DNA of 31,388 nucleotides from a virus. A program made the position numbers and the translations under genes. Location: the IMG/VR virus record IMGVR_UViG_3300031974_002514, positions 1 to 31,388 of that record; one strand, written 5' to 3'. Each line of letters begins with the position of its first letter. The first letter of the stretch is position 1. Below the pieces are notes generated by a model. It worked only from the letters and a program-made list of their open reading frames with translations. It was not told the origin of the DNA and did not search any database. Shown piece by piece: positions 1 through 31,388 of the stretch.

Positions 1-2
1 AG

Positions 3-110
3 TTTGTTGCTGGATATTTTAATGACACAAATGATTTAACAAACATATCTTTTAAATTTTCATCAGGAAATATAGATGATGGTAAGATATTAATGTTCGG
101 ACTAAACTAA
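3..110 (+). CDS. C-terminal end of a tail fibre-like virion protein (5' truncated)
   Basis: An open frame runs in from the window edge and ends with TAA at 108-110, giving 35 residues ending in IDDGKILMFGLN. The Gly/Asn/Asp-rich, beta-type composition suits the end of a tail fibre or other surface virion protein. The next gene is a tail-fibre chaperone, which normally follows the fibre gene. The window's last gene is a tail fibre N-terminus, so this may be the end of the same gene or of a second fibre gene if the genome is circular. The family cannot be proved from this fragment. Confidence 0.6.
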   Translation, partial: FVAGYFNDTNDLTNISFKFSSGNIDDGKILMFGLN

Positions 111-126
111 TATAAAGGAGTTAATT

Positions 127-414
127 ATGCCACATAAAATAGTAAATGGACAACAAGTAGAACTGACAGCAGATGAAATTGCTGCGATAGCTGCACAAGA
201 AACAGCTTGGAACGCTGGTGCTTTTGATAGAGCTATGTCTGAATTAAGACAGAAAAGAGATAGATTACTTGCTGCTACTGATTACCTTGCGTTATCTGAC
301 AATATACTGTCTGCTGAAATGTCTGCATACAGACAAGCGTTAAGAGATATAACTAATAACCTTACAACAGTTTCTGACGTAGATAACGTCACCTTTCCTT
401 CAAAGCCTGAATAG
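127..414 (+). CDS. Tail fibre assembly chaperone-like protein
   Basis: This 95-residue protein resembles the phage tail assembly chaperone family (Phage_tail_APC). It has an N-terminal stretch with an acidic LTADEIAAIAAQE helix, then RDRLLAATDYLALSD and AYRQALRDI. The pattern 'RD.LL..TDW....D......YRQ.LRD' is characteristic of these proteins. They bind the tail fibre or tape-measure region and help folding or assembly in the host cytoplasm, and are not part of the mature virion. The start has a good AAGGAG ribosome binding site at 115-120. It sits 16 bases after the upstream fibre-like gene, as expected for a fibre/chaperone pair. Confidence 0.75.
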   Translation: MPHKIVNGQQVELTADEIAAIAAQETAWNAGAFDRAMSELRQKRDRLLAATDYLALSDNILSAEMSAYRQALRDITNNLTTVSDVDNVTFPSKPE

Positions 415-444
415 GCATTAACAATTTAATCACGGAGTATAATT

Positions 445-585
445 ATGTTTGACAACTGGTTTAAAGACTTTGACCCACTAAATTACAAAGCGGTCAAATC
501 TAATATTAATAAGTTTAACCAAAAAGTTACTGACTTTTGGAAAGACTTCTATAACGACATTTTTAATAATATCAAAAAAGACTAA
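445..585 (+). CDS. Small hypothetical protein (46 aa)
   Basis: A short ORF of 46 residues begins MFDNWFKDFDPLNYKAV and is rich in Phe, Trp, Lys and Asn. An ACGGAG ribosome binding site lies about eight bases before the ATG. It looks like a single amphipathic or helical peptide, with no signal peptide or long hydrophobic segment. It lies between the tail-fibre chaperone and the nuclease-like gene on the same strand. I do not recognise a family. The good ribosome binding site and the tight packing of this region support it being translated. Confidence 0.55.
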   Translation: MFDNWFKDFDPLNYKAVKSNINKFNQKVTDFWKDFYNDIFNNIKKD

Positions 586-597
586 TTCCTTTTTACA

Positions 598-918
598 TTG
601 AGGTATTTCAATAACGGCTTAGCAGCCAGGCAGCTTGCTATCCTGGAGCTAATCGATGACGACACTTATGTATTTACAAATATAGATGGTGTTGGACCAA
701 TAGATTTAATTACAGTTAATATTAAAACTAAAGAGGTTCAGTTCATAGATAGCAAAGCTGACAATCCAAAGAAGCATCGTAAACGAGATTATACAGAACT
801 CCAAAAAGAGTTAGGCGTTAAGCATATGTACATCAATTTAAAAAAAGGAACGAAGATAATTGATAACGAAAAATCGGATTTAAAATATGAACTTAGAATA
901 TGTAAAAAACAGGATTAA
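598..918 (+). CDS. Small PD-(D/E)XK nuclease-like protein
   Basis: This 106-residue product has the pattern of a minimal PD-(D/E)XK nuclease: a helix with Glu17, the stretch NIDGVGPIDLI with Asp36, and FIDSK with Asp51 and Lys53, the expected catalytic residues. Such proteins cut DNA or resolve branched DNA with a metal ion. The only start that keeps the first helix is TTG at 598, which has no clear ribosome binding site, so initiation may depend on the ORF ending 13 bases upstream. The 3' end overlaps the endolysin gene by 32 bases. A nuclease in a lysis cassette is odd. It could act in packaging or host DNA breakdown, or be a homing-type passenger. The fold call is from motifs only. Confidence 0.6.
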   Translation: MRYFNNGLAARQLAILELIDDDTYVFTNIDGVGPIDLITVNIKTKEVQFIDSKADNPKKHRKRDYTELQKELGVKHMYINLKKGTKIIDNEKSDLKYELRICKKQD

Positions 919-1330
919 AGTACACGAAGGCTTTAGGAATACTGTTTATACTTGTCCTGCTGGAAAGCTTACTATTGGATATGGTCATATGCTTGTCGAA
1001 GGTGATGAGTATGTTGAAGGTGTAGAATACGACAAAGCAGAATTAGACGAATTATTTAATAAAGATTTTAAGATAGCGCTTGATGATGCAAACAGCATTA
1101 TATCAGACCAGGAATTAGAAATACCTGATTTAGCAAAAGAGGTTTTAATTGAAATGTGTTTCAACATTGGAAAGCCTCGTACTTTAAAATTTAAAAAAAT
1201 GTTAGCTGCAATGAAGGAAGGTAAATTCCAAAGAGCAGCAAATGAATTAATTAACTCTCGTTATTATACTCAGGTTACAAAACGAGTAGAGCAGTTAGCT
1301 TTAATATTAAGAGGATTAAAAGATAAATGA
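887..1330 (+). CDS. Endolysin, GH24 lysozyme (muramidase)
   Basis: This 147-residue protein is a T4-type (GH24) lysozyme that hydrolyses the MurNAc-GlcNAc bond of peptidoglycan at the end of the lytic cycle. Glu14 lies in KVHEGFRNTVYTCPAG and Thr29 in LTIGYGH. The spacing Glu14-Cys23-Thr29 equals T4 Glu11-Asp20-Thr26, with Cys replacing Asp, a variant known in many phage lysozymes. The rest includes FNIGKP and a C-terminal helical lobe with NELINSRYY, and the length is normal. There is no signal peptide or SAR segment, so it needs the holin. It overlaps the upstream gene by 32 bases, and its stop overlaps the holin start (ATGA). Confidence 0.92.
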   Translation: MNLEYVKNRIKVHEGFRNTVYTCPAGKLTIGYGHMLVEGDEYVEGVEYDKAELDELFNKDFKIALDDANSIISDQELEIPDLAKEVLIEMCFNIGKPRTLKFKKMLAAMKEGKFQRAANELINSRYYTQVTKRVEQLALILRGLKDK

Positions 1331-1656
1331 TATGGGGATTGATAGGTAAGACTTTAATTAGTCATACAACAGGTGCTTTAAAAACACATTTAGAAAAAAG
1401 ACAGAATAAACAGATAGCAGAAATAGAAGCTTCTAAAGAAGTACAAAAATCACAAATAGAAAACTCAGGACATAAAGATGAAGTAATTCTATTATGGTTT
1501 TTAGTTATCTTCTCATTACCTTTGTTTGGTGAAACTGAGAGATTTCTTGCGTGGGCCAAAGTGTTAGCAGCATTACCTTCAGAAATATTTTATATTTTTG
1601 GTGCGATTGTTGCAGCGTCTTTTGGAATTAAAATTTCAAATATATTTAAAAAATAA
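1327..1656 (+). CDS. Holin, GTA-type three-helix family
   Basis: This 109-residue protein has a charged amphipathic N-terminal half (residues 20-50) and two strong hydrophobic segments, about residues 53-70 (VILLWFLVIFSLPLF) and 84-104 (SEIFYIFGAIVAASFGIKI). A weaker N-terminal segment is at 1-12. The layout and the end 'F..GAIVAASFGI' resemble the holin family of gene transfer agents and alphaproteobacterial prophages. Holins open the inner membrane to release the endolysin. The gene starts inside the endolysin stop (ATGA overlap), so the two are translationally coupled. Its stop is shared with the next start (TAATG). Confidence 0.75.
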   Translation: MIWGLIGKTLISHTTGALKTHLEKRQNKQIAEIEASKEVQKSQIENSGHKDEVILLWFLVIFSLPLFGETERFLAWAKVLAALPSEIFYIFGAIVAASFGIKISNIFKK

Positions 1657-1781
1657 TGGCAAAGAAAGTTGTTCGAACTTTCGAGCCAAAGCCTCGTAAA
1701 AAAATCGGCAGACATAAAAAGAATATGTCTAAATCAGAAAAACGTAATTACAAAAAATACAATCGACAAGGACGAAGATAA
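1656..1781 (+). CDS. Very small, highly basic protein (41 aa)
   Basis: The ATG at 1656 overlaps the holin stop (TAATG), and the stop at 1779-1781 overlaps the next ATG in the same way, so it is coupled on both sides. The 41-residue product has about 18 Lys/Arg residues and ends KKYNRQGRR. Similar short basic proteins occur in marine podoviruses near lysis genes, and their function is not known to me. Nucleic-acid or membrane-surface binding is plausible from charge alone. The double stop/start coupling is the best evidence that it is real. Confidence 0.65.
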   Translation: MAKKVVRTFEPKPRKKIGRHKKNMSKSEKRNYKKYNRQGRR

Positions 1782-2158
1782 TGAAGATAAGTGAAAACAC
1801 CAATATTGGTTTACCATTAAAAAATTTATTAGGATTAATTACAGCTATTATTATAGGAGCATGGTTTGCTTTTACTGTTATAGAAAGATTAAACCGTTTA
1901 GAAACTAAAAACCAGCTTTTTGAAAAAGATTTATTAGAAGCAAGTAAACAACTTCCCATTGATAAGGAACAATTTATGCTCTTGGAATGGCAAGCAAAAC
2001 AAATAGAAAAGATGCAAAAACAATTAGAAGATAATGTGCATACAGGTGTGATGTTAAAACAACACTCTAAAGAAATAGAAAAGATTAAAAAAGATTTAGA
2101 AAAATTAAAAGATGCAACACGAGATATTAAATTTTCAAACGGTAATGGTAAATACTAA
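1781..2158 (+). CDS. Membrane-anchored coiled-coil protein, possible spanin-like lysis protein
   Basis: This 125-residue protein has one N-terminal membrane helix (about residues 13-33, PLKNLLGLITAIIIGAWFAF). A long charged helical part with heptad-like spacing follows (residues 35-115), and the tail is polar. N-in/C-out topology with a periplasmic coiled coil is what an i-spanin (Rz) looks like. Proteins starting MKISENT...GLPLKNLL are common beside lysis genes in marine phages. No lipoprotein o-spanin partner is seen here, so the spanin role is only a suggestion. It is coupled to both neighbours by stop/start overlaps (TAATG at each end). Confidence 0.65.
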   Translation: MKISENTNIGLPLKNLLGLITAIIIGAWFAFTVIERLNRLETKNQLFEKDLLEASKQLPIDKEQFMLLEWQAKQIEKMQKQLEDNVHTGVMLKQHSKEIEKIKKDLEKLKDATRDIKFSNGNGKY

Positions 2159-2355
2159 TGATTGAGGTTGTTGCTTTACTTCTTTATTTAGGCAATCCAG
2201 TAGAGTTAAAAGAACATACGCTGATGCCTAGCTTCAGTGAGTGTTTATCTAAAAAAAGAATAGCATCAAGAAATTCTAACAATGCCACTTATCAGTGCGC
2301 TAAAGTTTTAGCCACTGTAGAGAATGGAAAAATCATAAACATATCGAGTAAATAA
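2158..2355 (+). CDS. Small exported-type protein with two cysteines
   Basis: The 65-residue product starts with a short hydrophobic stretch (MIEVVALLLYLGNPVEL) that could be a weak signal or membrane-association sequence. Two Cys residues (29 and 47) follow, in SFSECLSKK and TYQCAKV, and could form a disulfide in the periplasm. The start overlaps the stop of the coiled-coil membrane protein (TAATG), placing it in the lysis operon. I do not recognise a family. An accessory lysis or superinfection role is possible but unsupported. Confidence 0.5.
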   Translation: MIEVVALLLYLGNPVELKEHTLMPSFSECLSKKRIASRNSNNATYQCAKVLATVENGKIINISSK

Positions 2356-2356
2356 A

Positions 2357-2476
2357 ATGAAAACAATTTGGAAAATATTAGATAAGTTCGCTTGCTGGTT
2401 ATCAAACCAATGCTGGAAACAATTATATAAAAACAGAACTGTTACGACTTGTAAATGTAAACGTAGAGGTAAGTAA
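2357..2476 (+). CDS. Tiny Cys/Trp-rich basic protein (39 aa)
   Basis: The ORF starts two bases after the previous stop and encodes 39 residues with three Trp and four Cys. A hydrophobic/aromatic N-terminal half carries CWLSNQCW, and the basic tail CKCKRRGK has a C-x-C pair. No family is recognised. The close spacing in a same-strand array where nearly every gene touches the next supports translation, but there is no strong independent ribosome binding site. Confidence 0.45.
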   Translation: MKTIWKILDKFACWLSNQCWKQLYKNRTVTTCKCKRRGK

Positions 2477-2477
2477 T

Positions 2478-2615
2478 ATGGACTTCAAAGATTTTATTAA
2501 ACTGATTAAGTTCAGAGATAAGTTATCTAAACAACAAGCTCAAGTTACTTATGCAATGAAGCATAGACAAAGCAGACCTAGAATTAAAAAGAACATAATT
2601 AAAGATGGCTTATAA
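2478..2615 (+). CDS. Tiny basic hypothetical protein (45 aa)
   Basis: The ATG comes one base after the stop of the 39-residue gene, preceded by GAGGTAAGTA, which gives a usable ribosome binding site. The product is helical and basic, beginning MDFKDFIKLIKFRDKLSK and ending KDGL. Its last 11 bases overlap the next gene. No known family is recognised. Confidence 0.5.
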   Translation: MDFKDFIKLIKFRDKLSKQQAQVTYAMKHRQSRPRIKKNIIKDGL

Positions 2616-2859
2616 AACTAAAGCCTGGCAGCGTAAGGCAGGTAAAAATAAAAAAGGTGGACTTAACGCAAAAGGAAGACGTTCTTATAATAGAGCAACA
2701 GGTGGAAATCTAAAAGCACCAACGAAGAAAAAAGGAAGCAAACGTAGAAAATCATTTTGTGCAAGAATGAAAGGTATGAAGAAAAAACTTACCTCTCGTA
2801 AGACTGCACGAAATCCTAACAGCAGAATTAATAAAGCTCTCAGAGCCTGGAACTGCTGA
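2605..2859 (+). CDS. DUF6321-like basic phage protein
   Basis: The 84-residue protein matches a small phage family often labelled DUF6321. It has an N-terminal AWQRKAGKNKKGGLNAKGRRSY, then GGNLKAP, KRRKSFCARMKGM, TARNPNSRINKALRAW. It is very basic and likely binds nucleic acid, though the family's function is unknown. Such proteins are frequent in marine cyanophages and pelagiphages near structural or lysis genes. The start overlaps the preceding 45-residue gene by 11 bases. Confidence 0.7.
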   Translation: MAYKTKAWQRKAGKNKKGGLNAKGRRSYNRATGGNLKAPTKKKGSKRRKSFCARMKGMKKKLTSRKTARNPNSRINKALRAWNC

Positions 2860-2884
2860 TTTAATCATAACACCTGGAGTATCT

Positions 2885-3220
2885 ATGCCACGTAAAAAAC
2901 GTGAAATAGAAGTTACTTGTTTTCTATGTGGAAACAAAACTTCTCAATTTACTGTTACTGCTGCAAAGCAAATCTTTTGTCATATCGGAGGAGCTATTGG
3001 AGTTCCACCAACAAAAGACTGTCACACACAATACCTAAAAAATAAGGAGGCTGAAAATGTACGGAAAAAACAGTTACAAGCACAACAAGAAATCAAACTT
3101 AAAGAAGAAGAAGAAAAAAGGAAAAAAGAAAAAGTAAAATCCTTTTCTTCTATCAATCAAAAACTAGAGGAGTTTCATAATCAATTTGGAACTCCTAAAT
3201 CTAAGAGGTCCTATTTATGA
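2885..3220 (+). CDS. Zinc-finger-like N-terminus plus charged coiled coil
   Basis: This 111-residue protein has a CFLC pair at residues 12-15, a further Cys at 32 with a neighbouring His, and a Cys-His at 46-47, so the first 50 residues could bind zinc. Residues 53-85 are a Lys/Glu-rich coiled coil. A ribosome binding site (GGAG) precedes the ATG by about seven bases, in the 25-base gap after the basic protein gene. Its stop overlaps the next start (ATGA). No family is recognised, and zinc binding is inferred only from Cys/His spacing. Confidence 0.6.
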   Translation: MPRKKREIEVTCFLCGNKTSQFTVTAAKQIFCHIGGAIGVPPTKDCHTQYLKNKEAENVRKKQLQAQQEIKLKEEEEKRKKEKVKSFSSINQKLEEFHNQFGTPKSKRSYL

Positions 3221-3387
3221 AAAAAGGCTATCACAGAACCAAGTCTGGTCGTAAAGCTAAAAAAGGTTTGTATTACAATATCCATGCTAAAAGAAAGCGT
3301 GGTGGTAAACCTAGAAAGCCTGGCAGCAAAGGTGCGCCAACAGCTAAAGCTTTCAGACGTGCTGCTAAAACAGCTAAAAAAAGATAA
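3217..3387 (+). CDS. Small basic marine-phage conserved protein (56 aa)
   Basis: The ATG overlaps the previous stop (ATGA). The 56-residue product contains GLYYNIHAKRKRGGKPRKPG, then SKGAPTAKAFRRAAKTAKK. The 'GL..NIHAKRKR....RKPG.KGAPTAKAF..AAKTAKK' pattern occurs in many marine phage genomes, as an uncharacterised small basic protein. Charge suggests nucleic-acid binding, perhaps in DNA condensation or packaging. It ends one base before the stop of the reverse-strand gene at 3388-3570 and closes the rightward late transcript before attP. Confidence 0.65.
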   Translation: MKKGYHRTKSGRKAKKGLYYNIHAKRKRGGKPRKPGSKGAPTAKAFRRAAKTAKKR

Positions 3388-3570
3388 TCAATTAGTCTGA
3401 TATTTTATATGCCAGGTAAAACTCTCACCATCATTAACTTCAGTCGTTGTAGTCTTACCTAATTTCTTCGCTTGAAATATCACAAAGCTTGGTACGTATT
3501 TGCCAAGCTTTTCTTCATCAATAATCATTTCTTTATTAAAAGTTTTTCCAACTATTTTTACTACAAACAT
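3388..3570 (-). CDS. Small reverse-strand hypothetical protein beside attP
   Basis: On the reverse strand a 60-residue ORF begins MFVVKIVGKTFNKEM and ends WHIKYQTN, with stop codon at 3388-3390. It abuts the convergent gene ending at 3387. Its codon use resembles neighbouring genes. The frame extends upstream to 3624, but I prefer the ATG at 3570, which has AAGAAGA just upstream, because the longer form runs through the TGGTGCAAA repeats. The mixed beta/alpha composition shows no membrane segment. Its position between the lysis cassette and attP, opposite to its neighbours, is typical for a cargo ('moron') gene, but no function is seen. Confidence 0.45.
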   Translation of the reverse strand: MFVVKIVGKTFNKEMIIDEEKLGKYVPSFVIFQAKKLGKTTTTEVNDGESFTWHIKYQTN

Positions 3571-3669
3571 TCTTCTTATATATTCCGAGTTTGGTGCAAA
3601 TCTATGGTAATTTTTTTGGTGCAAAATAACACTAGGATATTCTTATTACTTGGTATATATAATGTATCT

Positions 3670-3685
3670 GAAGAACTTGTTCTTC
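3670..3685. promoter_or_regulatory. Perfect 7-bp dyad GAAGAAC-TT-GTTCTTC
   Basis: A perfect inverted repeat with a two-base centre sits 57 bases before the tRNA half, just after a TATAAT at 3658-3663 that lacks a good -35 box. The AACTTGTTC portion (3674-3682) reappears inverted at 3809-3817 on the other side of the core. It could be an excisionase or regulator site, or an operator over a weak promoter. No T-run follows, so it is not a standard terminator. Confidence 0.4.
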
Positions 3686-3741
3686 GGTGATGTGGTGACA
3701 GCACAAATTAAGCTTTGCACCACTTTTGCACCAAACGGTCT

Positions 3742-3782
3742 GGGGGTGTAGCTCAGCTTGGTTAGAGCGCCTGCCTGTCACG
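3742..3782 (+). other. 5' half of tRNA-Asp(GTC): attP core, not a complete tRNA
   Basis: Acceptor strand GGGGGTG (3742-3748), TA, D-arm GCTC...GAGC (3751-3768), anticodon-stem strand CCTGC (3770-3774) and loop CTGTCAC (3775-3781) with anticodon GTC follow the bacterial tRNA-Asp consensus. From about 3783 the sequence stops following a tRNA, and the 3' anticodon strand, T arm and acceptor 3' strand are missing. It is therefore a fragment marking the crossover target in a host tRNA-Asp gene, with exchange in or just before the anticodon loop end. Confidence 0.85.
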
Positions 3783-3817
3783 GCATAGCACCTTATCACC
3801 TTTAGATAGAACAAGTT

Positions 3818-3845
3818 TTTCCTAACTTAAAAAAAGGATAGGAAA
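3818..3845. repeat. Inverted repeat TTTCCTA / TAGGAAA
   Basis: Arms at 3818-3824 and 3839-3845 are perfectly complementary over seven bases with a 14-base A-rich spacer. It lies between the attP core and the right-hand arm repeats. It may be a protein-binding dyad or a weak hairpin in the integrase leader. Its function is not determined by the sequence. Confidence 0.3.
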
Positions 3846-4042
3846 TGCTTAACGTTGTACAATCCCATATAATTGAAGTATCGGATTGCAGTTGTAAAAT
3901 TCTTGCACCAGTTCTGCACCACTTTTGCATCAGGTATTTTTATATAAAAAATAAAAAACCGAAAATGCCGAACAAGCTAAGAACTATTGCCTTGAGTGTT
4001 ACGAACTCTTGCCAATTAAGCTCAGTTTCCTAAAGATAAACT

Positions 4043-5263
4043 ATGTATAGAGTAACTCCAAAACGAGACGGTTATATTGTTCTAAGAAAATCTGACCGTA
4101 AACAAACCCACAAAGGTTTGTTCCATACAAAAAAACAAGCTGTTGAACATATGAACAGCTTAATTACAGAAAATGCTGTAACAGAAAAAAGCGACTATTT
4201 ATTTGTAGATGCTTTTTCATCTTGGATTAGCGAGCGAGAAGCTGTTTCTGCTAATTCTGATGCTGCATTAACTAAAGGTGCTATTGAGCCTTATATCAAT
4301 GATTTAAAGCTCCGTATAAAGCCGTATATGCCTAATATCGCTTTATCTGAGTTCAACTATCTTGTTATGAAAAAGTTTTTATTAGACTGTTTTAAAGCAG
4401 GATATAAGTTTAAGCGTTTACAACGTACGGTTAGGAACATTAAGACGTTTCTAAACCATATGGCTAAAGAAGGTAAGAAGCCATGCCTGGATATGCTTAA
4501 ATTTAAGATTGAAGATGTTGAAGCTATTGTTCCAGCAGATTATGAGCAACGCTTTGAGAAGGAAACCCAGGTCATTGATGAAACATCTGTAGGCGATATG
4601 CTTACCAAATTAAATGCAAATAAAGATGAGGATTTCAAGTCAGCATTAACATTTGCAATATTTGTAATGATGTTTTTATTTGGTTTAAGGCGTTCTGAAA
4701 TTAAAGGCTTAAAACCTGAGCATATAAATATTGATGAAGGTTATGTATCTATCAAAGGTATTTATATTAAGGGTGAAGGTGGATATTTAAGACGTACTAA
4801 AAACAGAGGCAGTTTCAGAAATATTGATATTGATGAAAAAGCTGCTGCATTTTTTAAATGGTGGTTTTTAGTATTAAAAAAATATCGACCTCATACACTA
4901 TGGTTATTTCCAACAATTAAAAATACTGGAGGGCCTATTTCAGATAGAGGTCTTTCAAATATTTTGTGGTCCACTTATGCTGCTAATGGTTTAGCAAAAA
5001 TAGAGTGGAAGTCTGGTCATGTTATAGTGATTGATAGTCCATTTAAAGGCGCTCCGATGAAAACTTGGAGACATCGATTAGCTACATTGCTTGTTGACAA
5101 TATGGCTTTTGATAAACATTTAACTACAAATTTTGTAAAGGCTAGAATTGGTCATACAAGATTTACTACTACTCAAGATATTTACGGAAATCATAACCGT
5201 AAAGCTTCTGCTAAATCAACTGCATCAGTTGCAAAACTTATTGGAACTTCGAAAATTCTTTAG
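4043..5263 (+). CDS. int: Tyrosine-family site-specific integrase
   Basis: This 406-residue recombinase joins attP to attB through a covalent phosphotyrosine intermediate. The N-terminal 45 residues look like an arm-binding domain (YRVTPKRDGYIVLRKS). A SAM-like core-binding domain spans roughly 50-150, and the catalytic domain 175-400. Predicted catalytic residues are Arg216 (FGLRRSEIKGL), Lys253 (RTKNRGSFRNI), Arg343 in KTWRHRLATLL, His371 (IGHTRF) and Tyr381 (QDIYGNH). The first His of the usual HxxR box is Lys340. The gene lies directly beside attP and faces the leftward operon convergently. No good ribosome binding site precedes the ATG, and the 3845-4033 ORF upstream looks spurious. Confidence 0.95.
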   Translation: MYRVTPKRDGYIVLRKSDRKQTHKGLFHTKKQAVEHMNSLITENAVTEKSDYLFVDAFSSWISEREAVSANSDAALTKGAIEPYINDLKLRIKPYMPNIALSEFNYLVMKKFLLDCFKAGYKFKRLQRTVRNIKTFLNHMAKEGKKPCLDMLKFKIEDVEAIVPADYEQRFEKETQVIDETSVGDMLTKLNANKDEDFKSALTFAIFVMMFLFGLRRSEIKGLKPEHINIDEGYVSIKGIYIKGEGGYLRRTKNRGSFRNIDIDEKAAAFFKWWFLVLKKYRPHTLWLFPTIKNTGGPISDRGLSNILWSTYAANGLAKIEWKSGHVIVIDSPFKGAPMKTWRHRLATLLVDNMAFDKHLTTNFVKARIGHTRFTTTQDIYGNHNRKASAKSTASVAKLIGTSKIL

Positions 5264-5302
5264 GTACTAATACTCATGGAAGCCTTGGATTGTTAAAATC
5301 TG

Positions 5303-5325
5303 AGGCTCTCAGGAGCTTTTTTTTT
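5303..5325 (+). terminator. Intrinsic terminator after the integrase
   Basis: AGGCTC (5303-5308), loop TCAG and GAGCTT (5313-5318) form a six-pair stem with one G-U, followed by a run of nine T (5317-5325). It lies 40 bases after the integrase stop and would end the integrase transcript before the convergent operon. It has no T-run in the other direction. Confidence 0.75.
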
Positions 5326-5334
5326 CAAAAAATA

Positions 5335-5448
5335 TTAGCTTTTTGATAAAGCGATTAAAAAACCCATAACTAAAAGACCTATCCATAGTGCAGCAGGCGC
5401 ACCAAAATATTCTTTTTCTTTTTTCTTTTTAGATTTCTTTTTTTTCAT
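5335..5448 (-). CDS. 37-aa basic single-span membrane peptide
   Basis: At the very end of the leftward operon, an ATG at 5448 overlaps the preceding nuclease gene by 20 bases. The peptide has a dense Lys stretch (MKKKKSKKKKEKEYFG) followed by a hydrophobic segment (APAALWIGLLVMGFLIALSKS). One membrane helix with a positive N-terminus predicts N-in topology. No independent ribosome binding site is seen, so translation would depend on coupling. A small membrane modulator (lysis timing, superinfection exclusion) is imaginable, but nothing shows it. Confidence 0.45.
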   Translation of the reverse strand: MKKKKSKKKKEKEYFGAPAALWIGLLVMGFLIALSKS

Positions 5449-5827
5449 TATCTAAAATTTTATCAGAGTAAGTGTAATTGAACAATGCTTTGTCTGGCAC
5501 GAGATGTCCTCGAGCTTCCATATTATCTCCACCTTTTACTAATGGAAAATCTTTAATTATTTTTTTTAACAAATCTGTTTTAATCATAATCCAAATTTCA
5601 CATTCTCTGTCCGGGTGATACAAACCAATAGCATACATTTTGCTTTCAGTTCTCATTATGCCAGATGGTTTTCCAGCATCTTCTACTTCAATAAAAACAT
5701 TTCCTGTTTTATGCCAAAGTCTATCTGTCTTAATCTCAATTTTACCAGATACATCTTCATAAAATTTATCTTCCTTTTCTAAACCCCAGGCTAAATCTTT
5801 ATCAAATTCTGGTCTAGCTTTAACCAT
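5429..5827 (-). CDS. PD-(D/E)XK nuclease-like phage protein
   Basis: The 132-residue protein starts with an acidic segment containing PEFDKDLAWGLEKED. It then has KIEIKTDRLWHKTGN (Glu31 and Lys33) and FIEVEDAGKPSGIMRT (Glu47/Glu49). The order Asp/Glu...E-x-K with the following 'GN.FIE.E..GKPSGI' is a familiar phage nuclease-like pattern, often annotated as a resolvase-type or DUF nuclease. A role in processing branched DNA during recombination would fit the operon's exonuclease and annealing protein. It is preceded by a 122-base structured leader with a hairpin over the ribosome binding site. Its 3' end overlaps the 37-residue gene. Confidence 0.65.
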   Translation of the reverse strand: MVKARPEFDKDLAWGLEKEDKFYEDVSGKIEIKTDRLWHKTGNVFIEVEDAGKPSGIMRTESKMYAIGLYHPDRECEIWIMIKTDLLKKIIKDFPLVKGGDNMEARGHLVPDKALFNYTYSDKILDNEKKEI

Positions 5828-5949
5828 TTGATGCTACAGCTCCATCTTCTGTAGCACATCAAGACCAGCATACGATAGACTAGCCAGTACAGGAACTGGT
5901 CTTAGATTAAAAGAAAGGATACCTGCCTGGCGACTTGGAGAAGTTAGCA
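5828..5949 (-). promoter_or_regulatory. Structured leader of the nuclease gene with the ribosome binding site in a hairpin loop
   Basis: The gap between two leftward genes contains two strong inverted repeats. TGCTACAG (5832-5839) pairs with CTGTAGCA (5849-5856) around a 9-base loop. AAGACCAG (5861-5868) pairs with CTGGTCTT (5896-5903), with an alternative inner pair CCAGT/ACTGG (5884-5888/5895-5899). In the leftward RNA the first hairpin's loop and stem edge carry GGAG, 12 bases before the nuclease ATG. This suggests control of translation by folding, or RNA processing. No gene fits in this gap. Confidence 0.5.
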
Positions 5950-6198
5950 CTATTTCTTTTGCTCCTTCAATCTCTCAATAATTTTTTTCAAATTATCGTT
6001 CTCTTCAGTTAAACGCTTTTCTTGCTCAACAATAATGTCTCGCTCTTTTGTGATTTCGTCCAACTGTTCTGTAAGAATAATAATATTATGAAACAAAGCT
6101 GATTTAGTTACGTGCTTTAATTCCTCTTCTTTATCTACAATTAATGTGACATCGAATAATTTATTATCTATACTGTTAAAAAAATCTTTATTCGTCAT
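5950..6198 (-). CDS. Coiled-coil hypothetical protein (82 aa)
   Basis: The product starts MTNKDFFNSID. The frame extends three codons upstream to a TTG, but the ATG at 6198 is better because GGAGG lies 12 bases before it and only three before the TTG. Residues 38-80 form a long charged helix (LTEQLDEITKERDIIVEQEK, then a second Glu/Lys-rich stretch), probably a coiled coil. It overlaps the preceding gene by 11 bases. No family is recognised; a small structural or protein-protein adaptor is the most one can say. Confidence 0.6.
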   Translation of the reverse strand: MTNKDFFNSIDNKLFDVTLIVDKEEELKHVTKSALFHNIIILTEQLDEITKERDIIVEQEKRLTEENDNLKKIIERLKEQKK

Positions 6199-6457
6199 GG
6201 TCTTCAATTACCTCCAATGTATCTTTATCAGTTAAATCATATTTAGAATGTGGCTCTTCTAATTCTGTAATTTCTATTTTTGTTTCTTTAGCTGCTTTCT
6301 TTAAATGGTCCTTTGCCTCTTCAATAACCAAACTAAGTGAAGGATAGTTCTGAGGATATACCCCGAAAAGATAAAGATTATCTAAACCTGTAATGGCTGA
6401 ACTTAATCCTCTTAATCTTTTTCTAAGCCTGGTAATTTTACTATCAAACTCAATCAT
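6188..6457 (-). CDS. Small helical hypothetical protein (89 aa)
   Basis: The 89-residue product starts MIEFDSKITRLRKRLRGL and contains alternating charged helices ending in an acidic tail (LEVIEDHDE). An AAGGAG ribosome binding site lies ten bases upstream, inside the end of the 58-residue gene, and the coding regions overlap by eight bases, so translation is probably coupled. There is no membrane segment. I cannot assign a family; a nucleic-acid role is only a guess from the basic N-terminus. Confidence 0.55.
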   Translation of the reverse strand: MIEFDSKITRLRKRLRGLSSAITGLDNLYLFGVYPQNYPSLSLVIEEAKDHLKKAAKETKIEITELEEPHSKYDLTDKDTLEVIEDHDE

Positions 6458-6626
6458 TCTTAATTAACTCCTTTAGTTTGTAAGTTACGCTGTGAACTTT
6501 AAAATCTGTTACATCAGCTGTAGTTGTTTCTGGGTGCAAACCTTCTTGTGCAGCTTCCTCATTGATATATTCTTCAGTTACTACAACAGCAGCTTCACCA
6601 ACTGATTTTTTAACTATTCTTGCCAT
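6450..6626 (-). CDS. Small hypothetical protein (58 aa)
   Basis: An ORF below 60 residues begins MARIVKKSVGEAAVVVTEEY and ends LKELIKND. GGAGG lies 11 bases before its ATG. It overlaps the end of the HTH gene by 17 bases and the next gene by eight, matching the style of the operon. The short beta/helix composition with many Thr and Val fits no known family. The gene fills what would otherwise be a gap of about 150 bases. Confidence 0.6.
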   Translation of the reverse strand: MARIVKKSVGEAAVVVTEEYINEEAAQEGLHPETTTADVTDFKVHSVTYKLKELIKND

Positions 6627-7005
6627 GCTTTAATGCCTCCAAGAAATCATCACGTTTTAATTGTTCATCAACAGATTTATAAAATTCGTAACTATCTAAA
6701 TAATCTTTAGCTTTTACTTCTCCATTATTAAGATGTTTACATTCTTCTATTGCTAAAATTTTAGGAGCTAAATCTGGGTCAGCAAGTTCATTTAATTTAA
6801 CCTCGAATAAATTTGCTATTTGATTTGCACGATACAAACATAATTGATTTGCGCCTGTTTCGTATTTGTAAACTTGCTGCCATCTTACACCAATTTTATT
6901 TGCAACATCTGTCATAGTCATTTTATTACGATGTCTTAAAAATTTGATGTTAACTCCAACAACTGCATTATAAGATTTTTGTTGTAATGTGTGTGGTTTA
7001 CCCAT
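6610..7005 (-). CDS. Cro/CI-type helix-turn-helix transcription regulator
   Basis: The 131-residue protein has an XRE-type HTH at about residues 16-72: VGVNIKFLRHRNKMTMTDVANKIG, then VRWQQVYKYETGANQL and IANLFEVKLNEL. The C-terminal half is a short charged region without peptidase motifs, so it would be a Cro-like or non-cleavable regulator. The form is common in alphaproteobacteria and their prophages. A strong ribosome binding site (GGAGG, six bases) precedes the start. It is embedded in the middle of the leftward operon rather than beside a divergent promoter, so its operator could lie elsewhere, for example near the dyads at 10033-10066. Confidence 0.85.
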   Translation of the reverse strand: MGKPHTLQQKSYNAVVGVNIKFLRHRNKMTMTDVANKIGVRWQQVYKYETGANQLCLYRANQIANLFEVKLNELADPDLAPKILAIEECKHLNNGEVKAKDYLDSYEFYKSVDEQLKRDDFLEALKHGKNS

Positions 7006-7258
7006 TGTGTGCCTCCTGGAACTGCTTCAAGTCTTGCAGCATTTGTTCCTTGTTAAGCTCACGGCTGTTTTCAACTGTAGTATAAAAACATCTTTCAGGC
7101 ATGGCTTGGTAAAAAGAACTAAAGCCAATATAAAACTGTAATTGACCTTTATATTTTTTTACATACCAGTTGCTGTCATTTAGTTTTTGCCAAGGTCCAG
7201 TTTTTGGATTACAAAAATCTTTTGTGTGTAATGAATTATAGCTTCGTCTTACTCTCAT
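6998..7258 (-). CDS. Hypothetical protein (86 aa)
   Basis: The 86-residue product begins MRVRRSYNSLHTKDFCNPKT and contains aromatic-rich strands (NWYVKKYKGQLQFYIGFSSF). The ribosome binding site is excellent (GGAGG, seven bases before ATG), and both ends overlap neighbours by a few bases. No signal peptide, membrane helix or catalytic motif is visible. It is probably a small cytoplasmic beta-rich early protein of unknown role. Confidence 0.6.
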   Translation of the reverse strand: MRVRRSYNSLHTKDFCNPKTGPWQKLNDSNWYVKKYKGQLQFYIGFSSFYQAMPERCFYTTVENSRELNKEQMLQDLKQFQEAHNG

Positions 7259-7515
7259 ATAAAGTCCTCCTCTAATTTGGTTTTGAGTAATTGATTTGCT
7301 AATAATGAAATTAGCTTTGGCGCTACGCCACGTGAGAAACTCATTGTTTCTCCAAAATCTGCTAATACTTCTAACTCCTGCTGTTGGAGCTGCACGTTAT
7401 CCCAGTGAGGCAGTTGCACAACTGCTTCAACAGTATTTGTAGTAACAGCAATCATCATTTCTTGCTCTCTAAGTTTTTTATTTTCTTTACCTGGAAATTT
7501 AATTATCTCCGCCAT
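7255..7515 (-). CDS. Hypothetical protein (86 aa)
   Basis: The 86-residue product begins MAEIIKFPGKENKKLREQEM, an 'IIxFP' start often found in small phage and alphaproteobacterial proteins. An amphipathic helical C-terminal half follows (APKLISLLANQLLKTKLEEDF). AAGGAA lies ten bases upstream of the ATG. Four-base and 17-base overlaps with neighbours show operon packing. No function is recognised. Confidence 0.55.
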   Translation of the reverse strand: MAEIIKFPGKENKKLREQEMMIAVTTNTVEAVVQLPHWDNVQLQQQELEVLADFGETMSFSRGVAPKLISLLANQLLKTKLEEDFI

Positions 7516-7684
7516 CTTTTACGTATTCCTTATAAAGCTCAGCACACCACTCATCTTTTTCAAAAGTGTCATAGTGAGAAAGCTCCAGTGAGAGTTTAAA
7601 TGTTTTATAGTCCATTGGTTTTCCATTATTTAATTTCCAATTCCGAACTGTCTTCACGATGTATTTGTTCTGCGATTTTGCCAT
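7499..7684 (-). CDS. Small hypothetical protein; start uncertain
   Basis: The longest form has 61 residues and overlaps the DUF6378-like gene by 59 bases without a ribosome binding site. An internal ATG at 7615 (MDYKTFKLSLELSHYDTF...) has TGGA six to seven bases upstream and removes the overlap, leaving 38 residues. The C-terminal part (EKDEWCAELYKEYVKDGGDN) is common to both. I prefer the shorter form but cannot prove it. No family is recognised. Confidence 0.4.
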   Translation of the reverse strand: MAKSQNKYIVKTVRNWKLNNGKPMDYKTFKLSLELSHYDTFEKDEWCAELYKEYVKDGGDN

Positions 7685-7907
7685 ATTGCATTAAGTCTAA
7701 GTAACTATCTTGTTTGTATTTATGATTTGCACGAACCAGTTTGGCAGCTGCATACAGCAGCGCCACCTGGTGAGGTCTTATTTTTTTTTCTAAAAGGATA
7801 GACCAAACATCTGCAATTTTTTGCATACCAACAGATGCTGGCCCATATTCCTTTTGCTTCTCAGCTTCGATTTCAGATAACAGTTTATTTATTATTTCTT
7901 GCGTCAT
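7626..7907 (-). CDS. DUF6378-like phage protein
   Basis: From the ATG at 7907 the product has 93 residues. The core KEYGPASVGMQKIADVWSIL, then LEKKIRPHQVALLYAAAKLVR, then YKQDSYLDLMQYGKIAEQI matches the 'YG....N...IA..WS..LG..I.p..V.l....K..R......DS..D..GY' pattern of DUF6378, small all-helical proteins of phages and mobile elements with unknown activity, sometimes compared with MazG-like helices. The frame extends upstream to 8000, but that part overlaps the ribbon-helix-helix gene and looks like a shadow. No strong ribosome binding site is seen, and the 23-base overlap with the upstream gene suggests coupling. Confidence 0.7.
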   Translation of the reverse strand: MTQEIINKLLSEIEAEKQKEYGPASVGMQKIADVWSILLEKKIRPHQVALLYAAAKLVRANHKYKQDSYLDLMQYGKIAEQIHREDSSELEIK

Positions 7908-8055
7908 TCTGATATTGTTCGAAACCTTTTGATATGAAATATTCAACCGTCTTTGACATACTAATCGGTAGCTCAAATTTCTTACCTGCAAGCTGCTCAA
8001 GCATCTTGTAAGTCTTCATATTAATAGCAACTGATTTATATTTCGAAGCGTCCAT
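7885..8055 (-). CDS. Ribbon-helix-helix (CopG/Arc-like) DNA-binding protein
   Basis: The 56-residue product begins MDASKYKSVAINMKTYKMLE. One short strand (YKSVAIN) is followed by two helices (TYKMLEQLAG and MSKTVEYFISKGFEQY), the size and order of a ribbon-helix-helix domain that binds DNA as a dimer through the strand. A perfect GGAGG lies eight bases before the ATG. Such small proteins regulate early promoters or plasmid-like functions in phages. The target is unknown. Confidence 0.7.
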   Translation of the reverse strand: MDASKYKSVAINMKTYKMLEQLAGKKFELPISMSKTVEYFISKGFEQYQNDARNNK

Positions 8056-8057
8056 GA

Positions 8058-8282
8058 TTAAACCTCCAAGTCGTCTAACGGCTCAACTCTATGCCAGTAG
8101 TAGTAAACACTTCCTTCGCCTAACTTACTGCCAGCTTTTGCTTCAGCTTTGTAACCGCCAACTCTATATTTTTTTCCATCAATAATAATTGAACCTTTAA
8201 GGTCGTAAGATGATGGATTATTTTTTGTTGGAACTGGAATTACAATTCCAAGTTCTTTTCTTTTACTTTGGTTATCTTCCAT
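8058..8282 (-). CDS. Small hypothetical early protein (74 aa)
   Basis: The 74-residue product includes VPTKNNPSSYDLKGSIIIDG and KKYRVGGYKAEAKAGSKLGE, then GSVYYYWHRVEP. A short polar N-terminus is followed by a beta-rich 'G...I.GK.Y.V.GY' core that recalls small single-domain phage proteins annotated as DUFs, some near single-strand DNA-binding functions. It lies directly after the annealing protein, two bases beyond its stop in operon order, and GGAG precedes the start by ten bases. A recombination accessory role is plausible by position only. Confidence 0.6.
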   Translation of the reverse strand: MEDNQSKRKELGIVIPVPTKNNPSSYDLKGSIIIDGKKYRVGGYKAEAKAGSKLGEGSVYYYWHRVEPLDDLEV

Positions 8283-8284
8283 AA

Positions 8285-8860
8285 TTAGATAGCTCCATTG
8301 GATTTAAGTTTAGATTTAATTTCAGTGTAGCGTTCCTGAAACTTAGAGTAGGTCAGCGGATTTTCTTTTTTTAAAATCGCCAAGTAACCTTTGTTTTTGG
8401 TTAGCCATTCCTGATAATTGCCAGCGTGAGATACAGCCTCTAAATCCCTTAAGAGTTGCTTCACTTTCTGGTCTTGCTGCTCAATTGCAGCTGAAACTTC
8501 TTCTGCAGATGCAATGTTATTGTCTTGCAAACCACAAAAAGCTAATGCTCTACCAACTGCTGATGTTTCACAATTCTCAACAGCAGATGTTTGATTTATT
8601 CTTGATGCTTTACGGTTTTCTTCCGCAATGCCTGTTCCAATTAATCTTCCGTCAATAAAAACTTTTGCTTTTACAGTTACAGTATCTGCATCTTTATCAA
8701 CGATAGATGTTTGAATACTTAATTGTGTTCCAAGATTTCTTCTTGCAACTGCAACTCTTGTTGCAACAGTAGAATAATTTTTCCCATGTATTGCAACCGT
8801 TCCACCTTCGACTTTTTTAAAGTCGTCTATTGTACTAATGAGTAAGTCTTTGTGACCCAT
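8285..8860 (-). CDS. erf: ERF/Rad52-like single-strand annealing protein
   Basis: The 191-residue protein has the ERF/Rad52-type segment ENCETSAVGRALAFCGL followed by NNIASAEEVSAAI (residues 95-126), with IGTGIAEENRKASRINQTSA before it. The 'ETSAVGRALAF.G.....IASAEE' block is a recognised signature in phage recombination proteins. These anneal complementary single strands for recombination, circularisation and concatemer formation. The C-terminal 60 residues are charged and variable. It follows the exonuclease gene with a short membrane-protein gene between, the typical exonuclease/annealase pair. AGGAGT six to seven bases upstream sets the start. Confidence 0.82.
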   Translation of the reverse strand: MGHKDLLISTIDDFKKVEGGTVAIHGKNYSTVATRVAVARRNLGTQLSIQTSIVDKDADTVTVKAKVFIDGRLIGTGIAEENRKASRINQTSAVENCETSAVGRALAFCGLQDNNIASAEEVSAAIEQQDQKVKQLLRDLEAVSHAGNYQEWLTKNKGYLAILKKENPLTYSKFQERYTEIKSKLKSNGAI

Positions 8861-9015
8861 AAAAATACTCCTATTGCTGCGATAATTACAATCCAGTCTC
8901 TAACTGTTTGTAATTTTCTAGTTTGTAGTTTTTGCTTTTGGTGTTGGTCGTAAAATTCTTGCAAACGATAATCTTTCATTGCATTTACAACTTCACGCCT
9001 TATCTTAGTTTCCAT
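8827..9015 (-). CDS. Tail-anchored small membrane protein (62 aa)
   Basis: A basic helical N-terminal part (residues 1-40) is followed by one hydrophobic segment, DWIVIIAAIGVFLWVTKTYS (40-59). GGAGG lies five bases before the ATG. It overlaps the exonuclease gene upstream by 16 bases and the annealing protein downstream by 34, so the three are tightly coupled. A membrane peptide between the two recombination genes is unusual. It may modulate host recombination or membrane state, but no family is recognised. Confidence 0.6.
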   Translation of the reverse strand: METKIRREVVNAMKDYRLQEFYDQHQKQKLQTRKLQTVRDWIVIIAAIGVFLWVTKTYSLVQ

Positions 9016-10025
9016 AGTTCCTCCGCTAGTTTTAGATTGTCGTCACCAATATTATTCCATGCCCATGGGTGGTCTCGGTTCATGTCCACACTATCAATCA
9101 TACTTGTAATGAGAACGTTACGGTCAAACTCCTGGTACATAGATAAGAGTTTTTCTCTTCGTCTAAAAATATTTAATAATTGCTCATATAATTTTTTCAT
9201 TCCTTCGACTGTTAAATGAATACAATTGCTGCTATCAAAAATTTTAAAATCATTTGCGTTTGCATAAAATAATTTTACAGGAGCTTTAAAGTCATAAACC
9301 GCTGCATAATATGCACATTGCATCAAATGGTTATAAGAAGGCAGCGTAGGAGCAGTAACTTTAATAAAACTTCTGCTTCCGTCCTTTTTAATTTTGCCAA
9401 GCTTACTCCATTGTGTCTTCATCTCACAGATAACAACAGGTGAAGAAGAACCGCTAAAAACTGCGAGGTCTGTACGTCCAGTTAACGGCATAAGAAGTGA
9501 AGACTTCTTTTGTGTAACTGAAATGGATTGCTCAGCGATGATGGAGTTAAAAGAACTAACGCTGCCTAATATTTCCTCGATGCAAAGGAAACTGTTATTA
9601 ATTACTGCTGGTAACTCTTCCAGGTATTTAAATTTTTTATCCTGGTCTTTTACATCTTCAGCTTGATACTCACTGAACATATTTACAGCTTCTGTAATTA
9701 AATCTTTTTTATCTCTGCCTTTTTTAAAATTATCTTGTGGCTCTAATTTTTTGTTAGGACCAATTCTATAAATTTTATCGGCATAAAAATTTTGAACCGC
9801 TTCACCAGCTGCAACACCTGCTTTCATTTGAGAATTACTTGGAAGCAAACGTCTTTGTTCCTGGGTCAATACCAGGTAACGGAATATCCATGCAGCATCA
9901 ATTAAAGAAGCTTGAGTTGGAGACCAGTGGTGGATTTTTAATTTTTTTGCAAACTCAGGAAGAACTTCATTATCTGTTAATGGGTCTTCCAACACATTTT
10001 GATTTGTTTTAGTATTTTCTAACAT
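9000..10025 (-). CDS. RecB/Cas4-like PD-(D/E)XK exonuclease
   Basis: The 341-residue protein has the layout of the RecB/Cas4-like nuclease family. The N-terminal SPTQASLIDAAWIFRYLVL is followed by the GVAAGEAVQNFYADK helix. Then come GRTDLAVF with Asp186, VVICEMKTQ with Glu201 and Lys203, and HLMQCAYYAAVY with Gln236 and Tyr240 (motif QxxxY). No Cys cluster for an iron-sulfur site is seen. It probably resects double-stranded ends to make single strands for the annealing protein. No ribosome binding site precedes the ATG at 10025; the 87-base upstream gap has two dyads and a possible -10 box, so this may begin a transcription unit. Confidence 0.82.
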   Translation of the reverse strand: MLENTKTNQNVLEDPLTDNEVLPEFAKKLKIHHWSPTQASLIDAAWIFRYLVLTQEQRRLLPSNSQMKAGVAAGEAVQNFYADKIYRIGPNKKLEPQDNFKKGRDKKDLITEAVNMFSEYQAEDVKDQDKKFKYLEELPAVINNSFLCIEEILGSVSSFNSIIAEQSISVTQKKSSLLMPLTGRTDLAVFSGSSSPVVICEMKTQWSKLGKIKKDGSRSFIKVTAPTLPSYNHLMQCAYYAAVYDFKAPVKLFYANANDFKIFDSSNCIHLTVEGMKKLYEQLLNIFRRREKLLSMYQEFDRNVLITSMIDSVDMNRDHPWAWNNIGDDNLKLAEELWKLR

Positions 10026-10112
10026 ACAAACCGAGATAATATCTCTTAGTCAGTTACGCAATGCGTTTTTGCCTATTAGTCTTTTTATACTAGCTTGTTA
10101 GGTTTGTTTGTC
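10026..10112 (-). promoter_or_regulatory. Operator/promoter region before the exonuclease gene
   Basis: This gap holds two perfect short dyads centred on one base: GAGATA-A-TATCTC at 10033-10045 and ACGCA-A-TGCGT at 10056-10066. On the reverse strand a TATAAA lies at about 10086-10091 with no clear -35 box. The two dyads between a possible promoter and the start are a good candidate for control by the operon's HTH or ribbon-helix-helix proteins. On the + strand the second dyad is followed by TTTTT, so it could also be a weak terminator for opposite-strand transcripts. Confidence 0.45.
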
Positions 10113-10406
10113 TTAGTTGGCGTTTTCGGCTTTTTCGGCTTTTTTAAAATCTAAAACGTTTGAATTTTTTGGTTCTTTTTTTCTTTTGCGTTTGTAAGCA
10201 TAAAGGACGTTGCTATCTTGTTCGTTCCACTTGTCTAAATATTTAATCGGAAACCAACGTCTGCCTCTGAAAATAATAAATTGAATTGGATTATAAGTTT
10301 TGTCTCCATAAACATAATATTGAAAAGTCGTCCTTGGCATATCTAAATAAATAGCAGCATCTTTAGCATTACAACAATCCATGTCTTTTATTTTTTTTAT
10401 TTTCAT
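10113..10406 (-). CDS. Excisionase-like (MerR/HTH_17-type) DNA-binding protein
   Basis: The 97-residue protein contains CCNAKDAAIYLDMPRTTFQY, then YVYGDKTYNPIQFIIFRGRR and WFPIKYLDKWNE (residues 11-62), the 'A..LG.....T...W...G..P....G.R..F....L..W' pattern of excisionase-type winged HTH proteins. A basic tail (KRKRKKEP) follows. Such proteins bend DNA at attP to direct excision or act as small activators. Its start overlaps the stop of the 509-residue regulator gene (ATGA), so the two are made together. Xis identity is likely from family and context but not proven; attP is about 6 kb away. Confidence 0.65.
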   Translation of the reverse strand: MKIKKIKDMDCCNAKDAAIYLDMPRTTFQYYVYGDKTYNPIQFIIFRGRRWFPIKYLDKWNEQDSNVLYAYKRKRKKEPKNSNVLDFKKAEKAENAN

Positions 10407-11932
10407 GCTCTTTTTTTCGCTTGGCTTATGTAATCTTTTAATTCATCTTTAAATTTTAAATTTTCTAATTCATTGTCTTTAACACTAATAAATTTATCCA
10501 ATTCTTGTATTATTTTTTCAAATTCTTTAACTTGTGTTTTAGTTTTTTCTTTTAAACGAGCTTGTTGCTCAATAAGTTTTCTATTTTCTATGTCTCTAAT
10601 TCTTTCTTGTATTTGTTGTGCTTTTTTAAAAGCATTAATAGAATTTTTTCTAGCACCTTTTAATACACTTAAATTTACAATTCCAACAATAGGTGATGAA
10701 AAAAATATTGATGAATTATTCTTAATAACTAAATCTTTAAAATTACCTTCTGCATATGGGTCAGGATTTGCAAATCTTACTTTACCTCTTACATTTTCAT
10801 AAATACCAATGTGATAAGTTTTGGAATGAAAATCAAATTCTGGTACTTCTGTTTCTATTCCTACGACACAAAGTTCACCAACTTTTCCTTCATCTTGTTT
10901 ACTTTCATAATAAAATAAAACTTGGTTATGTAAGAAAGAACCTGGAGACACAACTTTTACAGCTCTTATGTCTGGTCTATAAATATCTCTTGGACACGCA
11001 ACAAAATTTTCCTCTGCTTGTGCAGCTACTTCACCTTGTGCGTAAGGAGCATCTGCGGTTACTCCATGTATAAAATCAACATGACCCCAAATTTTTACTA
11101 AAGGTTTTGGAAACAAAATATCAGATGGGTCGCAACCAAAGTATTCCCCATATTTAATTGCTTGCTCTCTTGTTATATCTCTTTCACCTTTTAAATGTTT
11201 GGTAATCATAGATGTATCAGCAAAACCTAATTTTTTAGCGAGTTCTTCTGAATTTAAAAATTCTTCTGCTTCTTTAAATTTATCAACTAATAATGAATTA
11301 GCGTTTCTGTAATTAAAAATACCAAGCTCAATTAATTCTTTTTGTTTTTTATCTAAATTAACATTCACATTTTTCGCTACCCTGTATTGTTGGGTATATT
11401 TTCCAGCAATAAAGTTTCCTGCATCATGCCAATTAAAAAGTTTTTCATTATCTGTTTTTATTTCAACAAGTTCACCATTTTGTCTAAAAGCATCAACAGT
11501 AGTTCTTCCAGTTAATAATGTAGGTCTTCTTTTTTCATCTGCTTCTTGTCTAGCATACAGCACTTGCAATTTTGCTTTACTCCAATGCTCTTTAAATTTT
11601 TCTAATTTAAATAGAGGAAGCCTTTTAACAACTTGATAATAAACTTTTTCTCTTTCTCCATTTTCTAAAATTATGTTTGTAATAACTGTATCGTCTCTAT
11701 TTGTTTTGCTAAAAATTTTAACAAGAACTGACTTTTCCCCCATGTAAAGTTGATAATGAGAATAAACTAAAATTGCGCCTCTGTTTGGTGCGCTTGGTTC
11801 GTAATTGATAAAAACTTTATCTTTTTCGTAAGTACGTGTTGCTAAAATTTCTTTTGATAAAGGTTTTTTCCTCATATTTTCTGATATAATCTTTTTTGCC
11901 TGCAAGTCAATAATGCAGTTAATGTTTGACAA
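10403..11932 (-). CDS. Large HTH plus S24-like repressor candidate with coiled-coil tail
   Basis: The 509-residue protein has four parts: an unrecognised N-terminal region (1-220), a Cro/CI-type HTH at about 226-275 (LNSEELAKKLGFADTSMITK, then LKGERDITREQAIKYGEYFG), an S24/LexA-like beta region at 279-421 (VKIWGHVDFIHG...DIRAVKVVSPGSFLHNQ...VGELCVVGI), and a coiled coil at 433-507. The usual GDSM motif of self-cleaving repressors is replaced by SPGSF, and no clear catalytic Lys is seen, so autocleavage is doubtful. It sits at the divergent junction expected for a lysogeny repressor. The frame starts at TTG (11932); ATG at 11875 is an alternative. Known CI-type repressors are usually 200-240 residues. 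Confidence 0.65.
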   Translation of the reverse strand: MSNINCIIDLQAKKIISENMRKKPLSKEILATRTYEKDKVFINYEPSAPNRGAILVYSHYQLYMGEKSVLVKIFSKTNRDDTVITNIILENGEREKVYYQVVKRLPLFKLEKFKEHWSKAKLQVLYARQEADEKRRPTLLTGRTTVDAFRQNGELVEIKTDNEKLFNWHDAGNFIAGKYTQQYRVAKNVNVNLDKKQKELIELGIFNYRNANSLLVDKFKEAEEFLNSEELAKKLGFADTSMITKHLKGERDITREQAIKYGEYFGCDPSDILFPKPLVKIWGHVDFIHGVTADAPYAQGEVAAQAEENFVACPRDIYRPDIRAVKVVSPGSFLHNQVLFYYESKQDEGKVGELCVVGIETEVPEFDFHSKTYHIGIYENVRGKVRFANPDPYAEGNFKDLVIKNNSSIFFSSPIVGIVNLSVLKGARKNSINAFKKAQQIQERIRDIENRKLIEQQARLKEKTKTQVKEFEKIIQELDKFISVKDNELENLKFKDELKDYISQAKKRA

Positions 11933-11970
11933 ATAAGCTGGCTTGGGTAATTCGCAAAAAGGTTAAATAA

Positions 11971-12471
11971 ATGGCTAGTTTTTATATATCAGACCCAAAA
12001 GTATTAAATTTATTAACAATCAACGACCAAGATTGGCGTATTTACAGCTATTTATGCCAACAATTTAATGCAAAAGAGCTAAAATCCTTCATTAGATTAG
12101 TTAATATAGCTGGTCAATTCCAAATATCACTGGAAAACGTCCAAAAATGCCTGGATAAGCTAAGCAAAATAGAAATCGAAGGATTAAAATTAATTAGTAT
12201 CCAGGACACTGGCTCTTATCTTAAATTTGATATGCCAAGGCACAAAGCTTTTATCCAAAGCCTTGGATTTAAAAAATACAATACAAGCAGAGGCTGGAGA
12301 AGCTTAAAACAGCACGTCTCACCAGAGATAAAACATAACTATAAATATGCTGACCTGGACCAATATCAATTGGAAGAGAAGCTTACCAGTTTGCCAATAG
12401 AGGAACTTAATCAAATGAAAGACAGCGATGTCAAATATCCGTGGGTGTTACGTAAATGCAAAAAAATTTAA
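11971..12471 (+). CDS. Winged-helix-like early protein, divergent from the repressor candidate
   Basis: The 166-residue protein begins with a helical region (VLNLLTINDQDWRIYSYLCQ). An HTH-like segment (FIRLVNIAGQFQISLENVQK) and a possible beta wing (GLKLISIQDTGSYLKFDMPR) follow, the order of a winged helix. The C-terminal half is charged. It is read away from the 509-residue regulator across only 38 bases, with AAAAAGG about nine bases before its ATG. A replication initiator, activator or Cro-equivalent would fit here. With no other replication gene in view, an initiator role is worth considering but unproved. Confidence 0.55.
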   Translation: MASFYISDPKVLNLLTINDQDWRIYSYLCQQFNAKELKSFIRLVNIAGQFQISLENVQKCLDKLSKIEIEGLKLISIQDTGSYLKFDMPRHKAFIQSLGFKKYNTSRGWRSLKQHVSPEIKHNYKYADLDQYQLEEKLTSLPIEELNQMKDSDVKYPWVLRKCKKI

Positions 12472-12914
12472 CAAGAATTATTGAAGAAAAAATAAAATTA
12501 GAAAAAGAGATTGAAAGCATTTTATATGATGCTGCCTTTTGTGAACGGTTCATTGCTAAACCAAATAACAACAGATGTCCTACAATGTATAAGCTGCTTG
12601 AAACTTATTATGATAAAGCAGACTGGGGTTTCCATGAAAAACCAAAACTAAAATTACGTGCAAGTCCAAGGCAAATGACCAGGTATGATTTAGCAATTGA
12701 TTTGCTTTTAGAAATTACAAATGATGTATTTGAAAATCCTATAGAAGCACGAAAGCTTTTGTGGCTTCGTGCAAATAAGTTTGCCTGGACCAAGCTTGGT
12801 AAAATGTTTGGTTATCATCGTGTTAGAATTAAACAAAGATATGAGACTATCTTAGAGCGGTTAGCTAATAAAATTAGAATTAACATTGACAAATACGACA
12901 GATTATTTAGTTAA
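12456..12914 (+). CDS. DUF6362-like helix-turn-helix protein, candidate late regulator
   Basis: The 152-residue protein resembles DUF6362 of alphaproteobacterial phages. A central segment (RASPRQMTRYDLAIDLLLEI) is followed by RKLLWLRANKFAWTKLGKMF and GYHRVRIKQRYETILERLAN (residues 99-138), a sigma-like HTH. The gene overlaps the winged-helix gene by 16 bases. It lies directly before the strong promoter and leader hairpin at 12969-13058, a typical place for an antiterminator or late activator. The family's role is not established, so the late-regulator idea is from position and HTH only. Confidence 0.65.
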   Translation: MQKNLTRIIEEKIKLEKEIESILYDAAFCERFIAKPNNNRCPTMYKLLETYYDKADWGFHEKPKLKLRASPRQMTRYDLAIDLLLEITNDVFENPIEARKLLWLRANKFAWTKLGKMFGYHRVRIKQRYETILERLANKIRINIDKYDRLFS

Positions 12915-12968
12915 TTTCTTTATCCTCAAAATATTTTTTTAATAATAATATTATATTCTCCCAACCAG

Positions 12969-12996
12969 TTGACCAATAAGAAATCAGCTGTATAAT
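12969..12996 (+). promoter_or_regulatory. Sigma70-type promoter for the late operon
   Basis: TTGACC (12969-12974) and TATAAT (12991-12996) are separated by 16 bases, a near-consensus pair in a non-coding gap of 168 bases before the small-terminase operon. Transcription would start near 13003. The inverted repeat TTTTACTG / CAGTAAAA (12996-13003 / 13021-13028) overlaps the -10 edge and start and could be an operator. It is the best promoter seen in the window. Confidence 0.75.
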
Positions 12997-13020
12997 TTTA
13001 CTGTTGTAATTAAAACAGTT

Positions 13021-13058
13021 CAGTAAAAATAAGTTTCATTTCTTTTTTACTGTTTTTT
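13021..13058 (+). terminator. Leader hairpin with T-run (possible attenuator)
   Basis: CAGTAAAAA (13021-13029) pairs with TTTTTACTG (13044-13052) around a 14-base loop, followed directly by six T (13053-13058). It lies about 20 bases after the predicted start of the late transcript and before the first late gene. The pairing is AT-rich, so termination would be partial. This position suits control by antitermination. An alternative reading is an AT-rich operator. Confidence 0.5.
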
Positions 13059-13082
13059 CTTTTCCAACAGGAAATAAATATT

Positions 13083-13292
13083 ATGAAGTTTAAACTACAG
13101 TGTATGAGTTACACTAGACAATCTAATTATACTGTTCCTTGCAATGGAGTTGGTATCTTACTCAAGAACGGAAACATCAGATGTAAAAATCACGGTGGTA
13201 AATCTACAGGACCAAGAACAGAATTAGGAAAACAAAAATCATTACGAAATTTAAAACAGTACAGAGACAATGAAAGCTTTAACAATCAGTGA
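13083..13292 (+). CDS. Small phage protein with HGGKSTGP motif
   Basis: The 69-residue protein has Cys8 and Cys20, then CKNHGGKSTGPRTELGKQKS. The 'C.NHGG.S.GP.T..G' motif is frequent in small phage proteins located near terminase genes. It may bind a metal through Cys/His, and its function is unknown. AGGAAA precedes the ATG by about eight bases. It overlaps the terminase small subunit gene by 23 bases and is the first gene behind the late promoter. Confidence 0.65.
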   Translation: MKFKLQCMSYTRQSNYTVPCNGVGILLKNGNIRCKNHGGKSTGPRTELGKQKSLRNLKQYRDNESFNNQ

Positions 13293-13677
13293 AGATACAA
13301 AACAAGACATCATACAAGAATTGATGCTTGGAACTCCACTGACTAAAATTTGCCAAGCTAAAGATAAGCCAAGCCTTGCAACATTCTATCGTTACCTTGC
13401 TAAGCATAAAGATTTTGCAAATGATATAGCGACTGCCAGGAAGGCAGGAGCGCAAACATTATTAGACCGTATGATTACTGAATTAGATAATGCAGATAAT
13501 AAAAATATTATGGTCGTAAGAGAGAAGCTGCAACATTATCGTTGGCTGTCTTCTAAACTTTTGCCAAGCATCTACGGAGACAAGCAAGAGATAGTTACTG
13601 ATAATAAGATTGAGATAACCTGGAACACTAACGCTAATACAAATACAAATACAATTGAAGCGAAGGTGATTGAATAG
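13270..13677 (+). CDS. terS: Terminase small subunit
   Basis: The 135-residue protein has an N-terminal HTH-like region (ILGT-type helix: QELMLGTPLTKICQAKD, then PSLATFYRYLAKHKDFANDI) and a following ARKAGAQTLLDRMITEL helix, the familiar pattern of small terminases that recognise the packaging site. The middle is helical (oligomer core). The Thr/Asn-repeat tail (NTNANTNTNTIE) is low complexity. It is followed by a 227-base gap, the 64-residue gene and the large subunit, the usual order for packaging genes. Confidence 0.8.
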   Translation: MKALTISEDTKQDIIQELMLGTPLTKICQAKDKPSLATFYRYLAKHKDFANDIATARKAGAQTLLDRMITELDNADNKNIMVVREKLQHYRWLSSKLLPSIYGDKQEIVTDNKIEITWNTNANTNTNTIEAKVIE

Positions 13678-13904
13678 TTCCGTAGCAGCAACATTGAGTT
13701 GTCTGGTTATTGCGTCATGGAGTACGGAATGAAATAGTTCTGCACCATATCTGCACCAAGTCTTTTAGTTTTATTGAATTTATTAGTTAGAGTTATTGCC
13801 TAACAAGCAATTGACCATCAAAAAGTACAGAAAAGTAAACAGAAACCTAAAAAAAGACCAACACCTCAAAATCTGGGTGACGGCTCTATACGTATATTAT
13901 TCCG
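13678..13904. other. Non-coding gap with an 11-bp-spaced TGCACCA pair
   Basis: This 227-base gap between the small terminase and the next gene contains CTGCACCA at 13740-13747 and again at 13751-13758. This has the same core and 11-base spacing as the attP arm repeats ten kilobases away. A TTGACC at 13811-13816 lacks a good -10 box at normal spacing. No ORF of note is present. It may hold an integrase-binding, packaging (cos/pac) or regulatory site. Confidence 0.5.
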
Positions 13905-14099
13905 ATGAAAGACACTGACAAACTCAAAGACAAATTCAAAGAAGTGAACGCAGTTACATTTACCACATACGGTAAACAATTAGTAATGTGCTTCTCAGGT
14001 TTTGAAGAAGAAGAGGACCTAAAAGAGTTTGCAGACTTTGTATTTGCCAAAATAAAGATGCAATACAATCATCAAGAAGAACCACCGCAGTTTCACTAA
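13905..14099 (+). CDS. Small protein upstream of terminase large subunit
   Basis: The 64-residue product begins MKDTDKLKDKFKEVNAVTFT and contains GKQLVMCFSGFEEEEDLKEF, ADFVFAKIKM. A beta strand and an amphipathic helix are likely. The start has no clear ribosome binding site. Its stop overlaps the terminase ATG (TAATG), so the two are coupled. Similar short genes often lie before terL in marine podoviruses, with unknown role. Confidence 0.6.
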   Translation: MKDTDKLKDKFKEVNAVTFTTYGKQLVMCFSGFEEEEDLKEFADFVFAKIKMQYNHQEEPPQFH

Positions 14100-15370
14100 T
14101 GAAAATAGTTATTCCTTACACTCCAAGGAAACAACAAGCATTTGTTCACCAGGAGTTAGATAAACATAGATACGCTGTTTTATGCTGCCATCGTAGATGG
14201 GGTAAAAGCGTAATGCTCATTAATCACTTAATCAAGTGTGCAATGACATCAACAAGACATCAACCTCGCTATGCTTATTTAGCTCCAACGTATTCGCAAG
14301 CTAAAAAAATTGCCTGGGATTACATCAAGCAGTTCGCTGGAAAAATACCTGGTACAAAGTTTAATGAAACAGAGTTACGAGCAGATTTTCCAAATGGTGC
14401 ACGTATCATGCTGTTGTCATCTGAAAATCCAGATAGTTTAAGAGGACTGTATTTAGATGGAGCGGTAGTCGATGAGGCTGCGCAAGTAAAGCCAAGTGTA
14501 ATTGATGAAGTGATAACACCTGCGCTTTCAGACAGAAAAGGTTTTTTATATATCGTTGGAACTCCCAAAGGTATGGGTAATCTTTTTTATGATTACTATC
14601 AAAAGGCACAAGCAGATGAGAAATGGTTTCTTCACATTGCTAAAGCCTCTGAGACCAAACTGATAGACCAAGAAGAATTAGACAATGCTCTAAAAATAAT
14701 GGGTGAGTCTAAATACCAACAAGAGTACGAAAGTTCTTTTATTGGAAATATCCAAGGTTCAATCTACGGAGAAATCCTAACTCAGTTGGAAGATAAGAAA
14801 CAAATTACTCGTATTCCTTATGACCCAGCATACCCAGTCAGTACAGCATGGGATTTAGGATACAACGACCACAACGTTATTATCTTTTTCCAAAATAACG
14901 GATTAGCAGTGAACGTGATTGATTATTATGAAAATAAGAATGAAGCGTTACCGCATTATGTCCAGGTGCTAAAAGAAAAAGATTATGTTTATGATAATCA
15001 TTATGCACCACACGATATTGAAGTTACAGAATTTTCAACGGGCCGTACCCGCAGAGAGGTTGCTTACCAACTCGGAGTAAAGTTTAGAGTTGTTCCAAAG
15101 ATTAGTTTGGAAGATGGCATACACTCAACAAAGATGCTGCTTCCTCGATGCTACATTGACGTTGATAATTGTACTAAGCTCATAGATGCACTTAGACATT
15201 ATCATCGTAAGTATAACGAGAAAGAGCGTATTTATAATTCTAAACCTGTTCACTCTTGGTCCAGCCATGCGTGTGATGCGTTTAGAACTCTAGCAGTTGG
15301 TTTAAAAAATTTAAATCCAATGGCTGCAAACCGACAACAACAACACGAAACAAATTACGAGGTATTATAA
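14099..15370 (+). CDS. terL: Terminase large subunit (packaging ATPase/nuclease)
   Basis: This 423-residue protein packages DNA into the prohead and cuts it. The ATPase half has a Walker A-like loop HRRWGKS (31-37), Walker B AVVDEA with Asp125/Glu126, and the GTPKG motif (155-159). The RNaseH-like nuclease half has Asp252 in STAWDLGYND, an acidic/His site at YAPHDIE (Asp306) and Asp393 in SSHACDAFRTLA. Length is normal for podovirus-type terminases. It starts at the stop of the upstream gene, and its stop shares bases with the next ATG. One of only two GANTC sites in the window is here (14705-14709). Confidence 0.95.
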   Translation: MKIVIPYTPRKQQAFVHQELDKHRYAVLCCHRRWGKSVMLINHLIKCAMTSTRHQPRYAYLAPTYSQAKKIAWDYIKQFAGKIPGTKFNETELRADFPNGARIMLLSSENPDSLRGLYLDGAVVDEAAQVKPSVIDEVITPALSDRKGFLYIVGTPKGMGNLFYDYYQKAQADEKWFLHIAKASETKLIDQEELDNALKIMGESKYQQEYESSFIGNIQGSIYGEILTQLEDKKQITRIPYDPAYPVSTAWDLGYNDHNVIIFFQNNGLAVNVIDYYENKNEALPHYVQVLKEKDYVYDNHYAPHDIEVTEFSTGRTRREVAYQLGVKFRVVPKISLEDGIHSTKMLLPRCYIDVDNCTKLIDALRHYHRKYNEKERIYNSKPVHSWSSHACDAFRTLAVGLKNLNPMAANRQQQHETNYEVL

Positions 15371-15597
15371 TGGGAAGTATTTTTTCACCAAAGATGCCAG
15401 CTCCACCACAAATGGTGATGCCTGAGCCTGATGATGTTCCTTCTGCTGAAGATGAAGCAAGAGAGAAACAGGAATTAGAAGACGCAAGAAGAAGAGACAG
15501 AAACCGTAAAGGCAGACGTTCTACTATTCTTACTGGCACAGGCTTAGATGATGTGGCTGATGAAAATATTAAAAAGAAAACTTTATTAGGAGGCTAA
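15370..15597 (+). CDS. Small virion-region protein, first of a tandem pair
   Basis: The 75-residue product has a Pro/Met-rich N-terminus (MGSIFSPKMPAPPQMVMPEP), an acidic middle, then RNRKGRRSTILTGTGLDDVA and KKKTLLGG at the end. The 'GRRSTILT...KTLLGG' block is frequent in a small phage protein family located between terminase and portal, whose role is unknown. It is coupled to terL by a one-base overlap and is clearly related to the next gene, with 'RRSTILT' and 'KTLLG' shared. Confidence 0.65.
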   Translation: MGSIFSPKMPAPPQMVMPEPDDVPSAEDEAREKQELEDARRRDRNRKGRRSTILTGTGLDDVADENIKKKTLLGG

Positions 15598-15598
15598 T

Positions 15599-15820
15599 AT
15601 GGGTGGCAATCCGTTTAAAAATAAACCAGCTCCACAACCAACACCAAAGAGTGAAGAGCAGCCAAAAGTACAAGCACAGATGGACGCTCCAAAAGATGAT
15701 GATGTAGAAGCTCAGCAATCATTAGACAGAAAAAGAAAAGCGAGACGTTCTACAATTTTAACAAGTTCTGTTGGAGCAAACGAAGATGTGATGCTCGGCT
15801 ACAAAACTTTACTAGGATAA
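15599..15820 (+). CDS. Small virion-region protein, second of a tandem pair
   Basis: The 73-residue product has a Pro-rich N-terminus (MGGNPFKNKPAPQPTPKSEE), an acidic/Gln middle, KRKARRSTILTSSVGANEDV and a YKTLLG end. It shares the N-terminal MG...P-rich start, the 'R.RRSTILT' core and the 'KTLLG' tail with the preceding gene, so the two are paralogs from a tandem duplication that has diverged. An AGGAGG in the previous gene's end supplies the ribosome binding site. Function is unknown; a portal-associated role is likely from position. Confidence 0.65.
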   Translation: MGGNPFKNKPAPQPTPKSEEQPKVQAQMDAPKDDDVEAQQSLDRKRKARRSTILTSSVGANEDVMLGYKTLLG

Positions 15821-15824
15821 TTTA

Positions 15825-17441
15825 ATGCAATCACAAGAATACAGAAATCTTTCATCTTCTCTAAAAGATAATTTATCTAGGCTTATGGAATTAAGGTCCA
15901 CGTGGGAAAGCCACTGGCAAGAAGTATCGGACCTGGTACTACCAAGGAAAGCTGAAATAACTAAAGAGAGGCAAAGAGGCGACAAACGTAACGTACAAAT
16001 ATTTGATGCAACGGCTGTTCACGCCTTAGAGTTATTAGCAGCTTCATTACATGGTATGCTGACTTCTTCCGCTAATAGGTGGTTTTCTCTACGTTTCAAA
16101 GAAACTCCTTTAAACGAAAACGATGAAGCAAAAGAATGGTTAGAAGATGCAACAGAGCGAATGTATGTAGCTTTTGCTCGTTCTAATTTTCAACAAGAAA
16201 TATTTGAAAGCTATCACGACTTAATTGCTTTCGGTACTGCGTGTTTATTAATTGAAGAAGATAAAGAAGATATACTTCGTTTCTCTTCTAGACATATCAA
16301 AGAATTATTTATTCAAGAAAACGAAAAAGGTTTTGTTGATACGGTATATCGAAAATTTAAAATGTCAGCGCAAGCTGCTGCTGCAAAATTTGGATTAGAA
16401 AATTTATCAAAAGAAATAAACGATACGGTAAAAAAGAAACCGTTTGAAGAATTTGAATTTGTTCATGTTGTCAAACCAAGAAGAGAATATGACGAAAAGA
16501 AAATTGATAAAAAGAATATGCCGTTTGAAAGCATATACTTTGAATATAAATCAGGACACATTATTTCAATTGGTGGCTTTAAAGAATTATCATATGTCGT
16601 ACCACGTTATTTAAAAGCTTCGACAGAAATCTACGGCAGAAGTCCTGCAATGAACGCACTGCCTGATATTAAGGTTTTAAATAAAATGGTGGAGAACGCT
16701 TTAAAAGCGGCAGCCAAACAGATTGACCCACCATTGCTAGTTCCTGATGATAGTATGCTAAATCCAATTCGTATGTCTCCAGGTAGTTTAAATTATTACC
16801 GAAGCGGAAGCAGAGATAGAATTGAACCATTACAAATCGGACAAGCAACACAAGTTACATTAAATTCAGAAAACCAAAGAAGACAAGCGATTGGTCGAAT
16901 GTTTCACGTTGACCAACTTTTAGTTACAGAAAATAGAAATATGACTGCAACAGAAGTAATGCAGCGTAACGAAGAAAAGATGAGAATACTTGGTCCTGTA
17001 CTTGGAAGACTACAATCAGAATTACTTCAGCCGTTAATTATTAGAGTATTTAATATTATGGTGAGAAATAAAATGTTTACACCAGCGCCAGAAATTTTGG
17101 CAAATCAAGAAATTGATATTGAATATGTTTCACCCATGGCGGTTGCTCAAAAGTCTCAAGAATTAAATTCTTTGATGAGAGGTATCGAGTTATTTGGCTC
17201 AATGGCACAAATGCTACCTGTGATGGATTTTATCGACGAGAACGGACTTGTGAAGCAATTGATAAAAACGCTAGGCTTGCCAGCTAAAGTAATTAAATCC
17301 GACCAACAAGTTCAACAAATACGTGAGCAAAGACAAGAGCAACAAATGCAACAAGCACAAATGCAGCAACAATTAATGGAAACACAAATGGCAAAGAACG
17401 CAGCTCCATTAGCAAAGGTCGTAAGTGAACAACCAGAATAA
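15825..17441 (+). CDS. Portal protein (head-to-tail connector, T7 gp8-like)
   Basis: The 538-residue protein matches the podovirus head-tail connector family. The N-terminal RLMELRSTWESHWQEVSDLV is followed by HALELLAASLHGMLTSSANR WFSL. Later come KASTEIYGRSPAMNALPDIK and the DQLLVTENRNMTATEVMQRN loop, then an inner crown. The portal forms the twelve-fold DNA entry channel and tail attachment point. The C-terminal 60 residues are Gln-rich (repeated QQxQQ), with a helical barrel character. It is four bases after the small paralog and overlaps the next gene by 17 bases. Confidence 0.93.
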   Translation: MQSQEYRNLSSSLKDNLSRLMELRSTWESHWQEVSDLVLPRKAEITKERQRGDKRNVQIFDATAVHALELLAASLHGMLTSSANRWFSLRFKETPLNENDEAKEWLEDATERMYVAFARSNFQQEIFESYHDLIAFGTACLLIEEDKEDILRFSSRHIKELFIQENEKGFVDTVYRKFKMSAQAAAAKFGLENLSKEINDTVKKKPFEEFEFVHVVKPRREYDEKKIDKKNMPFESIYFEYKSGHIISIGGFKELSYVVPRYLKASTEIYGRSPAMNALPDIKVLNKMVENALKAAAKQIDPPLLVPDDSMLNPIRMSPGSLNYYRSGSRDRIEPLQIGQATQVTLNSENQRRQAIGRMFHVDQLLVTENRNMTATEVMQRNEEKMRILGPVLGRLQSELLQPLIIRVFNIMVRNKMFTPAPEILANQEIDIEYVSPMAVAQKSQELNSLMRGIELFGSMAQMLPVMDFIDENGLVKQLIKTLGLPAKVIKSDQQVQQIREQRQEQQMQQAQMQQQLMETQMAKNAAPLAKVVSEQPE

Positions 17442-17640
17442 AAAAATAGAAGATTTAAAAAACGCTTACAAAATAACTTTTGGAAGTGACCACGGTAAAC
17501 AAGTTTTAGATGACTTATCAAAGAGATGTCATGAGTTTAGCACTACTCATATAAAAGGTGACAGTCACGAAAGCGCTTTTTTTGAAGGACAAAGAAGTAT
17601 TCTTGTTTGGATAAAAAGCATTATCAACTCCAAAACATAG
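17425..17640 (+). CDS. Bbp19-like small phage protein
   Basis: The 71-residue product starts at GTG (17425), overlapping the portal end. YKITFGSDHGKQVLDDLSKR, then GDSHESAFFEGQRSILVWIK fit the 'F.t..G..VL.DL......F.....H..AF.EGRR.V...I' pattern of the Bbp19-like family found between portal and scaffold in many podoviruses. The role is unknown, probably in assembly. No strong ribosome binding site is seen and translation is probably coupled to the portal gene. Confidence 0.65.
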   Translation: MNNQNKKIEDLKNAYKITFGSDHGKQVLDDLSKRCHEFSTTHIKGDSHESAFFEGQRSILVWIKSIINSKT

Positions 17641-17648
17641 AGGTTAAA

Positions 17649-18488
17649 ATGGAAAATCAGGCAACTGCACCAGAGGTGCAATCTGAACAGACAGAAGCTG
17701 TTGTTCAGGAAACACAAACACAACAACCTGAGCAGACAACTCAGACTAACTTTCAAGAATTAATACCTGAAAGTTTTAAAGAAGAGAAATCTTTACAAAA
17801 TTTTAAGAACATGGAAGATTTTGTAAAAAGTTATCTTCATTCACAAAAATTAGTTGGAGCAAATAAAATACCTGTTCCAAACAAACACGCTACAGATGAG
17901 GACTGGGCTGAAGTTTATAATAAGCTTGGCAGACCAGAAACTCCTGATGGTTATACATATTCTTTTAAAGAAGATGAAATTGACCAAGAGCAGCTAAAAG
18001 GTTTTAATCAAACCGCTCACAAATTAGGATTACTTCCTAAACAAGCTGAGAGTTTAATTAAATACTATAATGAAATGAACGCTACTCAATCAGCAAAAGC
18101 TGAAGAGCAAGCTCAGGCTAAACAATTAGAAACTGAAGAAGAACTTAAAAAAGAATATGGTCCTCAGTTTCATAAACGTTTGGACCAGGCAAAAAAATTA
18201 GCAACAAGTTCATTTGGTGAAGATTTTTTAAATAATACAATTTTAAAAGATGGTTCACGATTAGGTGATAACTTGACTGTTATTAAAGCGTTCTCTGAAC
18301 TTGCAGATAAATTATCAGAAGATGAAATTATTAAAGGTGATGGTTCATCTTATTTAACTGCTAGTGAAATAGAAAAAGAAATCGCAGAATTAACTGAACC
18401 AGGTTCAGCTTACTGGGATAAAGGACACCCCAACCACAAAAGAGCGGTTGATGAAGTGTACAAACTAAGGCAGCAACTCAATGGCTAA
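17649..18488 (+). CDS. Capsid assembly scaffold protein
   Basis: This acidic, helical protein of 279 residues starts at ATG 17649, with GAGGTT seven bases upstream; the longer frame from 17607 overlaps the previous gene and is unlikely. The Gln/Glu/Thr-rich N-terminus (QSEQTEAVVQETQTQQPEQT) is followed by NFKNMEDFVKSYLHSQKLVG, GRPETPDGYTYSFKEDE and a C-terminal region with YWDKGHPNHKRAVDEVYKLR. This matches the scaffolding protein family of T7-like and marine podoviruses. Scaffold directs capsid shape and leaves the prohead. It lies between portal and capsid, as expected. Confidence 0.88.
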   Translation: MENQATAPEVQSEQTEAVVQETQTQQPEQTTQTNFQELIPESFKEEKSLQNFKNMEDFVKSYLHSQKLVGANKIPVPNKHATDEDWAEVYNKLGRPETPDGYTYSFKEDEIDQEQLKGFNQTAHKLGLLPKQAESLIKYYNEMNATQSAKAEEQAQAKQLETEEELKKEYGPQFHKRLDQAKKLATSSFGEDFLNNTILKDGSRLGDNLTVIKAFSELADKLSEDEIIKGDGSSYLTASEIEKEIAELTEPGSAYWDKGHPNHKRAVDEVYKLRQQLNG

Positions 18489-18675
18489 GTTTGAACCAGC
18501 TGAACAAGAAATCACCGATATTGAAATCAGGTTAGAATGTTTGCGTCTTGCAACTGAATTTGCACCTGAGTATCAGCGAAAAGAACCATTACCAGTCGCT
18601 GACCAATATTATGATTGGGTAAAACAAGTTTCAAAGAAGACAACTCGTAAAGAGCCTTCTAAGAAAAAAGTCTAA
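18481..18675 (+). CDS. Small protein between scaffold and capsid
   Basis: The 64-residue product has EITDIEIRLECLRLATEFAP and PVADQYYDWVK, with a Lys-rich tail. Small proteins of this size with 'EIRLECLRLA.......' occur between scaffold and capsid in marine podoviruses; the function is unknown. The gene overlaps the scaffold gene by eight bases. The protein is helical and soluble. Confidence 0.6.
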   Translation: MAKFEPAEQEITDIEIRLECLRLATEFAPEYQRKEPLPVADQYYDWVKQVSKKTTRKEPSKKKV

Positions 18676-18767
18676 TTGCAGACTATAAACGCAAAGACGA
18701 GAACCTCGTAAGAGGACAATCAAATCGACAATCAATCAAACACTAACTCAAGAAAAGGAGGTTTGCT

Positions 18768-19631
18768 ATGTCAAACCAAATTACTACATCTTTTGTTCAA
18801 CAGTATTCGAACAATGTGATGATGCTTAGCCAGCAAAAAGGCTCTCTTCTTAGAGGTGCGGTTGATGTCGAAACTGTGGTCGGTAAAAATGCTTTCTTTG
18901 AAAGAATTGGAGCTGTAACTGCTGTCAAAAGAACTACTAGACACGCAGACACACCACAAATCGATACTCCACACTCAAGACGAAGAGTATCAATGGTTGA
19001 TTATGAGTACGCTGATTTAATCGATAACCAAGATAAAATCCGTACATTAATTGACCCCACATCTTCATACGCAACGGCTGCGGCAATGGCTCTTGGTCGT
19101 TCTATGGACGATGAAATTATCGCCGCTGTTTCTGGTGATTCTTATGGAGGAGAAACTGGTTCAACTACTGTTGCGCTTCCTTCTGCTCAAAAGATTACTG
19201 AAGCATCAACTGGCGGTATGACGATTGCTAAACTAAGACAAGCAAAAGAAATCATGGACAGTAACTCTGTTGACCCAAGTTTACAGAGATATATTGTTGT
19301 TGGCCCAAAACAAATTTCTGATTTGTTAGGAACAACTGAAGTGACTTCAAGTGATTTCAACACTGTTAAAGCTTTAGCAAATGGCGAAGTTAACCAATTC
19401 CTTGGTTTTAACTTTATTACATCAAACAGGTTAGACTTATCGTCTTCTAAAAGACTTTGTTTAGCGTTCACATCACAAGCAATCAAATTGGCTTTAGGTC
19501 AAGATTTGATGACTAGAATTGATGAGCGTTCTGACAAAGGTTACGCAACTCAGGTTTACGTATGTATGTCTGTAGGCGCAACTAGAATGGAAGAAGAGCA
19601 AGTTGTAACCATACAAGCGCATGAAGCGTAA
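18768..19631 (+). CDS. Major capsid protein
   Basis: The 287-residue protein has the features of marine podovirus capsids. The N-terminal FVQQYSNNVMMLSQQKGSLL is followed by RHADTPQIDTPHSRRRVSMV, DYEYADLIDNQDKIRTLIDP and a C-terminal VYVCMSVGATRMEEEQVVTI. It would adopt the HK97 fold and form the icosahedral shell. A perfect AAAAGGAGG lies about seven bases before the ATG, the strongest ribosome binding site in the window, fitting high expression. The 92-base gap upstream contains a small hairpin (ACGAG-AAC-CTCGT). Confidence 0.92.
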   Translation: MSNQITTSFVQQYSNNVMMLSQQKGSLLRGAVDVETVVGKNAFFERIGAVTAVKRTTRHADTPQIDTPHSRRRVSMVDYEYADLIDNQDKIRTLIDPTSSYATAAAMALGRSMDDEIIAAVSGDSYGGETGSTTVALPSAQKITEASTGGMTIAKLRQAKEIMDSNSVDPSLQRYIVVGPKQISDLLGTTEVTSSDFNTVKALANGEVNQFLGFNFITSNRLDLSSSKRLCLAFTSQAIKLALGQDLMTRIDERSDKGYATQVYVCMSVGATRMEEEQVVTIQAHEA

Positions 19632-19646
19632 TAGGAGGCTAAAATT

Positions 19647-20069
19647 ATGGCATCAGTAAAAGGCGTTAATTTTACCAATATTACTTCTACACCTGTAGTG
19701 AACACTGCAAGTAAAGAAGCATATGGAAAATTAAGAGTGACTTATGATACGTATGAAGCTTCTTCTTTAGCTTCAGGCTCTGACATTTCAGTCGCTAGAT
19801 TACCAAAAGGCGCAACTGTGTATGACGTTGTTATACATCACGATGCGTTAGGTTCTGGCGTTACTTTAGCTGTAGGCGATAGTGCAGATGCAGATAGATA
19901 TATTACTGCAACTGCTGCTGCGACTGCTGGCAAAGTAATTATGTCGGAAGATGGCGCAATCGATGGTTTTGCTTACGAGCAAACTGCTGAAACAGATGTG
20001 TTAATCACAACTGGTGGCGGTACTGCAACAGGCACAATCAAAGTTGCTGTTATCTACTCTGTTGAATAG
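19647..20069 (+). CDS. Capsid-associated (decoration/minor head) protein
   Basis: The 140-residue protein is Ala/Thr/Gly/Val-rich and beta-type, containing TYDTYEASSLASGSDISVAR, LPKGATVYDVVIHHDA and DVLITTGGGTATGTIKVAVI. Proteins of this kind directly after the capsid gene in podoviruses are usually decoration or minor head proteins on the shell. AGGAGG nine bases upstream supports strong translation. A hairpin at 20081-20115 follows its stop, which separates the abundant head proteins from the tail genes. Confidence 0.65.
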   Translation: MASVKGVNFTNITSTPVVNTASKEAYGKLRVTYDTYEASSLASGSDISVARLPKGATVYDVVIHHDALGSGVTLAVGDSADADRYITATAAATAGKVIMSEDGAIDGFAYEQTAETDVLITTGGGTATGTIKVAVIYSVE

Positions 20070-20080
20070 TTAACTCTTAC

Positions 20081-20115
20081 GAGGTTGGCGGTTAGCGTGA
20101 TGCGCTGCCAGCCTC
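20081..20115 (+). terminator. GC-rich hairpin after head genes (partial terminator or processing site)
   Basis: GAGGTTGGC (20081-20089) pairs with GCCAGCCTC (20107-20115), nine pairs with one G-U, and an inner AGCG/CGCT stem shares the top. It is far more GC-rich than its surroundings. Only a short TTAAT follows, so it may reduce rather than stop read-through, or protect the capsid mRNA 3' end. It overlaps the untranslated start region of the next gene. Confidence 0.6.
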
Positions 20116-20123
20116 TTAATCTA

Positions 20124-20339
20124 ATGAAAATATTTATTATGTTGTTTATGGCGTGTTCGCCTGTTTTTGAAAATTGTATTGAATTTCACGAAGAGAAACC
20201 AAGAGAGTTTAAAACTTTAAACATCTGCAAAGAAGAAGCAACGAAGACATTAAAAAAAATTATTACAGAATTTGAAAAAAAGAATTTACCTGCAAAGGTA
20301 TTTGTAACTTGTAAGGAGATAGAAAAATGGCAAGCGTAG
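20124..20339 (+). CDS. Small exported Cys-containing protein
   Basis: From ATG 20124 the 71-residue product starts MKIFIMLFMACSPVFENCIE, a short signal-like hydrophobic segment with a Cys at residue 10 that could fit a lipoprotein or exported peptide. Three more Cys residues follow (NICKEEATKTLKK, FVTCKEIE). The longer frame from 20085 uses TTG and runs through the hairpin, so I do not use it. It recalls the Cys-containing small gene at 2158-2355. A secreted cargo gene among structural genes is unusual, and no family is recognised. Confidence 0.5.
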   Translation: MKIFIMLFMACSPVFENCIEFHEEKPREFKTLNICKEEATKTLKKIITEFEKKNLPAKVFVTCKEIEKWQA

Positions 20340-20905
20340 TAGATTTATGTAACAGTGCATTAAATCTTTTGGGAGCTAGTACAATTACTGCATTAACTGA
20401 TGATAGTAAAAATGCGAGACTATGTAACCAAAGATATGAACCAATAAGAAATAGAATATTTAGGTCTCATGCCTGGAACTGTTTAACAAAAAGAGTTCAA
20501 TTAGCAGAAGACGCTGACGCACCAGTTGTTGGATATACAAATCAATTCACCTTACCTTCAGATTGTTTAAGAGTTTTAAAAATACACAATGGAACAACTG
20601 ATAGTATTGTAAGTGACCTAGATTATAAAGTTGAAGGAAGAAAAGTTAAAACAGACGAAGGCACAGTTTATTTAGTTTACATTGCATTAGTTACAGACCC
20701 AAATGAATATGATGCGTATTTACAAGAAGCGATTAGTTCAGCATTAGCAGCTGACATTGCTTATGCGATTACTAATAATGCAACACTTGCTAAGAATTAT
20801 TTAGAAACAGCTGACGAAAGATTAAGAGAAGCAAGATTTATAGATGCAACAGAAAATTCTTTAGGAACGATTGAAAGCAACGAATTTACTGATGCGAGGT
20901 TATAA
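20327..20905 (+). CDS. Tail tubular protein A (T7 gp11-like)
   Basis: The 192-residue protein starts MASVVDLCNSALNLLGASTI and continues CNQRYEPIRNRIFRSHAWNC, then EDADAPVVGYTNQFTLPSDC LRVLKI. Its end contains EYDAYLQEAISSALAADIAY, typical of the podovirus tail tube A (gatekeeper) family. It forms the ring under the portal and joins tail tube B. AAGGAG upstream of ATG gives good initiation. It overlaps the upstream gene by 13 bases, and its stop shares bases with the tube B start. Confidence 0.9.
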   Translation: MASVVDLCNSALNLLGASTITALTDDSKNARLCNQRYEPIRNRIFRSHAWNCLTKRVQLAEDADAPVVGYTNQFTLPSDCLRVLKIHNGTTDSIVSDLDYKVEGRKVKTDEGTVYLVYIALVTDPNEYDAYLQEAISSALAADIAYAITNNATLAKNYLETADERLREARFIDATENSLGTIESNEFTDARL

Positions 20906-22899
20906 TGCCAAGAACAACATTAGCTTTAACATCTTTTGTTAGTGGTGAGTTTGGTGCTAAACTTGATGGCAGAACAGACTTTGATAAATATTCTACAGCA
21001 ACAAAAACTTTAGAAAATTTTCTTATTCACCCACAAGGAGCAGCAACACGAAGAGTAGGAACACAATTTATTTCTGAAGTAAAAGATAGTTCTAAAAAAA
21101 CAAGATTAATACCTTTTGAGTTTTCAACGACACAAACTTATATTTTAGAATTTGGAAATACTTACATTCGTTTTTACAAAGACAAAGGACAAATTTTATC
21201 TAGTGGAGTAGCGTATGAAATATCTTCTCCATATTTAGAAGCAGAGTTATTTGAAATTAAGTGGGCGCAATCTGCTGATGTTATGTACATCACACACCCC
21301 AACCATGAAACAATGAAACTCTCAAGAACAGGTCATACAGCCTGGTCACTTGATGAAGTTGAATTTACTGATGGACCGTATTTAGCTCCAAACACCACAT
21401 CAACTACAATGACACCTGGAGCAACAACAGGAACAGGAATTTCATTAACCGCTTCTGCAAATACTTTTGCATCAACTGATGTTGGAAGATTAATTAATTT
21501 TGCAAACGGTTATGCAAAGATTGTTACATTTACAGATGCACAAAATGTAACCATAGATATTAAAGATGATTTTGATGCTACGACTGCAACTACGGAATGG
21601 AAGCTTGGAGCATTTTCAGATACGACAGGACACCCAAGTTCAGTATCTTTCTTTGAACAACGATTAGTTTTTGCTGGCACAACGTCTGAGCCACAAACAT
21701 TATATTTTTCTAAATCAGGTGATTATGAAAATATGACAACTGGTACAAATGCAGATGATGCTATGGTTTATACCATTGCTTCTAACCAGGTTAATGCAAT
21801 CAGATATTTAAAAGCTCAAAGAACTTTAATTATTGGAACGACTGGCGGTGAATTTACAGTATCGGCAGATGGAACAGATGCTGCGATTACACCGACTAAC
21901 ATTACCATTAAAAGACAAAGTTCTTTTGGTTCTGCAAATGTTGATGCTCTGACGGTAGGAAACGCAGTTGTCTTTTTACAAAAAGCTAAACGTAAAATTA
22001 GAGAACTTGCTTATAACTTTGATGTGGACGGTTACGTTGCACCAGATTTAACTATTTTAAATGACGCTGTTACGACATCAGGAATTAATGAAATGGTTTA
22101 TCAGCAAGAACCAGATAGCATTATTTGGTGTGTCAGAGACGATGGAGTTTTATCAGGATTAACTTATCAACGTTCAGAAAATGTTGTTGCCTGGCATCGA
22201 CATATATTCGGTGGCTCTTTTGGAAGCGGTGACGCTGTTTGTGAAAGTGTTGCATCAATCTCAGGAAGTTTAACTGAAGATGAATTATGGGTGATTGTTA
22301 AGAGAACGGTTAATGGAAACACTAAGAGATACATTGAGTGTTTTGCACCTTTTGATTTTGACGAAACCACTGCAACTGATTTTAAATTTTTAGATAGCCA
22401 TTTAACTTATGATGGTTCTGCAACAACTTCATTATCAGGATTAGACCACCTGGAAGGACAAACTGTTTCTGTATTAGCAGATGGCTCAACACACGCAGAT
22501 AAAGTCGTAAGCTCAGGTTCTATAACTTTAGATAGGTCAACTGAAAAAGCAGTCGTGGGTTTAAAGTATGACAGTGTTCTACAAACCATGAGAATTGAAG
22601 GTGGAGCTGCTGAAGGAACTTCACAAGGTAAAACTAAACGTATTAGCAAGGTAGTTTTAAGATTATTCGAAACAGTTGGTGTTAAAGTTGGCCCAAGTCT
22701 AACAAATTTAGAAACTGTTCCATTTAGAAGTTCTTCTGACCCAATGGACACTCCTGTATCAACTTTAATTGCTGGAGATAAAGAAATTGAATTTAGAGAC
22801 GATTACAACAGCGATGGTTTTATTTTTGTAAAACAAGACCAACCGTTACCGTGTTCTGTATTAGCAATTTATCCAACGGTGGTAACGAGCGATGGCTAA
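20905..22899 (+). CDS. Tail tubular protein B (nozzle, T7 gp12-like)
   Basis: The 664-residue protein has the tail-tube-B/nozzle pattern. The N-terminal FVSGEFGAKLDGRTDFDKYS is followed by LENFLIHPQGAATRRVGTQF, TYILEFGNTYIRFYKDKGQI, and later HPSSVSFFEQRLVFAGTTSE, VFLQKAKRKIRELAYNFDVD. The repeated beta modules form the six-fold nozzle that carries DNA and contacts the fibres. Length is normal. It overlaps tail tube A by one base and the acetyltransferase-like gene by eight. Confidence 0.92.
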   Translation: MPRTTLALTSFVSGEFGAKLDGRTDFDKYSTATKTLENFLIHPQGAATRRVGTQFISEVKDSSKKTRLIPFEFSTTQTYILEFGNTYIRFYKDKGQILSSGVAYEISSPYLEAELFEIKWAQSADVMYITHPNHETMKLSRTGHTAWSLDEVEFTDGPYLAPNTTSTTMTPGATTGTGISLTASANTFASTDVGRLINFANGYAKIVTFTDAQNVTIDIKDDFDATTATTEWKLGAFSDTTGHPSSVSFFEQRLVFAGTTSEPQTLYFSKSGDYENMTTGTNADDAMVYTIASNQVNAIRYLKAQRTLIIGTTGGEFTVSADGTDAAITPTNITIKRQSSFGSANVDALTVGNAVVFLQKAKRKIRELAYNFDVDGYVAPDLTILNDAVTTSGINEMVYQQEPDSIIWCVRDDGVLSGLTYQRSENVVAWHRHIFGGSFGSGDAVCESVASISGSLTEDELWVIVKRTVNGNTKRYIECFAPFDFDETTATDFKFLDSHLTYDGSATTSLSGLDHLEGQTVSVLADGSTHADKVVSSGSITLDRSTEKAVVGLKYDSVLQTMRIEGGAAEGTSQGKTKRISKVVLRLFETVGVKVGPSLTNLETVPFRSSSDPMDTPVSTLIAGDKEIEFRDDYNSDGFIFVKQDQPLPCSVLAIYPTVVTSDG

Positions 22900-23353
22900 G
22901 CTTGAAGTTGTTCCTTACAAGCCTTGGCACGCTACAGAAATTTTAAGATACGGAATGAATGATGACAAGGTTTCAGTGGACGCAAAAGCTTATGAAGAAA
23001 GATTGGACTTTTCACAGCCTGGTATGTCATTCAGTTTATTGGCTGATAATAAGTTGGTTTGTGCTGGTGGGGTGTATCCTCTTTGGACTGGTGTTGCTGA
23101 AGGTTGGGTTCTTTCAAGTCGGAGAATTTTTGATTTCAGTTTATCAGCGTGTAAAGCGATAAAAGAAAGAACAGATTACATTTGCACGAATAATAAAATT
23201 TGGAGATTACAAACCGCAGTCAGAGCAGACTTTGAAGTCGGAGTAAGATTTGCAAAATGGCTCGGTTTAAAAAAAGAAGGACTAATGATGAAGTACGGTC
23301 CTGATGGTTCTAACTATTACAAGATGGCAAAAATTTATGAGTATAATAGGTAA
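22892..23353 (+). CDS. T7 gp13-like GNAT-fold acetyltransferase/virion protein
   Basis: The 153-residue protein contains MSFSLLADNKLVCAGGVYPL, then WTGVAEGWVLSSRRIFDF and RLQTAVRADFEVGVRFAKWL GLKKEG. The order resembles the small GNAT-like proteins encoded in the place of T7 gene 13, next to tail tube B. The T7 product is needed for assembly of the internal core. Catalytic acetyl transfer is not shown; the Gly-rich CoA loop is not clear. The last part overlaps the next ORF by 17 bases, and the first eight overlap tail tube B. Confidence 0.75.
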   Translation: MAKLEVVPYKPWHATEILRYGMNDDKVSVDAKAYEERLDFSQPGMSFSLLADNKLVCAGGVYPLWTGVAEGWVLSSRRIFDFSLSACKAIKERTDYICTNNKIWRLQTAVRADFEVGVRFAKWLGLKKEGLMMKYGPDGSNYYKMAKIYEYNR

Positions 23354-23798
23354 TATATTTGCAGCAGATGCTGCTAAGAAAATAGGTAAGTATAACAATG
23401 CAGTTTATCAGCAACAGGCTGCTTATGAAAAAGCAGTCGCTGAAAGAAATAGAAAAGCTTACAACGATTTAGATAGACCCAGATTAGTTAAACAACAAGA
23501 CGCACAATATTCAGATTTTTATGTAGGTTTATTAAATAGTGGTGCAGAATTTAGAGAAGGCACAACACCATTTCTTGCTGCATTAGAATTTCAGGTAAAC
23601 CAAGCAACAGATTTAGCAATATCTGATTATAATGAGACAGTTAATTATACAGACCAAATTAATCAGTCATTATTAACTTCAGCTAAAGGTAAATCAGAAC
23701 TTTACAAAGGTCAGCTCGTTGCAAGAAGTGAATACGCAAAAGCAATTGGAAAAGCAATTCAAGGCAGTCAACCAGGTCAAAGTATTTTAACGGTATAG
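23337..23798 (+). CDS. Internal virion protein B-like (T7 gp14-like)
   Basis: From ATG 23337, inside the end of the previous gene, the product has 153 residues: MSIIGNIFAADAAKKIGKYN, NAVYQQQAAYEKAVAERNRK and then FYVGLLNSGAEFREGTTPFL. A Gly/Ala hydrophobic start followed by a long helix matches small internal core proteins that are ejected to help form the channel across the cell envelope. The listed frame starting at 23304 is probably a spurious extension. Next genes are the other core proteins. Confidence 0.75.
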   Translation: MSIIGNIFAADAAKKIGKYNNAVYQQQAAYEKAVAERNRKAYNDLDRPRLVKQQDAQYSDFYVGLLNSGAEFREGTTPFLAALEFQVNQATDLAISDYNETVNYTDQINQSLLTSAKGKSELYKGQLVARSEYAKAIGKAIQGSQPGQSILTV

Positions 23799-23800
23799 TT

Positions 23801-25459
23801 ATGGCATTAAAAATTTATCAATCACAAGCTAAGTTAAATCAAGGAAACATTCCTCAAGTAAAAGGTTTAGCTGTTCCTATTGGTTTAGCACAAACAGCAT
23901 CTGAAGGTGTTAAATCTATTACCAAAGCTATCGCTGATTATAATAAAAATAATAAAGATACGATTGACGATAACAGAGCAACAGAAATTATTATTGATGC
24001 TAAAAAGAAAATTAATAGTGTTATTGTAAATAGTAAAAACAATCCCAATATTAATGAGGTAGAAAAGAACTTAGATTTAGCTTTTAATTCTATTGATTTA
24101 ACTAAAGAAAATAGCGGTGTTAAAAAATTAATTAAAGATTGGTCTAATAAATATAAAATTCAAGTTTCAGGAACTGTATTTAAAAATTCAGCTTCTAAGT
24201 TATTTGCAGACACCCAGGATACACAAAAGAAAAAATTAAATGGCTGGGCAGTTGATTTATCTAGTAATGACGCAATGGTTAGAGCGGCAGCATCAAATAA
24301 TTTAAAAAGCTATTTTAACAATCCTAATAACGCAAAATATTTTTCTGATTTTAATGAAACAAAAAATGACACTTATGCTTTAGCAAAAAAACTCCAGGTC
24401 AAATTTGATACTAAAAATAATCCAACTAAATATTTAAATGAAGTTGAGCTTTATAAAAAGTTTGGAGAACAAGAAGGTTCTAAAATTTACCAGCAAGCAA
24501 AAAATGCTTTGATTAGTCAAAATGTTAAAAATAGTAATTTACTTATTCAAAGAGAACAAAACGAAATTAACCAACAAGTTTTTAACTTTACGGATATTGC
24601 AAACAGAATTGTTCTTTCACAAGGCGATAAAAGTAATGCAGAGTTATTAGCAAAAGTTCCATCATTAGATGACATTTACGATTATTATCAAGAAGATAAA
24701 ATTAACAGCGCACAATACGAAGCATTAATTGATTTATATACAAACCCAAACAAAACCAGTGACGCAGATTTAATTACTTTAATTAATAATCAAATTGTTA
24801 TTGCTGAAACCGTTCAAGAAATAGACGAGTTACAAAATTATAATTCTACAGCTAAAGAAGTTTTAAAAGATGTAAATTTAACTGACATTACAACAATCAA
24901 TAAAGTTTTAGCTCAAGTTAAATCTGACCCAAAAAAACATAATGATTATAAAAATTATTTAAAAACTTTAAAAATCAATATGGGTGATATTGGCGGAGCG
25001 ATGGATATATTTACTGGCGGTGGTGGTATCACAACAGAAGATAAACTTAATACGCAACAAGCTGAAATTATTTATAACAGACATTTTGCAGAAACTGGTA
25101 ATGCAGAAACAGCTTATTTAAAAACAATACAAAATTTTAAAGATAAAGTTCCTTCAGTTTTATCTAACCAGGTAAAACCATTTAATTATCAATTTACAGA
25201 TTTAAAACAAATGGTGGCTGATAACCCAGGTAAAAATGTTTTTGATATGGCAAGAGACGATTTAGCAAACCGAGTAAAAAAAGGTGAGTTAAGTAAAGAA
25301 GCTTTATTCATTGATTTACAACGTCTCGATATGATGGAAGATATTTACGACATTAGAAAAAAATTAGGTGATGAAGAATATGTATTTAAATCACCTGATA
25401 GTACCGAGTTTAGTTTTGAAAATCTTATGAAACAAAAACGAATAGACGATAAAAAATAA
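23801..25459 (+). CDS. Internal virion (core) protein, T7 gp15-position
   Basis: The 552-residue protein is Asn/Lys-rich and mainly helical, with a start MALKIYQSQAKLNQGNIPQV. It has no catalytic motif I can see. Its position two bases after the gp14-like gene and before the two very large proteins, and its size, match the internal core protein C (gp15-like) of podoviruses, which binds the DNA channel and is ejected with DNA. A Gly-rich loop (MGDIGGAMDIFTGGGGITTE) lies at about residues 392-411. Sequence similarity to T7 is not obvious, so this is by position. Confidence 0.6.
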   Translation: MALKIYQSQAKLNQGNIPQVKGLAVPIGLAQTASEGVKSITKAIADYNKNNKDTIDDNRATEIIIDAKKKINSVIVNSKNNPNINEVEKNLDLAFNSIDLTKENSGVKKLIKDWSNKYKIQVSGTVFKNSASKLFADTQDTQKKKLNGWAVDLSSNDAMVRAAASNNLKSYFNNPNNAKYFSDFNETKNDTYALAKKLQVKFDTKNNPTKYLNEVELYKKFGEQEGSKIYQQAKNALISQNVKNSNLLIQREQNEINQQVFNFTDIANRIVLSQGDKSNAELLAKVPSLDDIYDYYQEDKINSAQYEALIDLYTNPNKTSDADLITLINNQIVIAETVQEIDELQNYNSTAKEVLKDVNLTDITTINKVLAQVKSDPKKHNDYKNYLKTLKINMGDIGGAMDIFTGGGGITTEDKLNTQQAEIIYNRHFAETGNAETAYLKTIQNFKDKVPSVLSNQVKPFNYQFTDLKQMVADNPGKNVFDMARDDLANRVKKGELSKEALFIDLQRLDMMEDIYDIRKKLGDEEYVFKSPDSTEFSFENLMKQKRIDDKK

Positions 25460-28143
25460 TGGAAGAAAATTATAATATTTTTGAAGCTGTATATCCAAGC
25501 ATTGAAGCTGATAACAAAAGACAATCAAGAGGTTACGAAACTTTAGTTCGTAATAATATGGATACTGCTGAATTTATGGGTGAACAACCTGATAACGATG
25601 CAGGAGTAATTGATAGAACAATAAAAGGTAATGAGCTAAATTCTTTTATTAAAGATACTGTTGATTTCATTGCATCTATTCCAGCAGATACATTAATAGG
25701 AATTACAAGAGCAGGAGCAAACGTTACTCAAAAAGGAATACAGCTTGGAAGATTTATTGCAGATGAAGCTGGTATTGATTATGCGGTAGATGACTTAACG
25801 GCGATTAATGACAAGATTAATAAATTTAAAGAAGGTTTAAATAAATACCAAGAAGATAGTCCGTTTGTAACAAAGCTATTAAGTTATGGCGCTCAAGAAG
25901 GTTCAGCTGTTTATCCGTTATATAGAAAATTTAAACAAATGGGTGTTCCAAAAAGTTACGCTATAATGTTAGCGTTTGGTATTGGTGGAACATTAGCTTT
26001 AGGACCAGAAGACCAATTAACTTTAGACAGTAAAGCTGCAAAATATTTTAAAGATGTTTTTAAAGTAGAAGAAGGCACACCAGGTGAAGATATTTATAAT
26101 ATGGGGTGGGCTGCATTAGAAAACACTTTTATTGGTAAAGCTTTTGACGAAGTGATTGAAGGTTTACGTTACGGTAAAAAAATTGCTAAAGGTGCAAAAA
26201 TTGACCAGGCAGCGATTGCTGCTGGTGGCGGTGCTACAGCTGGAGCAGTTCTTGAAAAAGTAAATCCTGAAGGACAAATGCTACAAGAACCTAACCAACC
26301 TACATTGCAAGAACCTAACCAACCTACATTGCAAGAACCCCAACAACCAATGTTAAATGAACAACAGGATAACTTCTTAGACGAAAAAAAAAAGTTCGGA
26401 CAAGTCCAAACAGATTACCCACCAGATAATCAGATAGCTGGAGGTTCAGGAATTGCAAAACAGATTTTTAAATCCATGCTTAAAGAAGGTGCAGAGAAAC
26501 TTCCAAACAAAGGAAGTGGCGCACAGTTTTTAGGTCAGTTAAAAAATACTCCAGGCATTAAGGAAGCTGAATTAAAATGGACTGGACTTGATGATTATTT
26601 ACAAAGCAAAAAAACAGTTACAAAAGATGAAATTAAAAATCATTTAGCAAATAATAACTTAGACATTTCTGAAATTAAATTTGGTGGAAAAGGACAAGAA
26701 TTATCTGGTAATCTTTTTGATAGAAAAATATCTTTTGAAAATAAGTATATTGCATTTCAAGAAGAAAGATTAGGTAGAAAGTTTAGTCCCCAAGAAAAAA
26801 GAGCCATTTTAGATAATAATCTTAATTACGATGAAGTTATAGTCCAAGACGCTGAAGACGCTAGTATTTTTAACTCAATACCTTTTAATGTTTTTGATGA
26901 CACCTATACTCGACAAACACAAAGAAGTTTTAATCGAATGAATAAAGGAACATTAACTTTTAGCAACAAAGTTTGGAAAGTGTCAGATTTAGAATTGGAA
27001 AAATATAACTTAGAAAAAGATATTAGAAAAAGTAGAATGCAGAGCAATAAACCAAAATACGAAGAATACACTTCTCCAGGTGGAAAAGATTATACAGAAT
27101 TAGTTTTTAAAATTAAAAATAAAAACAATACAACACCAGTTGTTTTAGAAGGTGAATTTGGAACATTAAAAGGTAATAAAGTTAAAGCTCAACAAAAAAC
27201 AACAATAGATTACATATCACCACATTTTAATAAATTTAATGAAATTGCTCACGTCAGATTTAAAACTAGAGATTTAAACGGTAAAAAAGTTTTAACAGTA
27301 GAAGAAATGCAATCAGATATTCTTCAAGAAAGTAAACGAGAAATGTTTACAAGTTCAAATGCGGTAAATAAATTTGATGAAAAAAAACTTGTAGATTTTC
27401 CATTTAAAAATAATTGGTACGAATTGGTAATGAAAAGATTAATTCGTTACGGTGCAGATAATGACTTTGACGCAATTGCAATACCTAGAGGAAAAGTAGC
27501 TCAAAACAGATATGGTCAAAAAGGAGATTTTATTAACTCTATTAAGGTTAGAAGAGTTGAAGTTTCAAATGAAGGTAAATCTATGCCTGACTTACCAGTT
27601 GCAGCAGATGAAATTACATTAGATTTTTTAAGTAAAGATGGAACAGTTTTAAATTCATTACCTGACCCAAATATAAACATTCTAAGAGACAGTTTAAAAG
27701 ACTATAAAATAAAAGCAGAAGACCTTGATAACTTAGAAGATTTTTTAAACAATACTCAAAAATCAAATTCAGGAGAAAGAACATTAGAATTTGAGGTAGG
27801 AGATAAAAAGAAGTTTGTAGGAAAAGGTAAAGGAAAAATAGAACTTTACGATAAAGCTATTCCAAGTTTCTTAAAAAAATATGGTAAGAAATGGAACGCA
27901 AAAGTTTATGATGATAAATTCACTGTAGATGATTTAAATATCGATAGCGAATTTGCACCTGATAGAATGGTAGAAATACCAGTCACTATAATTAAAATTA
28001 CAGATGATATGAAAAAATCCGTACAAGAAGACGGACAAGCATTGTTTAATTACTTTGGTATTGGAACTGCTGGAGCTGCTGTCTCCCAAGGTGTCCTAGA
28101 TAGTCAAGGCAACAATACTATTTCACAATCGACAAATAATTAG
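25459..28143 (+). CDS. Large internal virion protein with polyvalent-protein-type domain
   Basis: The 894-residue protein has a helical N-terminus with a hydrophobic stretch at about 168-182, a Pro/Gln-rich linker of octapeptide repeats at 276-299, then a region TGLDDYLQSKKTVTKDEIKN. Further on are HVRFKTRDLNGKKVLTVEEM QSDI and PFKNNWYELVMKRLIRYGAD NDFDAIAI. The 'K.VL..EE.QSD..Q' and 'P....W.EL..KR..RY......D.IA.' motifs are typical of large phage polyvalent proteins delivered with DNA. The C-terminus is Gly/Ala with a Gln/Asn/Ser-rich tail. It starts at the stop of the preceding gene (TAATG). Which enzymatic activity, if any, it has is unknown. Confidence 0.65.
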   Translation: MEENYNIFEAVYPSIEADNKRQSRGYETLVRNNMDTAEFMGEQPDNDAGVIDRTIKGNELNSFIKDTVDFIASIPADTLIGITRAGANVTQKGIQLGRFIADEAGIDYAVDDLTAINDKINKFKEGLNKYQEDSPFVTKLLSYGAQEGSAVYPLYRKFKQMGVPKSYAIMLAFGIGGTLALGPEDQLTLDSKAAKYFKDVFKVEEGTPGEDIYNMGWAALENTFIGKAFDEVIEGLRYGKKIAKGAKIDQAAIAAGGGATAGAVLEKVNPEGQMLQEPNQPTLQEPNQPTLQEPQQPMLNEQQDNFLDEKKKFGQVQTDYPPDNQIAGGSGIAKQIFKSMLKEGAEKLPNKGSGAQFLGQLKNTPGIKEAELKWTGLDDYLQSKKTVTKDEIKNHLANNNLDISEIKFGGKGQELSGNLFDRKISFENKYIAFQEERLGRKFSPQEKRAILDNNLNYDEVIVQDAEDASIFNSIPFNVFDDTYTRQTQRSFNRMNKGTLTFSNKVWKVSDLELEKYNLEKDIRKSRMQSNKPKYEEYTSPGGKDYTELVFKIKNKNNTTPVVLEGEFGTLKGNKVKAQQKTTIDYISPHFNKFNEIAHVRFKTRDLNGKKVLTVEEMQSDILQESKREMFTSSNAVNKFDEKKLVDFPFKNNWYELVMKRLIRYGADNDFDAIAIPRGKVAQNRYGQKGDFINSIKVRRVEVSNEGKSMPDLPVAADEITLDFLSKDGTVLNSLPDPNINILRDSLKDYKIKAEDLDNLEDFLNNTQKSNSGERTLEFEVGDKKKFVGKGKGKIELYDKAIPSFLKKYGKKWNAKVYDDKFTVDDLNIDSEFAPDRMVEIPVTIIKITDDMKKSVQEDGQALFNYFGIGTAGAAVSQGVLDSQGNNTISQSTNN
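26284..26355 (+). repeat. 24-bp tandem repeat encoding QEPNQPTL
   Basis: Two identical 24-base units at 26284-26307 and 26308-26331 are followed by a diverged third at 26332-26355, coding QEPNQPTL, QEPNQPTL, QEPQQPML. It forms the Pro/Gln linker between the N-terminal part and the polyvalent-type region. Copy number of such repeats can vary between relatives by slippage. Confidence 0.85.
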
Positions 28144-28194
28144 TAAAGAACAAGTATCCTCGCATATTTGTTTTTTCAAAAAACAGGAAATTTA

Positions 28195-31035
28195 ATGGCA
28201 ACTGCAATTATTAAAGGACTTACAAAAGAGTCTGCTAAAAAACTATTAGATGATAGTCAAAAGGTTATAAAAGAATTTGAAAAAGGAAATCTTAAAGAAC
28301 TCACACCAAGAGAAAACCTTTTAAAAAAACCGAGTACAAAAACATTAGAAGTAGAAGGCAAGCCAAAGAAAAAAGTCTTTGATGACGAAACTTCTGAGAC
28401 TGTTATTCGAAAAGAAGATTTTAAAGTTAAAAAGCCAAAGATAGATGAAGCTGGTGCTGATGATATTATTGAAGCGAGAATATTTAAATTATCTGATAAT
28501 AAAATTGGTAGAGAAATATTAACTGATTTTAATATTAATAAAATTGATAACGAAAAAGATATTGCAGAATATATTGAATTAATTTCTCAAAAATATGCAA
28601 AACAATTTAATTATCGAAAAAGAGGAATTAAAACTAATAAAGCAACTCAACGCCTTGCAGATACTTTAAATAAAAATCCTGAAGACCTTGCCGCTACTTT
28701 ACTTAACCTAAAGCGTGGTGAAACATTAAATGCAGAATACATTTTAGCTGCTAGAGAATTAATTGTTTCAGGAATGAACAAGTTAGATGATTTAGCTAGA
28801 ATAGCTGCAAAAGGTGATGAGGACCAGATTTTAAAATTTAGACAACACATGGCTTTGATGTCTCAATTGCTAAAAGTTGTCAAAGGTGTTCAAACAGAAA
28901 CGGCTAGAGCATTACAACAGTTTAAAATACCAACACGAAATAAAGCTTACACTAATATTGATTTAGATAAATTAAATACAGATGATTTATATGTGAAGCT
29001 TGGTGGTGATAGTCAAAAGAATGTTGCTAAACTTTATTTAGATACAAAAAATACAAGAGAAGCATTACAGTTTACAGAAGGCGCTGGTTTAATTGCAAAC
29101 GTAGCCAAAGCATCTGATAGTATTGCTGAAATATTTTTAAATGCGATTTTATCAAATCCAATTACTCACATAAAAAATACTGGTGGTAACTGGCTCACTC
29201 AAGGAATTGTTGCTTATGAGAGAAGAATAGCAGCAAAAACTTACGGTGGAAAAGATATAAACGGAATTGCTGAGTTTGAAGATATTGCCAAAGCTTATGG
29301 TAAGCACATGGCATCGATAGAGATGTCAGCTGCTATAGCCAGGTCTTTAAAAGGTAAATCTGCAATTCAAAAACCTGGAGCGTTCTTCCAAGGATTAGAA
29401 GGATTAAGAAGTGATGTTACTGGTTCTAAAGTAGAGATTAGACAAGGTGCATTTACAGCAAATAACTTCAATGCAAAAAAAGGAACGTTTACAGCAAATA
29501 CTGTTGATGCAGCAGGAAAACTTTTAACACTTAATCGTATTCCAACTCGTATGTTAACAGCTGCGGATACATATTTTAAAAACTTAGAATATCGTTCTGA
29601 ACTTTATGCTCAAGCATATAGAGATACAGTAAAAAGAATTAGATTAGGTGAATTAGATTTAGATAATGCTTCAGCATATTTAGCTGATGCAATTGTTAAT
29701 CCATCTGAAGCTTCTGTAAAAGCTGCTTATGATGCTGCACACTATGTAACGTATCAAACAAGATTAAATACAAAGTCAGACCATATTTCTAAATTAGGTG
29801 CTGGTTTACAACATATTAAAAATAAATCTGGTTGGTTTAGTTGGTTATCAAATTATTATTTACCATTTGTTCAAACACCAACAAACATTGCAACTTTTGT
29901 TTCTGAAAGAACACCTGGATTAAATTTATTATTAAAAAGTTTTTACGAAGATATTGCAGCTGGAGGAGCTAGAAAACAATTAGCTTTAACTAAATTAAAA
30001 GTTGGCTCTCAGTTTTATATAGCAACCGCTCCATTTGGTGCATTAGGTTATAACTACGGCTCAGGTCCAAATTTAAAGTTAAAAGGCAAAGGTACTTTAA
30101 AACAAACTTTAGGATACCAGGATAAAACTATTCAGTTACCGATTGGCGATAAGATGTTGCAAATCAAGTATGAAGGTGGCGACCCATTTGCAATGATGTT
30201 TGCACAATCAGCTGACCTGGGAAGACTTGGTTTAGATATTTATAGAGACCCAACTGAATGGAAAAAGTACACTGCTCTTGCAATTGGAATGACACTTTCA
30301 TTTGGTGAGAATTTAATTAACTCAATTTATTTACAAGGTGCTAACCAAATTTTTGATGACATACAATTATTTAAGTATGGAATGAAGAACGATAAATTTG
30401 GTGAAACAACTTTACAATGGGGTAAACAAGTTGGAGCAAAATTTATACCTGGTTCTGGTTTTTTAAAAGGAACATCAAAACTTTTAGGTATTAATGATAA
30501 TTATAAAAAAATTGCATTAGAATTTGATGAGTTATTAAAAAGAAATCTTTATGAAAATGGTTTAAAAAGAGATTACGATTTAAGAGGAAGACCAATTCAA
30601 AAATATGGTTACTTCACAACAAGACCTAAACAAGATGCGTTAGACATAGAACTTGAAAGTGTTAATCCAACCATAACACCTTTCTCAAGAAAGATTAATG
30701 TTTCACTTGGGCCAAAAGGAGTTAAAGAAGTTTTTCCTGTTACACTTGAAAGTGATGAGCTTTCTTTTTTAAAATTTTCATCAGGTAAGATTTCTGATTT
30801 CAGATTAAATAATTTAATAAAAAAACCTGAATATAAAAACGCACCAGCTTGGTTAAAAGGACAGCTTATTGAAAAGGAAGTTCAAGAGAGCAGAAAAATA
30901 GCCAGACAACAATTAATCCAGGATAAAGAAAGCAGAGAAAGAATTACTGCTAGAGGAATGGAAAAATTCAAAACAAAGTTATTAAACGAGGAAACTAGAG
31001 CGAATGACAATATCGACATTGACAATCAAGAATAG
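28195..31035 (+). CDS. Very large internal virion protein (polyvalent/core type)
   Basis: From ATG 28195, with AGGA eight bases upstream, the product has 946 residues; the ORF from TTG 28168 is longer but not needed. The N-terminal 100 residues are charged. A helical region follows, with ILSNPITHIKNTGGNWLTQG at about residue 322, a motif ('LL.NP.TH..N..GN') common in large phage virion proteins injected into the host. Then come FSWLSNYYLPFVQTPTNIA and ATAPFGALGYNYG, which could be membrane-interacting. The C-terminus is charged. It probably corresponds to T7 gp16 in position. No transglycosylase motif is obvious. One of two GANTC sites is at 28228-28232. Confidence 0.65.
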   Translation: MATAIIKGLTKESAKKLLDDSQKVIKEFEKGNLKELTPRENLLKKPSTKTLEVEGKPKKKVFDDETSETVIRKEDFKVKKPKIDEAGADDIIEARIFKLSDNKIGREILTDFNINKIDNEKDIAEYIELISQKYAKQFNYRKRGIKTNKATQRLADTLNKNPEDLAATLLNLKRGETLNAEYILAARELIVSGMNKLDDLARIAAKGDEDQILKFRQHMALMSQLLKVVKGVQTETARALQQFKIPTRNKAYTNIDLDKLNTDDLYVKLGGDSQKNVAKLYLDTKNTREALQFTEGAGLIANVAKASDSIAEIFLNAILSNPITHIKNTGGNWLTQGIVAYERRIAAKTYGGKDINGIAEFEDIAKAYGKHMASIEMSAAIARSLKGKSAIQKPGAFFQGLEGLRSDVTGSKVEIRQGAFTANNFNAKKGTFTANTVDAAGKLLTLNRIPTRMLTAADTYFKNLEYRSELYAQAYRDTVKRIRLGELDLDNASAYLADAIVNPSEASVKAAYDAAHYVTYQTRLNTKSDHISKLGAGLQHIKNKSGWFSWLSNYYLPFVQTPTNIATFVSERTPGLNLLLKSFYEDIAAGGARKQLALTKLKVGSQFYIATAPFGALGYNYGSGPNLKLKGKGTLKQTLGYQDKTIQLPIGDKMLQIKYEGGDPFAMMFAQSADLGRLGLDIYRDPTEWKKYTALAIGMTLSFGENLINSIYLQGANQIFDDIQLFKYGMKNDKFGETTLQWGKQVGAKFIPGSGFLKGTSKLLGINDNYKKIALEFDELLKRNLYENGLKRDYDLRGRPIQKYGYFTTRPKQDALDIELESVNPTITPFSRKINVSLGPKGVKEVFPVTLESDELSFLKFSSGKISDFRLNNLIKKPEYKNAPAWLKGQLIEKEVQESRKIARQQLIQDKESRERITARGMEKFKTKLLNEETRANDNIDIDNQE

Positions 31036-31388
31036 TTACAGCGGTGACGGTTCAGTTACTGCTTTCAACTATACTTTTAAAATTACAGACCAGGACGACA
31101 TTGAAGTTATTGTTCGTTCTTCTGCTGGAACAGAAACAGTTAAAACTTTAACGACACATTATACGGTTAGTGGAGTAGGTAATGCTGGAGGTGGAACAGT
31201 TACTTTTGTTACTGCGCCTGCATCTGGTGAAACAGTTATATTAAGAAGAGACACTCCACAAACTCAAGGTTTAGATTTAATTGAAAACGACCCACTGCCA
31301 GCAAATTCTTTAGAAGATGCTTTTGATAAATTAACTTCTATCACTCAAGAACTTCAGGAAGAAAACGACAGGTCAATAAAACTTTCAA
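31004..31388 (+). CDS. Tail fibre N-terminal (tail-attachment) domain, 3' truncated
   Basis: The ATG at 31004 overlaps the previous gene by 32 bases and runs in frame to the window end (128 residues). It has MTISTLTIKNSYSGDGSVTA, FNYTFKITDQDDIEVIVRSS and GNAGGGTVTFVTAPASGETV, then DTPQTQGLDLIENDPLPANS LEDAFDKLT. This is the classic T7-type tail fibre N-terminal domain ('F.Y.F......V.V......Y.V......G..V.F..AP..G..I.I.R') that attaches the fibre to the tail. The receptor-binding rest lies outside the window, perhaps continuing into position 1. Confidence 0.88.
   Translation, partial: MTISTLTIKNSYSGDGSVTAFNYTFKITDQDDIEVIVRSSAGTETVKTLTTHYTVSGVGNAGGGTVTFVTAPASGETVILRRDTPQTQGLDLIENDPLPANSLEDAFDKLTSITQELQEENDRSIKLS

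Follow-up and report, generated by a model that had tools for sequence, protein, structure and literature searches.

A tRNA-Asp 5' half as the probable attP core of a temperate SAR11 phage, and 5'-half carriage in its integrase clade

Islands with a tyrosine integrase and a 5' tDNA fragment were reportedly described by Zhao and Williams in 2002 (cited in PMC6563490), and for the archaeal pTN3-like integrases Cossu 2017 and Krupovic and Bamford 2008 are cited (PMC8371274). Among the 3,919 islands in Islander, 3' fragments are found in 3,760 and 5' fragments in 159 (PMC4383910), which agrees with the statement in an earlier note on the DNA analysed here that phage attP cores usually copy the 3' part of a tRNA gene. 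Carriage of the 5' part has also been reported for one thaumarchaeal element among those that target tRNAs (PMC6563490). For the pTN3-like integrases, the tRNA 5' half serves as attB, and the rebuilt tRNA is read from the element side, by what is described as the integrase promoter (PMC8371274). Two other systems bear on the fate of the host tRNA. In tRNA-dependent lysogeny (Guerrero-Bustamante and Hatfull 2024, PMC10865867) the host loses its tRNA, attP having a shared stretch of only about 10 bp, and in ICEKp1 the integrated int is behind the host tRNA promoter, while the excised int is behind a promoter from the element's other end (PMC13023037).

The attP core, its arms and the integrase

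The window, which is the whole 31,388-nt stretch of viral DNA that was analysed, carries at positions 3742–3782 (+) the sequence GGGGGTGTAGCTCAGCTTGGTTAGAGCGCCTGCCTGTCACG, identical to nucleotides 1–41 of tRNA-Asp(GTC), from mature nucleotide 1 to one base beyond the anticodon loop. A search for these 41 bases in host genomes, as the earlier note had proposed, found them exactly in 46 GTDB contigs with SAR11 or Alphaproteobacteria in their titles, where they always continue into the 3' half, confirming that the core is the 5' half of tRNA-Asp and not its 3' end. In 45 of the 46 contigs the 41-mer is the start of a tRNA-Asp called by ARAGORN, and in the other one (L035) the tRNA-Asp is cut by the contig end. 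The same bases are also exact in 11 IMG/VR viral contigs, where the flanks have diverged and continue into non-tRNA sequence; no complete tRNA was found in any of these 11, nor in most relatives. Such exact recurrence, amid differing flanks and with complete tRNAs absent, rules out both chance and an assembly break, and with them the possibility, raised beforehand, that the fragment belongs to a complete tRNA in the true assembly. In the window itself ARAGORN detected no complete tRNA, the core is not followed by a tRNA 3' half, and the match of the core to the Rfam tRNA model reached 17 bits, below the cut-off of 29, with nothing in the window above it. When window positions 3640–3782 were joined in silico to a host 3' half, a normal, well-paired tRNA-Asp was obtained.

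The core is outside int and 260 nt away from it, on the 5' side of a tyrosine integrase of 406 aa (4043–5263, +; PHROG 1 integrase, E 2.7e-27), whose residues R216, K253, R343, H344, H371 and Y381 are of catalytic type and invariant in the family alignment. A 62-codon ORF between core and int (3845–4033, +) overlaps the P' arm sites and is possibly no gene. Terminase, portal-type, major head and tail genes are also encoded by the window phage, based on PHROG matches. Elsewhere in the window, a 341-aa protein (9000–10025, -) gave a weak match to phrog_1706 (CRISPR/Cas system associated, E 1.6e-4), and the large proteins at 10403–11932 (-), 23801–25459 (+) and 25459–28143 (+) gave no PHROG match.

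Short repeats, of the TTGCACCA type in the window, are present on both sides of the core. In the P' arm, three putative arm-type sites were recognised from the sequence on the + strand, TTGCACCA at 3903–3910, CTGCACCA at 3914–3921 and TTGCATCA at 3925–3932. In the P arm, a tandem pair of putative TTGCACCA sites lies next to the core (3715–3722 and 3726–3733, +), and two putative outer sites with the sequence TGGTGCAA were placed on the - strand from the sequence and its conservation in the P-arm alignment, one at 3592–3599, which is an inverted TTGCACCA, and the other at 3617–3624. The spelling of the repeats varies between phages (TGCATCA in L004, TTTCACGA-like in L006, TTACACCA in L007 and TTGTACCA in L009) and agrees within each, and since it changes in step on both arms, phage by phage, including the tandem pair, the repeats are as expected of arm-type integrase sites. 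The window core with these putative sites on both sides is, judged by its sequence, a full attP.

In 12 distinct Asp-type phages the P arm has one order: it begins with outer inverted arm sites, followed by a TA-rich block, then GTGACAG, and then two direct arm sites before the core. The TA-rich block, conserved among phages, contains in the window a TATAAT (3658–3663, +) that is a candidate promoter toward the core and int, with a sigma-70 score not above that of shuffles. The GTGACAG element (3695–3701, +) lies 47 nt before the tRNA start and recurs both in Asp-type phages, at -44 to -66, and in host loci, at -34 to -47. We consider it very probable that 3742–3782 is the core of the attP of a temperate SAR11 phage, a confidence that applies to the whole explanation of integration given below.

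Junctions in lysogens and expression of the rebuilt tRNA

Relatives were gathered by a profile of 21 integrases, with no use of the att site, giving 66 in viral contigs, and 7 of 397 SAR11-family genomes contained integrase relatives. The window phage itself was not found integrated; its integrase gave no match in the ten host genomes first searched, and a search for its family, run without a positive control, found nothing in 385 genomes sampled from the class. Four SAR11 lysogens of relatives, in fragmented genomes, have the predicted joints, two at tRNA-Asp (G186 and G337) and two at tRNA-Asn (G074 and G291). None of the four has attL and attR on one contig, so each prophage is read in pieces and not as a continuous sequence, which is the main weakness of this evidence.

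Uninfected genomes (e.g. L059) have lon, tRNA-Val, tRNA-Asp and nuoA in a row. In G186 and G337, attL reads lon, tRNA-Val, host 5' half, P' and int, and attR reads phage genes, P arm, restored tRNA-Asp and nuoABC. At the tRNA-Asn site, which is valS, tRNA-Cys, tRNA-Asn and an XRE gene when empty (L093 and L094), attL of G074 and G291 reads valS, tRNA-Cys, 5' half of tRNA-Asn and int, and attR reads phage genes, P arm, tRNA-Asn and the XRE gene; the only full-length tRNA-Asn found in these two genomes is located behind the phage arm. The two events foreseen in the earlier note, the joining of the phage 5' half to the host 3' half and the cutting off of the host's own 5' half, are therefore both seen in these junctions, at attR and attL respectively. 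A host 5' fragment in attL with a complete tRNA by the element in attR, the pattern of 5'-tDNA-fragment elements, was thus found in the relatives and not for the window phage.

Sequence differences between host and phage allowed the exchange to be placed. Between the viral contig L114 and lysogen G186, 248 of 250 P-arm bases are identical, as are 199 of 200 in P'. The attL of G186 retains the D-loop variant TTTGG, and its attR has the phage TTGG. For G337 the stem is CCTGC, that of the host, at attL and ATCGC, that of the phage, at attR, placing the exchange within GCCTGTCAC, the anticodon loop and its edge, so that for the relatives a crossover elsewhere is contradicted. In the window, the corresponding parts of the core are the 5' strand of the anticodon stem, CCTGC (3770–3774, +), as putative left core half-site, the G337 markers placing the exchange to the right of the first bases of the stem, and the loop CTGTCAC (3775–3781, +) as the predicted 7-bp overlap, the host and phage 5' halves of G337 differing up to this block.

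In the explanation that we favour, the integrase would exchange strands in the anticodon loop of tRNA-Asp, with the phage supplying nucleotides 1 to about 40. Integration would leave the host 5' half as a dead fragment before the integrase at attL, and at attR a tRNA-Asp with a phage 5' half and a host 3' half would be rebuilt behind the P arm of the phage, from where it would be transcribed. The integrated int would at the same time fall under the host tRNA-Val (or tRNA-Cys) transcription unit, resulting in a promoter swap. On the junctions and markers described, integration of this kind, with the host 5' half displaced and the tRNA rebuilt behind the phage arm, is very likely.

As the rebuilt gene stands behind the P arm, it must be transcribed from there, and expression from phage-side DNA is forced by the geometry, incompleteness of the genomes aside. 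Phage control of this expression, suggested earlier as a possibility, has geometry and conservation in its favour; a promoter was not recognised, as 20 distinct P arms scored a mean of 6.36 with a sigma-70 matrix and their dinucleotide shuffles 6.37, and the matrix was dropped as promoter evidence. A dedicated promoter in the conserved P-arm block could serve int in the free phage and drive the tRNA in the lysogen; read-through from upstream phage genes would be indistinguishable from it. By eye, the Asn-type P arms share TT(G/T)ACA-N17-TAAAnA at -46/-47, a lead only; a similar element is kept by the 3'-half carrier L171, so that it does not mark 5'-half carriers alone. Read as its reverse complement, GTGACAG matches the Asp anticodon loop; pairing of the two as RNA was set aside, being unmatched in Asn and Met phages and with one phage tRNA-Asp having another loop.

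Host scars, spare tRNAs and the integrase clade

SAR11 are the commonest ocean bacteria, and with each integration of the clade an essential tRNA would come to be transcribed from phage-side instead of host sequence. Any loss of the prophage other than exact excision would then endanger the cell unless the phage arm remains, and this need could explain the P-arm scars in SAR11 genomes. In L034 and L049, a decayed tRNA-Asp 5' half, a P arm and an intact tRNA-Asp all follow tRNA-Val, and an integrase search of both host genomes was empty, with no int-bearing prophage. The decayed halves have 30 of 34 and 29 of 33 identical bases, a score reached by none of 500 shuffles, and about 130 bp match the P arm of phage L013 at 113 and 114 of 131 positions. 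These loci have the footprint expected of a 5'-type prophage with a lost interior. A further step, that a dedicated promoter in the phage arm takes over an essential single-copy tRNA from the host promoter, making the lysogen dependent on the prophage end, and that SAR11 keeps the arm after decay as a domesticated tRNA-Asp promoter, is put forward tentatively, at a little under an even chance.

The opposite direction of transfer, in which the P arm upstream of the 5' half was captured from a host tRNA-Asp promoter and is no phage invention, is compatible with the mechanism of integration and is the rival that survives best, although we consider it rather unlikely. A long gap between tRNA-Val and tRNA-Asp is present in 13 of 46 host loci, all with GTGACAG at -34 to -47, and a decayed att copy was detected in L034 and L049 only; the other 11 have the element at -34 to -45 with no att remnant detected, and could be either scars of greater age or an arrangement ancestral in the hosts. 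However, GTGACAG precedes tRNA-Asp in only 8 of 397 Pelagibacterales genomes, one of them a lysogen and two the genomes with scars, tRNA-Val and tRNA-Asp are in tandem in most hosts, and L034 and L049 hold integrase arm sites too. A possible tRNA-Asn scar was observed in host G216 (L189:1201–1500), where tRNA-Asn is not behind tRNA-Cys and TTTTGATTTACAG is present upstream, as in the P arm of HTVC028P.

Integration could also proceed as proposed with a separate phage tRNA supplying the function, as in tRNA-dependent lysogeny. A complete divergent tRNA-Asp is found just downstream of int in one subclade (L104, L110, L113, L137–L141 and G337), and the G186 prophage has another near its other end. 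In G337, the anticodon stem of the hybrid tRNA-Asp (L082:1501–1577) is mispaired, phage ATCGC facing host GCAGG with two mismatches and one wobble, and because of this the backup may matter there. Nevertheless, no second tRNA is present in the window, whose 5' half forms good pairs with the 3' halves of hosts, so with matched hosts the window phage should not need one, and no spare tRNA-Asn was found in the Asn lysogens; as a general account this explanation is improbable. Complete divergent tRNA-Asp genes were located in clade phages at L065:1381–1457 (+), L081:2477–2553 (+) and L104:3901–3977 (-), with GGTGACAG about 40 nt upstream in L065 and L081, as in the attP P arm.

Carriage of the 5' half is the rule in nearly the whole integrase clade and extends to three tRNAs, as judged from the contigs: it lies just before int in nearly all of the 66 relatives with enough upstream DNA, and the integrase is directly 3' of the tRNA half wherever the viral contig includes it. 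The halves are of tRNA-Asp (two stem types), tRNA-Asn (38–40 nt) and tRNA-Met (39 nt). The one cultured member, pelagiphage HTVC028P (MW273921), has a tRNA-Asn 5' half just before int and an integrase 35% identical, and was the sole match of four searched family integrases among 50,697 phage records. A second, shorter copy resembling the 5' half was observed 50–65 nt before int in many relatives (e.g. L101, L104 and L162), being significant in some phages only; it reads TTAGAGYG.., or TAGAGTAGTTGAC for Asn, and seems to follow the target tRNA.

Exceptions to this rule are informative. The Asn-type relative L171 (2406–2479) has a decayed 5' half and carries the 3' half of tRNA-Asn, a change of half inside the clade; L156 and L158 carry the whole tRNA-Asp, and L133 the loop core alone, without GTGACAG. 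In the tree the 5'-half state is on most branches, including a group nearest the 3'-type pair, with long branches and an unsure root. With 5'-half, 3'-half, whole-tRNA and bare-core att sites all in one family, it is possible to trace how the carried half evolved. That the window attP is itself of the ordinary kind, restoring the tRNA 3' part with the 5' match incidental, would agree with the behaviour of most tRNA-targeting elements and with the distant relatives G126 and G349, which adjoin a complete tRNA-Met, the displaced 3' halves of G126 lying about 35 kb away as in an ordinary 3'-type element. The missing 3' half after the window core and the opposite junctions in all four lysogens make it very improbable. 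Phages often carry tRNA genes, and one subclade has a complete tRNA-Asp elsewhere, but that the fragment is a phage tRNA gene in decay or a break in the assembly, with no link to integration, has a negligible chance given end points shared by many independent contigs, 100% host identity as far as the loop, arm sites flanking the core, the adjacent int and the lysogen junctions.

Comparison with described systems

Carriage of a 5' half is in itself known but rare, and the SAR11-phage case is a clade-wide variant of it; no description for SAR11 phages was found in the literature, in which the main pelagiphage isolation papers were incompletely covered. Elements of this kind may be mislabelled by prophage finders that look for 3' tRNA repeats. 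HTVC028P resembles the window phage in its related integrase with a tRNA 5' half just before int, and differs in its target, tRNA-Asn.

As in the 5'-tDNA islands of Islander, the element carries the 5' part and displaces the host 5' end, and the anticodon-loop crossover is a known subsite; the SAR11 phages differ in the near clade-wide rule, the three tRNAs and the apparent fossil scars in hosts. The pTN3-like integrases also use the tRNA 5' half as attB and place element-side sequence upstream of the rebuilt tRNA, but they are archaeal, with att inside int and int split on integration (PMC8371274), in contrast to the whole int and separate core of the window. Like phages with tRNA-dependent lysogeny (PMC10865867), one SAR11-phage subclade has a complete tRNA of the same isotype, with one mispaired hybrid; unlike them, SAR11 phages carry the 5' half and rebuild the gene, and the window phage lacks a complete tRNA of the target isotype, its core giving a well-paired hybrid with a host 3' half. 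In ICEKp1, int likewise comes under the host tRNA unit on integration, but the host tRNA keeps its own promoter (PMC13023037), whereas in the SAR11 lysogens the sequence upstream of the tRNA changes too.
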